Shown: positions 1-64,000 of the stretch, in pieces
How the letters are laid out: the number at the start of each line of letters is the position of its first letter
Numbering within the stretch: the stretch's first letter is position 1
Assembly: GCF_002216795.1 (NCBI RefSeq)
Contig: NZ_CP022316.1
Coordinates: 744,001-808,000, forward strand
DNA length: 64,000 bases
Direction: 5' to 3'
DNA from: Brachybacterium avium
GTDB lineage: Bacteria; Actinomycetota; Actinomycetes; Actinomycetales; Dermabacteraceae
Notes under the pieces: generated by a model
The model's input: the letters and a program-made list of their open reading frames with translations, nothing else
What the model was told of the DNA's origin: nothing
Database searches by the model: none
Program-made: the position numbers and the translations under genes

Positions 1-399
1 CACGTCGAGGCCGACGGCGATACGATCGCCGTGCTCGGCGAGGACCTCCGCGGTCCATTCGGGGTTCTCCAGGGCGGCGGTGCCGAGGTTGACCCGTCGG
101 CATCCGGTGGCCAGGGCCGCGGTGAGCGACTCGTCGTCCCGGATCCCGCCGGAGAGCTCGACGGACATGTCGACGGCGGCGACGACCTCGGCCAGCATCG
201 CGGCGTTGCTGCCGCGGCCGAAGGCCGCATCGAGATCGACCAGGTGCAGCCAGCTCGCGCCACCGGTCTGGAAGGTGAGCGCGGCGTCCAGCGGAGCACC
301 GTAAGCGGTCTCGGAGCCGGCTTCGCCCTGGACGAGTCGTACGGCCTGGCCGTTCTGCACGTCGACGGCGGGGAGCAGCTCGAGCACGGGAGCGGTCAT
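1..399 (-). CDS. priA: Phosphoribosyl isomerase HisA/PriA, 3' end outside window
   Basis: Isomerises ProFAR to PRFAR in histidine biosynthesis; in many actinobacteria the same enzyme (PriA) also serves the TrpF step of tryptophan synthesis. Only the N-terminal 133 codons are present because the gene runs off the left edge. The start reads [20 protein letters not shown], which contains the first catalytic Asp of the family in LLPAVDV, followed by the RLVQGE-type and VDLDAAFG segments typical of this (beta/alpha)8 barrel. An AGGAGG ribosome site lies seven bases before the ATG at 399. It is the last visible gene of the his cluster, about 100 nt after a small membrane protein gene. HisA versus PriA cannot be separated from this fragment; PriA is preferred from the actinobacterial context. 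Confidence 0.93.
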
Positions 400-502
400 G
401 GGGTGCCTCCTGGAAGCGATGGTGCGTGCCGTGGCCCGGCACGGGGTGGGGTCTATGGGTGAGGAGTCGCGGCAGTGTGCGCGCCGCTGGTTTCTCGGCT
501 GC

Positions 503-661
503 TCAGCCGGCCTGGATGCGCCACAGCGAGATCCCGATGCAGAGCAGCCCGAGCAGCAGGAGGGCGATGCTCGCCCACCAGGGCTTCTTCGAGCGGTAGA
601 AGGACCAGGCTCCGCCGAGCATCATGCCGCCGGCGAACAGCGTCAGGAACGCGAGGAACAT
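503..661 (-). CDS. Small membrane protein (52 aa) inside the his cluster
   Basis: A 52-residue protein beginning [19 protein letters not shown], with two hydrophobic helices (about residues 1-19 and 27-47) separated by a basic YRSKK loop, so probably a two-pass membrane hairpin. It starts three bases after the hisH stop, which suggests translational coupling, and ends about 100 nt before priA. I do not recognise the family. Position in the his operon is the only functional hint and may just reflect co-transcription. Confidence 0.7.
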
Positions 662-664
662 CCC

Positions 665-1356
665 TCAGCCCTCCCGGTCGTAGCGGGGCAGGGTGCGCAG
701 CCAGTTGCGCAGCAGCGCCGCGCCGGCGTCCCCGGACTTCTCGGGATGGAACTGGGTCGCGCAGAGCGCGCCGTTCTCGACAGCGGCGATGAAGCGGTCG
801 CCGTCGTGCTCCGCCCAGGTCACCCGGGGTGCTGCGAGTGAGCCGATCTGCTCCATCTCCCAGCGTCGGGCGGCATAGGAGTGCACGAAGTAGAACCGCT
901 CCTCGGCGACCCCGGCGAACAGGGCCGAGCCCGCGGGTGCCTCGACCGTGTTCCAGCCCATGTGCGGGACGATCCCCGCTTCCAGCCGAGTCACCTCGCC
1001 GGGCCACTGGCCGAGCCCGGCCGAGCGCTCCCCGTGCTCGTCGCCGGCGTCGAACATGACCTGCAGGCCCACGCAGATCCCGAGGACCGGTCGGCCGCCG
1101 GCCAGCCGGCGCTCGACGAGCCGGTCTCCCCGACAGCCTGGATCTGGGCCATCGTCGCTGCGAAGGCGCCGACCCCGGGGACGACGAGCCCGTCGGCCGT
1201 GAGCGCCCGTTCGCGCTGCGCGGTGAGGTCGACCTCGGCGCCGGCGGCCTCCAGGGCCCGCACCACGGAGCGCACGTTGCCCGAGCCGTGGTCGAGCACC
1301 ACCACGCGGGGTGCGCGAACCTGCTTTGACGATGCGGTCTGCGGCGTCGCCGTCAC
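665..1356 (-). CDS. hisH: Imidazole glycerol phosphate synthase glutaminase subunit, frame broken once
   Basis: Glutaminase partner of HisF; it hydrolyses glutamine and channels ammonia for imidazole ring formation. The N-terminal part ([19 protein letters not shown], then [13 protein letters not shown]) and the C-terminal part ([13 protein letters not shown] with the nucleophilic Cys, [25 protein letters not shown] with the catalytic His and Glu) lie in different frames. The break is at a four-base C/G run, 1128-1131. One extra G on the coding strand gives [20 protein letters not shown] and a 693-nt gene of 230 aa, normal for HisH. I chose the GTG at 1356 because it overlaps the upstream stop as GTGA, the same junction type used elsewhere in this cluster; an ATG at 1383 is the alternative. 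A sequencing error is more likely than a true null, since loss would be expected to cost histidine prototrophy. Confidence 0.88.
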
Positions 1357-1979
1357 TTGCGCTTCTTCCCGGACGCGATCCATTCCAGGGCCTGGGCGCG
1401 GCTGAGCGCGGAGGGGTCCAGCCCGTCGCCCAGCTCGGCGAGGTCGGTCGCGCCCAGCAGCAGCTCCTCGACCACGTCATCGACTGCGCCCAGCACGATC
1501 GCGGGTGAGATGTCCTCGGCGCGCTGCCCGTTCTTATACCGGGTCGCGGTCATGCGGTCGCCGCGACGCCAGAACAGCACGATCCCGTTGCGCTGCAGCG
1601 CGGCGGACGTGATCGCCGCGAGGTCATGCGCGGCGATCTCGGCCAGGGGACCAGCGGCGATGGCACCGGTGCTGGTGTCGAGGGTGCGGGTGCCGGCGGG
1701 GATGTCGAGCCCGTCGGTGCGCGCCTCCCGGCCCAGCCGGATCACACCGGCCAGTGCCTTGGCGGTGACGACGGAGGTCGCGATCACGGCGACGGTGGGT
1801 TCGCCGTCCTCCTCCTCGGGCTCGGTCAGCACGTCCTCGACCGTCAGCGGCGGCTCGTCGAGGGAGATGCCCTCCATGAGGCGGGCGAACTCGACGTCGA
1901 TGTCGTCGGCGGGGCGATCGGTCCCCTCGGAGTCGGGGTTCTCGCCCTGGCGCGGGTCTTCGGGGTCGACGGTGCTCAC
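1353..1979 (-). CDS. Conserved hypothetical protein between hisB and hisH
   Basis: A 208-residue protein with a very acidic N-terminal quarter (about residues 1-60, rich in Asp/Glu) followed by a compact alpha/beta-like region with conserved-looking hydrophobic strands ([19 protein letters not shown]) and a basic C-terminus ending SGKKRK. There is no signal peptide or membrane helix. The GTG start overlaps the hisB stop as GTGA, and its own stop overlaps the hisH start the same way, so it is translationally coupled inside the his operon. I do not recognise a functional domain. The coupling suggests a histidine-related or accessory role, but that is inference from position only. Confidence 0.75.
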
Positions 1980-2635
1980 AGTGCTCCCTTGGTCGAGGGG
2001 ACGTCGAGGACGCGGTCATCGTAGGCGCAGGCGGCGCGCAGCGCACGGGCCAGGGCCTTGAACTGGGCCTCCACCACGTGGTGGGGGTCCCGCCCCTCGA
2101 GCAGACGGATGTGCAGGCAGATCGCGGCATGGTGGGCGATCGACTCGAAGACGTGCCGGGTCAGCGAGCCGGTGAAGTGACCGCCGATCAGGTGCAGGGC
2201 CTGGGCCTCGCTCTCCCCGGAGTGGACGCAGTAGGGGCGGCCCGAGAGGTCCACGACGGCCTGGGCGAGGGTCTCGTCCAGCGGCACCAGCGCGTCGCCG
2301 AAACGGGCGATGCCCCGCTTGTCCCCGAGCGCCTCGCGCAACGCCTGACCGAGCACGATCGAGGTGTCCTCGACGGTGTGGTGGGCATCGATGTGGGTAT
2401 CGCCGGTCGCCTTCACGGTGAGGTCGAAGCGGGCGTGGGTGCCCAGTGCCGTGAGCATGTGGTCGAAGAACGGCACCGTGGTGGAGACGTCGACCTGGCC
2501 GGTGCCGTCGATGTCGAGGGTCAGCTCGACCGTGGACTCCCGGGTGGCGCGGCTGATGCTCGCGGTGCGGGGGGCGCGCCCGGCCGGGCTCTGCGCGGCC
2601 GGGCTCTGCGCGGCGGTGCTCTGGGTGTCGGTCAT
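1976..2635 (-). CDS. hisB: Imidazoleglycerol-phosphate dehydratase
   Basis: Dehydrates imidazole glycerol phosphate to imidazole acetol phosphate, step six of histidine synthesis. The 219-residue protein carries the two Mn-binding signatures of the family, HHTVEDT near residues 85-91 and [18 protein letters not shown] near 180-197, plus the FFDHML motif at 56-61. It is monofunctional, with no phosphatase domain, as is usual in actinobacteria. The first 30 residues are a low-complexity Ala/Gln/Ser/Pro extension built on a 15-bp tandem duplication (AAQSP twice). ATG at 2635 overlaps the hisC stop (ATGA). Confidence 0.96.
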
Positions 2636-3773
2636 CGGGGGTCGGCCTCCTCGAGGGCGGTACGGAATGCGGCGTTGTCCTCGGGGGTGCCGAGGGAGAC
2701 GCGCAGCCAGCCGGCGGGGCCGACGGCTCGGATGAGGACGCTGCGGGCGAGGAGGTCCTCGAACACGGCGTCACGGTCGGTGAAGCTGTGGAACAGGATG
2801 AAGTTCGCGTCCGACGGGGCGACCTCGTGGCCGCGGGCCGCCAGATGCTCGGCGAGCGCGTCCCGCTCGCTGCGCAGCAGCGCGACCTTCCCCAGCAGCT
2901 CCTCGCGGTGGGCGAGCGCGGTGCGAGCGACCGCCTGGGTGAGCGCGGAGAGATGGTAGGGCAGGCGCACCACGCGGACGGTGTCGACGATTCCCGGGTC
3001 GGCGACCAGGTACCCCAGGCGCGCGCCGGCGAGCGCGAAGGCCTTGGACATGGTCCGGGTGACCACCAGGTTCGGGTGCTTCGGCAGGAGGGTGAGCGCG
3101 CTGGGGACGCCGTCGCGGCGGAACTCCCCGTAGGCCTCGTCCACCACCAGCAGGCCGCGAGTGGGGGCGAGCGCCGCCGCTGCCGCCTCGACGACCTCGA
3201 GCTCCAGCGCGGTACCGGTGGGATTGTTCGGGCTGGTCAGGACCACGATGCTGGGGCGATGAGCGGCGATCGCCGCGGTGACCGCCTCGGCGCTGAGCGC
3301 GAAGTCGGGGGCGGGGCCGCGCTCGGCGGTGACCCACTCGGTGTAGGTGTCGCGGGCGTACTCGGGATACATCGAGTAGTGCGGGGTGAAGCCCAGCGCC
3401 GTACGGCCGGGGCCGCCGTAGGCCAGCAGCAGCTGGTGCATGACCTCGTTCGAGCCGTTCGCGGCCCAGACCGCCTCGGCGGCGAGCGCGGGGATCCCCG
3501 CCTCCGCGGCGAGGTACTCCCCCAGCTCGGCGCGCAGGCCGAGCGCCTCGCGGTCCGGGTAGCGGTTCAGGTCCACAGCGGCTTCCGTCGCGGCACGGCC
3601 GATGGCCGCAGCTAGCTCGGGCGAGGGACCGTAGGGGTTCTCGTTGACGTTCAGCGCATGCGCGACCTCCAGCTGGGGGCGCCGTACGGGGCGGCTCCTG
3701 CGATGCCGTCGCGCGGGACGGGCAACGCAGAGCTGTCGAGGGTCGGAGCAGGCGTGGTCGGCATGGTCTCCAT
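2632..3773 (-). CDS. hisC: Histidinol-phosphate aminotransferase, frame broken once near the N-terminus
   Basis: PLP-dependent aminotransferase converting imidazole acetol phosphate to histidinol phosphate. It shows [11 protein letters not shown] near the N-terminus, the NNPTG motif, the VVDEAYGEF strand and the Schiff-base lysine region [17 protein letters not shown]. The N-terminal 33 codons ([20 protein letters not shown] onward) are in another frame from the rest. One base missing from the five-G run at 3675-3679 accounts for this: an added C on the coding strand yields [20 protein letters not shown] and 380 aa, normal for HisC. The ATG at 3773 lacks a clear ribosome site; the ATG at 3764, preceded by GGAGA, is an equal alternative. 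The upstream hisD is missing from its usual place (see 14627). Confidence 0.9.
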
Positions 3774-3851
3774 GGTAGTTGTCAGTCGCAGCCTCGAGCC
3801 CCTCGGTCCATGCGCAGCTCGTCGACGCCGGCCTCTTGCCGTTCGTGTGCC

Positions 3852-3901
3852 GTTCGTGAAGCATTGTGATACATCTTACTGTTCCACGAACGACGCAGCT
3901 T
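3852..3901. repeat. Short inverted repeat upstream of hisC
   Basis: GTTCGTG at 3852-3858 is matched by CACGAAC at 3895-3901, with a further GTTCGTG at 3841-3847. The interval is AT-rich for this genome (TTGTGATACATCTTACTG) and sits about 80-130 bp upstream of the hisC start and 60-110 bp upstream of the divergent gene at 3961. It may hold the divergent promoters and an operator, but I recognise no known regulator site. Confidence 0.3.
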
Positions 3902-3960
3902 CTGGGGCCCGCGGCAGACCTCGCAGGCCCGAGAACTTTCAACTCCACGGAGAGTGCGTA

Positions 3961-4149
3961 ATGAAGAAGTCGCACCTGATCTGCTGTCTCGCACTGGCCT
4001 CGCTTCTCGCGTTCCCAGCTCAAGCAAACATCGATAACGTATCGAATCCCCAGAGTCCCATCACCTGCACATTTGTCGCGCCATCTTCCACCCAGGCCGA
4101 AGATTCACAGCTTCTCGCATGCGGCGCTTACTCTGGGATGCGGATCTAG
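3961..4149 (+). CDS. Small secreted protein, possibly the N-terminal part of the toxin-like gene that follows
   Basis: A 62-codon gene with a GGAGA ribosome site 7-8 bases before the ATG. It encodes a textbook signal peptide: basic MKKSH, hydrophobic LICCLALASLLAF, then PAQA before a mature chain starting NIDNVSNP. The predicted mature part is only about 40 residues with two Cys. It ends at a TAG (4147-4149) that is exactly in frame with the toxin-like gene starting nine bases later. The end of this ORF (CGAYSG) also resembles codons just upstream of toxin-like copy 2 (AVFYSG). So the ancestral gene may have been one secreted protein of about 129 residues, now split by an amber codon; or it may be a real separate peptide. 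Codon use is less GC-rich than in neighbours. Confidence 0.5.
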   Translation: MKKSHLICCLALASLLAFPAQANIDNVSNPQSPITCTFVAPSSTQAEDSQLLACGAYSGMRI

Positions 4150-4158
4150 TCCAATGTC

Positions 4159-4349
4159 TTGGGCCGCAGCACCACGGTCACTTCTCACGCCGCGACCAGA
4201 ATCAACGCAAAGAACATACCGGTGAGGAATGTCCTCAATAATGGGCGTGTCGCGAAACGCAGTGGGGGTCCACCTATATACGAAACGGCAAATACGAAGT
4301 TCGGATCGCCACCGCATCGGGCAATATTGTCACTGCAGTCGTCCTATAG
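4159..4349 (+). CDS. Toxin-like small basic protein, copy 1 (DUF4258/BECR-like), frame broken once
   Basis: Reads TSHAATRINAKNIPVRNVLN, then after repairing one base in the five-G run 4264-4268 continues as GSTYIRNGKYEVRIATASGN and ends VTAVVL. Repaired length is 63 aa, identical to copy 2 at 5613, and the two align end to end, which strongly supports the missing base. The pattern (Thr-Ser-His-Ala near the start, Arg and Asn-Ile-Pro/Ser, a VLxxGR turn, a Tyr strand, a basic YEV strand and a final IVTA strand) matches what I know of small DUF4258 and other BECR-fold RNase toxins. This is pattern recognition, not a search. Start is taken as TTG at 4159 by alignment with the ATG of copy 2; it has no good ribosome site and may be the C-terminal part of the secreted ORF upstream. 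The next gene, 11 nt on, encodes an acidic partner. Confidence 0.55.
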
Positions 4350-4360
4350 CTAGGAGTATC

Positions 4361-4870
4361 ATGGATTCAGATGCTCTGATCCTGACCGGCAGATACGTCG
4401 TTGATGCAGGAGACCCGCACTATAGTGCGTCGATTCCCCAGCAAGAGGTCGACGACGAAGGTTTCGGCCAAGTCCGTTTCGCTCTAGATGCTTCGGACTC
4501 CGAGACTCTCGACAACATCACCGTCGATTTCGGCGACCCACTGTTCTGGATCGAACCCGAACTCTCCGGTGATCATCGCTTGATTCGCCTCACCTTGCTC
4601 AATACCTCCTGGCACATCGGCAGAGGCAAAATCGTGGCTCGCCTCCACAAAATCTCGTCTCCAGATAACCCTGAAGGCGAAAAATGGCAACTGTCTATCG
4701 ACCCCAACTCGATCAGCGGCCCCCCGATCTACGGAGTTGACACGAGGCACAATCGGGCGAGAGCTCACAACGGGCTCGGCGAGGTCGAGGTTACCTGTGG
4801 CGAGGACGGGCGAGTGCTCGATGCAGAGATCACCTTCCCGCCCGCTCCGGAGGCATCTGGAGACCCTTGA
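4361..4870 (+). CDS. Acidic partner of toxin-like copy 1, candidate immunity protein
   Basis: A 169-residue, strongly acidic, soluble protein with no signal peptide. A clear AGGAG lies six bases before the ATG. It is a paralogue of the protein at 5818: both share GRYVVDAGDP-type openings, a WIEPELSGDHRLI-type core, SWHIGRGKI, an IDPNSISGPP-type segment and a C-terminal EVEV...DGRVLDAEITFPP. Pairing of an acidic protein directly downstream of a small basic toxin-like protein is the usual arrangement of polymorphic-toxin immunity genes, so I infer an immunity role. I do not recognise a named domain. GC content is lower than in surrounding genes. Confidence 0.6.
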   Translation: MDSDALILTGRYVVDAGDPHYSASIPQQEVDDEGFGQVRFALDASDSETLDNITVDFGDPLFWIEPELSGDHRLIRLTLLNTSWHIGRGKIVARLHKISSPDNPEGEKWQLSIDPNSISGPPIYGVDTRHNRARAHNGLGEVEVTCGEDGRVLDAEITFPPAPEASGDP

Positions 4871-4984
4871 ATCATCCCCCGAGGGAGCTGCTGAACACCG
4901 GATTTCACGCATGAGTCATCCTGCCCAGAGCACATCGTCAGGATCACCTACTCGTTGAGGACCGGTCTCTCGTACTCTGGAGCG

Positions 4985-5389
4985 ATGTTCCGTTCCCTCG
5001 GTGCCCTGATCGGCGACCTGCTGGTCGTCATCCTCTTCGTCGCCACCGGTCTCGTGCAGCACGGCACCGCGCTGACCACGCATAACCTGTTCCTGGTGGG
5101 CTGGCCCTTCGCCCTCGGCGTGCTGCTCGGCCACCTCGCGATCCGTGCCTGGCGCGCCCCGTTCCGGATCTGGCCGCACGGAGTGTTCGTGTGGGCGATC
5201 ACGCTCGCGACCGCCATGGCGATCCGCGCCCTGTTCGCGGCCGGCACCGAGCTGTCCTTCGTGATCGTGGCCGCGATCGTCACCGCAGTAGGCATGCTGG
5301 GCTGGCGGGCCGTGGCGCTGGTCGTCACCCGTGACGAGCGGCGCACACCCGCCGCCTCACCGGCGGCGAGGGGCGACGCCGCCTCCTGA
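4985..5389 (+). CDS. DUF3054 family membrane protein
   Basis: A 134-residue integral membrane protein with four hydrophobic helices, opening MFRSLGALIGDLLVVILFVA and containing GWPFALGVLLGHLAIRAW, WPHGVFVWAITLATAMAIRA and a final helix before a basic/polar tail TRDERRTPAAS. The pattern (GDLLVVxxFV at the start, WPF, RxW, WP-G motifs) is that of DUF3054, common in actinobacteria and of unknown function. The ATG has TACTCT ending six bases upstream, so the mRNA may be leaderless, although GGAG also overlaps this spacer. It is the third member of the duplicated block; its counterpart in copy 2 is a remnant at 6401. Confidence 0.8.
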   Translation: MFRSLGALIGDLLVVILFVATGLVQHGTALTTHNLFLVGWPFALGVLLGHLAIRAWRAPFRIWPHGVFVWAITLATAMAIRALFAAGTELSFVIVAAIVTAVGMLGWRAVALVVTRDERRTPAASPAARGDAAS

Positions 5390-5612
5390 CGCCGACGGGG
5401 ACCGCGCCGGTCCTCGCTTCCGTATCCTGTCCTCATGCCATGAGGATTCCCGATCCGACGACGCGCCACCCCGGGGGTCGCCGCGCTGGGCTGACTCGAC
5501 CTCTCGATCGCCGGTTTCGAGTCCAGCCTCATCGAGTTCCGGACGCCGACCTCGGATACGCCTGGGGACGTGGGCTTTGTTCCGCACCGCGGCGGTCTTC
5601 TACTCCGGAGTG

Positions 5613-5804
5613 ATGGGGAAGACCACAACGATCACCTCTCACGCCGCAGGCCGTATCAACAGTCGAAATATTCCCGTCAAGCACGTCCTCAACTCTGGCC
5701 GCATCTACAAGCAGCAAAACGGCATCACATACATCCGTTCAGGACGATATGAAATAATAGTGGTGACCAGCACGAGAAACATAAAGACGGCGACCATCCG
5801 GTGA
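5613..5804 (+). CDS. Toxin-like small basic protein, copy 2 (DUF4258/BECR-like)
   Basis: A 63-residue basic protein, intact here: it opens MGKTTTITSHAAGRINSRNI, continues through PVKHVLNSGRIYKQ and ITYIRSGRYEI, and ends KTATIR. It aligns without gaps to the repaired copy 1, with the same His-Ala, Arg and Asn-Ile-Pro positions and the same three C-terminal strands. The resemblance to DUF4258/BECR RNase toxins is my judgement from the motif order. The frame stays open upstream to 5331, so it could be the C-terminal domain of a longer protein, but that upstream sequence does not look like a conserved coding region. The acidic partner gene starts 13 nt downstream. Confidence 0.6.
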   Translation: MGKTTTITSHAAGRINSRNIPVKHVLNSGRIYKQQNGITYIRSGRYEIIVVTSTRNIKTATIR

Positions 5805-5817
5805 AGGGCAATCAATC

Positions 5818-6351
5818 GTGAGCACTCAGTTCTCCTTCTTTCCCGGGGAGTACCTCGTCGACACGGGTGACCCGACCCTTGACACGAGAATGCCTCAGAC
5901 GCAGGTCGATGTCGAAGGGTCTGGAGTGATCTATTTCAGGGTCCAGACCCCCCGACCCGATCCGTCCACCACCATAGTGACCTCTATGAACACCGACCTG
6001 TGGTGGATCGAACCGGAGATCAGCACGGATCACCGTCTCGTGCTCCTCACCGTGCTCAGCCCCTCGTGGTACATAGGTCGAGGTCGTGTGCGAACCCGCC
6101 TGGAACACCTCGATGCCTCCGGACAGGATCGTGACCGCGGCGTCGGTGAACGGTGGAGGGTACACATAGATCCCTCGTCTCTCGATGGTCCGCCCGTGCG
6201 CCCGGAGGACTCGCTGGATGGCCCCCCGCCCCACGAAGGCACATTCCGGAACGGCGAGGTCGAGGTCGACATCGACTACGGCGACGATGACCGAGTGCTC
6301 GGGTTCGAACTGACGATCGCGCCTCCCCCCGACCTTCACGACCACCTGTGA
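5818..6351 (+). CDS. Acidic partner of toxin-like copy 2, candidate immunity protein
   Basis: A 177-residue acidic soluble protein, paralogous to the one at 4361. Shared blocks include GEYLVDTGDP, the PQTQVDVEGSG segment, WWIEPEISTDHRLVLLT, SPSWYIGRGR, the IDPSSLDGPP region and NGEVEVDIDYGDDDRVLG. Start is the GTG at 5818 (AAGG about ten bases upstream); no better start exists between it and the preceding stop. The two copies have diverged considerably at protein level while keeping the same gene order, as expected for toxin-immunity pairs of different specificity. Function is inferred from arrangement and charge. Confidence 0.6.
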   Translation: MSTQFSFFPGEYLVDTGDPTLDTRMPQTQVDVEGSGVIYFRVQTPRPDPSTTIVTSMNTDLWWIEPEISTDHRLVLLTVLSPSWYIGRGRVRTRLEHLDASGQDRDRGVGERWRVHIDPSSLDGPPVRPEDSLDGPPPHEGTFRNGEVEVDIDYGDDDRVLGFELTIAPPPDLHDHL

Positions 6352-6400
6352 GCGGGTCGCCGCCCAGGGAACTCAGCCGCCGCGCCAGCACGCTGTAGCG

Positions 6401-6532
6401 ATGTTCCGTTCCATGGACGCCCTGGCGGCCGCGCAGTTCCCCACCCGCGACAAGCGCGACGCGCCGAGAGCGGGGACCGCCGACGAGGCGGCCGAGCCCA
6501 CCGATGCGGAGACGCCGAATTCGGACAGCTAG
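6401..6532 (+). pseudogene. Internally deleted DUF3054 remnant
   Basis: A 43-codon ORF that begins MFRSMDALAAAQ and ends with a polar tail containing TRDKRDAPRA. The first residues match the start of the DUF3054 gene at 4985 (MFRSLGAL) and the tail matches its C-terminus (TRDERRTPAA), while the four membrane helices are gone. The 16 bases across the start, AGCGATGTTCCGTTCC, are identical in both copies (4981-4996 and 6397-6412). It occupies the position expected for the third gene of the duplicated block, so it is best read as the decayed second copy. The rest of the 6352-6765 interval shows no other gene. Confidence 0.6.
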
Positions 6533-6765
6533 CGCTGAGATGACGCGGCCGCACGTCTCAACTCCGGCACCCATACCGCACCACACCGCACCGCACCTCC
6601 AAGACGGACTCCCGAGAGGACGGGCGGGGCGTGCGGGACGCACCGGGTAGTTACTCGACAGTAGGTGGCACCTTGGAGCATGATCTCCCCATATAAGAAG
6701 AGTGTGCTCTCCAGCGCTACCTCTCGTGCCCGGCGACACCTCTCGTACCCGGCCGCCGCTCACTC

Positions 6766-8634
6766 TCAGCGGCCGGCTGAGCCGAGCTGCACCCCGTGCC
6801 CGCACGGGTACAGCGGGTCTGCAGTCCCCCCGGGCACGTCCTCAGGGGCGACCCGCACCGCCGCCATCGATCGCGGCAGCTCGATCGGCAGCCGTCCCCG
6901 CGCCGGGATCACGCCCGTGATCGCATCGATCCAGGCTGCGCCCGAGACGCCGAAGCTGCCGGTGAGCGCGTCGCAGTGCTCGACGATGCCGGTGAGCACC
7001 GCGGCCCGATCCAGGTCCACGTCGAGGATCAGCGGGCAGGCCGCCCGGATCCGGGCCAGCCGGTGCGCGAACCCGGGCGGAAACTCGAGATCCCCCTGAT
7101 GGAACCAGGCCTCGAGGAAGAGGTCGTCGCGCGGCTGGAAGGGCGCGCCGATCCGCAGCAGCGCGACATCGGCCTCCGCCGGGGTCGCGACCTGCTCCCC
7201 CAGCGACGCCACGACCCCATCGGGCAGGCCCTCGGCATAGATCCGCGGGCCGGCACCGTCGCTGAGCAGGGGCAGCACGGCGCCGTCGTCGTGCAGGACG
7301 ACGACGCTGCTCGCCTGGGCCGCGTGGCCCCGGCGGCAGGCCTCCTCGGTGCCCACCAGGGCGTCGGCCGCGGACTCGTCGACATAGGGGTCATCGAACA
7401 GTCCGAGGCGGAACTTCACAAGCAGTAGCCGCCGGGCGGAGGCGGTGACCCGCTGCTCGCTCACCTGCCCCTCGCGAACGAGGTCCAGCAGCAGTTCGGT
7501 GCACTCCTCGCCGCCGAACTGGTCCGCTCCGGCCTCGAGGATGCGCTGCATGCGCTGGGAGGGGGTGAGCTCCTCGACGCCCCAGGCGCGGGCCGGGAGC
7601 ACCTGCTCGCCGACGTGGTTGTCGTTGACCAGCTCCCAGTCGCTGACGATCACTCCGTCGAAGCCGAGCTGCTCCCGGAGCAGGCCGGTGAGGACCTGCC
7701 GGTTGAAGCCGAAGCCGACCTCCTCGATCGCCTCGCCGTCGATCTCGAGCCCGAGGGGGCGGCCGTAGTACGGCATGATCGCGTCGGCCCCCTCCTCGAT
7801 GGCCACCCGGAAGGGCAGGAGGTGGTCCTCGAACCGCCCTCCCGGGTAGATCTGGTCCCGGCCGTACGGGAAATGGGCGTCCTCGCCGTCCTTCTGCGGG
7901 CCGGCGCCCGGGAAGTGCTTGACCGTGGACTGCACCGAGAGCTCATCCTGCTTCCCGCGCAGACCTGCGAGGGCGGCAGTGACCAGGCGGGCCACCAGCT
8001 GCGGGTTCTGGCCGAAGCATTCTCGCTGCCGCGCCCAGCGCGGTTCGGTGGCGAGGTCCGCGACGGGGTGCAGCGCCGCTCGGATGCCGACGGCGGTGTA
8101 CTCGCGGCGCGCCGTCATCGCCCACTCGCGCACCAGCGCGGGATCGGCGAGGGCGCCCAGGCCCAGCGGCTCCGGCCATAGGGAGAAGAACGAGGTCACC
8201 CAGGAGGTGCCGGCGTTCTGCGCTCCGCCGTGCCGGGGATCGGTGGAGATCGTGACCGGGATGCCGTGCGGGGTCCGCTCGGCGAGCTCCTGGAGACGGT
8301 TGTGCCAGCGGGCGGCGGCGCCGGCGCTCTCCAGTCCGTGCACGTTGAAGTGCGTCATGTGCTTGCCCAGCACCACCTCCTCGGTGCCGGACTTGGAGAT
8401 CGCGCCGGGACCGTCCAGCAGCGTGCCGTCCGGCCCGGTCTCGATCACGGTGTGGAACATGAGCCCGACCTGCTCGGCGAGGGAGAGCCTGCCCAGCAGG
8501 TCCTCGGTGCGCTCCTCAGGGCTGCGGCGCGGATCCTCGAAGGGGTCCATCCGTCCGTTGCCGTTCAGGTCCCGGTAGCGGGTGCCGTCGACCGATTCGA
8601 CGAGCCGGGGACGGGAGCGATCAGCCGTGGGCAT
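6766..8634 (-). CDS. Glycoside hydrolase family 3 beta-glycosidase
   Basis: A 622-residue GH3 enzyme without signal peptide, so probably acting in the cytoplasm on imported oligosaccharides. GH3 features visible are VKHFPG at 238-243 and the catalytic nucleophile Asp332 in GVIVSDWEL; the C-terminal alpha/beta sandwich follows from about residue 400. It opens with an EF-hand-like DLNGNGRMDPFED segment at 22-34. It is the last gene of the LacI-ABC-glycosidase operon and its start overlaps the preceding gene by 14 nt. With a PF10091-type glycosidase upstream, beta-1,2-gluco-oligosaccharides are a good substrate guess; beta-xylosidase or general beta-glucosidase activity are alternatives. Confidence 0.85.
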   Translation of the reverse strand: MPTADRSRPRLVESVDGTRYRDLNGNGRMDPFEDPRRSPEERTEDLLGRLSLAEQVGLMFHTVIETGPDGTLLDGPGAISKSGTEEVVLGKHMTHFNVHGLESAGAAARWHNRLQELAERTPHGIPVTISTDPRHGGAQNAGTSWVTSFFSLWPEPLGLGALADPALVREWAMTARREYTAVGIRAALHPVADLATEPRWARQRECFGQNPQLVARLVTAALAGLRGKQDELSVQSTVKHFPGAGPQKDGEDAHFPYGRDQIYPGGRFEDHLLPFRVAIEEGADAIMPYYGRPLGLEIDGEAIEEVGFGFNRQVLTGLLREQLGFDGVIVSDWELVNDNHVGEQVLPARAWGVEELTPSQRMQRILEAGADQFGGEECTELLLDLVREGQVSEQRVTASARRLLLVKFRLGLFDDPYVDESAADALVGTEEACRRGHAAQASSVVVLHDDGAVLPLLSDGAGPRIYAEGLPDGVVASLGEQVATPAEADVALLRIGAPFQPRDDLFLEAWFHQGDLEFPPGFAHRLARIRAACPLILDVDLDRAAVLTGIVEHCDALTGSFGVSGAAWIDAITGVIPARGRLPIELPRSMAAVRVAPEDVPGGTADPLYPCGHGVQLGSAGR

Positions 8635-10171
8635 GGAAGACCTCCTGCTCGATCACCGGGCGCAGCTGCGCGGCCACGTCGTCGGTCGCGAACCATTCGT
8701 GCAGCTGTTCGTCCAGCAGCACATTGCCGAGCGCGCCGAGGATCATCGACTGGTCCAGGGACAGGTGGCGGCGGGCGATGACCCCCGAGCCCACGGCCAC
8801 CGCGTCGTGGAAGCCGCCGGGGCCGTAGGCGCCCAGCTCGGTCTCGATCCGGCAGAGGTTCTCGATCGAGGAATCGCGCTCGTACTGCAGCGCGAGTGCC
8901 CCGGCGTGCGGGGTGACCACTCCGTCCAGCCCCTGCGGGTAGGTCTCTCCTTGATGCCAGTCAGTGCCTGCCGCGTCGGAGAAGTAGCCGGTGGGGTTCA
9001 GACCGAGGGCATCGACCCCGTACTCGCGATACTCGGCGTGCGGGTCGGAGCAGGGCGAGAAGCCCCAGTACCCGTACCCGGCCTCGTCCAGCCCGTGCTC
9101 GCGCTGGGCCCGCACGTGCAGGGGATGGTTCCTCCCCCAACTGTTCGGCCCCCAGGCCGCCTCGGGCACGAACAGATCCGGCATCAGTTCCTCGAACATG
9201 GAGCCGCCCCAGCCGGGCACGATCTCCATCCCGCGATAGGTGTGCGCACCCTCGAAGACGCGCACCCCCTCGTACTGCGTCCAGTCCCCGACCGGCGCCA
9301 TCTCGGGCCAGGTCCACTCCGGCGGGAAGGTGCGGTAGGTCGTGAAGTAGGCGCCCGCAGGGATCTGGCCGGTCATGATCCCCAGGTAGGTGACCATGCG
9401 GGCCTCGGAGACGGCGGTGTCGTAGTGGTGCTCGCTGTGGTACCAGACATCGGCGCCGGGGATGTCGTTGAACAGGGGTAGCAGCTCGACCCCGTCGCGG
9501 CCCGGGTCCTCCACCCAGAAGCCGCCGATGGTCTGTCCCGGCTGGGCATCGACCTCCCGGTCGAAGAACACGTCCCAGCGCATCGCGTCGAAGAGCCGGC
9601 GGGCGCGGCGGCGATTGGAGGGATCCGCCTGCGCCACGACGTGCAGTGCGGCGCCGAGCCAGCCCATGTCGACGCTCGAGACGAAGGGGACCACCGGATC
9701 ACCAGTGCCGGGCCAGGAGCGCAGCACCGAGCCGTCTTTCTCGTCATACCAGTTGAAGAACATGCCCGAGGGCTCGTGATGCTCCATCTGCTCCAGGGAG
9801 TCCAGGGTGCGGGAGATGCGGTTGCGGGCATGCCCGGGGGTGAGCAACCCCAGCTCGCGGGCGATCAGGACGGACCACAGGGAGCCGCCGATGTTGGTCG
9901 GCGAGGTGTGGCGGGAGTGCCCGGTGAGGTCGGCGCCGATGTTGTCGGAGATCAGCCCGGTTCCCGCGACGGTCATCGCGTCCAGGCTGTGCCAGGTATC
10001 CGCGGCCCAGCGGCGCAGCAGCGCCTCCTCGCCTCGGCCCGCGGGCCGAGAAGGTCCGGAGGGGCCGGCCGACGGCGCGAGACGGCCCGACGGCGCGGCC
10101 GCGGTGCTGGCGAGCGCGCCAGCGCCGAGCAGGGGGACGGTGAGCAGGGTGCGTCGGTCGAAGGTGTTCAC
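8621..10171 (-). CDS. Tat-exported PF10091 (glucoamylase-domain, GH144-like) glycosidase
   Basis: A 516-residue (alpha/alpha)6-type glycosidase. It starts at a GTG behind a perfect GAGGAGG and carries a twin-arginine signal (FDRRTLLTVPLLGAGALAS), so it is exported folded. The C-terminal half has the PF10091 hallmarks: GYGYWGFSPCSDP, VVTPHAGALAL, a Glu-rich ENLCRIE helix, YGPGGFHDAV and LSLDQSMILGALGN. Characterised members of this architecture include GH144 endo-beta-1,2-glucanases, so a secreted or surface endo-beta-1,2-glucanase is the leading hypothesis; other beta-glucanase specificities are known for related folds. The next gene in the operon is a cytoplasmic GH3 enzyme. Confidence 0.78.
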   Translation of the reverse strand: MNTFDRRTLLTVPLLGAGALASTAAAPSGRLAPSAGPSGPSRPAGRGEEALLRRWAADTWHSLDAMTVAGTGLISDNIGADLTGHSRHTSPTNIGGSLWSVLIARELGLLTPGHARNRISRTLDSLEQMEHHEPSGMFFNWYDEKDGSVLRSWPGTGDPVVPFVSSVDMGWLGAALHVVAQADPSNRRRARRLFDAMRWDVFFDREVDAQPGQTIGGFWVEDPGRDGVELLPLFNDIPGADVWYHSEHHYDTAVSEARMVTYLGIMTGQIPAGAYFTTYRTFPPEWTWPEMAPVGDWTQYEGVRVFEGAHTYRGMEIVPGWGGSMFEELMPDLFVPEAAWGPNSWGRNHPLHVRAQREHGLDEAGYGYWGFSPCSDPHAEYREYGVDALGLNPTGYFSDAAGTDWHQGETYPQGLDGVVTPHAGALALQYERDSSIENLCRIETELGAYGPGGFHDAVAVGSGVIARRHLSLDQSMILGALGNVLLDEQLHEWFATDDVAAQLRPVIEQEVFHAHG

Positions 10172-10196
10172 GAGGCCTCCTCGAGGCGGTCGGGGG

Positions 10197-11018
10197 TCAC
10201 TTGATGCCGCTGGTGGCGATGCCCTGGATGAAGTAGCGCTGGAAGAACAGGAAGACGACGAGGATCGGCAGGACGACGAGCGTGGCCCCGGCCAGGAGCA
10301 GCCCGTAGTCCGTCTGGTTCTGACCGGTCGAGATCAGGGCGAGAGCGACCGGCAGGGTGTAGGTCGACTCGCTGGAGGAGACGACCAGCGGCCACAGGAA
10401 GTTGTTCCAGGAGCCGAGGAAGGTGAGGATGCCGAGGGTGGCGAAGGCAGGCCCCGCCAGCGGCAGGTAGATCCGGAAGAAGATCGCGATCTCGCCGACC
10501 CCGTCGATCCGCCCGGCCTCCAGCAGCTCCCGCGGCAGTCCCAGGAAGAACTGCCGCATGAGGAAGACGCTGAAGGGCTGGACCAGGAACGGCAGGATCA
10601 GTGCGGGGATGGTGTTGGCCAGGCCCAGGTTCACGATCAGGACGTACTGCGGGATGAACGTGACCAGGCCCGGGATCATCAGACAGCCCAGCACCAGGAG
10701 GAACAGCACGCGCTGGAAGGGGAAGCGCAGGTGCGCGAGCGCGTAGCCGAACATCGAGGAGAAGAAGAGGTTCCCGGCCGTGACCGCGATCGCGACCACG
10801 GCGGAGTTCTGGAAGTAGCGGCCGAAGGGCCGCTCGAAGAGGCGGCGGAAGTTGTCCCAGGTGGGGTCCTCGGGGAGCCAGGTCGGGGGCACTCGCAGCA
10901 GCTCGCCCTGGGTCTTCACGCTGCCCAGCAGCATCCACACGAAGGGGGTGATCACCAGCAGCAGGAACGCGGTCAGCACGATGTAGGTCAGGACGGGTCG
11001 GCGACGGTCGATCATCAC
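10197..11018 (-). CDS. ABC sugar transporter permease, MalG type
   Basis: A 273-residue permease with six membrane helices and the EAA loop (ELLEAGRIDGVGEIAIFFRI...LPLAGPAF) that contacts the ATPase. It belongs to the carbohydrate-uptake-1 family. The start is GTG at 11018, overlapping the stop of the partner permease (GTGA), or the ATG three bases in. The operon encodes no ATPase, so, as in many actinobacteria, a shared MsiK-type ATPase elsewhere probably energises it. Confidence 0.9.
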   Translation of the reverse strand: MMIDRRRPVLTYIVLTAFLLLVITPFVWMLLGSVKTQGELLRVPPTWLPEDPTWDNFRRLFERPFGRYFQNSAVVAIAVTAGNLFFSSMFGYALAHLRFPFQRVLFLLVLGCLMIPGLVTFIPQYVLIVNLGLANTIPALILPFLVQPFSVFLMRQFFLGLPRELLEAGRIDGVGEIAIFFRIYLPLAGPAFATLGILTFLGSWNNFLWPLVVSSSESTYTLPVALALISTGQNQTDYGLLLAGATLVVLPILVVFLFFQRYFIQGIATSGIK

Positions 11019-11971
11019 TTCTCCCTCATCAGACGGAACTGCGCGAGGGTGACGATGCCGATGACGATGAACGTCAGATAGGCCATCGCGCCGGCGACCC
11101 CGTAGTTGCCGAAGCCGAACTGGTTGTACGTGTACATGGAGGCGGAGATCGTGGCGTTCAGCGGCCCGCCCTGGGTCATCACGAAGGGCTCCTCGAAGAA
11201 CTGCAGGTAGCCGATCGAGGTGGTGACCATGACGAACAGCATCGTCGGCCGGATCGCGGGCAGGGTGACGTGCCAGAAGCGCTGCCAGGTGGAGGCCCCG
11301 TCGAGCGCGGCGGCCTCGTGCAGCCCGCGGTCCACGGCCTGCAGACCGGCCAGGAAGATCACCATCGAGGTGCCGAAGTTGCGCCAGACCGCCATCACGA
11401 TCAGCGACAGCAGCGCGGTGCGCTCATCGCCCAGCCAGTTCGGACCGTCGATCCCGACCCAGCCGAGCACGGTGTTCACCAGCCCGTTATCGGGTCGCAG
11501 CAGGAACCGCCAGACCACCGCGACCGCCACGATCGAGGTGACCACGGGGGTGTAGAAGCCCATGCGGAACAGACCGCGCAGGCGGTTCACGCCCTGATTC
11601 AGGGCGAGCGCGGCGGCGAGCCCGGCGATGATGGTCAGCGGCACGCCGATCAGCACGAACCCGCCGGTGTTCAGCGCGGCCCGGCGGAAGACCGGGTCCT
11701 CGAAGGCGGTGAGGTAGTTCTCCAGGCCCACGAAGTTCACCGAGAACGGCGAGCGGATGTCGCTGATGCGCATATCGGTGAAGGACATGAACATCGACTG
11801 CAGCACGGGCCAGGCGATGAACACCGTGAACAGCACGACGAAGGGCAGCGAGAGCAGGATCCCGGCGCGTGCCTCCGCCGCAGCGCGCCGGCCCCTCCGG
11901 CGACGGCCGGAACCCGCGCTGTGGCCCGGGGAGGGCCCGGTATCGGAGGCGGTCAGCGGTGCGGCACTCAT
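11015..11971 (-). CDS. ABC sugar transporter permease, MalF type
   Basis: A 318-residue membrane protein: a basic cytoplasmic N-terminus ([17 protein letters not shown]), then six helices and the EAA motif (GLHEAAALDGASTWQRFWHV). It forms the heterodimeric channel with the downstream permease. ATG at 11971 comes one base after the stop of the binding-protein gene (TGAGATG), so translation is coupled. Reading the frame further upstream only gives low-quality Arg/Ser/Pro sequence, which supports this start. Confidence 0.9.
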   Translation of the reverse strand: MSAAPLTASDTGPSPGHSAGSGRRRRGRRAAAEARAGILLSLPFVVLFTVFIAWPVLQSMFMSFTDMRISDIRSPFSVNFVGLENYLTAFEDPVFRRAALNTGGFVLIGVPLTIIAGLAAALALNQGVNRLRGLFRMGFYTPVVTSIVAVAVVWRFLLRPDNGLVNTVLGWVGIDGPNWLGDERTALLSLIVMAVWRNFGTSMVIFLAGLQAVDRGLHEAAALDGASTWQRFWHVTLPAIRPTMLFVMVTTSIGYLQFFEEPFVMTQGGPLNATISASMYTYNQFGFGNYGVAGAMAYLTFIVIGIVTLAQFRLMREK

Positions 11972-11972
11972 C

Positions 11973-13265
11973 TCAGGCCCCGGTCCCGATGCCCTGTGCC
12001 TCGGACTGGACGGCCTCCAGCGCGTCGGCGGGGGCGAGGTCCTGCTTGCACACCTGCTCGATCTGAGCATCGAACTTCGCGGCGACCTGCTCCCAGGTGG
12101 CGATGGTGGGCGGGGCGAAGGCGGACTGCAGCTGGGTGTGGAAGGCCTCGAACTTCTCGTTCGAGGCGACCGAGTCGTCCTCCCAGGCGGCCTGCAGGCT
12201 GGGCATCGCGGAGACGATCGAGAACCATTCCACCTGCACCTCGGGACGCGAGAGATACTCGACGAGCTTCCAGGCACCATCACGGTTCTGGCTGCCCTGG
12301 AAGACGCCGATGTTCGCCCCGCCCAGGAAGCTCGTGCTGGTCTCCTTCTCGGGCATGACGAACACGCCGTACTTCTCGGCGAAGCCCTCACCGCCCACGC
12401 CCTCGACGGCGGCCATCATCCACGGCCCGGAGATGAACATCGGGACCGCGCCGGAGACGAAGTCCTGCTCGGTGGTGCCCTCAGCGGGGGCAGGGTCTGC
12501 GATCCCGTCGGTGAAGTAGGACTGGTAGTAGGCCAGCGCCTCCTCGTTCTCGGAGGAGACGAAGGTGAACTCCGAGCTGTCCTCGGAGACGACATCCCCG
12601 CCGTTGGACCAGCAGAACGGGAGCACGGTCTGCCAGGACCCGTTCCCACCGGGCTGCAGGGCGATGCCCCACTGCCCGTCCGGCCCGCCCTGCATGGTGC
12701 GTGCCATCTCGAGCAGCCCCTCCCAGTCGGTGGGCGGTTCGGTGATGCCGAGGGACTCGGCGATGTCTTTGCGGTAGAACACGAGCCGGGTCTCGACGTA
12801 CCACGGGACCCCGTGGACGGTGTCATCCACGGTCACGGACTCGAGCGCGCCGGGGAAGTAGTCGTCGGTGGCGATCGAGTCCGGAGTGGGCTCCAGGGCG
12901 CCCAGGCTCACGAACTCGGCCATCCAGGTCGAGCCGACCTGGGCGACGTCGGGTGCGGTGCCGGCGGCGATCGCCGAGGTGAACTTGTCGTGGGCGCTGT
13001 CCCAGGGCAGCGGGGTGACCTCGACGGTGACGTCGGGGTTGTCCTCCTCGAAGCCCTTCAGCAGCTCCGGCAGCGCCTCGCCCTCGGCGCCCATCGCCCA
13101 GAGGGTCAGGGAACCGGTGGCCGGGCCCTCGTCGATCGGCTCGGCGGGAGCGGCGGCACCGCCCTCCTCCTCGTCGGGGCGGCCGCAGCCGGCCAGGACG
13201 CCGAGCGCGGCGGCGGCGCCGAGTCCGGTGACAGTGCGGCGGGTGGGTCGCGGGGTGATGTTCAT
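11973..13265 (-). CDS. ABC sugar-binding lipoprotein
   Basis: A 430-residue family-1 extracellular solute-binding protein. The signal peptide ends in the lipobox GVLAGC with the lipidated Cys27, after an Arg-Arg containing N-region. The mature part has the sugar-binding fold signatures TLWAMGAEGE..., DVAQVGSTWMAEF, YYQSYFTDG and MFISGPWMMAAV. Its ATG overlaps the LacI stop (ATGA) behind an AAGGAG. It delivers the operon's substrate to the two permeases; given the linked glycosidases this is probably a beta-gluco-oligosaccharide. Confidence 0.9.
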   Translation of the reverse strand: MNITPRPTRRTVTGLGAAAALGVLAGCGRPDEEEGGAAAPAEPIDEGPATGSLTLWAMGAEGEALPELLKGFEEDNPDVTVEVTPLPWDSAHDKFTSAIAAGTAPDVAQVGSTWMAEFVSLGALEPTPDSIATDDYFPGALESVTVDDTVHGVPWYVETRLVFYRKDIAESLGITEPPTDWEGLLEMARTMQGGPDGQWGIALQPGGNGSWQTVLPFCWSNGGDVVSEDSSEFTFVSSENEEALAYYQSYFTDGIADPAPAEGTTEQDFVSGAVPMFISGPWMMAAVEGVGGEGFAEKYGVFVMPEKETSTSFLGGANIGVFQGSQNRDGAWKLVEYLSRPEVQVEWFSIVSAMPSLQAAWEDDSVASNEKFEAFHTQLQSAFAPPTIATWEQVAAKFDAQIEQVCKQDLAPADALEAVQSEAQGIGTGA

Positions 13266-14338
13266 GATGACTCCTTGGGTGAGGGTGCGGAAGCGGGGAC
13301 GGGCGGAGAGGGTAGGGCCGGCACGGGAGGGCATCCGCAGGAGGCACGCAGCACGAGGGCGGAGTCGACCGTGACGGGATCCTGGACCGGGTCGCCGTCG
13401 ATCCGCGCGGCGAGCCGGTGGGCGGCGAGGCGGCCGAGCGCGGAGACGTCCTGCCGCACCGTGGTCAGGCTCGGGGCGAGATAGCGGGCGGTGCGGGTGT
13501 CGTCCCATCCGGTGACCGCGAGGTCGTCCGGCACGCGCACCCCGGCGGCGCTGAGCCGCGCGATGATCGCGATCGCGAGCTCGTCGTTGCCGCACACCAG
13601 GGCATCGAGCTCGTGGAGCTCTCCGTCCGCCAGGAGCTGCTCGGCGACAGCGAACCCGGCATCCTCGACCGGATCTACGCTCAGGTGCAGTGCGGGACCG
13701 AGGCCGGCCTCCTCGAGGGCGTCGAGGTAACCGCGGTGGCGACGGCCGATGTCGGATCCGCCCTCGGCGAGGCCGACGAATCCGATGCGGCGGCGGCCGT
13801 GGGCGAGGAGGTGCTCGGTCAACTGGCGGGCGGTCGCCCGGTTCTCCGCGAAGAAGGCATCGGCGTCGAAGACGCGTCGGCGGGCGACCGTGACCGTCGG
13901 GCGGGCCGCCGCGACCTGGCCCACCGTGTCGTCGTCGGCGCCGCTGCGGGCCATGAACGCGACGCCGTCGACCCGACCCAGCAGCTCCTGCACGGACGCC
14001 CCCCGGCGATCGTTCGGCGCGACCAGGGTGAGCACGACCGAGAGGCCGAGCTGCGAGGCCGCGAGCTCGAAGCCGACCAGCAGCTCGGCGTAGTAGGGGC
14101 CGGCGATGTGCGGCAGGACCACGCCGAGCGCCTTGCTGCGACGGACGGCCAGGGCGCGGGCGGCTGCGGCCGGGACGTAGCGGAGCTCCTGTGCTGCGGC
14201 GAGCACGGCTTCCCGGGTGTGGGGCGCGACGCTGCCGTTGCCCGCGAAGGTCCGGCTGACGGTGGCGATGGAGACGCCGGCGCGGGCGGCGACCTCGTAG
14301 ATGGTGGCGCTGGGCGCGGGGTTGACGTTCGAGGTCAT
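13262..14338 (-). CDS. LacI-family transcriptional regulator of the glycan operon
   Basis: A 358-residue LacI regulator. Residues about 9-60 form the helix-turn-helix and hinge (TIYEVAARAGVSIATVSRTF, then NGSVAPHTREAVLAAAQEL), followed by the periplasmic-binding-protein-like effector domain ending in DDLAVTGWDDTRTARYLAPS and TTVRQDVSALG. Start taken as ATG 14338 because the helix-turn-helix begins a few residues on and GGAGGA lies upstream; an in-frame ATG at 14383 would add 15 low-complexity residues. It is the first gene of the operon it probably controls; two operator-like palindromes lie about 60-100 bp upstream. Likely released by an oligosaccharide inducer. Confidence 0.9.
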   Translation of the reverse strand: MTSNVNPAPSATIYEVAARAGVSIATVSRTFAGNGSVAPHTREAVLAAAQELRYVPAAAARALAVRRSKALGVVLPHIAGPYYAELLVGFELAASQLGLSVVLTLVAPNDRRGASVQELLGRVDGVAFMARSGADDDTVGQVAAARPTVTVARRRVFDADAFFAENRATARQLTEHLLAHGRRRIGFVGLAEGGSDIGRRHRGYLDALEEAGLGPALHLSVDPVEDAGFAVAEQLLADGELHELDALVCGNDELAIAIIARLSAAGVRVPDDLAVTGWDDTRTARYLAPSLTTVRQDVSALGRLAAHRLAARIDGDPVQDPVTVDSALVLRASCGCPPVPALPSPPVPASAPSPKESS

Positions 14339-14396
14339 GGACCGTCCTCCTCGTCCTCGAGCTGCGGTCTTGGGTGCCCGCATCCCGCGAGAGGGA

Positions 14397-14437
14397 TGGA
14401 AGCGCTTACAGTGACGGCGTCATCGTAAGCGCTTCCA
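14397..14437. promoter_or_regulatory. Paired LacI-type operators
   Basis: TGGAAGCGCTTAC (14397-14409) and its exact inverse GTAAGCGCTTCCA (14425-14437) lie upstream of the LacI gene. Each contains the 8-bp palindrome AAGCGCTT typical of LacI/GalR operators, and together they form a 41-bp dyad with half-site centres 27 bp apart. This spacing would allow two dimers or one tetramer to bind. The only nearby LacI gene is the adjacent one, so autoregulation plus control of the whole operon is inferred. Confidence 0.75.
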
Positions 14438-14626
14438 TTCATGTGGCGCAAGTCTCGTCGGACGACTGATGCCGCCCCGAAGTCCTCTGTGACGGTTCGC
14501 CGTGCGCGGCGATCAGGCCCCGACGGACATCACTCCCGCATGGCAGTCGACCCCCGCCACAGGACGGGGCCTTCTGCCTGCACAGCCGAGGGGGCAGCCG
14601 TCACGCCGGAGGGGTGTGCTCCCCGG

Positions 14627-15964
14627 TCAGCGCTCGAAGCGCAGGTCGATCGCGGCGCCGTGGGCGGGCAGCCCCTCGGCGGCGGCGAGCGTGGTCGCCG
14701 CCGTGCGGGCCCCGGCGAGCGCGTCCCGGTCGTAGTGGACGACATGGATGCCGCGCAGGAAGGTCTGCACGCCCAGGCCGCCGGTGAAGCGCGAGGTGCC
14801 GCCGGTGGGCAGGACGTGGTTGGAGCCGGCGGCGTAGTCGCCGAGGCTCACCGGGCTGTGGGGACCGACGAAGACTGCGCCGGCATTGGTAACGCGCGCG
14901 GCGACCTCGGCGGCGTCGGCGGTCTGGATCTCGAGGTGCTCGGCGCCATAGGCATCGACGACCGCGAGCCCCTGGTCGAGATCCGTGACCAGCACGATGC
15001 CGCTCTGCTGACCGCGCAGCGCCTGCTCGATGCGTTCGCGATGCAGGGCTTGCGGCACCTGCACCGCGAGCTCGGCCTCGACCGCTGCGGCGAGTTCCGG
15101 GGACTCGGTGACCAGCACGCTCGCGGCCAGCGGATCGTGCTCGGCCTGGGAGATCAGGTCTGCGGCGACGTAGGCGGGGTCGGCGGCGCCGTCGGCGAGG
15201 ATCGCGATCTCGGTGGGCCCGGCCTCGGCGTCGATCCCCACCGTGCCGCGCACCAGGCGCTTGGCGGCGGCGACATAGACGTTGCCCGGCCCGGTGACCA
15301 GGTCCACGCTCTCCAGTGCCGCACCGTCGCCGAGGTCATCGGCGCCGTGGGCCAGCAGCGCGATCGCCTGCGCACCGCCGGCGGCGATCACCTCGGTGAC
15401 CCCGAGCAGCGCACAGGCCGCCATGATCGTGGGGTGCGGCAGCCCGCCGAACTCCTTCTGCGGCGGGGAGGCGAGGACGATCTGCTGGACGCCGGCGACC
15501 TGGGCGGGGACTACGTTCATCACCACGGAGCTGGGCAGCACGGCGCGGCCGCCGGGGACGTAGAGCCCCACCCGGGCCACGGGCACCCAGCGCTGGGTGA
15601 CGGTGCCGCCGGGCACCACCTCGACGCTCTGGGCGGGGCGGGCCTGGGCGGTATCGACCCGGCGCACCCGCTCGGCCGACTCCTCGAGCGCGGAACGGAT
15701 CGCGGGATCGAGCTCCTCGAGCGCACGCTGCAGCTCGGCCTGCGGGACCCGCAGATGCTCGGGCCGGATCCCGTCGAAGCGCTCGGAGGCCTCGAGCACG
15801 GCCTCCGCGCCGCGGGCGGCGACGTCCTCGACCACGGGCCTCACGGCGGTGGCCGCGGCCTCGACGTCCAGCTCGGCGCGCGGCAGCGCAGCCGTGAGCT
15901 CGGCGGGGGTGAGGGTCCGCGTGCGCAGATCGGTCACGGCGAGGAAGGGGGCGGAAGCAGGCAT
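14627..15964 (-). CDS. hisD: Histidinol dehydrogenase
   Basis: Zinc enzyme oxidising histidinol to histidine in two NAD-dependent steps. The 445-residue protein has the family motifs [72 protein letters not shown] and [23 protein letters not shown] lies six bases before the ATG and no ribosome site is visible, so the transcript is probably leaderless. In most relatives hisD directly precedes hisC; here more than 10 kb of unrelated genes, on both strands, separates them, so the downstream his genes must have a promoter of their own. Confidence 0.96.
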
Positions 15965-15970
15965 GGGGGC

Positions 15971-15976
15971 AGTCTA
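15971..15976 (-). promoter_or_regulatory. -10 box for a leaderless hisD transcript
   Basis: TAGACT on the minus strand ends six bases before the hisD ATG. With transcription starting about 6-7 bases after a -10 box, the mRNA would begin at or next to the start codon. No clear -35 is visible. Confidence 0.5.
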
Positions 15977-16140
15977 GGAGCGCCTCGTCCCGGAGGTGCG
16001 CCGTGCCCACGCCGTGGAAGGGCCTGCGGGCAGGTTCGCGACGGCGCGTCGCCTGCTCCGGTACGTTCATCCCGGGGGTCGCGAGCGGCATCACCGCTCT
16101 CGGCACCGGGGGAAGGATCGCGAGCAGACCAGGGGACGAG

Positions 16141-17343
16141 ATGATCGACAACGGGGACAGGGAGCACGTGGCTGCCTCGCGCCGTCTTCGCCGTATCCGC
16201 CGCACGGGCGCCTCACTGGCCTCGGTGGTGCTGGCGCTCTCCCTCGGCGCCTGCGACGCGATCCCCGGTCTGCCCGGGAGCGAGGCCGAGACCTCCTCCC
16301 CCGCCGTCGGAGAGCCGATGGACCCCGCTGCGGTGGCCGCCGCCGAGAGCATGCCGGTCGATCCCTCCTGGCTGTGCCGGCCCGGCGACGGCGCGCCGCC
16401 GGTGGAGTCGACCGCGGGTGGGACGCTGACTCCGCGGACGGTGCGGGCCGACGGCAACGTCCTGGAGGTCACCGGGCCCTTCCACCTGGAACCGGATCAT
16501 CACTACCGGGGCTTCGCGCCGGTGGGGGTGCTGGTGCCCGCCGATCCGGAGAACCGGGGCGTCCCGGCTCCGGGCTTCGACGGGGAGCTCGGGGTCGCCG
16601 GCGCGCCGGTCCCGCCGATCGTGGTCCGTGAGCGGGTCGAGGTCTCCGGGGACGGCCCGGCGCCCTCGGCGGTCACCGCCCGCCTGACGCTGGGGACCTG
16701 CGACGACTCCCCGCTGCCGGACGGGCAGTTCCTGCTGCGGCTCAGCGGTGGCGGCCTCGACGGCCCCGGCCGCGGTGAGGCCGACGCCGGCTGGAGCGCG
16801 GACGGGGACGTGCTGGTGGACGTGGTCGGCGGGGCCGTCGAGGTGGTGCCCGGCGCGGTGAGCGCCCCATCGGGAGAGGTCCCCGTGGATCTCTCCCCGT
16901 TGCAGTGCGGGGCGAGGCTCGCGCCGTTGGGCGAAGGGGACGAGCTGGCCGTGCAGGTCGCCGATCCCACCACCCGGGTCTCCACGCGGGTGCCGGAGGA
17001 CGAGCTCGGCGTCGCGGTGAGCGCCCGGGTGACGGTCACCTCGCCGGACCTCGGCACCCGGGCGCTGCTGCAGGGCGTGGTGCTGACACATCCGGGCACC
17101 GGGACGGTCGTCGCGGGGGCACGCAACACTCCCCGGATCGCCCTGCAGTGGATCGACCAGGACGGGGTGACGCGGACTGCCCGGGCATGGACCACCCGCG
17201 AGGCCTGCGGTCCCCCTGCTCTGCGCCCCGGCGAGTACCGGGCGCACGCTTTCGCCGTGACCGTGGACGAGGACAGCGTCACCCGGCTCGTGCTCTCGGA
17301 CCCCTGGAGCGTCGAGGTCGTCGACGAGCAGCCGCAGGAGTGA
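16141..17343 (+). CDS. Hypothetical lipoprotein
   Basis: A 400-residue secreted lipoprotein. After a basic region (SRRLRRIRRTG) a hydrophobic stretch ends in the lipobox LSLGAC with Cys38. The mature part is acidic, mostly beta-type sequence in two similar halves, each holding a CDD/CGAR-type Cys and a PxPxV beta-rich segment. ATG 16141 was chosen because it gives a proper signal peptide; an upstream in-frame start at 16003 would add 46 unlikely residues. I do not recognise the family. It stands alone between hisD (divergent) and icd. Confidence 0.7.
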   Translation: MIDNGDREHVAASRRLRRIRRTGASLASVVLALSLGACDAIPGLPGSEAETSSPAVGEPMDPAAVAAAESMPVDPSWLCRPGDGAPPVESTAGGTLTPRTVRADGNVLEVTGPFHLEPDHHYRGFAPVGVLVPADPENRGVPAPGFDGELGVAGAPVPPIVVRERVEVSGDGPAPSAVTARLTLGTCDDSPLPDGQFLLRLSGGGLDGPGRGEADAGWSADGDVLVDVVGGAVEVVPGAVSAPSGEVPVDLSPLQCGARLAPLGEGDELAVQVADPTTRVSTRVPEDELGVAVSARVTVTSPDLGTRALLQGVVLTHPGTGTVVAGARNTPRIALQWIDQDGVTRTARAWTTREACGPPALRPGEYRAHAFAVTVDEDSVTRLVLSDPWSVEVVDEQPQE

Positions 17344-17437
17344 GGCCCGGCTCGGCATCAGAGGACGCGCGAGGGGCTTCTCACGTACCGTGGTGCCGTT
17401 CGGATCGAGGGGTGGGACAGCGCCCGCTCCTCGATTA

Positions 17438-17453
17438 GTCTTGACGTCAAGAC
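17438..17453. promoter_or_regulatory. 16-bp perfect palindrome over the icd promoter
   Basis: GTCTTGACGTCAAGAC is a perfect palindrome centred 42 bp before the icd start. A possible -10 TAGTCT (17436-17441) overlaps its left edge, and GGGACA sits 16 bp further upstream as a weak -35. The overlap with the expected transcription start fits a repressor operator. I cannot name the regulator. Confidence 0.55.
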
Positions 17454-17472
17454 AAATTCCGCATCGACCTGA

Positions 17473-19714
<2,242 letters not shown>

Positions 19715-19771
19715 GCCTGCCGCAGCCCTGAGCCGGGGAAACCGGCCGAAAGCCGTCCCTTCCCCGCCGCG

Positions 19772-19826
19772 CAGCGCCGACGCCGGCCCGGACCGCCCCG
19801 TGCGGACCGGGCCGGCGTCGGCGCTG
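19772..19826. terminator. Strong hairpin after icd
   Basis: A perfect 20-bp inverted repeat (19772-19791 with 19807-19826) around a 15-nt loop, about 60 bp after the icd stop and before the next gene. GC-rich with no U-tract, as is common for actinobacterial terminators. Confidence 0.8.
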
Positions 19827-19884
19827 CCGCATACTCGACAGCACGCAGGAGCACCTATTCCGGCCCACCCATGGAAGGCTCGTC

Positions 19885-20673
19885 GTGCCCGTCATCCCCT
19901 CCCCTGTCGACGAGATCGAGCTGCGCTACGACGTCTCGGGCTCAGGACCCGCGCTGGTGCTGCTGCACGGCTCGGTCCTCTCCCGAGCGATCTGGCGCGG
20001 GCTGGGCTATCTCGAGCCGCTCTCGGCCGAGCACACGGTGGTCCGGGTCGATCTGCGCGGGCACGGCATGTCGGGAGCGCCCCATGAGGCGTCGGCCTTC
20101 ACCCAGCAGACCTTCGTCGCCGACCTGCTCGCCGTCCTCGACGCCGCGGGTATCGCACGCGCCGCGCTGCTGGGCTACTCGCTCGGGGCGCGGGTGGCGC
20201 TGAGCACCGCGCTCTCCCATTCGGAACGGGTGACGCACCTGATCAGTCTCGGCGGCTCCGCCTCCGCGCAGCGCGGCGTCGTGGACTCGGTGTTCTTCCC
20301 TGGCGTGATCGAGGCAGTGCGCGAGGGCGGCATGGAGGCGTTCTGCGCCGGTCAGGGCCTGGGCCCCGAGGTCGTCTCGCGCCACGCCCGAGCCACCCGC
20401 ACCGCCTTCCTCGCGGCCGATCCCCTGGCGGTCGCGGCCCTGCTGGAGGCCACGGACCGGACCGCGGCGGTCCCGGACGAGGTGCTCGCCGGATCCGCGG
20501 TGCCCGCCCTGTGGATGGCGGGCACCGAGGATCATCCCCGCTTCGAGCAGTCGCGGCAGGCGGCCGCGCTGATGGCGGAGGCGGAGTTCGTGCCATTGCC
20601 CGGTCGCGATCACGGCGCCACCCTGTTCCCGCCGGACGAGGTGCTCGAGCACGTGCTGCCGTTCCTGCGCTGA
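19885..20673 (+). CDS. Alpha/beta-fold hydrolase
   Basis: A 262-residue single-domain hydrolase. It shows the oxyanion-hole motif LLHGSVLSRAIW (26-37), DLRGHGMSG, the nucleophile elbow GYSLG with Ser99, an acid in WMAGTEDHPR and the catalytic His in PGRDHGATLF. No signal peptide. It resembles 3-oxoadipate enol-lactonase-like and esterase-like members, but with no catabolic neighbours the substrate is unknown. GTG at 19885 is used as start because the N-terminal strand begins directly after it. Confidence 0.85.
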   Translation: MPVIPSPVDEIELRYDVSGSGPALVLLHGSVLSRAIWRGLGYLEPLSAEHTVVRVDLRGHGMSGAPHEASAFTQQTFVADLLAVLDAAGIARAALLGYSLGARVALSTALSHSERVTHLISLGGSASAQRGVVDSVFFPGVIEAVREGGMEAFCAGQGLGPEVVSRHARATRTAFLAADPLAVAALLEATDRTAAVPDEVLAGSAVPALWMAGTEDHPRFEQSRQAAALMAEAEFVPLPGRDHGATLFPPDEVLEHVLPFLR

Positions 20674-20715
20674 GCGGGAGGCGGGCACTCTCCGCGCCGC
20701 GCGGAGCTCGGCCGG

Positions 20716-21612
20716 TCAGAGAAGCTGTCGCACCAGTGCGAACAGGGCGACGGCGACGATGATGCCGCGCAGCAGCCACTCCGGCATCCGCTTGGCGAGG
20801 TGGGCGCCGAAATATCCGCCGAGCAGGGCGCCGATGGCGATCGCCGCGGTCGCGATCCAGACGATCTCGACCCCCAGCACGAAGTGCGCGATCAGGTACA
20901 CGGTCGCGGCGGCGAGGTTCACGATCAGGCTGAGCAGGTTCTTGATGCTGTTGACCGAGCGCATCGACCGCCCGGTGAAGGTGCCGAGCACGCCGAGGTA
21001 GAGGATGCCCTGGGCCGCCGTGAAGTAGCCGCCGTAGACCGAGGCGGCGCCCATCGCGCCGATCAGGCCCGGCGAGCGGTACGGGCTCCGCGCCGGGACC
21101 TCGTCGGCCGCATGACTCCCGGGCTCCGCCGCAGCGCTCCCCGCGCCCGCAGCGCCGTCCGCGAGGGCCGCGCCGCCCTCCGCCGCAGCGGTGGTCGCGG
21201 TCGCTCGGCGTGCCGCGCGCCGTTCCTGATGGGAGCGGAGCGCTGCGGTGATGCGCTTCTGGAAGACGACCATGCCCAGTGCGAAGACGATCAGCAGCGG
21301 CACGATCACATCGAGCGCGCCCGTGGGAGAGATCAGCAGCAGCAGCGCACCCCCGGTGGCGCACAGGGCGGTGACCACCATGAGCGGGCCGAGGTTCCCC
21401 TTCTCCTCCGCGATCTCGCGGCGGTACCCGTACACGGAGCCGAAGGTCGAGAAGAGGATCCCGATGGTGTTGGTGCGCACGGCGGCACCGGGCGGGATGC
21501 CGAGGGCCAGCAGCACCGGGAGGGTGAGCAGCGACCCGGAGCCGACCGCGGCGTTGATGGCTCCGGCGAGGGTGCCCATGACGAGCAGGACGATCAGCGA
21601 GACGGGTTCCAC
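20716..21612 (-). CDS. TauE/SafE family anion exporter
   Basis: A 298-residue permease of the sulfite exporter TauE/SafE (TSUP) family with about eight helices in two repeats. Each repeat has a Gly-rich signature: MGTLAGAINAAVGSGSLLTLP near the start and GAASVYGGYFTAAQGILYLG in the second half. A hydrophilic Ala-rich linker of about 60 residues divides the repeats and looks host-specific. Start is GTG 21612; TAGAGT ends eight bases upstream, so translation may be leaderless. Sulfur-anion export is the family role; the true substrate is unknown. Confidence 0.82.
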   Translation of the reverse strand: MEPVSLIVLLVMGTLAGAINAAVGSGSLLTLPVLLALGIPPGAAVRTNTIGILFSTFGSVYGYRREIAEEKGNLGPLMVVTALCATGGALLLLISPTGALDVIVPLLIVFALGMVVFQKRITAALRSHQERRAARRATATTAAAEGGAALADGAAGAGSAAAEPGSHAADEVPARSPYRSPGLIGAMGAASVYGGYFTAAQGILYLGVLGTFTGRSMRSVNSIKNLLSLIVNLAAATVYLIAHFVLGVEIVWIATAAIAIGALLGGYFGAHLAKRMPEWLLRGIIVAVALFALVRQLL

Positions 21613-21692
21613 GAGCGTCGACTCTACCCAGGAACGCCCGTGCGGCGGCTCGCGTCCTGTCCCTCGGTCGCGAGCCGCCGCACCCTGCCGGT

Positions 21693-22991
21693 TCAGCCCG
21701 CGGGCAGCAGCCAGTCGTTCGGTGCGAACAGCTCGACGTGCACCCGCTCCGGATCCGCCGCCAGCTCCTCCAGCTGCCCGCGCAGGTTCTGCAGGAAGCC
21801 CGAGGAGCCGCACAGGTAGATCTCGGCCTCCTCGGGCAGGTGCTCAGCCCGCAGGCCCATCCGCCCCGCATGCACGCGGACCCTGCCCGTGGCGGTCCCG
21901 GGGAGCTCCTCGACGGGCTGCGCCGCGGTGAACCACAGCCCGAGCCGCGCATCCGCGCCCTCGGGCAGCGCGCACACGGTCGCCACCAGCTCGCGGACAT
22001 GAGCGGAGTCGCCCGCGTCCCGGTCGGCGTGCATCACGCGCACCGGGCGGTGCGGCTGCGTGGCGGCGAGGTGGCGCAGCATCCCGAGCATCGGGGTGAG
22101 ACCGATCCCGTTCGAGATCAGCACCACCGGGTCCTCACTGCGGGTGTCCAGCGCGAGGTCGCCGTAGGGCAGGGTGACCTGCAGCCGGTCCCCCGCGCGG
22201 AGGTTCCCGTGGATCCAGGAGGAGACCTCGCCCGCCGGGTCCGGATCCGCGGCATCGACGCGACGCACCGTGATCCGCCAGCGGCCCTCTCCCGGGGCGT
22301 CCGAGAGCGAGTACTGGCGCAGCTGTCGGGCGCCGTCCGGCAGCCGCACCCCGACGGTGGTGTACTGGCCGGGCACGAAGTCCCGCAGCGGCTCGTCGCC
22401 CTCCGGGGCGCTGAGCACATAGGACGCCACGGTCGAGCTCTCCTGGGTGCGGCGGAGGACGACCGCTTCCCGGAACACGTCCCCGGGGGCGACCTCGGCC
22501 GCGGCGTAGAGGTCCTTCTCGAAGTCGATGAGGGTGGCCGCCATGTGCCAGTAGACCGCATCCCAGGCGGCGGCGATCTCGGCGGTGACGGTCTCCGCGC
22601 CGAGCACCTCGACGATCGCCGCCATCAGGTGCTCATGCACGATCCCGTACTGGTCCTCGGTGATGCCGAGGGAGGCATGCTTGTGGCCGATGCGCCCCAG
22701 CATCTCGCGCGGGCTGGGGGCGTCCGGGGTCACCAGCAGGGTGGCGTAAGTGGCGACCGAGGCGGCGAGCGCCTTCTGCTGTGCGCCCTGCGCCTGGTTG
22801 CCCCGGTTGAAGGTGTCGACCAGCAGCTCCGGATGAGCGCTGAACATCCGCTGGTAGAAGACCGGGGCGATCTCCTCGATATGCGCACCGACCAGCGGGA
22901 GGGTCGCCCTGACGGCCTCCTCGTGGACCGGTTCGAGCCGGGCCTCCGGGTCCAGCTGCGGGTGGAGGGCATAAGCGACATCGACGGTCAC
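21693..22991 (-). CDS. hmp: Flavohaemoglobin (nitric oxide dioxygenase)
   Basis: Detoxifies NO to nitrate with O2 and NAD(P)H. The 432-residue protein has the full three-domain order: globin (about 1-150; proximal haem His105 in GHKHASLGI, distal Tyr46 in FYQRMF), FAD domain (about 165-270; FVPGQYTTV and RQYSLSD) and NAD domain (about 280-end; LISNGIGLTPMLGML and LCGSSGFLQNLR). GTG start at 22991 follows AGGAAGGAA. A DUF488 gene is 134 nt upstream on the same strand. A copper nitrite-reductase-like protein at 53668 is a possible NO source in the same genome. Confidence 0.94.
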   Translation of the reverse strand: MTVDVAYALHPQLDPEARLEPVHEEAVRATLPLVGAHIEEIAPVFYQRMFSAHPELLVDTFNRGNQAQGAQQKALAASVATYATLLVTPDAPSPREMLGRIGHKHASLGITEDQYGIVHEHLMAAIVEVLGAETVTAEIAAAWDAVYWHMAATLIDFEKDLYAAAEVAPGDVFREAVVLRRTQESSTVASYVLSAPEGDEPLRDFVPGQYTTVGVRLPDGARQLRQYSLSDAPGEGRWRITVRRVDAADPDPAGEVSSWIHGNLRAGDRLQVTLPYGDLALDTRSEDPVVLISNGIGLTPMLGMLRHLAATQPHRPVRVMHADRDAGDSAHVRELVATVCALPEGADARLGLWFTAAQPVEELPGTATGRVRVHAGRMGLRAEHLPEEAEIYLCGSSGFLQNLRGQLEELAADPERVHVELFAPNDWLLPAG

Positions 22992-23125
22992 GTCGGTTCC
23001 TTCCTGATGGGGTGGAGCATCTCCGTCGCTGCCGCGACGAGCTCGCCTCAACGGTAGGGATCCCTCTCATCCCGGACCGGCGACCTTCGTCCTGACCGAT
23101 CCAGGCCCCGCACTCTGTCGTGCTG

Positions 23126-23506
23126 TCAGTCCCCCGCCTCAGCCACGGCATCGCGGATCACCTGGGCGTGATTGTGCTCTGTGTCCTTCGCCGCGAACAG
23201 CAGCACCAGGCGCGTCGCACCGGCGTCGAGCGCCCGCTGCCGGAGCGCCCGGGCGGCCCCGGAGTCGTCGAGCTCCCTGCGGTAGTGGCCGGAGAACTCC
23301 TCGAAGTCCAGCTCCCCGCTGTGGAAGGCGGTGCGGAGGTCCGAGCTGGGGGCGACGTCCTTGTCCCAGTCGTCGTAGCGCAGGCGCTCCTTCTTCACGC
23401 CCCGAGGCCACAGCCGGTCCACCAGCACCCGGAACTCCGTCGAGCCGGAACCCTCGTCGTCGAGCATGTCGTGGACGCGAGCCAGGTCGATGTGCAATGC
23501 GGTCAT
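23126..23506 (-). CDS. DUF488 family protein
   Basis: A 126-residue soluble protein with the DUF488 signature VLVDRLWPRGVKKERL (about 27-42), then WDKDVAPSSDLRTAFH and a Cys-less C-terminal half with RLVLLFAAKDTEHNHAQVI. Family function is not established. It is upstream of hmp on the same strand with a 134-nt gap, so co-transcription is possible but not shown. Confidence 0.88.
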   Translation of the reverse strand: MTALHIDLARVHDMLDDEGSGSTEFRVLVDRLWPRGVKKERLRYDDWDKDVAPSSDLRTAFHSGELDFEEFSGHYRRELDDSGAARALRQRALDAGATRLVLLFAAKDTEHNHAQVIRDAVAEAGD

Positions 23507-23573
23507 CAGGACTCCTTCGGTGGGCGATCACCAGCGGTGGGGCACCAGTGATGCGGTGGGTGGGGGAAACGCA

Positions 23574-23609
23574 GGGACCCGGCCTGCGCGACAGCGCGGA
23601 CCGGGTCCC
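23574..23609. terminator. Hairpin after tpx
   Basis: GGGACCCGG (23574-23582) pairs with CCGGGTCCC (23601-23609), 15 nt after the tpx stop on the minus strand. It probably ends the tpx transcript before the DUF488 gene. Confidence 0.6.
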
Positions 23610-23623
23610 AGGAGCGGTGCGGC

Positions 23624-24121
23624 TCAGACCAGGGCGGCCTTCGCGGCCTCGTAGTCGGGCTCCTCGGTGACCTCGGCGACATGCTCGGTGTGGACCACCT
23701 TGCCGCTCGCGTCGGTCACGACGACCGCGCGGGAGAGCAGGCCCGCCAACGGACCGTCGTCCATCGTCACACCGAAGTCCTCACCGAAGGAGGAGCGGAA
23801 GGCGGAGCCGGTGACGACGTTCTCGATGCCCTCGGCGCCGCAGAAGCGGGCCTGGGCGAAGGGCAGGTCCTCGGAGACGCAGACGACCACGGTGTTCTCG
23901 AGACCCGCGGCGAGCTCGTTGAACTTCCGCACGCTCATCGCGCAGGTGCCGGTGTCCAGCGAGGGGAAGATGTTCAACACGACGCGCTTACCGGCGAGGT
24001 CGGAGCTGGTGACGGTGGACAGGTCCTGGCCGACCAGTTCGAAAGCCGGCAGTGCGGAGCCCTGCGCGGGCAGCTCGCCGACGGTCGTGACGGGATCGTT
24101 GTGGAAAGTAACGGAAGTCAT
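23624..24121 (-). CDS. tpx: Thiol peroxidase (atypical 2-Cys peroxiredoxin)
   Basis: Thioredoxin-dependent peroxidase of 165 aa. The peroxidatic Cys60 lies in FPSLDTGTCAMSV and the resolving Cys94 in ARFCGAEG, the spacing of Tpx-type enzymes. ASGKVVHTEHV and the final EPDYEAAKAAL are also family-typical. It is flanked by PPK2 upstream (63 nt away) and a terminator downstream. Confidence 0.95.
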   Translation of the reverse strand: MTSVTFHNDPVTTVGELPAQGSALPAFELVGQDLSTVTSSDLAGKRVVLNIFPSLDTGTCAMSVRKFNELAAGLENTVVVCVSEDLPFAQARFCGAEGIENVVTGSAFRSSFGEDFGVTMDDGPLAGLLSRAVVVTDASGKVVHTEHVAEVTEEPDYEAAKAALV

Positions 24122-24183
24122 GCCTCCATCATCATCTTTCGAGCGCAACGGCACAAATTGGCCGCTGAGAACCGGCGACGCGG

Positions 24184-25053
24184 TCAGTCCATCGTCGCGC
24201 GCAGCCGCCCGATCTGCTCCTGGACGTCGTAGTCCGCCGCGGGCCACTGCGGGTCGATTCCCTCCAGCGCATCCAGCAGCAGCTGCTGCACGGCGATGCG
24301 GGCATACCACTTGCGGTCGGCCGGGACCACGGTCCAGGGGGCGCCGACGGTCGAGGTGGCGCGCAGCGCCCGGGTGTACGCCTCCATGTAGTCGTCCCAG
24401 TGCTCGCGCTCGTCGACATCGGTCGGGTCGAACTTCCAGTGCTTGTCCGGCCGCTCCAGCCGTTCCATCAATCGCCCACCCTGCTCCTGGCGGGAGATGT
24501 GGAGCATCACCTTCACGACCGTGGTGCCGGCCTCGGCGAGCTCGCGCTCGAAGGCGTTGATGGCGGTATAGCGCTCGCGGATCTCCGCGGCGTCGGCCCA
24601 GCCGTGCACCCGATGGATCAGCACGTCCTCGTACTGCGAGCGGTCGAAGACCCCGATCATCCCGGGAGCGGGGGCGTGCTTGCGGATCCGCCACAGGAAG
24701 TCATGACGCTTCTCCGCCGGGGTGGGTGCCTTGAACGCGGTGATGTCCACGCCCTGCGGGTCCACGTTCCCCACCACGTGCCGCATGATCCCGCCCTTGC
24801 CGGCGGTGTCCATCCCCTGCACGATCAGCAGCACGGAGCGGCCGCCGGAGCGCCCATGGTGCGCTGCGTACAGGCGCTCCTGCAGGTCATCGAGCGCCCG
24901 GCTGCGCAGCCGGAGCAGCTCCTTGCCGTCGGCCTTCTTCCCGCGGAAGCCGGGGGTGGCGCGCGGATCGAGGTCGGTGACGTCTCCTCTCCAGCCGGAG
25001 GTCAGTGGGAATCCGGTGGGGGTCTGGTCGGCCAGCGGGGTCTTCTTCGACAT
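24184..25053 (-). CDS. ppk2: Polyphosphate kinase 2 family phosphotransferase
   Basis: A 289-residue PPK2 enzyme that transfers phosphate from polyphosphate to nucleotides (AMP or ADP). Motifs: Walker A GMDTAGKGG at 80-88, the lid-region VDPQGVDITAFKAPTPAEKRHDF, Walker B-like IGVFDRSQYEDVL and HISRQEQ. TACTCT ends six bases before the ATG and there is no ribosome site, so the mRNA looks leaderless. Single PPK2 domain of class I/III type; class cannot be decided from sequence by eye. Confidence 0.92.
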   Translation of the reverse strand: MSKKTPLADQTPTGFPLTSGWRGDVTDLDPRATPGFRGKKADGKELLRLRSRALDDLQERLYAAHHGRSGGRSVLLIVQGMDTAGKGGIMRHVVGNVDPQGVDITAFKAPTPAEKRHDFLWRIRKHAPAPGMIGVFDRSQYEDVLIHRVHGWADAAEIRERYTAINAFERELAEAGTTVVKVMLHISRQEQGGRLMERLERPDKHWKFDPTDVDEREHWDDYMEAYTRALRATSTVGAPWTVVPADRKWYARIAVQQLLLDALEGIDPQWPAADYDVQEQIGRLRATMD

Positions 25054-25138
25054 GGGGGAAGAGTAGCCGCTGCCTCTGGGCGGGGCGGGGTCCCGCAGCC
25101 GACTTGACTCCGCGGCCCCGGCGACGGAATGTCGTGGC

Positions 25139-26311
25139 ATGACTCTCACCGCCATCACCCATGCCCACGTCGTCCCGATCGAGGGCGAGCCCTTCGACGG
25201 CACCGTCCTGATCCAGGACGGCCGCATCACCGATCTCGGCCCGGAGCTGGAGGTCCCGCCGGAGGCGGAGGTCCTCGATGCGGCGGGCGGCTGGCTGCTG
25301 CCGGGCTTCATCGATGCCCACGTGCATCTCGGGGTCTCCGAGGAGGGCGAGGGCTGGGCCGGGGAGGACACCAACGAGATGACCGGGCCCGTGATGGCTG
25401 CGGCCCGGGCGATCGATGCGATCAATCCCGTCGAGATCGGCTTCGACGACGCGATCATCGGCGGGATCACCGCGGTGAACGTCAACCCCGGCTCCGGGAA
25501 CCCGATCGGTGGCCTCGCCGTCGCGATCCGCACCCACGGCCGGGTGGTGGATGAGATGGTGCTGCGCAGCCCCTCCGGGCTGAAGGCCGCGCTCGGGGAG
25601 AACCCCAAGCGGGTCTACGGCGAGCGCACGCAGACTCCCTCGACCCGGCTCGGCGTGGCGCTGACCATCCGGCAGGCCTTCGCGAAGGCCCGGGCCTGGG
25701 CTGCGAAGCCGGCGGAGGAGCGGGACTCGGATCTGGTCTCCGAGGCGCTCAGCCGGGTGCTGGAGCGGGAGATCCCGTGGCGTCAGCACTCGCATCGGGC
25801 CGACGACATCGCCACCGCGCTGCGGATCGCCGAGGAGTTCGGCTTCGAGCTGGTGCTGGACCACGGCACCGAGTCCTACCTGATCGCCGACCGGATCGCG
25901 GAGGCCGGGGTGCCGGTGCTCTACGGTCCGCTGATCGTCTCGCGGTCCAAGGTGGAGGTGCGTCACCGCACCCCGAAGGCTCCCGGGATCCTCACTGCCG
26001 CGGGGGTGAAGGTCTCGATCATCACCGACCATCCGGTGGTGCCCATCGAGTTCCTCATCGACCAGGCCGCCCTCGCGGTCAAGCACGGGATGGCTCCGGC
26101 CGACGCGCTGCGGGCGATCACCCTGAACCCGGCCGAGGTGCTGGGGGTCGCCGAGCGGCTGGGCTCACTGGCACCGGGCAAGGACGCGGACCTGGTGCTG
26201 TGGGAGGGTGACCCGCTGGATGTGCGGAATCGGACGCTGCGCGTGTGGCAGGGCGGTCGCGAGGTGATGCATCGCGACGCGGCCGGCGAGCCGGTGATCG
26301 CCCCGCGCTGA
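25139..26311 (+). CDS. Amidohydrolase (imidazolonepropionase-like)
   Basis: A 390-residue metal-dependent hydrolase of the amidohydrolase superfamily. It shows the metal-binding HVHLG (about 60-64) after PGFIDA, VNVNPGSGNPIGG, a QHSHRADD His pair, LDHGTESYLI and ITDHPVVP with the catalytic Asp. The C-terminal LGSLAPGKDADLVLWEGDPL closes the beta-sandwich. The substrate is not identifiable; the closest recollection is the imidazolonepropionase/prolidase-like group of uncharacterised amidohydrolases. No neighbours point to a pathway. Confidence 0.85.
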   Translation: MTLTAITHAHVVPIEGEPFDGTVLIQDGRITDLGPELEVPPEAEVLDAAGGWLLPGFIDAHVHLGVSEEGEGWAGEDTNEMTGPVMAAARAIDAINPVEIGFDDAIIGGITAVNVNPGSGNPIGGLAVAIRTHGRVVDEMVLRSPSGLKAALGENPKRVYGERTQTPSTRLGVALTIRQAFAKARAWAAKPAEERDSDLVSEALSRVLEREIPWRQHSHRADDIATALRIAEEFGFELVLDHGTESYLIADRIAEAGVPVLYGPLIVSRSKVEVRHRTPKAPGILTAAGVKVSIITDHPVVPIEFLIDQAALAVKHGMAPADALRAITLNPAEVLGVAERLGSLAPGKDADLVLWEGDPLDVRNRTLRVWQGGREVMHRDAAGEPVIAPR

Positions 26312-26330
26312 CGGAGCGAGGGGCCGCCTC

Positions 26331-26355
26331 GCGCGCCGGTGAGCAGCCGGCGCGC
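26331..26355. terminator. Bidirectional hairpin between convergent genes
   Basis: GCGCGCCGG (26331-26339) pairs with CCGGCGCGC (26347-26355) around a 7-nt loop. It lies in the 52-nt gap between the amidohydrolase stop and the convergent PepSY gene stop. Confidence 0.6.
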
Positions 26356-26363
26356 CGCCGGGA

Positions 26364-27086
26364 TCAGTCGTCGATCCGAATGTCGCCGGTCTCGACGTCG
26401 ATCTCCACGTCGATGTCCCCGCCGTCGGCCCGGTCGATCTCGATCTCGTAGCGGATCGAGCCGTCCTCGGAGTCCAGCTCCCAGCCGCTGACCCGCCCGG
26501 GCTCCTGGTCGACGGCGATCTCGATCGCCTCGGAGGGCGTCATCGGCGAGGTCACGTCGACCACGGGGTCCTGGTCGTCGTCCTCGTCGACGTCGTGCTC
26601 GGTCACCTCGCCGGTGGTGGCGTCGATGTCGAGCTCGTGCTGGGAGCCGTCCATGACGAGCTCGATCTCCCACTCCCATGCCCCGACATGCTGGTCGTAA
26701 TCGATCTCGACCTGGACCAGGTCGCCGCCGCCCACCGTCTCCGTGGCGATCTCGACCGCGCGCTCGGCGGAGATCGGCAGCTCCTCGGTGGCCAGATCCG
26801 CGTCCGCGGGCAGGGCGTCCGCCGCGGGCTCCTGCTCCCCGGGGGCGTCCCCGCCGCCATCGCTCGCGGCGTCGTCGGTGGCGTCGTCATCGGCCGGAGC
26901 GCTGCTCTCGGAGCCACCACCGTCGGAGTCGCCGCCGCCCTCCTGGGAGGTGCCGGGCTCGTCCGCGGGGGCGGCGCCGTCCTCCCCCTGGTCCGTGCCG
27001 CCGCAGCCCGCGGCGACGGCAATGACGAGCGCGCCCAGCGCTGCGGCGCGGGCGGTGCGACGGGGGCGGAGGATCGTGCGGGTCAT
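26364..27086 (-). CDS. PepSY-domain lipoprotein
   Basis: A 240-residue lipoprotein: lipobox VAAGC with Cys28, a long Asp/Glu/Gly/Ser linker (about 30-105), then two PepSY-type repeats (ISAERAVEIATETVGGGDLV... and MTPSEAIEIAVDQEPG...), each ending in an EIEIDxxTGEV-like strand. The C-terminus is IRIDD. PepSY domains are thought to bind or inhibit extracellular proteases or act in signalling; the role here is unknown. Very acidic. Confidence 0.8.
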   Translation of the reverse strand: MTRTILRPRRTARAAALGALVIAVAAGCGGTDQGEDGAAPADEPGTSQEGGGDSDGGGSESSAPADDDATDDAASDGGGDAPGEQEPAADALPADADLATEELPISAERAVEIATETVGGGDLVQVEIDYDQHVGAWEWEIELVMDGSQHELDIDATTGEVTEHDVDEDDDQDPVVDVTSPMTPSEAIEIAVDQEPGRVSGWELDSEDGSIRYEIEIDRADGGDIDVEIDVETGDIRIDD

Positions 27087-27383
27087 GGCGGACCACCTTC
27101 CTGGGGAGGGACCGCCGCAGTCCTGCGGCGCGGTCCCGATGTCACGGCCGTGATGATGCCTGATGTGCCCAGGGTAGGGGTGAGGCCCGAGGTCGGGGGA
27201 GAACCTGAGGGGACTCTCATCCCCGCTTCATCTGCCCGCGCTCACGCCGACGCGCAGCGGAGGGACGCGAGCGAGCAGGGCTACGATCGATCGACGCGAG
27301 AGGACCGCGGCGGCGCGACGATCAGCCGGGGCCGCCGAGCCGGGCGCGGCCCGGCATCGGGTTATCGAGAGAGGGGAGCGAGC

Positions 27384-27683
27384 GTGAGCGAGGACGTCCA
27401 GGACGGGGCCGAGCGGGTCAGACGGATCGTGCGCGTGCGGGGCCGGGTGCAAGGGGTCGGGTTCCGGATGGATGCGGCCGCCGAGGCGTCGCGGCTGGGA
27501 GTCGGCGGCACCGTGAGGAACCTGCTGGACGGCAGCGTCGAGGCGGCCCTCGAGGGCAGTCCCGAGGCCGTGGAGGCGATGATCGATCAGCTGCGCCGCG
27601 GGCCCTCCAGCGCCCGGGTGGACGGGATCGATGTGCGCCGGGAGGACCCTCGCGGCGTCACCGCGTTCCGGATCACCGGCTGA
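27384..27683 (+). CDS. acyP: Acylphosphatase
   Basis: Hydrolyses acyl phosphates. The 99-residue protein has the acylphosphatase motif VRGRVQGVGFR with catalytic Arg28 and the partner Asn46 in TVRNLLDGSVEA. GTG start at 27384 follows GAGGGGAG. Its last 11 bases overlap the end of the convergent MFS gene. The region 27087-27383 upstream shows no gene, only a GC-rich spacer with an imperfect hairpin near 27105-27140. Confidence 0.92.
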   Translation: MSEDVQDGAERVRRIVRVRGRVQGVGFRMDAAAEASRLGVGGTVRNLLDGSVEAALEGSPEAVEAMIDQLRRGPSSARVDGIDVRREDPRGVTAFRITG

Positions 27684-28854
27684 GCGGCGCCGCCGGGTGC
27701 GGGACCCGGGAGGTGCGCAGATAGTGGCCGATCAGCAGCGTCCCGCCGCCCACCATCAGCACCGAGGTGAGGATCATGGGGGTGAGTCCGGCGGCGTCGA
27801 GGATCAGGCCTCCGATCAGGGCCCCGATCGCGATCGCGGTGTTGAAGCCGGCGCTGTTCAGCGCGGTGGCCTCCTCCAGGACATCGCTCGCCTCGGAGCC
27901 GATGAAGGCCTGCATCGCCACCGAGATCGCGCCGACGCACAGCCCCCATCCCGCCATCACCGCGATCGCCCGCTGCGGGTCGTCCATCACGGTCAGCACG
28001 GCGAGCAGGCTCAGGCCGATCCCGGCGACCACCACCAGCACCGCCGCCGGCGGGCTGCGGCGCACCAGCGGGCCGATCGCGAAGTTCCCCACCAGCCCGG
28101 CGAGACCGAACACCAGCAGCATCAGCCCGATGTTCTCCAGCCCCACCCCGGCGCGCTCGATCAGGACGGGGCTGATGTAGCTGTAGGTGAGGAACTGTCC
28201 CACCACCGCCAGCGCGATGAGGCCGAGCGCGTAGCGGACCCCGCGGGTGCGGGCGGCGGCCAGCATCATCGAGCCGGTCACCTTCACGGGGGAGTGCACG
28301 GGCTCGACCAGCACCAGGATCAGCGCGGCGACCACGGCGGCGGCGATTCCGACCACCGCGAAGGCCAGGCGCCACCCCAGATGGGTGCCGATCCAGGCGG
28401 CCACCGGCACCCCGAGCACCAGTGCTCCCCCGGCGCCGGCGAAGGCGATGGTCAGCGCCCGGGCGGCATGCCTCGCGGGCACCTGCCCCAGGGCGACGAT
28501 CGCCATCACCGCCCAGTACAGGCCGATCGCCACCCCGGCGAACAGCCGCGCCAGCAGCAGCACTGCGAAGGTCGGGGCGATCACGCTCAGCGCGCAGGAC
28601 AGCGCCACCGAGGCCAGCGCGAGGACGAGCACGAGCCGTCGGTCCAGGCCTCGTACGAGGACGGGGGTGCACAGGGCGACCACGCCGGCGAGGATCCCCG
28701 GGACCGTGACCGCGAGTCCGGCCGCGCCCTCACTCACCCCGAGATCCGGGGCCATCACGCTGAGCACGCCGATGGGCAGCTCCTCGACGGTGATGAGCAC
28801 GAAGATCCCGATGGCGAGCGCCACCACCCCTGCCCATCGGCGTGCGCTGTCCAC
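27673..28854 (-). CDS. MFS transporter (AraJ/DHA-type)
   Basis: A 393-residue major facilitator with 12 predicted helices. The N-terminal LITVEELPIGVLSVMAPDLG resembles the TEFxPxGLL-type start of arabinose/drug exporters, and RLFAGVAIGLYWAVMAIVA lies in helix 4. Start is GTG 28854. Exporter of small molecules is the likely class; the substrate is unknown. The gene ends inside the convergent acylphosphatase gene. Confidence 0.85.
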   Translation of the reverse strand: MDSARRWAGVVALAIGIFVLITVEELPIGVLSVMAPDLGVSEGAAGLAVTVPGILAGVVALCTPVLVRGLDRRLVLVLALASVALSCALSVIAPTFAVLLLARLFAGVAIGLYWAVMAIVALGQVPARHAARALTIAFAGAGGALVLGVPVAAWIGTHLGWRLAFAVVGIAAAVVAALILVLVEPVHSPVKVTGSMMLAAARTRGVRYALGLIALAVVGQFLTYSYISPVLIERAGVGLENIGLMLLVFGLAGLVGNFAIGPLVRRSPPAAVLVVVAGIGLSLLAVLTVMDDPQRAIAVMAGWGLCVGAISVAMQAFIGSEASDVLEEATALNSAGFNTAIAIGALIGGLILDAAGLTPMILTSVLMVGGGTLLIGHYLRTSRVPHPAAPLSR

Positions 28855-28919
28855 TGTGCTCCTTCGGTCTCCGGCCTGGTCGAACGCTCACACGATAGGG
28901 CACCTCGGTCCCCCGAAAG

Positions 28920-28959
28920 GAGCACGTCCCCGGCCGCTCCTGCAGCCGGGGACGTGCTC
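28920..28959. terminator. Hairpin between SDR-like gene and MFS gene
   Basis: A perfect 15-bp inverted repeat (28920-28934 with 28945-28959) with a 10-nt loop lies 25 nt after the stop of the minus-strand gene at 28985. On that strand the stem is followed by CCTTT, a short U-stretch. Confidence 0.75.
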
Positions 28960-28984
28960 TCCTCGCCGTCGGTGACGGGCCCCG

Positions 28985-29632
28985 TCAGCTCACGGCGTCG
29001 AAGGCCTCGCCGATCTCCTGCTCGCCGTCGTTGTAGCGCAGCGTCTTCCCGGCGTTGCCGGGACGCTCGAGGACGGCCGCGATCGTGCGGGCCACGTTGC
29101 CGCGGGAGACGGTGCCCGCCTCGGCGGCATCGAGCGCGATCTGTCCCGTCGGCTCCTCGAGGGTGAGGCCGGAGGGCTGCAGGATCGTCCATGCCAGCGG
29201 GGTGCCGCGCAGGTGCTCATCGGCCTGCGCCTTGGCCTCCGCGTAGGCGAAGAACGGCTCGGACTCCGGGACCCCGTGGTCCGGGCCCGCCCCGAAGTAG
29301 CTGACCATCACGTAGCGGTCCGCGCCGACGCGCCCGGCGGCGTCCATCGAGGCGATCGCCGCGTCCTGATCGACGGCGCGGGTGCGCTGCGGTGAGCCAC
29401 CGCCGGCGCCGGCGGTCCACACCACCGCGTCCTTGCCGCGCAGCAGCTCGTCCCAGCCTCCGGCGTCGAGGGTCTCGATGTCGCTGAGCACCGCCCGTGC
29501 GCCGGTGGCCTCCACCTCCGCCGTATGGTCCGGGTTGCGGATCACTGAGTGGACCGTATGCCCGGCCTCCACCAGCAGCGGTGCCGCGAGCAGCGCGACC
29601 TTGCCATGTCCTCCGATGAGTGCAATTTCCAT
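28985..29632 (-). CDS. Atypical SDR NAD(P)-binding protein
   Basis: A 215-residue single Rossmann-fold protein. It begins MEIALIGGHGKVALLAAPLL with the GGxGxV dinucleotide motif, and continues with VVWTAGAG, MVSYFGAG and WTILQPSGLT, as in the YwnB/NmrA-like atypical SDR group. These act as reductases or redox-sensing regulators. No operon partner gives a clue to the substrate. Confidence 0.85.
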   Translation of the reverse strand: MEIALIGGHGKVALLAAPLLVEAGHTVHSVIRNPDHTAEVEATGARAVLSDIETLDAGGWDELLRGKDAVVWTAGAGGGSPQRTRAVDQDAAIASMDAAGRVGADRYVMVSYFGAGPDHGVPESEPFFAYAEAKAQADEHLRGTPLAWTILQPSGLTLEEPTGQIALDAAEAGTVSRGNVARTIAAVLERPGNAGKTLRYNDGEQEIGEAFDAVS

Positions 29633-29831
29633 GTCCTCACCATGTCACTGCCGTCGTACGCCGTCGACCCTCTCGCCGGCCGTTTCGCTGCAGGTGGATT
29701 CTCGGTGCAGGGGCCGAGCTCTGCCGATGGCTCCGGAGCGCTGCTCGACGGTGCAGGAGGAGCCGGCCCGCCCGGTTATCCTGACCCCGGTCGCTGCCGG
29801 GCGGCCCGCTCCTCGAGGAAGGGACCTGAGC

Positions 29832-30914
29832 ATGGCCGGTGGACTCGCCGCACTGCTCGATGATGTCGCTGTGCTCGCCCGCCTGGCCGCGGCCAGCGCC
29901 GATGACGTGGCCGCCGCTTCCGCGAAGGCGGGCTCGAAGGCCATGGGCGTGGTGATCGACGACGCCGCGGTGACCCCGCAGTACGTGAAGGGGTTGAGCC
30001 CCAAGCGCGAGCTGCCGATCATCTGGCGGATCACCAAGGGCTCGCTGCGCAACAAGCTGATCTTCATCCTGCCGGTCCTGCTGCTGCTGAGCGTCTTCGC
30101 ACCATGGGCGCTGACCCCGATCCTCATGCTCGGCGGCCTGTATCTGAGTTTCGAGGGCGCGGAGAAGATCTGGGAGCTGGTCCGCGGCAAGCACGCGCAG
30201 GCACCCGCCGCCGACAGAGGCCCCGGCGCCGAGGACAAGATCGTCTCCAGCGCGGTGCGCACCGATCTGATCCTCTCCGCGGAGATCATGGTGATCTCGA
30301 TGAACTCGATCGAGGTGGGCTCGCTGTGGGCACGCGCGATCGTGCTGATCGTGGTCGCGATCGGCATCACCGTGCTGGTGTACGGCGCCGTCGGCATCCT
30401 GGTGAAGATGGATGATGTCGGCCTCGCGATGGCCGCCGACGGCGACTCGGCGTTCACGCAGCGGTTCGGTCACGGACTGGTCCGGGCGATGCCGAAGGTC
30501 ATGACCGTCATCAGCTACGTGGGCATGGTCGCGATGCTGTGGGTGGGTGGCCACATCCTGCTGGTCGGCACGCACGATCTCGGGCTTGCCCAGCCCTACG
30601 GCATCGTCCACCATCTCGAGGCGATGGTGGCGGGCGTCGCCGTGGTCGGCGGCGTGCTCGCCTGGCTGCTCAACACCTTGTGCTCCCTGGTGTTCGGGCT
30701 GCTCATCGGCGCCGTCATCGTCGTGATCATGCACCTCCTGCCCTTCGGACACCACGGGGACGAGGAGGGCGCGCCCGATTCGACGCACCTCCGCGCGGAG
30801 CGCGGGGCAGAGCTCGGGGCAGAGCACAGCGCAGAGCGCGAAGCCGGCCTGGGGCGGAGCATCACCAGCAACCCCGATGATCCTCCGGCCCCGACCTCCG
30901 CGGACGCACGCTGA
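29832..30914 (+). CDS. DUF808 family membrane protein
   Basis: A 360-residue membrane protein of the DUF808/YedI family. It opens MAGGLAALLDDVAVLARLAA, a hallmark of the family, and contains VTPQYVKGLSPKRELPIIWRI followed by about seven hydrophobic helices. The C-terminal 50 residues are a charged tail. Function is not established for the family. A strong terminator-like inverted repeat follows about 70 nt downstream. Confidence 0.88.
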   Translation: MAGGLAALLDDVAVLARLAAASADDVAAASAKAGSKAMGVVIDDAAVTPQYVKGLSPKRELPIIWRITKGSLRNKLIFILPVLLLLSVFAPWALTPILMLGGLYLSFEGAEKIWELVRGKHAQAPAADRGPGAEDKIVSSAVRTDLILSAEIMVISMNSIEVGSLWARAIVLIVVAIGITVLVYGAVGILVKMDDVGLAMAADGDSAFTQRFGHGLVRAMPKVMTVISYVGMVAMLWVGGHILLVGTHDLGLAQPYGIVHHLEAMVAGVAVVGGVLAWLLNTLCSLVFGLLIGAVIVVIMHLLPFGHHGDEEGAPDSTHLRAERGAELGAEHSAEREAGLGRSITSNPDDPPAPTSADAR

Positions 30915-30986
30915 GCAAGCGCAACGGACCGCCGCACGCATCGATGCATCGCCGGATCGCCGGTTCGCCCGATCGCCGGATCATCA

Positions 30987-31045
30987 GGGATTGTCAGAGA
31001 ACGTTCCAGTTCCACCGCAGATCTGGAACGTTCTCTGACAATCCC
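30987..31045. terminator. Perfect 23-bp inverted repeat between convergent genes
   Basis: The 23 bases at 30987-31009 are an exact inverse of 31023-31045, with a 13-nt loop. The stem (GGGATTGTCAGAGAACGTTC as its first 20 bases) is much less GC-rich than this genome's other terminators. It lies between the DUF808 gene and the convergent phosphoribosyltransferase gene and could end both transcripts. Confidence 0.7.
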
Positions 31046-31059
31046 GGGCTCGGCAGCGC

Positions 31060-31158
31060 GACGGCTCAGTCGGCGGGCCGACGGCGCAGCGGCCCGACGG
31101 CTCGGTCGGCGGGCCACCGGCGCAGCGGCCCGATGGCACGGTGCGGGAGCGGCCTGCG
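31060..31158. repeat. 36-bp tandem repeat, about 2.3 copies
   Basis: Units at 31060-31095 and 31096-31131 match at all but a few positions (each begins GACGGCTC and ends GCAGCGGCCC), and a partial third unit starts at 31132 with GATGGCACGG. It fills the non-coding gap between the inverted repeat and the end of the phosphoribosyltransferase gene. No gene is visible on either strand. Confidence 0.7.
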
Positions 31159-31229
31159 TGGCGGACGGTCCTCACTGCGGGTGCGCGTGATTCGGTCGGT
31201 CAGCGGGCGACGCCGACTGAACTCGCGAC

Positions 31230-31742
31230 TCAGCCGGCCGACGGGGTGACCGGCGGCTCGGCCGACCACGGGAACACGATCCACTCGTCGGTGCGGCGCC
31301 AGACGAAATCGGGATCGACCACCGAGGCGGACTTCGCGTAGAGCACGGCGCTGCGGGCGTCGGCCCCCATCTCCCGCAGCAGGTCCAGCACGAGGGCGAG
31401 GGTGCGGCCGGAGTCGGCGACGTCGTCGACCACCAGCAGCCGCTTGTCCTGGATCGACTCGGTGTCCAGCATCGGGGCCAGCAGCACCGGGTCCGGCAGC
31501 GTCTCGTGGACATCGGTGTAGAACTCGACGTTGATCGCGTCAGCGAGCTTCAGGCCCAGCGCGTACGAGAGGGAGCCGGCCGGCAGCAGACCGCCGCGCG
31601 CGACCGCGATGATGATCTCCGGGTCGAAGTCAGAATCGGTGATGGACTGTGCGAGCTCCCGCGAGGCCGTGCCGAACAGCTCCCACGTCAGCACCTCCTT
31701 GGCGACGAGGTCGGACGAGTCGGCGTGAAAGGCCTGGGACAT
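31230..31742 (-). CDS. Purine-type phosphoribosyltransferase
   Basis: A 170-residue type-I PRTase. It carries the PRPP loop LLVVDDVADSGRTL and an N-terminal IIIAVARGGLLPAGSLSYALG flexible-loop region. Size and the WELFGTASRELAQ opening match the xanthine/hypoxanthine-guanine (Gpt-like) subgroup in actinobacteria. ATG at 31742 follows AGGAGA. It probably salvages a purine base; exact base not determinable by eye. Confidence 0.85.
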   Translation of the reverse strand: MSQAFHADSSDLVAKEVLTWELFGTASRELAQSITDSDFDPEIIIAVARGGLLPAGSLSYALGLKLADAINVEFYTDVHETLPDPVLLAPMLDTESIQDKRLLVVDDVADSGRTLALVLDLLREMGADARSAVLYAKSASVVDPDFVWRRTDEWIVFPWSAEPPVTPSAG

Positions 31743-31843
31743 CGGTGCTCTTCTCCTGGGGGTGCGGTGCTCGCAGAGTGCTCCGATGGTAACGGTCCGC
31801 GGGCACCCGAGAAGTCCCGAGCGCGGTGACGATGGCGGATGCC

Positions 31844-33928
31844 TCACCCCTGTGCGGAGCCTCCGGAACCATCCTGCTCCGGTGCGGGCCCGGGCTGCTC
31901 CGCACTGCTCTCCGTGAGGTATCGACCGGTCTCGTAGTCGTACTCGACGGGGTTGCCCTCCTCGTCGGTGCGCACATACCAGTCGGTGACCTCCGCGGCG
32001 GTGGAGTCGAACTCGGCTCCGGTCGCGAACTCGCTGTCAGTGCTGGTGGGCTCGACGCTGAGCGCGAAGTGGTCGCCGTACTCGGCGACCCCGACCTTGA
32101 CGGCGTTCTCCACCGCCATCTCCTGGTAGTGGTCCCGGATGACCATCGGGTCGTTGCGCAGCTCCCTGACCAGTGCCACGACCATCAGGATGAGGATCAC
32201 GGCGAAGGGGAGCGCGGTGACGACGATGAGGTTCTGCAGACCCTTCAGGGCGTTCTCGCCGCCGAACAGCAGGATCACCACAGCGATCCCGGCCATGCAC
32301 AGCACCCAGAACGCGGTGATGAGCCGCCGGGGTGAGGGGTTTCCCTTCTGGGACAGCTGGGAGTTCACGAGCGAGGCGGAATCCGCCGAGGTGACGAAGA
32401 AGATCCCGAGCATGACGATCACGATCGCGGAGATCACCACGCTGCCGGGCAGCTGGTCGATGACGGCGAAGAAGATCTCTGCAGGCAGCGGCAGCGAGTC
32501 GATCGTGCCGTCGGGGGCGATCGCCGCGTCCGGGTTCGCGATCCCGACGGTGTTGCCCGCGGCGTCGAGCTCACTGGCTCGGCGCTGCAGCCAGATCGCC
32601 GTCCCGCCGAGCACGGCGAAGGCGAGCACGATGATCGACGAGGGGATCAGCAGCACGCCGAGCACGAACTGGCGGATGGTGCGGCCGCGGGAGATCTTCG
32701 CGGTGAACACGCCGACGAACGGGGCCCAGCTCACCCACCACGCCCAGTAGAACGTGGTCCATGACGACAGGAACGCCTGCATGTCCTCGCCCTCGGACAT
32801 GTTGGCGCCGAGCATCGCCGGGAGGGTGCCGAAGTACTCGGTGATCGCCCCGGGGATGATGTTCAGCAGGAAGATGGCCGGCCCGACGACGAAGATGAAC
32901 ACCGCGAGCGCGAGGGCGAGGGCCATGTTGATGTTCGAGAGCCAGCGGATGCCGCGGTTGACCCCGGAGACCGCAGAGGCGATCGTGCCGATGGTCAGCA
33001 CCCCGATGATCCCCATCGCAGCCCCGTTGCCGGCGGTGCCCAGCCCGGTGACGATCTCGACGCCGCGGGCGATCTGCATCGCGCCGATGCCGAGGGAGGC
33101 GGCGGTGCCGAAGAGGGTCGCGATGATCGCCAGGCCGTCGATGATGCGGCTGGGCAGGGAGCTCGAGTCCCCGCCCCACAGTCCCGAGACGATCGCGCTC
33201 ATCAGCGGCACCCGCCCGCGACGGAAGGACACGTAGGCGACCGCGAGCCCCACGATCGCGTAGATCGCCCAGGCGTTGATGCCCCAGTGCAGGGCGGACT
33301 GGGCGATCGCCCCCTTCATCGCGGCGATCGATCCGGCGTCGTAGGGCGCTCCGGGGCGCGGCGAGAGGTAGTAGGTCAGCGGCTCGAAGGGGCCGAAGAA
33401 GATGATGCCGATGCCGATGCCGGCGCCGAAGAGCATCGCCGCCCAGGAGGCGGTCCCGTACTCGGGCTTCTCGCCGTCCAGGCCCAGCGGGATCTTCCCG
33501 TAGCGGGAGAACGCCAGGACGAGGAGCACCAGCACCATGCCGATGGCGATCACGCTGAAAATCCAGCCCAGATTCGTCATCACCCAGCTCAGCGCCGCGC
33601 CGGAGACGTCGAACACCTGCTGCGGCGAGAGCGCGCCCCAGACCACGAATCCGATGATCAGCGCCCCGACCGCCACGACGATCCCCCGGTCCACGCCATA
33701 GCGCACCTTCTGGTCATCGACGGAGACACCGGGCACGAGCGCGGGGTGGATGCGGTGGGGGTAGTTCACCTCGGACAGGAAGCGGCGGGCCTGCTGGCGT
33801 GTGGTGAACAGGCGGACGCGCCGCTGGGCCGCGTACTCGTCGGCCGCGGCGGCCGTGCCGCGCGGGGTCTCGGCGGCTGCGGACTGCCGAGTGCGGCTCT
33901 CCGGGTGCTCAGGGTCGGGACGGTCCAT
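31844..33928 (-). CDS. BCCT family transporter (choline/betaine type)
   Basis: A 694-residue betaine/choline/carnitine transporter. About 12 helices run from residue 75 to 600, and the family signature WTTFYWAWWVSWAPFVGVFT (residues about 395-414) is complete, followed by AKISRGRTIRQF. Long hydrophilic N- and C-terminal tails (about 75 and 100 residues, the latter acidic) are typical of osmoregulated actinobacterial members. GGAGG precedes the ATG. Divergent from the fructose operon. Likely imports compatible solutes under osmotic stress. Confidence 0.93.
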   Translation of the reverse strand: MDRPDPEHPESRTRQSAAAETPRGTAAAADEYAAQRRVRLFTTRQQARRFLSEVNYPHRIHPALVPGVSVDDQKVRYGVDRGIVVAVGALIIGFVVWGALSPQQVFDVSGAALSWVMTNLGWIFSVIAIGMVLVLLVLAFSRYGKIPLGLDGEKPEYGTASWAAMLFGAGIGIGIIFFGPFEPLTYYLSPRPGAPYDAGSIAAMKGAIAQSALHWGINAWAIYAIVGLAVAYVSFRRGRVPLMSAIVSGLWGGDSSSLPSRIIDGLAIIATLFGTAASLGIGAMQIARGVEIVTGLGTAGNGAAMGIIGVLTIGTIASAVSGVNRGIRWLSNINMALALALAVFIFVVGPAIFLLNIIPGAITEYFGTLPAMLGANMSEGEDMQAFLSSWTTFYWAWWVSWAPFVGVFTAKISRGRTIRQFVLGVLLIPSSIIVLAFAVLGGTAIWLQRRASELDAAGNTVGIANPDAAIAPDGTIDSLPLPAEIFFAVIDQLPGSVVISAIVIVMLGIFFVTSADSASLVNSQLSQKGNPSPRRLITAFWVLCMAGIAVVILLFGGENALKGLQNLIVVTALPFAVILILMVVALVRELRNDPMVIRDHYQEMAVENAVKVGVAEYGDHFALSVEPTSTDSEFATGAEFDSTAAEVTDWYVRTDEEGNPVEYDYETGRYLTESSAEQPGPAPEQDGSGGSAQG

Positions 33929-34030
33929 CGATCCTCCAGGGGTCGGCGCGGCGTTCGCTGTCGGCGCAGCGTTCACTGTAACCGTCGATCGGCCCCGCAG
34001 CACCGGGAACGCCGCATCGAGCACCGGATC

Positions 34031-34090
34031 CCACGAACCACAAAACAACACACTCCCACTCTTGTTCTCTGTGGTTTTCGTGGGTAGTCT
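34031..34090 (+). promoter_or_regulatory. fru operon promoter and imperfect inverted repeat
   Basis: TTGTTC (34062-34067) and TAGTCT (34085-34090) are 17 bp apart, a good -35/-10 pair for the DeoR-fruK-PTS operon. An imperfect inverted repeat overlaps it: CCACGAACCACAAAACAAC (34031-34049) against TTGTTCTC...GTGGTTTTCGTGG (34062-34084). The AT-rich arms fit a DeoR/FruR operator, probably bound by the first gene of the operon. Confidence 0.55.
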
Positions 34091-34157
34091 TCGGATCATC
34101 GCGGTACCCGGCTCCTCCGTCGACCGCCTCCGTCCCTCCGATGAAGCAGGTGGACCG

Positions 34158-34919
34158 ATGTACGCCAGAGAACGCCAGCGCCGGATACTCGATGAGCTCT
34201 CCCGCACCGGCCGGGTGACCGTCACGGAGCTGGCCGCCCGGTTCGAGGTGACCACCGAGACCCTCCGCCGCGATCTCGACCAGCTCGCCGAGCAGGCCCT
34301 GCTGGTGCGGGTCCACGGCGGAGCCGTCCCCCGCCGCACCTCTGAGGTCGAACCGGACCTGGTCTCGCGTCGCGTGACGAACATCGAGGCCAAGCGCCGT
34401 ATCGCCCGCGTCGCCGCGGCCCTGCTCCCGAGCGACCCGCGGGCCGCCGTGCTGCTGGACGCCGGCACCACCACCGCCGAGCTGCTCCCCCACCTGTCCG
34501 GCCGCCGTGGTCCCGTGATCACCAACGCCCCGGCCATCGCCCAGGGCGCCCTGGTCCACACGGATCTCGCCGTGCACGTGCTGCCCGGCCGGGTGCGCCC
34601 CACCACCGAGGCGGCCGTCGGCTCCTCCACCGTCCAGGCGCTGCACCCCCTGCACCCGGAGGTCGCCTTCCTGGGCTGCAACGGCCTGGACGCCGAGGGC
34701 TTCACCACCCCCGATCCCGATGAGGCCGCGGTCAAGACCGCGATGGTGCGCTCTGCGGGACGGCGCGTGGTGCTCGCCGACTCCACGAAGATCGGCGCCC
34801 GTCACCTGGTCAGCTTCGCGGCCCTGACCGACATCGACGCGCTCATCACCGACGCCGACCCCCCCGCCGATCTGCAGCAGCTCCTCGCCGATGCCGGGAT
34901 CGAGGTCCACCTCGCATGA
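34158..34919 (+). CDS. fruR: DeoR-family regulator of the fructose operon
   Basis: A 253-residue DeoR regulator. The helix-turn-helix is at about 20-45 (VTVTELAARFEVTTETLRRDL) and HGGAVPR follows at 55-61; the sugar-phosphate-binding domain has DAGTTTAELL, ITNAP, FLGCNGLDAEGF and VVLADSTKIG. Its stop overlaps the fruK start (ATGA). It probably represses this operon and senses fructose-1-phosphate, as in other actinobacteria. Confidence 0.9.
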   Translation: MYARERQRRILDELSRTGRVTVTELAARFEVTTETLRRDLDQLAEQALLVRVHGGAVPRRTSEVEPDLVSRRVTNIEAKRRIARVAAALLPSDPRAAVLLDAGTTTAELLPHLSGRRGPVITNAPAIAQGALVHTDLAVHVLPGRVRPTTEAAVGSSTVQALHPLHPEVAFLGCNGLDAEGFTTPDPDEAAVKTAMVRSAGRRVVLADSTKIGARHLVSFAALTDIDALITDADPPADLQQLLADAGIEVHLA

Positions 34920-35872
34920 TCATCACCCTCACCGCCAATCCCTCTCTGGACCGCACGGTGGATCTGGGCGCCCCGCTCACGCCCGGCGGCGTGCACCGCA
35001 TCGGGGCCGAGAGCACTCAGCCCGGCGGCAAGGGCATCAACGTCGCCCTCGGCGTGCACCGCGCCGGCCTGCCCGTCCTGGCCGTGCTCCCCGCCGCTCC
35101 CTCCGACCCGCTGCTGGCGCTGCTGGAGGCCGTCGGGCTCCCGCACCGCAGCTGCGCCGTCGCGGGCCGGGTGCGCACCAACCTCACCGTGCTCTCCAGC
35201 CCGGAGATCACCACGAAGCTCAACGAGCCCGGCGCGACCCTCTCCGCCGCCGAGGTCACGGCACTCCAGGAACTGCTGCTGGCCTCCGTCACCGCCGGCG
35301 ACAGCGTCATGCTCTCCGGATCCCTCGCTCCGGGCCTGCCGGTGGACACCTACGTGCGCCTGATCGAGTCGCTGCACGGTGTCGGGGCCCGTGTCGGGGT
35401 GGACACCTCCGACGCACCGCTGACCGCGCTGGCCGCGGCACTGCCCGGGACCGCCCCGGACTTCCTCAAGCCCAATGCGGAGGAGCTCGGGCAGATCGTG
35501 GGGACCGACGGCACGCTGCTGGAGCAGCAGGCCGCCGCCGGCGAGCTCACCGGGGTGCGGGACGCCGCCCTGGAGCTTCACCGGCAGGGAGTGGGCGCCG
35601 TGCTGGTGACCCTGGGGGCCGCCGGGGGCCTGCTCGCCACCGACGACGCCGCCTGGTTCTCCCCCTCCCCGGCCGGCCCGGTGGTCTCCACCGTCGGCGC
35701 CGGGGACTCCGCGACCGCCGGATACCTCATCGCCCGTGAACGGGGCGAGGGCCCCGGCGAGCGCCTCGCCCACGCCCTCGCCTACGGCACCGCCGCCGTC
35801 GGCCTCCCCGGCACCACCATCCCCCGCCCCGACCAGGTCCGTCCGGACGCAGATCGCGTCATCCGACTCTGA
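34916..35872 (+). CDS. fruK: 1-phosphofructokinase
   Basis: Phosphorylates fructose-1-phosphate to fructose-1,6-bisphosphate. The 318-residue PfkB-fold kinase has the substrate motif GGKGINVALG (37-46), the second signature VGAGDSATAG with catalytic Asp264, and LKPNAEELGQIVG. It is translationally coupled to the regulator upstream and followed 60 nt later by the fructose PTS gene. Confidence 0.94.
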   Translation: MIITLTANPSLDRTVDLGAPLTPGGVHRIGAESTQPGGKGINVALGVHRAGLPVLAVLPAAPSDPLLALLEAVGLPHRSCAVAGRVRTNLTVLSSPEITTKLNEPGATLSAAEVTALQELLLASVTAGDSVMLSGSLAPGLPVDTYVRLIESLHGVGARVGVDTSDAPLTALAAALPGTAPDFLKPNAEELGQIVGTDGTLLEQQAAAGELTGVRDAALELHRQGVGAVLVTLGAAGGLLATDDAAWFSPSPAGPVVSTVGAGDSATAGYLIARERGEGPGERLAHALAYGTAAVGLPGTTIPRPDQVRPDADRVIRL

Positions 35873-35932
35873 CCCCACACCCCGCCCTCCCTCGTCCCGC
35901 CGCCCGGGATGAGACTGTTCGAAGGAGAACCC

Positions 35933-38002
35933 ATGTCCGGTCCCCTGATGACCCCTGAGCTGGTGCGCCTCGACGTCGCGCCGCCCGGTGACAAGCCCGC
36001 CGTGATCGGCCTGATGGCCGATCTCATCGCCGCCACCGGTCGCGCCGACCGCGACGGCCTCGAAGCCGGCCTGCTGCAGCGCGAGGAGTCCTTCGCCACC
36101 GGGATGCCCGGCGGCTTCGCGATCCCCCACTGCCGTACCGATGCGGTGCGGGAGGCGGCGCTCGGCGTCCTCCGTCTGTCCGAGCCCGTGGACTTCGGCT
36201 CCGCCGACGGCCCTGCCGATCTCATCATCGGGATCGCGGCCCCCGCCGGCACCGATGACCAGCACCTGCAGCTGCTGGCCCAGCTCTCGCGCGCGCTGAT
36301 CCGCCCTGAGTTCCTCGCCGAGCTGCGTGCGGCGACGGAGCCGGCTCAGGTCTCGGACCTGGTGATGGGGGTGCTCGAGCCGGCAGAGGCTCCGGCTTCC
36401 GCCCCGGCCGCGGCAGCGTCCCCGGATGACGCGGCGACGAGCGCCGCAGCGGCCGGCACGACCGCTCCCGCCGGTGGCGACACCAGAGGGGATGCCCCGG
36501 TGCTGCTGGCGATCACCTCCTGCCCCACCGGCATCGCCCACACCTACATGGCGGCCGAATCGCTCGAGAACGCTGCGAAGGACAAGGGCGTCGCGCTGCA
36601 TGTGGAGACCCAGGGATCCGGCGGCATCACCCCCTTCACCCCGGAGCAGATCGCTGCGGCGAGCGCACTGATCGTCGCCGCGGACGTCAACATCTCCGGC
36701 CGGGAGCGCTTCGCGGGCCTGCCGCTGGTGGAGCACCCGGTCAAGCGCGCGATCTCGCACGGTCCGCAGATGATCGACGAGGCGGTGGCCGCGGCCTCCG
36801 ACCCCGCCGCCGCCCGGGTACCCGCCGGGGGCGGTTCCGCCGCGGGCGAGGACACGGGCTCGGCGGGCAAGCAGTCCTGGCCGCGCCGGATCCAGGGCGC
36901 CGTGATGACCGGCGTGTCCTACATGATCCCGTTCGTCGCCGCCGGGGGCCTGCTGATGGCGCTGGGCTTCCTGGTCGGCGGGTTCGACGTCGCCTTCGTC
37001 GCCGACGACGTCGCGACCGGCTACTCCCTCTCCTCCCTGCCCGGCGCGCAGGAGTACGAGGGCGCGGCCGGGATGCTGCAGACGGACCGGGCGGGCCTGG
37101 CCCTCTACCTCGGCGCGGTCCTGTTCACGCTGGGCAGCCTCGGAATGGGCTTCCTGGTCGCGGCGCTGTCGGGCTACATCGCCTTCGGCCTGGCCGGGCG
37201 CCCCGGCATCGCGCCCGGCTTCATCGGCGGCGCGATCTCCCTGGCCGTCGGCGCCGGCTTCCTCGGCGGTCTGGTCACCGGGCTGCTCGCCGGGCTGGTC
37301 GCGCTGTGGTTCACGACCCTGACCCCGCCGCGATGGCTCGCCGGTCTGATGCCGGTGGTGATCATCCCGCTGCTGACGACCCTCGTGGTGGGCGGTCTGA
37401 TGCTGCTCTTCCTGGGCCGTCCGCTGGCCGCGCTGATGACGACTCTCCAGGACGCCCTGACGGGCATGTCCGGCTCCTCGGCGATCCTGCTCGGCGTGAT
37501 CATCGGGCTGATGATGTGCTTCGACCTCGGGGGCCCGGTGAACAAGGCGGCCTACCTCTTCGCCACCGCCGGCCTCTCGCAGGGCACCGAGGCCTCCTTC
37601 GAGATCATGGCCGCCGTGATGGCCGCGGGCATGGTCCCGCCGCTGGCGATGGCGCTGTCCACGGTGGTGCGCCGTCACCTCTACTCCCCCGTCGAGCGGG
37701 AGAACGGTGCCACTGCCTGGCTGCTCGGTGCGGCGTTCATCACCGAGGGTGCGATCCCCTTCGCCGCGGCCGACCCATTGCGCGTGATCCCGTCGATGAT
37801 GACCGGCGGTGCCGTCACCGGTGCGCTGATCATGGCCTTCTCCGTCGGCTCGCAGGCCCCGCACGGCGGCATCTTCGTCGCCTTCGCGATCTCCCCGATC
37901 TGGGGCTTCCTGCTCGCGATCCTCGCCGGCACCCTGGTCGCCGGTGCACTGGTGACCGTGCTGAAGGAGGTCTCTCAGCGCCGCCGGGGAGCCATCGCCT
38001 GA
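35933..38002 (+). CDS. fruA: Fructose PTS enzyme IIABC
   Basis: A 689-residue three-domain permease that takes up fructose as fructose-1-phosphate. IIA (about 1-150) has the phospho-His66 in GGFAIPHCRTD; an Ala/Pro-rich linker (about 151-185) leads to IIB (about 188-285) with phospho-Cys197 in AITSCPTGIAHTYMAAES; IIC (about 310-680) has the membrane helices and FDLGGPVNKAAYLFA. A GAAGGAG ribosome site precedes the ATG. No HPr or enzyme I gene is in the window. Confidence 0.95.
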   Translation: MSGPLMTPELVRLDVAPPGDKPAVIGLMADLIAATGRADRDGLEAGLLQREESFATGMPGGFAIPHCRTDAVREAALGVLRLSEPVDFGSADGPADLIIGIAAPAGTDDQHLQLLAQLSRALIRPEFLAELRAATEPAQVSDLVMGVLEPAEAPASAPAAAASPDDAATSAAAAGTTAPAGGDTRGDAPVLLAITSCPTGIAHTYMAAESLENAAKDKGVALHVETQGSGGITPFTPEQIAAASALIVAADVNISGRERFAGLPLVEHPVKRAISHGPQMIDEAVAAASDPAAARVPAGGGSAAGEDTGSAGKQSWPRRIQGAVMTGVSYMIPFVAAGGLLMALGFLVGGFDVAFVADDVATGYSLSSLPGAQEYEGAAGMLQTDRAGLALYLGAVLFTLGSLGMGFLVAALSGYIAFGLAGRPGIAPGFIGGAISLAVGAGFLGGLVTGLLAGLVALWFTTLTPPRWLAGLMPVVIIPLLTTLVVGGLMLLFLGRPLAALMTTLQDALTGMSGSSAILLGVIIGLMMCFDLGGPVNKAAYLFATAGLSQGTEASFEIMAAVMAAGMVPPLAMALSTVVRRHLYSPVERENGATAWLLGAAFITEGAIPFAAADPLRVIPSMMTGGAVTGALIMAFSVGSQAPHGGIFVAFAISPIWGFLLAILAGTLVAGALVTVLKEVSQRRRGAIA

Positions 38003-38043
38003 TCCTGGCTCCCGCCAGGCCCGAGCACGACGGGCGGTCCCTG

Positions 38044-38073
38044 GGAAGCGCCCCGCCACGGCGGGGCGCTTCC
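38044..38073. terminator. Terminator of the fru operon
   Basis: GGAAGCGCCCCGCC (38044-38057) pairs with GGCGGGGCGCTTCC (38060-38073), 42 nt after the PTS gene stop. A perfect 14-bp stem; in practice the innermost pairs open to form the loop. Confidence 0.8.
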
Positions 38074-38161
38074 GTATGCTCGGCCCTGGCACCGAAGGCT
38101 CTGCGCAGGGCGGCGACGCACCGGCACAGGACCCGGGCACAGCGGAGCACAGGGGGCGTCG

Positions 38162-39028
38162 ATGCGGGACAGCGGGACCTCGACACAGATCCAGGCCGGA
38201 CCGGGGCAGGTCCTGGCCGAGGGGTCCCTGGGACACATGCCGGCCTACGGCACTGCGCATGTCAGCATGCTCCTGCTCCTGGTGGTGTCTGCGGCGGTGC
38301 TGATCCTCTGGGCCCGCCGCAGCGACGGGAACCGGGTGGAGCGGATCCTGCGGATCACCGGCTGGGCCCTGCTGGCCAACTCTGTGTTCTGGACCGTCTG
38401 GGGGTTCATGCCCTGGGCCTGGAACCTCGATGAGTCGCTGCCGCTGCACTACTCCGATGCGCTGCGCTTCCTGCTCCCGGTCGCGATGATCACCCGGGCA
38501 CCCTGGGCGGTCGTCGTCAGCTGGTTCTGGGGCCTGACGCTGAACCTGCAGTCGGTGCTCACCCCGGACGTGAACTATTTCGTGTGGATCCCACTGGAGT
38601 TCGTCCAGTACTGGATCGCGCACCTCAGCGGCGTGCTCGGCCCCGTGGTGCTGATGTGGGGGCTGCGCTTCCATCCCACCTGGCGCGGCTACGGCCTCGC
38701 CTACGCGGTCACGGCGGGCTGGGCGGCGATCGCTTTCACCGCGAATGCGCTGACCGGCGCGAACTACGGCTATCTCAACCGTGCACCCGACGGCGCCTCG
38801 ATCCTCGACCTGCTCGGCCCGTGGCCGCAGTACCTGCTGCTCGAAGCGTCGCTGATCGCGGTGGTCTGGGCGCTGATGACGCTGCCCTGGGTGCTGCTGG
38901 ACCGACGCGCCGGGGCTCCGGCCCTCGGGCGGGGCGGCCTGGTGCGCCGGCCCGGCCGCTCTCAGGCGAGCAGCTCCACCTCGGCCAGCCGCAGCGGCCC
39001 CTCGGAGGCCGTGATCACCAGGCGGTGA
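38162..39028 (+). CDS. YwaF/TIGR02206-like membrane protein
   Basis: A 288-residue membrane protein with about six helices. The pattern YGTAHVSMLLLLVVSAAVLI, then LHYSDALRFLLPVAM, VVSWFWGLTLNLQSVLTPDV and ANYGYLNRAPDGASILDLLGPWPQY is that of the TIGR02206 (YwaF) family, function unknown. The last 45 codons after LLDRRAG are low-complexity, and the final 67 bp overlap the 3' end of the convergent GH92 gene. The true C-terminus may be a few residues after the last helix if another base is missing here. Confidence 0.8.
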   Translation: MRDSGTSTQIQAGPGQVLAEGSLGHMPAYGTAHVSMLLLLVVSAAVLILWARRSDGNRVERILRITGWALLANSVFWTVWGFMPWAWNLDESLPLHYSDALRFLLPVAMITRAPWAVVVSWFWGLTLNLQSVLTPDVNYFVWIPLEFVQYWIAHLSGVLGPVVLMWGLRFHPTWRGYGLAYAVTAGWAAIAFTANALTGANYGYLNRAPDGASILDLLGPWPQYLLLEASLIAVVWALMTLPWVLLDRRAGAPALGRGGLVRRPGRSQASSSTSASRSGPSEAVITRR

Positions 39029-42000
39029 TGCGTGCACGGGCGCGGGGCGGAGATCTCGAAGGAGCGGGTCTGGCGGCGCCACCGGAAGCTCTGTCCGGCC
39101 CGTTCGTCCAGCGTCTGCCAGGTCCGGCCGTCGTCGGAGCCCTCGAGCCGCCAGGCGATGGGGTCGGCGCCGGCGCGGGCGGAGGAGGTGAGCGTGAGGA
39201 AGCGGGCTTGCAGCGGCTCACCCAATTCGGGCAGGTCGATCACGACGCTCGCGGCGTCGAACTGCTGCTCGGTGCGGGAGTCGTCATCGCGCAGGGGGTC
39301 GGCGGGGTCCGCGGCGAACAGGTCCCGCAGCGGCTGCGGGCGCTCGCCGGGCGCGGTGGGTGCGGGCGGCACCCCTCCCCAGCCGGTGGGCTCCGCCCCG
39401 AGGCGCAGCTGCAGCTCTCCGCGCAGGTCGGCATGGTCGATCCAGGAATCCTGGTGCTCGCGGTCCCCGACGGTCATCCCGGTGATGCAGTCGTCCTCGG
39501 GGGCCGTCGCTTCGGTCGTCACCGAGAAGGCCGCACCGCCCAGGGGGCGCACGGTCGCGCGCGGGAACAGCGGGGCCACCAGGTGGTAGCGGCCGGTCCC
39601 CAGCTGCAGCGGGTACAGGCCCAGCGCGGTCAGCAGCCACCAGGCGCTCATCTCGCCGTTGTCCTCATCGCCCGGGTAGCCCTGGCCGATCTGCTCGCCC
39701 ACGAACAGTCTCCGGTGCACCTCGCGCACGATCCGGGAGGCCTCCTCGGGGCGCCGACGTGGTGGAAGAGGAAGGGGATGTGGTGGGAGGGCTGGTTGGA
39801 CATGCCGAACTGCCCCAGCCGCACCGCCCGCGCCTCGACCATCTCGTGGATCACGTCCCCGTAGCTGCCCGGGAGGTCCGCCCGCTCGGGGGTGGCGAAG
39901 AACTGTTCGAGACGCCCGCGCAGCATGTCCCGACCGCCGTACAGCGACGCCAGCCCTTCTCCGTCGTGGGGGACGTGGAAGGCGAAGTTCCAGCCATCGG
40001 TCTCGGTGTAGTCCCCGCCCCACACCCGTGGGTCGTACTCCTGGGGGCTCTGCGCGAAACCGCCGTCGGGCCGCCGCCCCTGGAAGAACTCGATCGCGGC
40101 ATCGAACAGCAGCGGGTAGTTCAGGCTGCGGGCCCGCAGATAGTTCGCCTCCTCCTGCAGCTGCGTCGCTGCCCCCTCGTCACCTTCCTCGGCGGCGCGA
40201 CCGGCGAGCAGCTCGGCCTGGGCGGCGAGGCCCGCGTCGTTGACGTGCGCCTCCAGCGCCCAGGAGACGGACTCTGCGGTGTCGGTGTCGACGTAGCCGG
40301 TGAACACGGCCCGCTCGTTGCCCTTGCGCCCCACCTCCGGGAAGGGTGGGGCGACGGTGGCGTTGCGCAGCCCGGACTCGTAGGCGGCGAGCGGATCCGG
40401 CAGCGGCACCCCCTTGACCTGGAGATCGGCGAAGGCGATGTCGCTGCTGGTACCGGTCATGCAGTCCGCGTAGCCGGGTGAGGACCAGCGGGCGATCCAG
40501 CCGCCCTCGCGGTACTGCTGGACGAACCCGTCGGCGAGCTGCGCCGCGAGCTGCGGGTACAGCAGCGCATAAGCGGGCCAGGCGGTGCGATAGGTGTCCC
40601 AGAAGCCGTGGTTCACATAGAGCATGCCGGGCAGGATCTGCGCATCGCTGCGGCTGTCGGTGGCCTCGCCCTTGCCGGGCAGCACCGGGCTCGCATGCAC
40701 CGGTTCCGGCCGGGCGGGGGTGCCGGCGTCCTCCCAGTGGGAGCTGGGGTAGAGGTTCAGCCGGTAGAGGTTGCCGTACAGGGTGCGGCGCTGCGCCGGG
40801 GTGGCCTCGGGCACCTCGATCACCTGCAGCCGCTCCGTCCAGGCGCCGTGCGCGGCAGTGCGGATCTCCTCGAAGGAGCGTCCGGTGAGCTCCTGGGCGA
40901 GGGTGCGGTGGCCCTGGGTGAGACCGAGATAGCTGGTGGCCAGGCGCACGGTCACCCTCCGGGTGCCCGGAGCGAAGCTCAGCACGCTGCCGGTGCTCCC
41001 GCTTCGGGCAGGCGCCACCGAGACCGGCGCCGGCTCCACCTCTGCCACCACATACATGCGGGTCGCCCCCTCCGTGCGCTCGGCTCCCTGCGCGGGTGAG
41101 GAATCGACCCAGGCGTGCACCCGGCCGTCGAACACGGCGCCGGCCGCGTCGATGCGGGCGTGCTCGTCGACGCCCTCGAGCAGGAGGTGGAGGTCCTCGG
41201 GCTGCGCCGTCGGAGCAGACAGATCGATCTCGCAGACGGCCCCGTGGTCCGTCGGCGCGAGCCGCAGCGCGAGCCCGCCGTCCAGCGCGACCTCGTACAG
41301 ATCGGGTCGGGCCGTCTCCCCGTCATGGTCGAAGCCGCGTGCGCGCGCCGTCGGCGCCGTCTGCGGTGACGACCCCAGCAGCGGCATCAGCAGGAACTGC
41401 TGGCGGTCCCCCATCCAGGGGCTGGGCTGGTGGGAGACCGCCATCCCCTGGAGGCGGGGACGGTTGTCGGGCCCGTTGGCGCGGTGGTACTCGTAGATCC
41501 ACCGCCGGGTGCGGGCGTCGGTGGCCGGGGTGAACAGGGCGAAGCCGTTGGGCAGCCCGGTCAGCGGCAGTGTGTTGCCGCGGGAGAAGTCGCCGGAGGC
41601 GTGGGTGCCGCGGCGGGTGTCGACCCAGGCCACCGGGTCTGTCAGCGGTGGGTCCTGCGGGCGCGGGGCGAGGTAGGGGCCGTCGATCCAGCCGGTCAGC
41701 TCCGGTGCCTCCGGCAGTGGACCCTCGATCCCGTCGAGCAGGTCGATCTCGGGGTCGGCCGGCGCATCCAGGACCAGCAGCACCTCGGTGATGGTGCGGC
41801 CGACGAGGGCCGTGAGCTCGATCTGCACGTCGTTCCACTGGTCCGGATAGAGGATCTCACCCTCGCCGAGACCGCGCGCCGTGGCCAGGGTCCCGTACTG
41901 GTCACGAGGGGCATGGGAGGACAGCCGGCTGCCGTCGTCCAGGACGAGGTCCACCGCGACGAAGGTCGCACCCCAGGTCTGGGCCGCCTCCAGCACCGGG

Positions 42001-42197
42001 TGCACGAACCAGCGCAGGAGATCCCCGGGCGCGATCGCCCGGCCGGTCAGCGTCTCGGCGCCCGGATGGCCCGGCAGCGGCACCTCGCACCGCTGCCCGG
42101 CGGCGCCGGTGAAGCGCACGGCCGACGGCGCGAGGAAACCCGCCGCGTCGTTGCTGGTCGGTGAGCCGACGGGCCCCGGGTCTGCGGTGACGATCAT
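38962..42197 (-). CDS. GH92 alpha-mannosidase, frame broken once
   Basis: Exo-acting Ca2+-dependent alpha-mannosidase family. The frame breaks at a four-G run (39748-39751); adding one base joins SHHIPFLFHHVGAP to EEASRIVREVHRR and gives 1079 codons. GH92 landmarks: WVDTRRGTHASGDFSRGNTLPLTGLPNGFALFTP-type N-terminal motif, FWDTYRTAWPAYALLYP, DYTETDGWNFAFHVPHD, MSNQPSHHIPFL, and GYPGDEDNGEMSAWWLLTAL with the acidic catalytic region. The last 100 residues look like an F5/8 type C-like carbohydrate-binding domain. No signal peptide is visible, so it may be cytoplasmic. TAGCCT lies seven bases before the ATG. Confidence 0.9.
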
Positions 42198-42337
42198 GGA
42201 GGCAAGGCTATCGACAGGCCGGGCCCTCGGTGACGAGGCAGGTCCGGCATCGGGGACCGCTCCCCATCGCGTCCTGCGCCACGACGGGGAATACTGCTCC
42301 TGTACCACGCACCGCCACGCGCCTTCGGGAGAGTTCC

Positions 42338-42838
42338 ATGGTCTACGCACAACCGTCGCAGGGGCGGCCGATGCCGTCCCCGTCCGGTCGGCCCCGGCGC
42401 CCGCTGTGGCACTGGCTGCTCCTCGGCGGTGCCGGCGCTCTCGGACTGCTGGTGGTGGGCATCTTCGCGGTCGTCATCGCGTTCCAGGTGCTGACGCGCG
42501 GAAATCCGCGGACCACGCTCGAGGACTTCTACTCCTCCCTCGAGAACACCGACTGCGAGCTGTTCATGGAGTCCACCACCGATGACTTCCGCCGGGTGAC
42601 CGGACTGACCAGCTGCGAGAGCTTCGAGGAGACCCTGGGCGACGTCAGCGCGATCGACTACCGGGTCCAGGATCGGATCAACCGCCAGGGCTATGCGATC
42701 TTCGAGGTCACCGAGACCTACTCCGACAACGGCGAGGCCGTCGAGGTCGAGCTCCGCTACTACGTGCGCCGTATCGACGGCCAATGGGATCTCGACGTGA
42801 TCGAGCTGGTCGCCGAGGGTGGTGAGCCGATCACCTGA
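42338..42838 (+). CDS. Hypothetical single-pass membrane protein
   Basis: A 166-residue protein. A Pro/Gln/Arg-rich N-terminus (about 1-22) is followed by one hydrophobic helix (LLLGGAGALGLLVVGIFAVV) and an extracellular alpha+beta domain of about 115 residues with two Cys (DCELF and TSCESF) that could form a disulfide. The domain (TTLEDFYSSLENTDCELFME... WDLDVIEL) resembles small NTF2-like or DUF4878-type lipoprotein domains, but I cannot assign it firmly. ATG 42338 follows GGGAGAG. Divergent from GH92. Confidence 0.65.
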   Translation: MVYAQPSQGRPMPSPSGRPRRPLWHWLLLGGAGALGLLVVGIFAVVIAFQVLTRGNPRTTLEDFYSSLENTDCELFMESTTDDFRRVTGLTSCESFEETLGDVSAIDYRVQDRINRQGYAIFEVTETYSDNGEAVEVELRYYVRRIDGQWDLDVIELVAEGGEPIT

Positions 42839-42873
42839 TCGCTCCCCGGGGCGCCGTGTCGACGCCTGACGTG

Positions 42874-43491
42874 TCAGGGACGGCTCCGCGGCGGGTCGCC
42901 CACCCGGTGGCTGCGGCATCGCGCCTGGTAGGACTCGGCCCCGCCCACCTGGGCAGCGGTCCTCTCCAGCGCCGACGCCCCATCACCGATCAGCCGCACA
43001 TGGAAGGCCGCGTCAGCGCCGCAGACCGTACACACGGCGGTGAGCTTCACGACCTCCTCGGCCATCGCCATCAGGCTGGGCAGGGGTGCGAACGGGCCCC
43101 CGTCGAAGGTGACGCACAGCCCGGCGACCTCGACCTGGATGCCGGCCTCCAGCAGACCTTCGATCACGGGGACGAGGTCCGGACCGAAGAACTGCGCCTC
43201 GTCGATGGCGATGATGTCGGGCGGGCCGGGGAGTCCGGGGTCGTCGGAGCCACCCGCCCCGGGCGGGATCTGCAGCTGCTCGGCCCGCTGGAGCATCCGT
43301 GCCGGCGTGCTGCGCCCGGCGTGGGTGCTCAGGCGGTCCGCTCCCCCTCGCGAGTCGAGGCTGTGCCCGATCACCTCGACCTCGAGACCCGCCAGCCGGG
43401 CCCGATGGACCCTGCGCAGCAGCTCTTCGCTCTTGCCGGCGAACATCGGACCGGCGATCACGTGCAGTCGTCCTGCCTCCATGGCGCGCAT
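42874..43491 (-). CDS. tdk: Thymidine kinase
   Basis: Type II (TK1-like) thymidine kinase, 205 aa, phosphorylating thymidine with ATP. It has the Walker A GPMFAGKSEELL (about 14-25), the IIAIDEAQFF Walker B, and the lasso-domain Zn ligands CTVCGADA ... ARCRSH. TAGCCT ends six bases before the ATG at 43491, so the transcript is probably leaderless. Divergent from the DNA glycosylase gene, with only 45 bp between the start codons. Confidence 0.95.
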   Translation of the reverse strand: MRAMEAGRLHVIAGPMFAGKSEELLRRVHRARLAGLEVEVIGHSLDSRGGADRLSTHAGRSTPARMLQRAEQLQIPPGAGGSDDPGLPGPPDIIAIDEAQFFGPDLVPVIEGLLEAGIQVEVAGLCVTFDGGPFAPLPSLMAMAEEVVKLTAVCTVCGADAAFHVRLIGDGASALERTAAQVGGAESYQARCRSHRVGDPPRSRP

Positions 43492-43536
43492 GGGAGCAGG
43501 CTACGCGGCTACCGAGGGCGCCGGTACCGTGGATGG

Positions 43537-44196
43537 ATGAGCACTCGGCGCCCCTCCCCGCTGGCCGGCCGCAAGCCCACCAGGAATGATCTGCCCGCAT
43601 TCGCGACCCCGGACCCGGAAGCGATCGATGATGTGCTGCCGGATCCTGCCGGGCCCGGCGGGGACGCGCCTCTGGGCCTGCTCATCGTCGGCATCAACCC
43701 GGGGCTCTGGACAGCCGCGGTCAATGCTCCGTTCGCCCGCCCCGGCAACCGGTTCTGGCCCTCGCTCCACCGCGCCGGGCTCACCTCCCGGCTGGTCGAT
43801 GCATCCCGCGGGCTGGATGCCGAGGACGAGCAGGACCTGCACGAGCGCGGTATCGGGATCACCAACATGATCGGCCGGGCGACCGTGCGCGCCGATGAGC
43901 TCAGCCGTGAGGAGCTGCGACAGGCGGGCCAGGACCTGGTGACCCGGGTGGCCGTGCTGCGGCCGCGGACGGTGGCGATCGCCGGGATCACCGCGTTCCG
44001 CACCGCCTATGCGCTGCCGAAGGCCCGGCTGGGGCTCCAGGACCCGGCCGAGGTGGCGGCGTGGCCAGCGGAGGTCCCGCTGTGGGTGGTGCCGCAGCCG
44101 AGCGGGCTGAACGCCCACGCCAACATCGCCTCATTGGCGGCCACCTGGCGCGACGTCGCCCGCACCGCGGGGGTGGCGTACCAGGAGGAGGACTGA
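43537..44196 (+). CDS. mug: G/U(T) mismatch-specific DNA glycosylase
   Basis: A 219-residue Mug-family uracil/thymine glycosylase of base-excision repair. It shows GINPGLWTAAVNAPFARPGNRFWP near the start (active-site GINPG with Asn), GIGITNMIGRATVRADELS and the late PQPSGLNAHAN motif. TACCGT ends six bases before the ATG, so it too appears leaderless. Divergent from tdk. Confidence 0.92.
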   Translation: MSTRRPSPLAGRKPTRNDLPAFATPDPEAIDDVLPDPAGPGGDAPLGLLIVGINPGLWTAAVNAPFARPGNRFWPSLHRAGLTSRLVDASRGLDAEDEQDLHERGIGITNMIGRATVRADELSREELRQAGQDLVTRVAVLRPRTVAIAGITAFRTAYALPKARLGLQDPAEVAAWPAEVPLWVVPQPSGLNAHANIASLAATWRDVARTAGVAYQEED

Positions 44197-44342
44197 CGGC
44201 CACCGGGCGCGGCCGCATCGTCGTGGAGCGCATTCCGCTTGCGGCGGCCGAAGGCGCATGGAAAGGTTGAGCGGACCCAGGCGGGGCGATGACGCCGAAC
44301 TGGGCGCCGGTCCCCGCACGACGAGCATGCTGGAGGTCCCCT

Positions 44343-45449
44343 GTGAAACTGCCCTGGCTCACCCCCGTCCTCGATCAGTCCGGCCCGATCCTCTCGGTCC
44401 ATCTCGACACCACCCGCACCGACCCCTCCGCGGCTGCCGAGCTCGAGGCGAGGTGGGCGCAGATGCGCTCCCGGCTCCGTGCCGACGGCGCACCGCCGGA
44501 GCTGCTCGCCGAGATCGAGGAATCGGTCCTCAGCCCCTCCTCCCTCGGCGGCCGGCACGGACGGTCGATCTTCGCGACCGACACGGAGATCCTCGTGGAC
44601 CGGGTGCTGCCGGTGCCGCCGCTGCGGGAGTCCGCGCATCGCGGGGAGTTCCCTGAGCTCCTGCCGCTCCTGCAGCTGATCCCCTTCGCCGTGAGCCAGC
44701 TGCTGATCGTGGTGGATCGGGCAGGCGCTGACCTGCACCTGCGCTCCGCGGAGAATCCCTCGATCAGCCATGGCCCGAACGGTCTGGGCGAGGACTCGGC
44801 GGTCGAGGGCGGTCACGACGTCCTGCACAAGGCGAGCGTCGGCGGCGGTCCGCAGCACGGCTGGCGCGCCGACAACTTCGAGGCGCGCGTCGAGGACTCG
44901 TGGGAGCGCAACGCCGATGCCGTCGCCGGATCCGTCGAGAAGATCCTGCGCGAGCGCCAGGTCGACATGGTGATGCTCAGCGGCGATGTGCGAGCGATCG
45001 GCCTGCTGCGTGAGGCCCTGGGACGGGAGACCAGGGATCGCCTGATCGAGGTCCAGGGCGGCAGTCGCGGCGTCGCGCTGGATCGGGGCCCGTTCCGGGA
45101 GGAGCTGAACGACGCCACCGACACCTTCATCGCGGCCCGCCAGCACGAGCTCGCCGAGCGTTTCCGGGAGAGCCAGGCCCGTGACGGCGCCTCCGTCGGC
45201 GGAGCGACCGAGGTCGCCCAGGCCCTCGCCCGGGGACAGGTCGAGGAGCTGGTCTTCGTCAGCGGGAACGAGCCCGCCGGCATCGAGGAGCTGCTGCGCA
45301 CGGCGCTGTCCACCGACGCAGCCATATCGGCGCTCGAGGAGGACACGCTCGGGATCCCCGAGGGCATCGGGGCGCTGCTGCGCTGGCGTGACGGCTCCAC
45401 CCCCTCCAACAGCATCGGTTCCATGTCCGGGGACTCGCGCCGCGAGTGA
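44343..45449 (+). CDS. baeRF2-type release-factor-related protein
   Basis: A 368-residue protein related to mycobacterial Rv2629 and the bacterial eRF1-like (baeRF) families. It starts VKLPWLTPVLDQSGPILSVH and has the acidic/Trp region GWRADNFEARVEDSWERNAD, a VDMVMLSGDVRAIGLL strand and a C-terminal EELVFVSGNEPAG segment, in the order of the eRF1 middle and C domains. Family members are proposed to act at ribosomes as hydrolase-type release factors, with no firm function. GTG start follows GGAGG. A small basic/acidic protein gene follows 160 nt later. Confidence 0.75.
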   Translation: MKLPWLTPVLDQSGPILSVHLDTTRTDPSAAAELEARWAQMRSRLRADGAPPELLAEIEESVLSPSSLGGRHGRSIFATDTEILVDRVLPVPPLRESAHRGEFPELLPLLQLIPFAVSQLLIVVDRAGADLHLRSAENPSISHGPNGLGEDSAVEGGHDVLHKASVGGGPQHGWRADNFEARVEDSWERNADAVAGSVEKILRERQVDMVMLSGDVRAIGLLREALGRETRDRLIEVQGGSRGVALDRGPFREELNDATDTFIAARQHELAERFRESQARDGASVGGATEVAQALARGQVEELVFVSGNEPAGIEELLRTALSTDAAISALEEDTLGIPEGIGALLRWRDGSTPSNSIGSMSGDSRRE

Positions 45450-45610
45450 TGCCTTCACGGGTGCTGTTCGACGGATGGTCGACGGGCCGGCGCCGGTGAG
45501 GCACCGGCCCCTCGACCATCCGGTGGGTGTGCTGGACCGCACCGACCGGGCGCAGGAGGATGGAGATGGGCCCGAGGGCCCCGTGGAGCCGACGAGACCA
45601 GGAGGAGAGC

Positions 45611-45937
45611 ATGCCTGAGGCATGGAGCCGGAAGCGAGAGCGCCAGTACCAGCACGTCAAGGACGGACAGCTGGACAAGGGAGCCTCGGAGGGCGAGGCG
45701 GAGGAGATCGCCGCCCGCACCGTGAACAAGACCCGCGCGCAGGAGGGCGAGGCGGAGGAGGCGAGCCGCACCTCGGTCCAGGACGAGTCCCCCTCGCAGC
45801 GCGGCGGCCGCCGCTCCCACTCCGGGGCGCAGGGACGCACCAAGGAGCAGCTCTACGAGGATGCCAAGCGCCAGGACGTCGAGGGACGGTCCTCGATGAC
45901 CAAGGAGGAGCTGCGCGAGGCCGTCGAGGACCGGTGA
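45611..45937 (+). CDS. Small charged protein with Rho-N/SAP-like C-terminus
   Basis: A 108-residue, extremely charged protein. The N-terminal SRKRERQYQHVKDGQLDKGASEGEAEEIAARTVNK pattern is found in actinobacterial proteins often labelled plasmid stabilisation or ChaB-like. The C-terminal TKEQLYEDAKRQDVEGRSSMTKEELREAVE resembles a Rho N-terminal/SAP-type nucleic-acid-binding fold. The middle is disordered. A perfect GGAGGAG lies upstream. Nucleic-acid binding is the best guess. Confidence 0.75.
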   Translation: MPEAWSRKRERQYQHVKDGQLDKGASEGEAEEIAARTVNKTRAQEGEAEEASRTSVQDESPSQRGGRRSHSGAQGRTKEQLYEDAKRQDVEGRSSMTKEELREAVEDR

Positions 45938-45991
45938 ACCGGCGACGGCTCCCCCGCCGGGCTTCCTGAGCGCCCGCCCAGGAGCCGCCTG

Positions 45992-46133
45992 TACTCTCGG
46001 CGACGGCAACGGGGGAGTATCCGCTGCGCAACGCCCGTCATCACGAGGACCCTCTGCGATCCTCCGGGCGCTGCGGCCTGTCACGCATCGTGACGGGTGG
46101 AGAGACCCGAGTGCGCATCTGCGACTCGGAAAG
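45992..46133 (+). promoter_or_regulatory. yybP-ykoY type Mn2+ riboswitch candidate before terC
   Basis: The leader contains the conserved blocks of yybP-ykoY aptamers in order: GGGGGAGTA (46011-46019), CCGTCATCACGAGG (46035-46048) and GGAGAGACCCG (46099-46109). The closing helix P1 is CTCGG (45996-46000) with CCGAG (46107-46111). The 3' P1 strand CCGAGT (46107-46112) can instead pair with ACTCGG (46124-46129), which overlaps the GGAAAG ribosome site (46128-46133). So ligand binding would free the ribosome site and turn on terC. TerC genes are known targets of this Mn2+ riboswitch class. Confidence 0.75.
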
Positions 46134-46141
46134 TTAACTCC

Positions 46142-47536
46142 ATGACCGTCTCTCCCCTGATCTGGACCCTGACGTTCGTCCTGATCCTCGGCCTGCTGGC
46201 CTTCGACTACTTCTTCCATGTCCGCAAGGCCCACATCCCCACCCTCGGGGAGGCCGCGCTGTGGACCGGGATCTACCAGGGCATCGCCCTGCTGTTCGGC
46301 ATCTCGGTGTTCGTGATCGGCGGCCCCACCATGGGCACCGAATTCTTCGCCGGCTGGATCACCGAGCTCGCCCTGTCGGTGGACAACCTCTTCGTCTTCC
46401 TGGTGATCCTGGGCACCTTCGCAGTGCCGCGCGAGTACCAGCAGACGGTGCTGCTGTTCGGCATCGCCTTCGCGATCCTCGCCCGCGGCAGCATGATCGC
46501 GCTCGGCGCCACAGCGATCGAGCATCTGTCCTGGGCCTTCTACATCTTCGGTGCGATCCTGCTGGTCACCGCGATCAAGATGCTCCGGGAGGAGGTCGCA
46601 GGAGACGGCGGCGAGAGCGAGGAGCAGCGGGACGGCATCTTCATCCGCCTGGTCAGAGCGATCCTGCCCGCCTCGGAGAACTTCGATGGGGAACGCCTGT
46701 TCACCGTCGAGAACGGCCGACGGGTCTTCACCCCGATGCTGCTGGTCATGATCGCCATCGGCGGCACCGATCTGCTGTTCGCGCTGGACTCGATCCCGGC
46801 GATCTTCGGCCTCACCCAGAACACCTACATCGTGTTCACTGCGACCGCGTTCTCGCTGCTGGGCCTGCGGCAGATGTTCTTCCTCATCGACGGTCTGCTG
46901 GATCGCCTGGTCTACCTCTCCTACGGTCTGTCGATCGTGCTCGCCTTCATCGGCGTGAAGCTGGTGTTCCATGCCCTGCACACCAATGAGCTGCCCTTCC
47001 TCAACGGCGGCGAGCCGGTGCTCGCCGTCCCCGAGATCACCACCGGGCTGTCGCTGTCCGTGATCGTCGGCGTGCTGCTGCTCACGGTGCTGGTCTCCCT
47101 GCTCTCCCCCAAGGGGCGCGCGCAGGCGGCCGTCAGCAGCGCCCACCGCGAGGCGCAGAGGTACGTCGAGATGACCTACGCGGGATTCGAGGAGCGGCGC
47201 AAGGAGATGTACGACCGCATGCTCGCGCACGAGCGGATCGTCGACGGCCTGCCGGCGAAGTACCAGGAGGTGGTCGTGGCGGAGAAGAACGTGCGCGAGC
47301 TCCTCGAGGATGCCCACCGGATCCATGACAGCCGCACCGCGTCCGCTGCGCGGGGCGAGCGCTCGGACGACCAGCCCGAGGGCCTCCGGGTCATCCGCGC
47401 TGATGGCACCGTGACGACCGACTCCCACGGGAACATCATCACCGTCGTCCTGGAGGAGCAGCTCCGAGCGGAGAAGGAGGTGGCGCGGCGTGCCCGCGAG
47501 CAGGCCCGCGCAGACCACGCCGCGACCCGCCGCTGA
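46142..47536 (+). CDS. terC: TerC-family membrane protein, probable Mn2+ exporter
   Basis: A 464-residue protein with about nine helices. TerC signatures are ITELALSVDNLFVFLVILGTF and GGTDLLFALDSIPAIFGLTQN, which carry conserved acidic metal-binding residues. A C-terminal cytoplasmic tail of about 130 residues (from SPKGRAQ) is coiled-coil-like and charged, longer than in typical TerC. Expression is probably controlled by the upstream yybP-ykoY-type leader, which fits manganese efflux or metallation of exported proteins. Confidence 0.9.
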   Translation: MTVSPLIWTLTFVLILGLLAFDYFFHVRKAHIPTLGEAALWTGIYQGIALLFGISVFVIGGPTMGTEFFAGWITELALSVDNLFVFLVILGTFAVPREYQQTVLLFGIAFAILARGSMIALGATAIEHLSWAFYIFGAILLVTAIKMLREEVAGDGGESEEQRDGIFIRLVRAILPASENFDGERLFTVENGRRVFTPMLLVMIAIGGTDLLFALDSIPAIFGLTQNTYIVFTATAFSLLGLRQMFFLIDGLLDRLVYLSYGLSIVLAFIGVKLVFHALHTNELPFLNGGEPVLAVPEITTGLSLSVIVGVLLLTVLVSLLSPKGRAQAAVSSAHREAQRYVEMTYAGFEERRKEMYDRMLAHERIVDGLPAKYQEVVVAEKNVRELLEDAHRIHDSRTASAARGERSDDQPEGLRVIRADGTVTTDSHGNIITVVLEEQLRAEKEVARRAREQARADHAATRR

Positions 47537-47599
47537 CCTGCTCGCCACCGCCGTCGTTGCCACCCGCGGAAGCGCGGGCATGCCGTCGGCGGTGGGAGC

Positions 47600-48265
47600 T
47601 CAGGAGGTCCCGCCCTGCGCCCCGCCCGCCGCGGGCGGGATCCTTCCGCGCACCGCGAGGACCAGCATCACCTGAGCGGCGAGGTAGGTCGCCATCACCC
47701 ACACGCTGTGCGCGGGCAGCGTGAGCGTCCCGAAGGCGTCCAGGGCGATCAGGGAGTCGGAGACGATGAACATCGCTCCGCCGAGTCCGCCGAGCCTCCC
47801 CAGGCCTGTCGCCAGCAGCGCCATCACGCACAGCACGCCCGCGTAGACCATGACAGCCGGCAGCAGCACCCCCGCGCCCGGTGCCGAGAGCACGACAACG
47901 GCGGCGGCGACGAGCAGGTAGGGCAGCACCGCCAGGGGCCGGACCAGCAGCGAGCGGCGCCATCGCGGCCAGAAGGCGATCGGGTAGACCAGCTGGGCGC
48001 CCAGGAAGCTGCCCAGCATGCCGAGGAACCCGGGATCCCCGTCGAGGAAGCGCGGGATCGTGTCCCCGAGCCAGGAGAAGCCGAGGGCGAGGAGGGTGAG
48101 TCGCACGAGGGTGTCGCGCGGGGGTCTGGTGCCCCTCCACAGGGCGGCGGCCAGCAGCGGCATCAGGAGCACCTGCGTGATGTCCGCGACCAGAGCGCTC
48201 CCAAGGAGCTGGGCGAGCAGGTGGATCGAGCCGATCACGGCCAGGACGCTCAGTGCGGCGGGCAT
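47600..48265 (-). CDS. YhhN-family protein (lysoplasmalogenase-like)
   Basis: A 221-residue membrane protein with about eight helices. Family motifs: LGFSWLGDTIPRF, GMLGSFLGAQLVYPIAF and MFIVSDSLIALDAF, containing the conserved acidic residues of the TMEM86/YhhN superfamily, some of which hydrolyse lysoplasmalogen vinyl ether bonds. Activity in bacteria of this type is not established. Convergent with terC. Confidence 0.85.
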   Translation of the reverse strand: MPAALSVLAVIGSIHLLAQLLGSALVADITQVLLMPLLAAALWRGTRPPRDTLVRLTLLALGFSWLGDTIPRFLDGDPGFLGMLGSFLGAQLVYPIAFWPRWRRSLLVRPLAVLPYLLVAAAVVVLSAPGAGVLLPAVMVYAGVLCVMALLATGLGRLGGLGGAMFIVSDSLIALDAFGTLTLPAHSVWVMATYLAAQVMLVLAVRGRIPPAAGGAQGGTS

Positions 48266-48418
48266 CTGCCGCTCCGGCCCGCCGCAGCGCCGTGCCGACG
48301 GGGTGAGCAGCTCCCGCCCGCCGGGACCTCGACAATTCCTCCGTCCATACCAGGAGGATACGTACCCCTCGGCGGTGCGGGCTCGATCCGCTCGGCGGCG
48401 CAGCCGGAGCGCCGCTGA

Positions 48419-49696
<1,278 letters not shown>

Positions 49697-49761
49697 TCGA
49701 TCCGGCAGAGCGGCCCGCTCCCCTCGGGCCGACGACGCCGCGCGGCCTCGCCGCATCTCCC

Positions 49762-49798
49762 GGACGGCCGGGTCACCCCACGGGTGGCCCGGCCGTCC
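49762..49798. terminator. Terminator after rpf
   Basis: A 17-bp stem (49762-49778 with 49782-49798, one G-U pair) with a tiny loop, 66 nt after the rpf stop. The rest of the 49697-50177 gap shows no gene. Confidence 0.7.
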
Positions 49799-50177
49799 GT
49801 CGTGCGCCCGGTGATCCGTCGACGATCGAGCGCGGGCGCGACGGAGCGGCAGCAGCGCTGCAACCTCCGGCAACCCCTACCTCTTCTCGGCACCGCTGGG
49901 CAGACTCGGGTCACGCGCCCCACCTGCTCTTCGTGAGCAGGGACGGCAGGGCCGAGCTGCCTACGGCGGTTCAGCGCCGGCGCCACTCAAGGAAGAGCAT
50001 CGAGGAGCACAACGTGGGCCACCACTGCCGCGTCGCCCGGCCCGGGCCGGCCCGCTCCGCCGAGCGGGGCGCGTGTGCCCCCGCCGGCCACCCCGAGCCG
50101 GTCCGCGCTCCCGCACACCCCTCATCGACCGCGCCCTCCCTCCGGGCCGCGCGCATCCACCACTGAACGGAGACACC

Positions 50178-51350
50178 ATGTCGACGAAGAACGTCCGCCT
50201 CGGGATCATCGGGCTCGGCGCCCAGGGCGGCATGTACGCCGGCGTCGTCACCGAGGGCAGGATCGAGGGCATGACCGTCGGCGCCATCGCCGACACCGAC
50301 CCCGCCAAGAGGGCGATCGCCGCGGAGAAGTACCCGGATGTCCCCTTCTACGACGACTACATCTCGATGCTGGACTCCGGCGACGTCGATGCCGTGGTCA
50401 CCACCGTGCCGCACTTCGACCATGCGGAGATGACGATCACCGCGATCGGCAAGGGCATCCACGCCCTCACCGAGAAGCCCGCGGGCGTCTACACCGCACA
50501 GGTCGAGGAGATGAACACCTTCGCGGCGGCGCACCCGGAGACCACCTTCGCGATCATGTTCAACCAGCGCACCAATCCGGTGTACACGGATCTGAAGGAG
50601 CTCATCGACTCCGGTGAGCTGGGCGCACTGCGCCACACCTCGTGGATCATCACCACCTGGTGGCGGCCGCAGGGCTACTACGACCAGTCGGCCTGGCGCG
50701 CGACCTGGGGCGGCGAGGGCGGTGGAGTCCTGGTCAACCAGGCTCCCCACCAGCTGGACCTGTGGCAGTGGCTGTGCGGCACCCCGAAGAAGGTCTTCGC
50801 GAAGCTGGCCTTCGGCTTCCAGCGCGACATCGCCACCGAGGACGAGGTCAACGCGGTCGTCGACTTCGGGGACGGCGTCACCGGCAGCTTCATCACCTGC
50901 ACGAACGACATCTTCGGCACGGACCGCCTCGAGATGCTCTTCGATAAGGGCAAGGTCATCGTGGACAGCTCGAAGAAGGTGACCATCTACCGCCTGGCGG
51001 AGGATGAGCGCTCCCTCAGCGAGAAGATGACCATGCAGGAGGTCGCCCAGCTGTTCCGCGGCGAGATGGACCCCTCCTCCGTCTTCACCGTGGAGGAGAA
51101 GGAGTACGAGTCGGTGTGGGGCCAGCAGCACATCGATGTCCTGACCAACTTCGCGGCGAACATCAACGACGGCACCCCGCTGATCGCCGATGGCGCCGAG
51201 GGCATCAACGGCGTGCGCCTCGCCTCCGGCATGCAGCTGTCGGCCTGGACCGGTCGGGAGATCGATCTGGTCGACTACCCGGCTGAGGAGTACCTTGCCG
51301 AGCTCAACCGGCGGATCGAGGAGGAGGGGACGTTCCCCACCCGCTCCTGA
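50178..51350 (+). CDS. Gfo/Idh/MocA family oxidoreductase
   Basis: A 390-residue NAD(P)-dependent sugar or polyol dehydrogenase. The Rossmann domain begins VRLGIIGLGAQGGMYAGV with GxGxxG; GIHALTEKPAGVY holds the conserved EKP lysine, and GGGVLVNQAPHQLDLWQWLCG the catalytic His-containing helix (QAPHQLDL). The C-terminal beta-sheet ends EEEGTFPTRS. It is followed 85 nt later by a sugar isomerase, the usual inositol/sugar-catabolism pairing. Substrate unknown. ATG follows ACGGAGA. Confidence 0.9.
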   Translation: MSTKNVRLGIIGLGAQGGMYAGVVTEGRIEGMTVGAIADTDPAKRAIAAEKYPDVPFYDDYISMLDSGDVDAVVTTVPHFDHAEMTITAIGKGIHALTEKPAGVYTAQVEEMNTFAAAHPETTFAIMFNQRTNPVYTDLKELIDSGELGALRHTSWIITTWWRPQGYYDQSAWRATWGGEGGGVLVNQAPHQLDLWQWLCGTPKKVFAKLAFGFQRDIATEDEVNAVVDFGDGVTGSFITCTNDIFGTDRLEMLFDKGKVIVDSSKKVTIYRLAEDERSLSEKMTMQEVAQLFRGEMDPSSVFTVEEKEYESVWGQQHIDVLTNFAANINDGTPLIADGAEGINGVRLASGMQLSAWTGREIDLVDYPAEEYLAELNRRIEEEGTFPTRS

Positions 51351-51435
51351 ACCACCTCCCCGCCTGGGCCGACCCCGGGCCCCGCCTGCCCCCTCACCCG
51401 CAGTCGACCCTCACCACCCCTCGAAGGAGACAACC

Positions 51436-52284
51436 ATGCCCGTCCTCGGACTCCAGCTCATGATGCTCAAGGAGCAGATCAACGAGAAAGGGATGTACGA
51501 GGTGCTGCGCCAGGTGCGCGAGCTCGACATCGACGCCGTCGAGGTCTCCCAGGTGGAGATGACCGACGAGCTGATCGACGACCTGGTGCGCGGCAAGGCC
51601 GACTTCGGCGTCGAGACCGCCGCGATGAGCGTCTCGATCGCCCCCGGGGGCAACGGGTTCGCGCTCGAGACCGAGTTCGACCGCGCCGTCGAGGCCTGCA
51701 GGAGGACCGGCTCGCGCTTCCTGCGGATCGGCATGATGCCGCACCTGGCGATGACCTCGAAGGAGGCCTGCGAGGAGTGGGCCGCCTCGGTGGAGCCGTA
51801 CGCCGCTCGCCTCGCCGAGCAGGGCATCACGCTGTGCTATCACAACCACCACGTGGACCTGATCCAGTTCGACGGCGAGCGCATCTTCGACATCGTGCGC
51901 CGGGTCGCCCCCTCGCTGCTGTTCGAGGTGGATCTGCACTGGGTCCAGCGCGGCGGGATGGCGCCGCTGGACATGCTGGAGGCCTACTCCGGGGTCTGCA
52001 AGCTCATCCACGTCAAGGACTTCCGCATCGCCCCGGTGTCCCTGGAGACCTACCGGAAGGCCGAGGCGAAGGAGATCGCGTGGGCGGAGTTCCAGGCGGA
52101 GTTCCTGTCCCTCACCCAGTTCGCCGAGGTGGGCCAGGGCAACATGAACTGGCCCGCGCTGCTGCCGGCGGCGGAGAAGGCCGGCGCCGAATACTTCCTC
52201 ATCGAGCAGGACGACACCTACGGCCGCGACCCGATCGACTGCATCCGTGACTCCCGGGAGTACCTGAGGTCCATCGGATACTGA
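51436..52284 (+). CDS. Sugar phosphate isomerase/epimerase (AP endonuclease 2 fold)
   Basis: A 282-residue TIM-barrel protein of the IolE/IolI-like family. It has AVEVSQVEMTDE, the metal ligand region CYHNHHVDL, FEVDLHWVQRGG (metal Asp/His), KLIHVKDFRI and GQGNMNWPALLPAAEKAG, ending FLIEQDDTYGRDP. It probably isomerises the product of the adjacent oxidoreductase. AAGGAGA precedes the ATG. No transporter or regulator is linked within the window. Confidence 0.88.
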   Translation: MPVLGLQLMMLKEQINEKGMYEVLRQVRELDIDAVEVSQVEMTDELIDDLVRGKADFGVETAAMSVSIAPGGNGFALETEFDRAVEACRRTGSRFLRIGMMPHLAMTSKEACEEWAASVEPYAARLAEQGITLCYHNHHVDLIQFDGERIFDIVRRVAPSLLFEVDLHWVQRGGMAPLDMLEAYSGVCKLIHVKDFRIAPVSLETYRKAEAKEIAWAEFQAEFLSLTQFAEVGQGNMNWPALLPAAEKAGAEYFLIEQDDTYGRDPIDCIRDSREYLRSIGY

Positions 52285-52360
52285 CCACGTCGGCCGGCGC
52301 TCAGCGGGGCCTGGGCGGCTCGCCCGGTGGCGCCGAACAGCTCCCACAGGCACCATCTCC

Positions 52361-52376
52361 GTTACCGTTTCGTGAC
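52361..52376. promoter_or_regulatory. MtrA-like direct repeat upstream of the SurA-like gene
   Basis: GTTAC (52361-52365) and GTGAC (52372-52376) repeat with an 11-bp period, 106 bp before the GTG start. This is the same arrangement as before rpf and closer to the MtrA consensus of GTNAC half-sites. Confidence 0.4.
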
Positions 52377-52481
52377 ACTGCCCACGGAAGGCGGATTCCT
52401 GAACGAACTGTGAACGGCCGTGCACCGCGATCTCGGATCCAGGGCGTACCGTCGCCCGCTCCACCGATCTCAGGAGGCACT

Positions 52482-53294
52482 GTGAAGATTCCGAGCCACC
52501 GGGCGCTCCGGCGCACGCTCGCCGCCCTCACGCTCACGACGGCGCTCGCGCTGACGGGTTGCAGCGGTGACCAGGCCGCCCCCACGGGCGGCAGCGACCA
52601 GGGCGGCCAGGCACCCGCTGCCAGCGACGGCGGGGGCTCGCCCCTGGCCGGCGGTCAGAACGGGGAGCAGCCGCAGCTGCCCGAAGCCGATGTCTCCGAC
52701 GTCCCGGACGTCGTCGCCGAGGTCAACGGCGAGAAGATCACCAAGGACGAGTTCGTCTCCGTGTACGAGGGGCAGTTCCAGCAGGCCGCGATGCAGCAGC
52801 AGAGCACCGGCCAGGAGGTGGACCAGACGGAGCTGAAGCAGCAGGTCGCGAACCAGCTGGTGGACAACCGCCTGCTGCTCCAGGGCGCGAACGAGGCCGG
52901 GATCGAGCCGAGCGAGAAGGACATCGACGCGACCCTCGAGGAGATCGCGAAGCAGAACGGTCTGGGCTCGGGCGACGAAGTGGTCTCGGCGCTCGAGGAG
53001 CAGGGCATGAGCGAGGAGGAGGTCCGCAAGGAGGCCGCCTCGCAGTTCACGCTGACCGCCTTCATCGAGCAGGAGGCCGATATCCAGCCACCCAGCGACG
53101 AGGAGCTGAAGACGCAGTACGACCAGCTGGTCGAGCAGCAGTCCCAGTCCGGCGGTCAGCAGACCGAGGTGCCCCCCTTCGAGGACGTCAAGGACCAGCT
53201 GGCCCAGCAGGCGACCAGCCAGCAGCAGAACGAGGCCGCGACCACGATCGCCGCCGAGCTCCGCGAGGCCGGTGACGTGACCATCAACCTCTGA
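52482..53294 (+). CDS. SurA-N-like lipoprotein chaperone
   Basis: A 270-residue lipoprotein with lipobox ALTGC (Cys27). After a Gly/Ser/Gln linker comes a SurA N-terminal-like chaperone domain: VVAEVNGEKITKDEFVSVYEGQF, KQQVANQLVDNRLLLQGANE, and long Gln/Glu-rich helices to the end. There is no recognisable parvulin PPIase domain, so it is a chaperone-only form, probably helping secreted proteins fold outside the membrane. GTG start follows CAGGAGGCACT. Confidence 0.8.
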   Translation: MKIPSHRALRRTLAALTLTTALALTGCSGDQAAPTGGSDQGGQAPAASDGGGSPLAGGQNGEQPQLPEADVSDVPDVVAEVNGEKITKDEFVSVYEGQFQQAAMQQQSTGQEVDQTELKQQVANQLVDNRLLLQGANEAGIEPSEKDIDATLEEIAKQNGLGSGDEVVSALEEQGMSEEEVRKEAASQFTLTAFIEQEADIQPPSDEELKTQYDQLVEQQSQSGGQQTEVPPFEDVKDQLAQQATSQQQNEAATTIAAELREAGDVTINL

Positions 53295-53318
53295 GCCGGA
53301 TCACGTAGGGTCCGGGGC

Positions 53319-53639
53319 ATGATCCTCATCAACGTGAAGTTCCCGGTGAAGCCCGAGTTCGCCGACCAGTGGCCCGAGCTCTCGCGCGAGTTCACCGAGA
53401 CGACCCTGGCCGAGCCCGGCAACCTGTGGTTCGAGTGGTCGCGCAGCGTGGAGGAGCCGAACACCTATGTGCTCATCGAAGCTTTCACCGATGAGGGTGC
53501 CGGACCGCACGTGAACTCGCCGCACTTCAAGAAGATGCAGGAGGAGTTCCCGCAGTACCTCTCGGCGACCCCGCAGATCATCTCCCACCAGATCGACAGC
53601 GAGGGCTGGGGCCCGATGGGGGAGATCACCGTCGAGTGA
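53319..53639 (+). CDS. Antibiotic biosynthesis monooxygenase (ABM) domain protein
   Basis: A 106-residue dimeric ferredoxin-like-fold protein. It has MILINVKFPVKPEF, a WFEWSRSVEEPNTYVLIEAF core and the VNSPHFKKM helix typical of the YgiN/ABM family. Members include quinol monooxygenases and haem-degrading enzymes; which applies is unclear. TAGGGT ends seven bases before the ATG, a leaderless arrangement. Confidence 0.85.
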   Translation: MILINVKFPVKPEFADQWPELSREFTETTLAEPGNLWFEWSRSVEEPNTYVLIEAFTDEGAGPHVNSPHFKKMQEEFPQYLSATPQIISHQIDSEGWGPMGEITVE

Positions 53640-53667
53640 CCTCGACGCCGGAGGTGCGGTGCCGGGT

Positions 53668-56331
53668 CTAGGAGGCGCGGACCTCGAGGATCCCGTGCGC
53701 TCCACGCTCCGCGTCGCGGAGCACATGGGACATGAACGGGTAGTGGCCCGGCTCGGGCGGGATCAGCTCGACGAATCCGCCCTGCGCCGGCAGCAGGCCG
53801 AGCGCCTGGGAGCCGTCACCGGAGGCCGTCTCCACGAGATAGCGGCCCTCGCTCCACACGGTGTCGAACTGGGTGCCGATCACGTGGAAGCTCAGGGGCC
53901 GCTCGGGCCCGGCGTCGAGCACCCAGAACCTCACCCGCTCCCCCGCGACGGCCTGCAGCGGGGCGTGGACGTACTGCGCCGCATAGCCGTTGAGCACCAC
54001 CAGGTCCGGTTCTCCCGCGGCGAGCGCATCACCGTCGAGCTCCTGACCCTGGGCACCGAGGTAATACTCGCCCTGGATCAGCACGTAGCTGCGGTCCACG
54101 GCGGGGAGGTCCTCCGGTTCGATGATCACCGCGCCGTACATCCCGGCCGCCACGTGGGCGGAGACCGGAGCGGTCCCGCAGTGGTACATCCAGATCCCCG
54201 CCCGTTCGGCGGTGAAGGTGTACGTCAGCGATTCGCCCGGCGCGATCGTGCGCATGGGCCCGTCGGGGGCGAGCTCGCCGGCGTGGAAGTCGATCGAGTG
54301 GCCGATGGTGCCGTCGTTGACCAGGGTCACCTCGAACACGTCCCCGACCCGGCCGTGCAGCACCGGCCCGGGGGCAGTACCGCCGAAGATCCACAGCTGC
54401 TGGGTGATGCCGGGGGCGACCTCCGCCTCCTGCTCGGCGACCTCGAGCGTGACCTTCCGGGTCACAGGACCGTTGCTCGGCGGCAGCGGCGGCAGCTCCG
54501 CGTCGTACGGGGTGAAGCCCGCTCCGGGATCGGCGGCGAGGTCGATCGCGGGCTTCTCGACGGGACCCTGCCCCCCTGCGCCGTGGGCATGCTCGGCGGG
54601 GTCGCCCTCCGCGCCGGCGACGGCCGGGGGTTCATCCGGGTCGCCGCCGGTGGTGACGATGCTCAGCACCATCCCCTGCTGGCGGTGCCCGGCGATCCCG
54701 CACCAGGCGTCGAGGTCACCGGTGACCACGCCGACGTCGAGGGTCTCGCTCTGGCCGGGGGCGAGGCGTGCGGTGCGGGTGCCGTTCTCGACGACCAGGT
54801 CGTGGGTCATCGCCGCATCGGTGTTCGTCAGCTCGATGATCAGGTGCGTGCCGGCCGGCACCTCGATGCGGTCGGGGGTGAAGCGGAGATCCGCGGCGGT
54901 CACCGCGACCGTCTGCACCGGCGCCGGCTCTTCGGTCGCGGCGGGTCCAGTGGCGATCTCCGGAGCCTGGGGTGCGCCGCCCCAGATGAGGGGGTCGACG
55001 GTGCCGATCGTGAGGATCGCGAGGGTGGCCAGCAGCAGGGCGCCGACGGCGGCGCCGGCACGTCGTCCTCCGAAGCGGGATGCTCCCACGGCCGTGGGAA
55101 CTGCAGGCGGCGCGGGCGCAGAGAGGGCACCGGGAGCGGCCTCTGCCACGGGAGCTGCGGGCAACGGGCTCGGCGCCGCCTGCGGAGTGCGGGCGGCATG
55201 CGCCAGTGGCGCGGTGCGCGGTGTCGGGCGGGTCGGTGCGCGCGTGGGGCCGAGCAGCGCGCTGCCCAGCGCCGTGGCGAGGAATGCGAGCAGCGCGAGC
55301 ACTCCGAGGACGCCGCCGAGCTGCCAGGCCGGACCCCAGCCGAGGGCGTCCCCGAGCCCGAGCCGCACTGCGAGGCTGAGCTGCAGCAGCCCCAGCGGCA
55401 CCCAGAACGCGCTGCGGTAGGGCAGGTCGATCCGCAGCACGGCAGGCAGGATCGTGGTCGCGTGCGCCATGATCATCGAGATCGTGAAGCCGAGGAACAC
55501 GGCGTGGGCGACGGCGTCGTAGGCGCCGCCCTGCGGGGTGCCGCCCAGCAGCAGCACGGCGCTGGCGATGGCGAGCCATCCGTAGCCGCACAGGATCGCT
55601 GCGGCCATGAACCGGGTCGCGCCGCGGGTGCGCAGGGTACGGCGTGCGATGTCATGGGGGATCAGCCAGAGCAGCAGGGCGCCCAGCGCGGCACCGAGCA
55701 GGATCGCGCCCGCCTCCGGGAACACCACCCCGACCAGCAGCGCCGCTACCACCCCGGCCGCGTGCACCAGCACCCGGACGCCGGCACCGGCGCCGAGCGT
55801 GATCCGGGCGAGCTCGACGCGTTCGGCGGCGATGGTGAGCACCACGAAGCCGATCAGCCAGGGCAGCACCTCAGCGAAGTCCGCTCCCCCGGCCCAGCGG
55901 ATCGCGCCACCGCAGGCCAGTCCCGCCGCGAGCAGCTCGGTGAGCACGGCCTCGTCGTACTGGCGCCGCCACAGCGGCAGATAGAGGAGGGTGAACGCGG
56001 CGGTCCCGGCGACCAGCAGGATCTTGCCCACGCTCAGCGGCACCGGGTCAGCGATCAGCGCGATCGCGCCGAGGCCCAGCAGTGCCGGGGCCAGGAAGCC
56101 GTACCAGCGGGCCAGGGCGGTCGCGCGCTCCAGCGCGATCAGGGTGCCGACGAAGCCGAGCACCAGCAGCATCCCGTGCACCACCGGCAGTCGGTCGGTG
56201 CTCACCGGAGCGGGCAGGCCGATCAGCAGCAGCGCGGCATCGAGACCGGCCAGCAGGGCGATCCCGGCCGGGAGCATCCAGCCCAGGCGCCAGGACGGCG
56301 GCCGACGGCGCGGCGGGGCGGAGCCGCTCAT
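53668..56331 (-). CDS. Membrane-anchored copper nitrite reductase-like fusion protein
   Basis: An 887-residue fusion. Residues about 1-340 form ten or more helices with conserved His (VVHGMLLVLGFVG, MIMAHATTILPAV); this part resembles NnrS-like NO-related membrane proteins, tentatively. After an Ala/Pro linker and a further helix comes a plastocyanin-like domain (about 470-570) with ligands THDLV and WCGIAGHRQQGM. The C-terminal third is a two-cupredoxin copper nitrite reductase type: TIGHSIDFHAGE, WMYHCGTAPVSAHVAAGMYGA with type-1 Cys/His/Met and type-2 His, and LSFHVIGTQFDTVW in domain two. It probably reduces nitrite to NO outside the membrane. ATG overlaps the regulator stop (ATGA). Confidence 0.8.
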   Translation of the reverse strand: MSGSAPPRRRPPSWRLGWMLPAGIALLAGLDAALLLIGLPAPVSTDRLPVVHGMLLVLGFVGTLIALERATALARWYGFLAPALLGLGAIALIADPVPLSVGKILLVAGTAAFTLLYLPLWRRQYDEAVLTELLAAGLACGGAIRWAGGADFAEVLPWLIGFVVLTIAAERVELARITLGAGAGVRVLVHAAGVVAALLVGVVFPEAGAILLGAALGALLLWLIPHDIARRTLRTRGATRFMAAAILCGYGWLAIASAVLLLGGTPQGGAYDAVAHAVFLGFTISMIMAHATTILPAVLRIDLPYRSAFWVPLGLLQLSLAVRLGLGDALGWGPAWQLGGVLGVLALLAFLATALGSALLGPTRAPTRPTPRTAPLAHAARTPQAAPSPLPAAPVAEAAPGALSAPAPPAVPTAVGASRFGGRRAGAAVGALLLATLAILTIGTVDPLIWGGAPQAPEIATGPAATEEPAPVQTVAVTAADLRFTPDRIEVPAGTHLIIELTNTDAAMTHDLVVENGTRTARLAPGQSETLDVGVVTGDLDAWCGIAGHRQQGMVLSIVTTGGDPDEPPAVAGAEGDPAEHAHGAGGQGPVEKPAIDLAADPGAGFTPYDAELPPLPPSNGPVTRKVTLEVAEQEAEVAPGITQQLWIFGGTAPGPVLHGRVGDVFEVTLVNDGTIGHSIDFHAGELAPDGPMRTIAPGESLTYTFTAERAGIWMYHCGTAPVSAHVAAGMYGAVIIEPEDLPAVDRSYVLIQGEYYLGAQGQELDGDALAAGEPDLVVLNGYAAQYVHAPLQAVAGERVRFWVLDAGPERPLSFHVIGTQFDTVWSEGRYLVETASGDGSQALGLLPAQGGFVELIPPEPGHYPFMSHVLRDAERGAHGILEVRAS

Positions 56332-57020
56332 CCTGCGTCCCGCAGGCGCAGATGGCACTGCCCGGGGGCAGCGAAGGGGAGCAGCTCGACCTCGGGCCGC
56401 GCCTCCTCGAGGCCCGGGGCGTCCTCGAGGAGGCCGGCGAGCAGGCCGCGGTGCACGGAGCAGACCACCTCGGTGTGACGGCTCGCGGCCTCCAGCAGCG
56501 GGCAGCGGTGCAGCACGATCTGCTCGCCGTCGTCCACGGGGTCGAAGCCCTGCGCGGCCATGGCGTCGGTGACCACATCGCGGGCCGTGGCGGGCGGGGA
56601 GGTCTCGGGGAGGTCTGCGGCCAGCTGCGCACCCCAGCCGCGGCCGGCCTCATGGGCGGTGGCGGCGGGGTCGGTGCTGGTGCGGGCGATGGTCCCGGCC
56701 AGCACGCCGGCGAGCGCGGCATAGGGCGAGGCGGGACCGTACCGGGTGGGACGCCAGAGCCAGGCGGGGCGACCGCGCCCGTCAGCGCTGGCGCGGGCGC
56801 GGGTGACGTGCCCGTCGGCCAGCAGCTGATCCAGGTGGCCCCGCACGGTGTTCTCGTGCAGCCCGGTAGCCCGGCCGATCGCGGCGACCGAGACCGGGGA
56901 GCGCTGCGCCTCGACCGTGCGCAGCACCTGTTCGCGCGCCCCGGAATGGCGGCGGCCTGCGGCGCTCCGACGCGGCGGCAGGCCGTTCTGCGCGGCGGGA
57001 CCTGTGCGAAAGTTTTCCAC
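56328..57020 (-). CDS. HTH regulator with SufR-like Fe-S cysteines
   Basis: A 230-residue regulator. An N-terminal winged helix (VSVAAIGRATGLHENTVRGHLDQLL, about 40-65) with GRGRPAWLW wing is followed by a C-terminal sensor domain with Cys in HRCPLLEAA, VVCSVHRGLL and GQCHLRL. This C-x(n)-C-x(n)-C pattern is that of SufR-like [4Fe-4S] regulators. It is translationally coupled to the copper enzyme and divergent from the DUF2249 gene, so it likely senses NO or redox state and controls both. GTG at 57020 is chosen because AT-rich promoter sequence lies immediately upstream. Confidence 0.78.
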   Translation of the reverse strand: MENFRTGPAAQNGLPPRRSAAGRRHSGAREQVLRTVEAQRSPVSVAAIGRATGLHENTVRGHLDQLLADGHVTRARASADGRGRPAWLWRPTRYGPASPYAALAGVLAGTIARTSTDPAATAHEAGRGWGAQLAADLPETSPPATARDVVTDAMAAQGFDPVDDGEQIVLHRCPLLEAASRHTEVVCSVHRGLLAGLLEDAPGLEEARPEVELLPFAAPGQCHLRLRDAG

Positions 57021-57045
57021 GGGATCAAAGGTAATATATTCGGCA
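57018..57045. promoter_or_regulatory. AT-rich divergent promoter of the nitrite module
   Basis: The gap between the regulator and the DUF2249 gene contains GATCAAAGGTAATATATTCG, with overlapping -10-like TAATAT (57032-57037) and the palindrome AATATATT (57033-57040). It is strikingly AT-rich for this genome and probably serves both directions; the regulator likely binds here. Confidence 0.5.
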
Positions 57046-57094
57046 GACCCGATCCGCCACGATCGTCCCGGGAGGACGACAGACAGGAGCCGAC

Positions 57095-57412
57095 ATGGCA
57101 GACATCCAGATCCAGAGCTCACGCGAGGATGCCGTCGACCAGAAGCCGTCCCAGCAGGGGTGCGCCTGCGGCGAGCATGACGAATCGCTGCCCGAGCTCG
57201 ACGTGCAGACGATCCCCCACGCGATCCGTCACGCCTCGATCTTCGGGGCGATCGAGTCGCTGGTTCCCGGGGGCGGCATGGTCATCTCGGCCACCCACGA
57301 CCCGGTGCCGCTGCTGATGCAGCTGCAGGCCAAGCATGGGGACGCCTACGCGAGCGAGTACCTCGACCAGGGCCCCGAGCGCTGGCGCATCCTGATCCGC
57401 CGCACCGCCTGA
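57095..57412 (+). CDS. DUF2249 domain protein
   Basis: A 105-residue cytoplasmic protein. After a Gln/Ser-rich start and a CACGEHDES motif (possible metal or redox Cys pair) comes the DUF2249 domain: LDVQTIPHAIRHASIFGAIE, ATHDPVPLLMQLQAKHG and GPERWRILIRR. DUF2249 proteins recur beside haem, nitrate/NO and copper genes; the function is not established. ACAGGAG precedes the ATG. Divergent from the Fe-S regulator. Confidence 0.85.
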   Translation: MADIQIQSSREDAVDQKPSQQGCACGEHDESLPELDVQTIPHAIRHASIFGAIESLVPGGGMVISATHDPVPLLMQLQAKHGDAYASEYLDQGPERWRILIRRTA

Positions 57413-57484
57413 GCACTGCGCACGGCGGGACCGGAGAGGCGGCGCCGACGGGCCGGCGCGACGGAGCTGGGTCGGCGAGGCGGC

Positions 57485-58255
57485 TCAGTGCTGCTCGTGC
57501 CGACCCAGCGTCGTGACCGGGGTCGCACCCGGCCGTTCCCACTGAGGCAGGGGCCTGCTGGTCCCTCCCCCGGTGGGAACGCCCTCGGCATCGGTGCGCC
57601 AGCTCCAGCAGGCGTGGCGCCCGGCGGGCCAGTCGGCCGGGACCTCCTCCCAGTCCTCACCACGCCCGTAGGGCGTCATGTTCAGCAGGCCCATCGAGAA
57701 GTTCACCCGCTCGTTGCCGCGCCCGGTGGTGCGGTAGGTGAGGAAGACCCGGTCCCCGTCGCGCAGGAAGCTCACGAGGGATCCCATGTCGCCGCCGATC
57801 GGGGCGGGGGCCTCCCGCACCGAGTACCAGGGCACGCGGCGGTAGCCCATGAATGCGGTGAAGGGGTGGACCTCCTCCCAGGGACCGGTGGTGAGGATCG
57901 CCAGCGAGACCCCGTGGGCGTGCAGGTAGGTCGCATCATGCAAGTGCCAGGCGGTGGTGGTGCAGCCCTCGCACTGCCCCTGGTGCGGGGCGCCGTCGTG
58001 CCACATGTGCTGGTAGACCACGAGCTGGTCGCGCCCCTCGAACAGGGACAGGAACGGCACAGGACCGACGGGGCCGGTCACCGGCGTGCTCCCGTCGACC
58101 TCCACCATCGGCAGCCGGCGTCTCGCGGCGGCGATCGCATCGCCTTCGCGGGTGTGCGCCTTCTCCCGCACCAGCAGCTGGTCGCGGGCGGTCTGCCAGA
58201 TCCCCAGGTCGACCACGGGCGGGTATCCGGCCGGGTTCGTCGGCGCTGTGCTCAT
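57485..58255 (-). CDS. DUF899 family protein (thioredoxin-like fold)
   Basis: A 256-residue protein with family features REKAHTREGDAIAAARRRLPMVEVD near the start, LFEGRDQLVVYQHMW, a CEGCTTTAW motif where the active-site-like Cys pair sits, FMGYRRVPWYSV and DGDRVFLTYRTTGRGNE. DUF899 proteins are predicted dithiol-disulfide or peroxiredoxin-like. No operon partner within 150 nt. Confidence 0.85.
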   Translation of the reverse strand: MSTAPTNPAGYPPVVDLGIWQTARDQLLVREKAHTREGDAIAAARRRLPMVEVDGSTPVTGPVGPVPFLSLFEGRDQLVVYQHMWHDGAPHQGQCEGCTTTAWHLHDATYLHAHGVSLAILTTGPWEEVHPFTAFMGYRRVPWYSVREAPAPIGGDMGSLVSFLRDGDRVFLTYRTTGRGNERVNFSMGLLNMTPYGRGEDWEEVPADWPAGRHACWSWRTDAEGVPTGGGTSRPLPQWERPGATPVTTLGRHEQH

Positions 58256-58411
58256 CGGTGATCGCTCCTCCGGGTGCCGCCGCGGCGGGCGCCGGGGCGT
58301 GCTCCACCACCCAAGCACGCCCGCCCTCCACCGTCCAGGGCCGTTGCATGCGGGCAGGACGGGGTGCCGCTTCACCGCCTCGGGCCGGGGCGGCGACCCC
58401 GGTCACCGATC

Positions 58412-59470
58412 TCAGGTGCCGCGCAGTCCGCGTACCAGCGTGACCAGCAGACCGGCGAAGACCGCGGCCCACGCGCACACGGCGACCACCAGCCCGGCCA
58501 CCCCGATCCCCTCCACCAGCGGCAGATGCTCGACATGGCCCAGCCGCAGCGAGGCGACGGCGAACATGCCCAGCGGGAACACCATCGACCACAGCGAGGG
58601 GACGTAGCGCAGCGGGACCCGGTGGATCAGGTGGCGCCACAGGCCCGCCCCGAACAGCAGGGGGTACTGCCACAGGGCGAAACACCAGAAGAGCACCACC
58701 GTCCCACCGATCAGCCCGCGCGCCGCGTCGACCATCGGCACCGGTTCCATGGCGTAGATGCCGGCCCCGGCGACGACGGCGATCGCCAGCGCTCCCATCG
58801 CCACCCAGTAGGTGGGTTCGAACTGCTGCGGCGTGATCCCGAAGTGCACGATCCGCAGGATCACCAGCACCGCGATCCCCACATAGAGGATCGTCCCCAC
58901 GGACCAGGACAGCACCGTCAGCAGCCCCAGCACGGAGGCGAAGGCGGGTGAGGCCGGCTCCAGGCCGGACAGGCCCACGGCCAGGGACTGCGAGGCGACC
59001 GACCAGACGAACCAGCTGCCGTTGGTGCGGGCCAGGATCGGCTCGCCGTCACGGGTCATCAGCACCTGCCAGGGCAGCACATACCCCAGCACGATCCAGA
59101 TCGCGGCGCCGATCCCGAGCAGCACCACGGACGCCATGCCGAGGCCCTCCGCCTGCAGGCCGACGGCCAGCACGCTGCAGGCGGCGACGACCGTGAAGTA
59201 CCCGAAGGCGCTCTCGGGGTTCCTCGCATCGCTGCGCATCCGCTCCCGGTGACGGAGCCACCGCGCGATGTACAGGACGGCCAGCACCGCAGCGGCGAGC
59301 ACCCCGAGGACCAGCAGTGCCCGCGCCACGCCCTCGGCTCCTGCGGTGCGCAGCCCGACCGACACGATCCCGGTGGCCATCACCAGCGCGAAATAGCCCG
59401 GAGCAAGCCCCGCGAGCGCTGTATCGGCGCGTGCGGCGAGCGTCGAAGAGGTCGTGGTCGAGGAGGGCAC
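58412..59470 (-). CDS. TDT/SLAC1-family transporter (tellurite resistance/C4-dicarboxylate)
   Basis: A 352-residue membrane protein with ten helices. It opens LAGLAPGYFALVMATGIVSVGL, the conserved helix-1 motif of the TehA/TDT family, and has SWFVWSVASQSLAVGL, LWQYPLLFGAGLWRHL and WSMVFPLGMFAVASLRLG. Family members export sulfite, malate or tellurite-related anions; which is unknown. Start taken as GTG 59470; an in-frame ATG at 59527 is unlikely because it adds a hydrophilic Cys-rich stretch. Confidence 0.85.
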   Translation of the reverse strand: MPSSTTTSSTLAARADTALAGLAPGYFALVMATGIVSVGLRTAGAEGVARALLVLGVLAAAVLAVLYIARWLRHRERMRSDARNPESAFGYFTVVAACSVLAVGLQAEGLGMASVVLLGIGAAIWIVLGYVLPWQVLMTRDGEPILARTNGSWFVWSVASQSLAVGLSGLEPASPAFASVLGLLTVLSWSVGTILYVGIAVLVILRIVHFGITPQQFEPTYWVAMGALAIAVVAGAGIYAMEPVPMVDAARGLIGGTVVLFWCFALWQYPLLFGAGLWRHLIHRVPLRYVPSLWSMVFPLGMFAVASLRLGHVEHLPLVEGIGVAGLVVAVCAWAAVFAGLLVTLVRGLRGT

Positions 59471-59638
59471 AGCCCTATTGTGCGACGAATACGGTGACCC
59501 GGGACATCGAGACATGCATCCCACCACTCAGACCTTGCACCCAGTGCAATTTGCCGCCTAATCTCGAGCGCGGCGGCATCGGCCGCCCGACCAGCGGGGA
59601 AGCGGCCCGGCGAGGACCGAGACGGAGAGGACCCCACC

Positions 59639-61090
59639 ATGGGCCACACCGACGACGAGACCCCCGGGGCGAGCGGCCGCGCACAGCCGGCGGTGAACCC
59701 CATCCTGGTGATGGCGGTCCTGCTCGCAGGCGCGTTCGTCATCATCCTCAATCAGACCCTGCTGAACACGGCCCTGCCGGCGTTCATGGTGGATTTCGGC
59801 ATCACCGCGAACACCGCCCAGTGGGTGACCACGCTGTTCATGCTGGTCAACGGCATCATGATCCCAGCAACGGCGTTCCTGATCCAGAAGTTCACCACCC
59901 GGGCGATGTTCTTCGCAGCGATGGGCATCTTCACGGTGGGGACGATCATCTGTGCGATCGCACCGGTCTATGCGGTGCTGCTGCTCGGCCGGGTGGTGCA
60001 GGCCGCCGCCGGCGGCATGATCATGCCGCTGATGCAGACGATCCTGTTCGCGATCTTCCCCATCCATAAGCGCGGCACCGCCATGGGCACCTTCGGCCTG
60101 GTGATCTCCTTCGCGCCTGCGATCGGGCCGACCCTGTCCGGGTTCATCGTGGACAACTGGTCATGGCGCTGGCTGTTCGTCATGATGCTGCCGATCGCCG
60201 TGGGCGCTCTGGTCTTCGCCCATCTCACGCTGAAGAACGTCACCGAGCAGACGAACCCGCGCCTGGACACGCTCTCGCTGATCCTGTCCACCTTCGCCTT
60301 CGGCGGGCTGCTGTTCGGCTTCAGCAATGCGGGCAACGTGGGGTGGGGCAGTCTGCAAGTGATCGTCCCGCTGATCGTGGGCGTGCTGGCTCTGATCTGG
60401 TTCGTGCGCCGCCAGCTGCACCTCAAGGAGCCGCTGCTGGAGCTGCGGGTGCTGGCCAACCGTATGTTCGCACTCGGCACGGTGCTGGGCATGCTGGTGT
60501 TCATGGCGATGGTCGGGGGGATGCTGATGATCCCGCTGTACATGCAGAACATGAGTGATTTCACCGCGATGGAGTCCGGACTGGTGCTGCTGCCGGGCGC
60601 AGTGATCATGGGGGTCATGTCCCCGGTGACCGGCCGGATCTTCGACCGCTTCGGGGCCTCGGCGCTCGCGATCATCGGTTTCGCCCTCCTGGCGGCCACC
60701 AGCTTCATGCTGGCCCGGCTGAGCGTGGATACGACCTTCGCGTACATCGCGATCGTCAACGCGGTGCGGATGCTGGGCACCGCGATGGTGATGATGCCGG
60801 TGACCACGGCGGCGCTGAACCAGCTCCCGCAGCGGATGATCCCGCACGGCGCGGCGGTGAACAACACGATGCGCCAGGTCGCCGCGTCCGTGGGCACCGG
60901 GGTGTTGGTGACGGTGATGACCGCCGCAGCGAGGGACCCTGAGGAGTTCGGCATGGCGGGTGCGATCCACGGCGTGAACGTGGCGTTCATCGTCGCCGGC
61001 GGGATCGCCGTGGCGGGCCTGATCGGCTCCTGCTTCCTGCGCGGTTCGCGACCGCAGCAGCCGGAGTCCGTGCCGCTGCCCGAGGAGTAG
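59639..61090 (+). CDS. MFS drug exporter, DHA2 (EmrB/QacA) type
   Basis: A 483-residue major facilitator with 14 predicted helices. Motif D1-like LNQTLLNTALPAFMVDFGIT is in helix 1, WVTTLFMLVNGIMIPATAFL in helix 2, RVVQAAAGGMIMPLMQTILF in helix 4 and GPTLSGFIVDNWSWRWLF in helix 5. This is the EmrB/LmrB-type multidrug or metabolite exporter. The AraC-type regulator downstream may control it or the VOC gene. Confidence 0.9.
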   Translation: MGHTDDETPGASGRAQPAVNPILVMAVLLAGAFVIILNQTLLNTALPAFMVDFGITANTAQWVTTLFMLVNGIMIPATAFLIQKFTTRAMFFAAMGIFTVGTIICAIAPVYAVLLLGRVVQAAAGGMIMPLMQTILFAIFPIHKRGTAMGTFGLVISFAPAIGPTLSGFIVDNWSWRWLFVMMLPIAVGALVFAHLTLKNVTEQTNPRLDTLSLILSTFAFGGLLFGFSNAGNVGWGSLQVIVPLIVGVLALIWFVRRQLHLKEPLLELRVLANRMFALGTVLGMLVFMAMVGGMLMIPLYMQNMSDFTAMESGLVLLPGAVIMGVMSPVTGRIFDRFGASALAIIGFALLAATSFMLARLSVDTTFAYIAIVNAVRMLGTAMVMMPVTTAALNQLPQRMIPHGAAVNNTMRQVAASVGTGVLVTVMTAAARDPEEFGMAGAIHGVNVAFIVAGGIAVAGLIGSCFLRGSRPQQPESVPLPEE

Positions 61091-61173
61091 AACCCGGTCA
61101 TCGAGGTCGTCGGCCCCGCACGTTCACTCGCGGCTCTGGTGCGGTGTCGCGCCGAGTCCATAGACTGACCGTC

Positions 61174-61920
61174 GTGACCACGCTCACGGAGGCGCTGACG
61201 GAGGACCGCCTGGCCTCCGTGCTCGCGATCGCCCGGGACCAGCTGGCCACCCTGCAGGTGGCAGATCTCGCCGAACTCGTCGGGTACAGCCCCTTCCACT
61301 TCTCTCGCATGTTCCGCGCCCACGTGGGGCTCGGCCCCGGCGCCTACCTGAGCGCCCTGCGCATCGATGCCGCCAAGCGGATGCTGCTGGAGGGCTCGGA
61401 CCCGGTGATCGATGTGGCCACCGCTGTGGGTTTCGAGTCCCTCTCGAGTTTCAGCCGCCGCTTCCGCAGCACCGTCGGAGTGGCGCCCGGACAGCTGCGC
61501 CGGCTCGCTGATCGGATCAGCGACCGGCCCCCCACACCGTTCGCACTGCTGCGCCCACACCCCTGGGGCGTGCGCGTCCACCTCGACCTGCCTCGCGAAC
61601 TGGACCGGCGCGAGGACGCCTCGGTGTGGGTGGGCTGGTATCCGCACCCCGCGCCGATCGGGCTGCCGCACTCGGGCGCACTGGTCTCAGGTGTCCCGCA
61701 CACGGATCTGCCGCTGTGCGAGGGCGCCCCGTATCTGCTGGGCTTCGCGGTCCCCGCGCACGCCGACCCATGGGACCAGCTGGCCCCCGACGCACCGCTG
61801 GTCGCCCTGCACCCCGTGCCGCTGATCGCAGCCGGCGAGGTGACGCTGCACTTCAGCACCGAGGCGGCTCGCGGGGGCGTCCCGCTGCTCACTGCGCTGC
61901 CGAGCCTCTGCCGCAGCTGA
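61174..61920 (+). CDS. AraC-family transcriptional regulator with small C-terminal sensor domain
   Basis: A 248-residue regulator whose two helix-turn-helix motifs are at the N-terminus (LQVADLAELVGYSPFHFSRMF and DPVIDVATAVGFESLSSFSRRF, then G-APGQLRR), followed by a C-terminal domain of about 120 residues resembling GyrI-like/SOUL effector domains (VWVGWYPHPAP, YLLGFAVPAHA). GTG at 61174 lies seven bases after TAGACT, a leaderless start, and begins just before the first helix. It may respond to a toxic ligand and act on the flanking exporter or VOC genes. Confidence 0.85.
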   Translation: MTTLTEALTEDRLASVLAIARDQLATLQVADLAELVGYSPFHFSRMFRAHVGLGPGAYLSALRIDAAKRMLLEGSDPVIDVATAVGFESLSSFSRRFRSTVGVAPGQLRRLADRISDRPPTPFALLRPHPWGVRVHLDLPRELDRREDASVWVGWYPHPAPIGLPHSGALVSGVPHTDLPLCEGAPYLLGFAVPAHADPWDQLAPDAPLVALHPVPLIAAGEVTLHFSTEAARGGVPLLTALPSLCRS

Positions 61921-62049
61921 GCGGTTCCCTGCGAACGGTGCGAGGACCGGGGCCGTCGAAGTGCGCAGGATCGGACACTCCCCGCCCCGCCCGGGCGAGG
62001 AGGATGAGAGCACCATCCGGCCCGTGGGCCGCCCACCCCAGGAGGACTC

Positions 62050-62850
62050 ATGAACAGAACCACCGGAACCAGCACCTGGACCGACCTGTCCGTCCAGGAC
62101 CTCGACGCCGCCAAGGCCTTCTACTCAGGAGTCTTCGGCTGGACCTTCGACGATCTCGGCGAGGAGTTCGCCCACTACGCGATGATCACCAACAGCGACG
62201 GCGCCTACGTGGGCGGGGCGATGTCTGTGGCCGGGATGACGACGCCCGACGGGAAGCCCCTGCTCACCGGCTGGGACACCTATCTCGCCGTCGACGACGT
62301 GGAGGCGCGCCTCGCCGCAGCCCTCGAGAAGGGGGCTACGGCGCTGTCCTCGATCATGGACGTCGGCACCGATGGCCGGAACGTGATGCTGCAGGATCCC
62401 ACCGGTGCCTCCGTCGGGATGTGGCAGGCCAAGGAGTTCGAGGGCTACGAGTTCACCGGGAAGCCCGGCTCCCCGGTGTGGTTCGAGCTGATGACCCATG
62501 ACTTCGATACCGCCTCCGCGTTCTACGGCGCCGTGTTCGATGCCCAGTTCGTGCCGATGGGAGAGCCGATGGACGACGACTCCTTCCGCTACGTCACCAA
62601 CGGCCCCGCGGAGACCGCGAGCTGGGGGCTGTGCGATGCCAGCGGCGCGATGCCGGCCGAGGCCACCGGTTGGCGCCACTACCTCGCTGTCGACTCCACC
62701 GCAGCCGCGATCGAGCGCATCGAGGAGCACGGCGGGCGAGTGCTGGACGGCCCGATCGACTCCCCCTTCGGCCGGATCACCACGATCGCAGATCCCGAGG
62801 GCGCCACCTTCCAGATCAGCGCGATGAGCGAGGCCGTCCCGGAGGGGTGA
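62050..62850 (+). CDS. VOC-family (glyoxalase/dioxygenase-like) protein, two domains
   Basis: A 266-residue tandem VOC protein. Each half has the beta-alpha-beta-beta-beta unit: WTDLSVQDLDAAKAFYSGVFGWTFDD and GPVWFELMTHDFDTASAFYGAVFDA-type starts (the second written from PVWFELMTHD). Each ends in an LQDPTGASVG/IADPEGATFQ strand. Ligand residues are degenerate, so the metal centre is uncertain. Such proteins give antibiotic resistance or act on small toxic metabolites. A GGAGGACTC site precedes the ATG. Confidence 0.88.
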   Translation: MNRTTGTSTWTDLSVQDLDAAKAFYSGVFGWTFDDLGEEFAHYAMITNSDGAYVGGAMSVAGMTTPDGKPLLTGWDTYLAVDDVEARLAAALEKGATALSSIMDVGTDGRNVMLQDPTGASVGMWQAKEFEGYEFTGKPGSPVWFELMTHDFDTASAFYGAVFDAQFVPMGEPMDDDSFRYVTNGPAETASWGLCDASGAMPAEATGWRHYLAVDSTAAAIERIEEHGGRVLDGPIDSPFGRITTIADPEGATFQISAMSEAVPEG

Positions 62851-62943
62851 GGGGCGCTGCAGGGGCGGCATCCCACGCGGACGAGAAGTCCCCTCGGAGC
62901 CCGATGCCACAACTGTCAGACACGTGTCGCATTCTGTGAGTGT

Positions 62944-63378
62944 GTGCGCATGCCCTGCATGTGGCCCACGCTCATCGTCCTCGCAGGTGGACCCGATCGG
63001 CCCGGCGAGGGATCGGCACTGCTGGCAAGGGACCCCATGCTCCTCACCCCCGATATGACCGACGCCTTCGGCGACTGGATCGCGCTGGACCGAATCCGGC
63101 GTGCTCTCTTCGCCGCCCGGCCGGAGCTCGACGATTCCCTGGTCCCCGACGAGGTGCGACCGCTGCTGCTGGTCCTACGACCTGGTGGCGGCGCGCTGCT
63201 CGTCGCGCGGTCCGCCGAAGATGCCAGCGAGCAATGGATCGTCGGCATTCCACGACAGCCCGCTCCGGTGCTCCATGAGGTCGGCTCCCCTGACGAGGTC
63301 GTAAGGATCGTGCTGGATGCTCTCGAGCTGTCGAGCTCGCCCGCGCCGAGGAGCACCGCCACCGACGATCAGGGGTGA
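62944..63378 (+). CDS. Hypothetical protein
   Basis: A 144-residue soluble protein that I do not recognise. The central part (DWIALDRIRRALFAARPELDDSLVPDEVRPLLLVLR, then GGGALLVARSAEDASEQWIVGI) looks like a compact alpha/beta domain; the ends are Pro/Ser rich. Start is uncertain: GTG 62944 or an internal ATG at 63037, which begins at the conserved-looking LLTPDMTDAF. A 10-bp palindrome GACACGTGTC (62919-62928) lies just upstream of the first start. Confidence 0.5.
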   Translation: MRMPCMWPTLIVLAGGPDRPGEGSALLARDPMLLTPDMTDAFGDWIALDRIRRALFAARPELDDSLVPDEVRPLLLVLRPGGGALLVARSAEDASEQWIVGIPRQPAPVLHEVGSPDEVVRIVLDALELSSSPAPRSTATDDQG

Positions 63379-63477
63379 GGCTCACAGTGCCTTCAGGTGC
63401 GCAGGCATGTGACATCGTGCGGCGGTCATGGGTTCCGGACCTCCACCCCCGGCCGCTCGCGGCCTACAGTGAAAGCC

Positions 63478-64000
63478 ATGCTGACTGACACCGCGCTCCG
63501 AGAGGCGTTCTCGCACTTCCCCCAGGGAGTCGTCCTGGTGGCAGCGGAGGTGGACGGCGTCCGCCAGGGCCTGGTCGCCTCGACCTTCACCGTCGGCGTC
63601 TCCCTGGATCCGCCCTTGGTCTCCGTGGCGGTGCAGCACAGCTCGCGCACCTGGCCCCTCCTGCGCGCGCAGGAGCATCTGGGAGTGACGATGCTGGGGC
63701 CCGCGCAGCTGCCGGTGGCCCGTCAGCTCGCCTCGACGGATCGTGCCCGTCGCTTCGACGGGGTCGAGGTGAGCGTCGATCCGCAGGGCGCCCTGCTCGT
63801 GAAGGACGCCCCGGCGTGGATGACGGTGCGCATCTACGACCAGATGCGGGCCGGCGACCACGACCTGGTGCTGCTCGAGGTGCTGTCGATCGGCAGCGAT
63901 CCCGGGGCCGAGGCCGTGGTGTTCCACCGCAGCCGGTACAAAGAGCTGGCCGGTGAGGGGCAGAACACGCCTCACGCGGTCACGCGCGGCTCCCGGTCGT
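63478..64000 (+). CDS. Flavin reductase domain protein, 3' end outside window
   Basis: FMN-binding split-barrel flavin reductase; 174 codons are visible and the frame is open to the window edge. It opens LREAFSHFPQGVVLVAAEVDG and contains GLVASTFTVGVSLDPPLVSVAV, HLGVTMLGPAQ and DHDLVLLEVLSI, the usual order for the HpaC/PheA2-like family that supplies reduced flavin to a monooxygenase. TACAGT ends seven bases before the ATG, with no ribosome site, so the mRNA looks leaderless. Confidence 0.88.
   Translation, partial: MLTDTALREAFSHFPQGVVLVAAEVDGVRQGLVASTFTVGVSLDPPLVSVAVQHSSRTWPLLRAQEHLGVTMLGPAQLPVARQLASTDRARRFDGVEVSVDPQGALLVKDAPAWMTVRIYDQMRAGDHDLVLLEVLSIGSDPGAEAVVFHRSRYKELAGEGQNTPHAVTRGSRS

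Follow-up and report, generated by a model that had tools for sequence, protein, structure and literature searches.

At the locus, three genes lie side by side in the window, by which we mean the whole stretch of 64,000 nucleotides that was analysed: a long fusion gene, a regulator gene directly upstream of it and a divergent DUF2249 gene (Table 1). Gene coordinates, Pfam and TIGR02376 bear out the initial annotation in that a single polypeptide comprises a membrane part, a plastocyanin-like cupredoxin and a nitrite reductase (NirK). The fusion gene starts with an ATG that overlaps the stop codon of the regulator by 4 bases (ATGA). Instead of the "about ten helices" originally counted, 12 are predicted in the membrane part and a 13th precedes the cupredoxin. 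Pfam places the N-terminal cupredoxin at residues 467-555 and a multicopper fold from residue 631 onwards. The 13th helix, which carries a "GRRAG..." sequence, is inherited from NirK and matches helix 438-460 in the model of a separate NirK. It is predicted to bring the chain to the outside, and the positive-inside count predicts an N-in topology, which would place the cupredoxin and the NirK core outside the cell.

Table 1. Features of the fusion locus. Positions refer to the window.
Feature	Position	Strand	Composition or basis
Fusion gene (887 aa)	53668..56331	-	Predicted HCO-fold membrane domain, linker, membrane helix 13, cupredoxin and NirK core
12-helix membrane domain, aa 1-349	55285..56331	-	AF2 model, Foldseek, conservation
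Ala/Pro/Arg-rich linker, aa 350-425, predicted cytoplasmic	55057..55284	-	Alignment with separate genes; positive-inside count
13th membrane helix, aa 426-447	54991..55056	-	Alignment with separate NirK
Cupredoxin domain, T1 ligands H510, C544, H549, M554	54667..54933	-	Pfam PF13473, E 8.7e-13
Copper nitrite reductase core, aa 610-887	53671..54504	-	TIGR02376, PDB relatives, ligand alignment
Winged-helix regulator, 230 aa, SufR-like	56328..57020	-	Start set by conserved promoter
Probable leaderless promoter of regulator	57018..57033	-	-10 box TACCTT (57033-57028), 7 nt, GTG start (57020-57018)
DUF2249 protein, 105 aa	57095..57412	+	PF10006, E 5.7e-24

The same fusion is present in two further genomes, G004 and G024 (91% and 88% identity), and dN/dS values of 0.09-0.21 across its two main parts indicate purifying selection. 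An assembly artefact or chimera is thus ruled out as its origin.

The AF2 model of the membrane domain (pLDDT 93.8) aligns with CcoN of the cbb3 oxidase over 326 of 349 residues (Z 26.7, rmsd 3.3) and with cNOR (Z 24.8), and its Foldseek relatives are CcoN, NorB and CtaD. According to this structure prediction, which the initial annotation had proposed, the domain has the 12-helix fold of haem-copper oxidase (HCO) subunit I. Three histidines are invariant in 78 membrane-domain proteins from three phyla, namely H52 in helix II and H276 and H290, both in helix X; the same holds for E68, R69, E170, R171, D227 and D272. Among the helices that bear the six metal-ligand histidines of HCOs, only II and X contain conserved ones, and none of the CuB/FeB histidines of helices VI and VII is conserved in 73 sequences. 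Since the invariant histidines are confined to helices II and X, there is no CuB site, and the absence of CuB/FeB ligands sets the domain outside the catalytic oxidases and NO reductases. H52 and H276 lie in the helices that carry the low-spin haem histidines of HCOs and may correspond to them. The motifs in helix II (HGxL/M) and helix X (HAxxxG), compared by eye, resemble the surroundings of the residues that we take to be the low-spin haem ligands in the CcoN and qNOR sequences used.

The label "NnrS-like" originally given to the membrane domain found no support in Pfam or hhalign. Pfam NnrS (PF05940) does not match the domain in the window and gives no more than weak hits to 6 of the 78 homologues, the best of them with an E-value of 0.024, a comparison of the family with 9 NnrS by hhalign was not significant, and an NnrS search within the same genome gave the assignment no support either. 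NnrS identity was therefore rejected at the sequence level. Profile searches of the PDB with the membrane-domain family and with the membrane region of separate NirK gave no useful match, and hhalign of the family against three HCO sequences produced no informative alignment.

In the NirK core all T1 ligands (H678, C718, H726, M731) and T2 ligands (H683, H717, H869) are present, as are AspCAT (D681) and HisCAT (H816). An alignment of 72 proteins confirms the intact type-1 and type-2 sites originally described and gives no sign of the ligand loss that had been named as a possible objection: the core copper ligands show no variation apart from M731, whose place is taken by Leu in 9 of the 72, and AspCAT, HisCAT and the four T1 ligands of the additional cupredoxin are kept in all of them. 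The closest relative with a solved structure is Neisseria AniA (E 2e-48). TIGR02376 matches the core with an E-value of 7e-46 and 157 bits, below its naming cut-off of 296.3, which is the threshold of an NCBIfam model and not a structural feature. The protein is therefore assigned to NirK by its ligands and by the precedent of Helen et al. 2016 (PMC4770552), who count the actinobacterial long forms among NirK. The product is likely a membrane-tethered, NO-forming nitrite reductase.

The regulator contains three cysteines (C180, C194 and C229, counted along the longer frame P0002) that are invariant in 56 of 56 sequences, in line with the Fe-S-type, SufR-like coupled regulator that had been predicted. 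Its HTH region gives weak matches of the MarR/IclR type (E 3e-5, under the Pfam cut-off), and a search of the PDB with its sequence returned no match. A -10-like box 6-8 nt ahead of an in-frame start is found in 55 of 69 loci, compared to 4.7% in shuffled sequence, and the promoter is therefore probably leaderless. This accounts for the AT-rich site at 57018-57045. Most plausibly, this stretch consists of the regulator's own -10 box together with its start codon, although an operator may overlap it. The divergent gene beside the regulator encodes a DUF2249 protein, as annotated (PF10006, 84.2 bits, above the gathering score of 29.5), whose N-terminal CxC and His 46 and 68 are invariant in 69 orthologues. 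Two narG genes could provide nitrite, and a globin/NAD-domain Hmp-like protein is encoded at 21.7 kb of the window, where Hmp had been reported. The only COX1-family protein found in the genome belongs to one aa3-type oxidase; hence there is no HCO-type NO reductase.

How did the fusion arise? In 74 of 75 NirK-bearing loci the membrane protein is encoded by a separate gene directly upstream of a full-length NirK, and in 67 of these 74 the two genes overlap by 4 bp, which argues that their products were coupled already before the fusion. The downstream full-length NirK has a different membrane region of its own, which likewise adopts the HCO fold in the model of one representative (locus L013, Z 27.6). 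The membrane-domain family and this region may be distant homologues, as suggested by hhalign (E 1.8e-4, probability 48%). The direct fusion is restricted to a clade of three Brachybacterium genomes, in which the own membrane region of NirK is missing, and alignment with the separate genes places the junction within the linker. An operon of the Microbacteriaceae type is the source to which both halves trace back, and the identity of one half to its relatives correlates with that of the other (rho 0.72). Other apparent fusions or truncations (L043, L074, L088) turned out to be frame breaks or separate genes. Two sister genomes, G019 and G027, have kept the membrane gene and lack an adjacent NirK. 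The proteobacterial membrane protein is a stand-alone one: its gene has NorR/YtfE/NOR, Rrf2, hemerythrin, NnrS and DUF2249 genes as neighbours, and the stretch read contains no NirK. Its linkage to DUF2249 is independent of the nitrite reductase.

In Brachybacterium, the separate HCO-fold gene that precedes nirK in most of the actinobacterial loci examined was thus joined to nirK, and the reductase lost its own membrane region. Starting from the computed domains, ligands, fold, operon, fusion history and selection, we infer haem binding, quinol oxidation, an electron path and NO sensing as follows. The membrane domain would hold one low-spin haem b between H52 and H276 and draw electrons from the membrane pool, presumably by oxidizing quinol. 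From there, electrons would pass to the tethered cupredoxin, the T1 copper and finally the T2 copper, where nitrite would be reduced to NO facing the cell exterior. The Fe-S regulator would sense NO or the redox state and control itself, the reductase and DUF2249. That the fusion in this way combines a one-haem electron-donor domain with an exterior NO-forming nitrite reductase seems to us an evenly balanced proposition. The more specific version, a quinol:nitrite oxidoreductase in a single polypeptide in which a one-haem HCO fold devoid of the oxygen-reducing site feeds NirK through the tethered cupredoxin, is rather unlikely. The "self-contained quinol- or copper-coupled" reductase suggested initially is consistent with the domain order. 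Two observations were counted against these proposals: no quinol site was identified in the membrane domain, and H290 is a third invariant histidine beyond the presumed haem pair.

The membrane domain might instead be a haem module that binds, detoxifies or senses NO, and this is a real, if less probable, alternative to an electron donor. The fusion would then set the module beside the site of NO release, and NirK would receive electrons from another copper or cytochrome donor via the cupredoxin. Such a role suits the stand-alone homologues among the NO-stress genes listed above, including the one within norR-ytfE-NOR on Cupriavidus pHG1, and the persistence of the membrane gene in the two Brachybacterium genomes devoid of an adjacent NirK. 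Both findings were counted against an electron donor and fit NO handling as well or better. The lack of an HCO-type NO reductase in the genome points the same way. However, the membrane gene accompanies NirK in 75 of 80 actinobacterial-type loci, usually with overlapping genes, and without CuB/FeB ligands NO reduction of the NOR kind is impossible. It is improbable that the domain is a mere anchor, a degenerate, cofactor-free oxidase fold by which the reductase stays membrane-bound after the loss of NirK's own membrane region. The fusion did swap one HCO-fold region for another, so tethering may be all that counted, but the three histidines and six charged residues are invariant across three phyla, and dN/dS is 0.14-0.21 in the domain versus a relaxed value of about 0.5-0.6 in the linker. 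Finally, that the enzyme is a laccase-type multicopper oxidase is most improbable despite hits to several multicopper oxidase models of Pfam and NCBIfam, since the NirK core is devoid of the HxH trinuclear-copper motifs (the sole HxH sits in a linker), the NirK T2 site with AspCAT and HisCAT is complete and invariant, and the top PDB matches are AniA and other NirK.

The literature lists both the electron source of actinobacterial NirK and the role of its membrane region as unknown. Our models assign the HCO fold to this region and to the co-encoded partner, whose joint action with NirK is supported by the naturally occurring fusion. A "domain of unknown function" is thereby narrowed to a putative module with one haem, two named histidines and quinol or NO as the substrate. 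Should the quinol:nitrite reading be true, the two-gene form of most actinobacteria would be a membrane complex with two oxidase-fold subunits; should the partner handle NO, the fusion would still exemplify physical coupling of NO production to NO handling. Either is relevant for bacteria that are important for NO and N2O, and for a membrane protein that is widespread but unstudied in the nitrogen cycle.

Compared to known systems, the membrane domain shares with CcoN, NorB and CtaD the 12-helix fold over nearly its whole length and the histidines in helices II and X, and a cupredoxin fused to such a fold recalls HCO subunit II. It differs from them in that helices VI and VII are devoid of CuB/FeB ligands and in an identity of about 11%. 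NnrS and other "HCO homology" proteins reportedly keep, in most cases, two histidines for one haem. These proteins are, like the domain described here, 12-helix membrane proteins of NO/denitrification loci; the Pfam NnrS model, however, does not recognize the domain at its cut-off, and NnrS has a gene of its own next to that of the membrane protein in proteobacterial operons. The three-domain NirK of Hyphomicrobium denitrificans and Thermus are soluble and devoid of a membrane domain. As in the fusion, an extra T1 copper cupredoxin is joined to their core (PDB 2dv6; TsNirK, PMC6400189). SufR of M. tuberculosis (Rv1460) has three essential cysteines near its C-terminus (PMC6034842), and the regulator also has three in its C-terminal part, but their spacing is Cx13Cx34C instead of Cx12Cx27C, and it governs a nitrite reductase operon rather than suf genes. 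The closest counterpart is the ~900-residue actinobacterial NirK of the Cutibacterium/Propionibacterium acnes type, whose membrane region was described as "of unknown function" (Helen et al. 2016, PMC4770552). Both have a clade II core, an extra N-terminal cupredoxin and about 400 residues of membrane helices ahead of it. However, the P. acnes-type enzyme has its own membrane region, which may share the HCO fold modelled for that kind of region at locus L013, whereas the fusion has the product of the neighbouring gene in its place. Thus, the ~900-residue membrane NirK type was already known, and what is new is the direct fusion.

The NirK of this locus had been described as an intact copper nitrite reductase fused to a membrane domain, and this was borne out. 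A single frame, whose ATG overlaps the stop codon of the preceding gene, encodes both parts, and all ligands of the type-1 (T1) and type-2 (T2) copper sites as well as both catalytic residues are present. The extra type-1 copper also has a complete ligand set. In 72 aligned proteins these copper ligands and catalytic residues are invariant; the one exception is the T1 Met, replaced by Leu in nine. There is no laccase trinuclear site, since the sole HxH motif of the fusion protein sits in a linker. The closest named locus to the membrane domain is from a Brachybacterium MAG (93% identity); the source genome (3.57 Mb) is 100% complete.

Features of the fusion protein, its gene neighbourhood and the second NirK (window positions unless indicated)
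Feature	Position	Strand	Remark
Fusion gene	53668-56331	(-)	single open frame, 887 codons
12 membrane helices	aa 1-349 of fusion protein		N-terminal part
Linker	aa 350-425 of fusion protein		Ala/Pro/Arg-rich
13th helix	aa 426-447 of fusion protein
Cupredoxin	aa 467-555 of fusion protein		Pfam
NirK core	aa about 610-887 of fusion protein		two-domain
Regulator GTG start	57020-57018	(-)
Regulator -10 box	57033-57028	(-)	TACCTT
N-terminal part of DUF2249, with CxC motif	57095-57163
DUF899 protein	57485-58255	(-)	adjoins the module
SLAC1/TehA-like anion channel	58412-59527	(-)	adjoins the module
Flavohaemoglobin-like protein (Hmp)	21693-22994	(-)	globin + NAD-binding domains
Second NirK	L003:7810-10943 (genome C1 about 2.8018-2.8049 Mb)	(-)

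The initial annotation of the membrane domain as NnrS-like is not supported. The domain matches no Pfam model, NnrS matches are weak and limited to 6 of 78 homologues (best E 0.024), and hhalign of the family against nine NnrS proteins was not significant. The source genome, searched for NnrS, gave no match. An AlphaFold2 model built from 73 homologues (pLDDT 93.8) aligns with CcoN (8smr_E) at Z 26.7 over 326 of 349 residues and with cNOR at Z 24.8 and 23.9, with identities of 11-14%. These scores are well above chance, because helical bundles can reach about Z 13 in that way. Judged by the model, the domain has the fold of haem-copper oxidase (HCO) subunit I. Exactly three His are invariant in 73 sequences, H52 in helix II and H276 and H290 in helix X, and they remain so after adding five proteobacterial homologues; the helices of the CuB/FeB ligands contain no conserved His in the 73 sequences. 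By eye, 'HGxL/M' in helix II and 'HAxxxG' in helix X look similar to the residues around the low-spin haem ligands in CcoN and qNOR sequences. We infer from these residues that the domain possibly holds one haem b and would have no oxygen- or NO-reducing site. The domain also has invariant Glu, Arg and Asp residues.

Over 560 relatives of the membrane domain came to light in a genome-wide scan, and the best 80 were retained. Among these 80 loci, NirK is found near the membrane gene, within the stretch examined, in 75, and in 74 of the 75 the membrane protein has a gene of its own, immediately upstream of one for a full-length NirK, which is about 850-960 aa long (L043 and L088, where the NirK frame is broken, are included). 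The two genes share a 4-bp start/stop overlap in 67/74 loci. DUF2249 and the regulator are encoded within 3.5 kb in 65 and 66 loci, respectively. One operon, on a Sporosarcina beigongshangi contig (Bacillota; L027), falls among Arthrobacter-type sequences in each of the two trees, nested inside them, which reflects either recent transfer or contamination. The full-length NirK has its own membrane region of ~430 aa, unlike the upstream membrane protein in sequence. Its model (L013:9197-10603, pLDDT 92.7) matches CcoN with Z 27.6 over 389 residues, so that the membrane region of ordinary actinobacterial NirK, as modelled, is itself of HCO fold; its invariant His are in helices II and VI, whereas those of the separate membrane protein are in II and X.

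In the fusion protein, the alignment shows the neighbour's membrane domain joined via the linker to the last helix, cupredoxin and core of NirK, whose own membrane region is missing. The domain is found in 6 of 30 Brachybacterium genomes. Three of them, the source genome, G004 and G024, carry the fusion and group together in a single well-supported clade (100/98). In the sister genomes G019 and G027 this locus contains the membrane gene but no NirK; the end of the membrane gene directly adjoins an ABM gene in G027 (L109), and an SDR-type gene intervenes in G019 (L108). G013 has a more distant copy, accompanied by full-length NirK. Each half of the fusion groups with Microbacteriaceae-type operons, and the identities that the two halves show to relatives are correlated (rho 0.72), so adjacent genes of one operon were joined. 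The dN/dS values are 0.14-0.21 for the membrane domain, 0.09-0.14 for NirK and about 0.5-0.6 for the linker.

The predicted topology (N-in, 13 helices) would place the cupredoxin and NirK outside. In the simplest scheme, to which we give an even chance, the path would lead from membrane quinol to haem b of the membrane domain, on to the tethered cupredoxin, and then via T1 to T2 copper. The main alternative, which we rate as less likely, is a role of the membrane domain in binding or detoxifying NO. It is favoured by survival of the membrane gene without an adjacent NirK and by its neighbours in Proteobacteria, where the protein occurs on its own and its NO-related operons also encode DUF2249, a metal-sulfur assembly factor, NnrS, hemerythrin, Rrf2 regulators and NOR.

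The source genome has two narG genes and, besides the fusion, a second NirK that brings a membrane region of its own. Between this region and the cupredoxin, a G run contains a one-base frameshift; in G004, G019, G024 and G027 the frames of the orthologues stay open, over 988-1090 aa. The frameshifted copy is either a pseudogene or a sequencing error. No HCO-type NO reductase was found in the genome, as its sole COX1-family protein is taken to be the aa3 oxidase. Hmp, put forward initially as possibly removing NO, has globin and NAD-binding domains and could serve as an NO sink. The DUF899 and SLAC1 neighbours, the latter kept in G027 and G024, possibly act in nitrite or anion transport.

Three Cys of the regulator are kept without exception across 56 orthologues. 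Their spacing, Cx13Cx34C, differs from Cx12Cx27C in M. tuberculosis SufR, where C203, C216 and C244 are required (PMC6034842). In 55 of 69 loci an in-frame start is preceded at a distance of 6-8 nt by a -10-like box (4.7% in shuffled sequence), most commonly TACAAT/TACACT exactly 7 nt before GTG, indicating that the regulator mRNA is probably leaderless. The AT-rich site at 57018-57045 is thus best taken as the regulator's own promoter, since its -10 box and GTG fall there. In some relatives AATTTAC-TACA-GTAAATT spans the box, a sequence that could be an operator. The N-terminal CxC of DUF2249, invariant in 69/69 orthologues, is a possible metal or Fe-S site. DUF2249 proteins of a haloarchaeon are induced together with nirK and nor, and a link of DUF2249 to the HCO superfamily has also been drawn (PMC11218638).

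In the open-access papers searched we came across no account of the membrane domain-NirK fusion, of the conserved pairing of the membrane protein gene with that of NirK, or of how NirK's own membrane region folds. Pei et al. (2014; cited in PMC11218638) reportedly described 12-helix, two-His relatives of haem-copper oxidases, NnrS among them, and one or both membrane regions may already be covered there. The long actinobacterial NirK, with a cupredoxin and a membrane region 'of unknown function', is published (PMC4770552).
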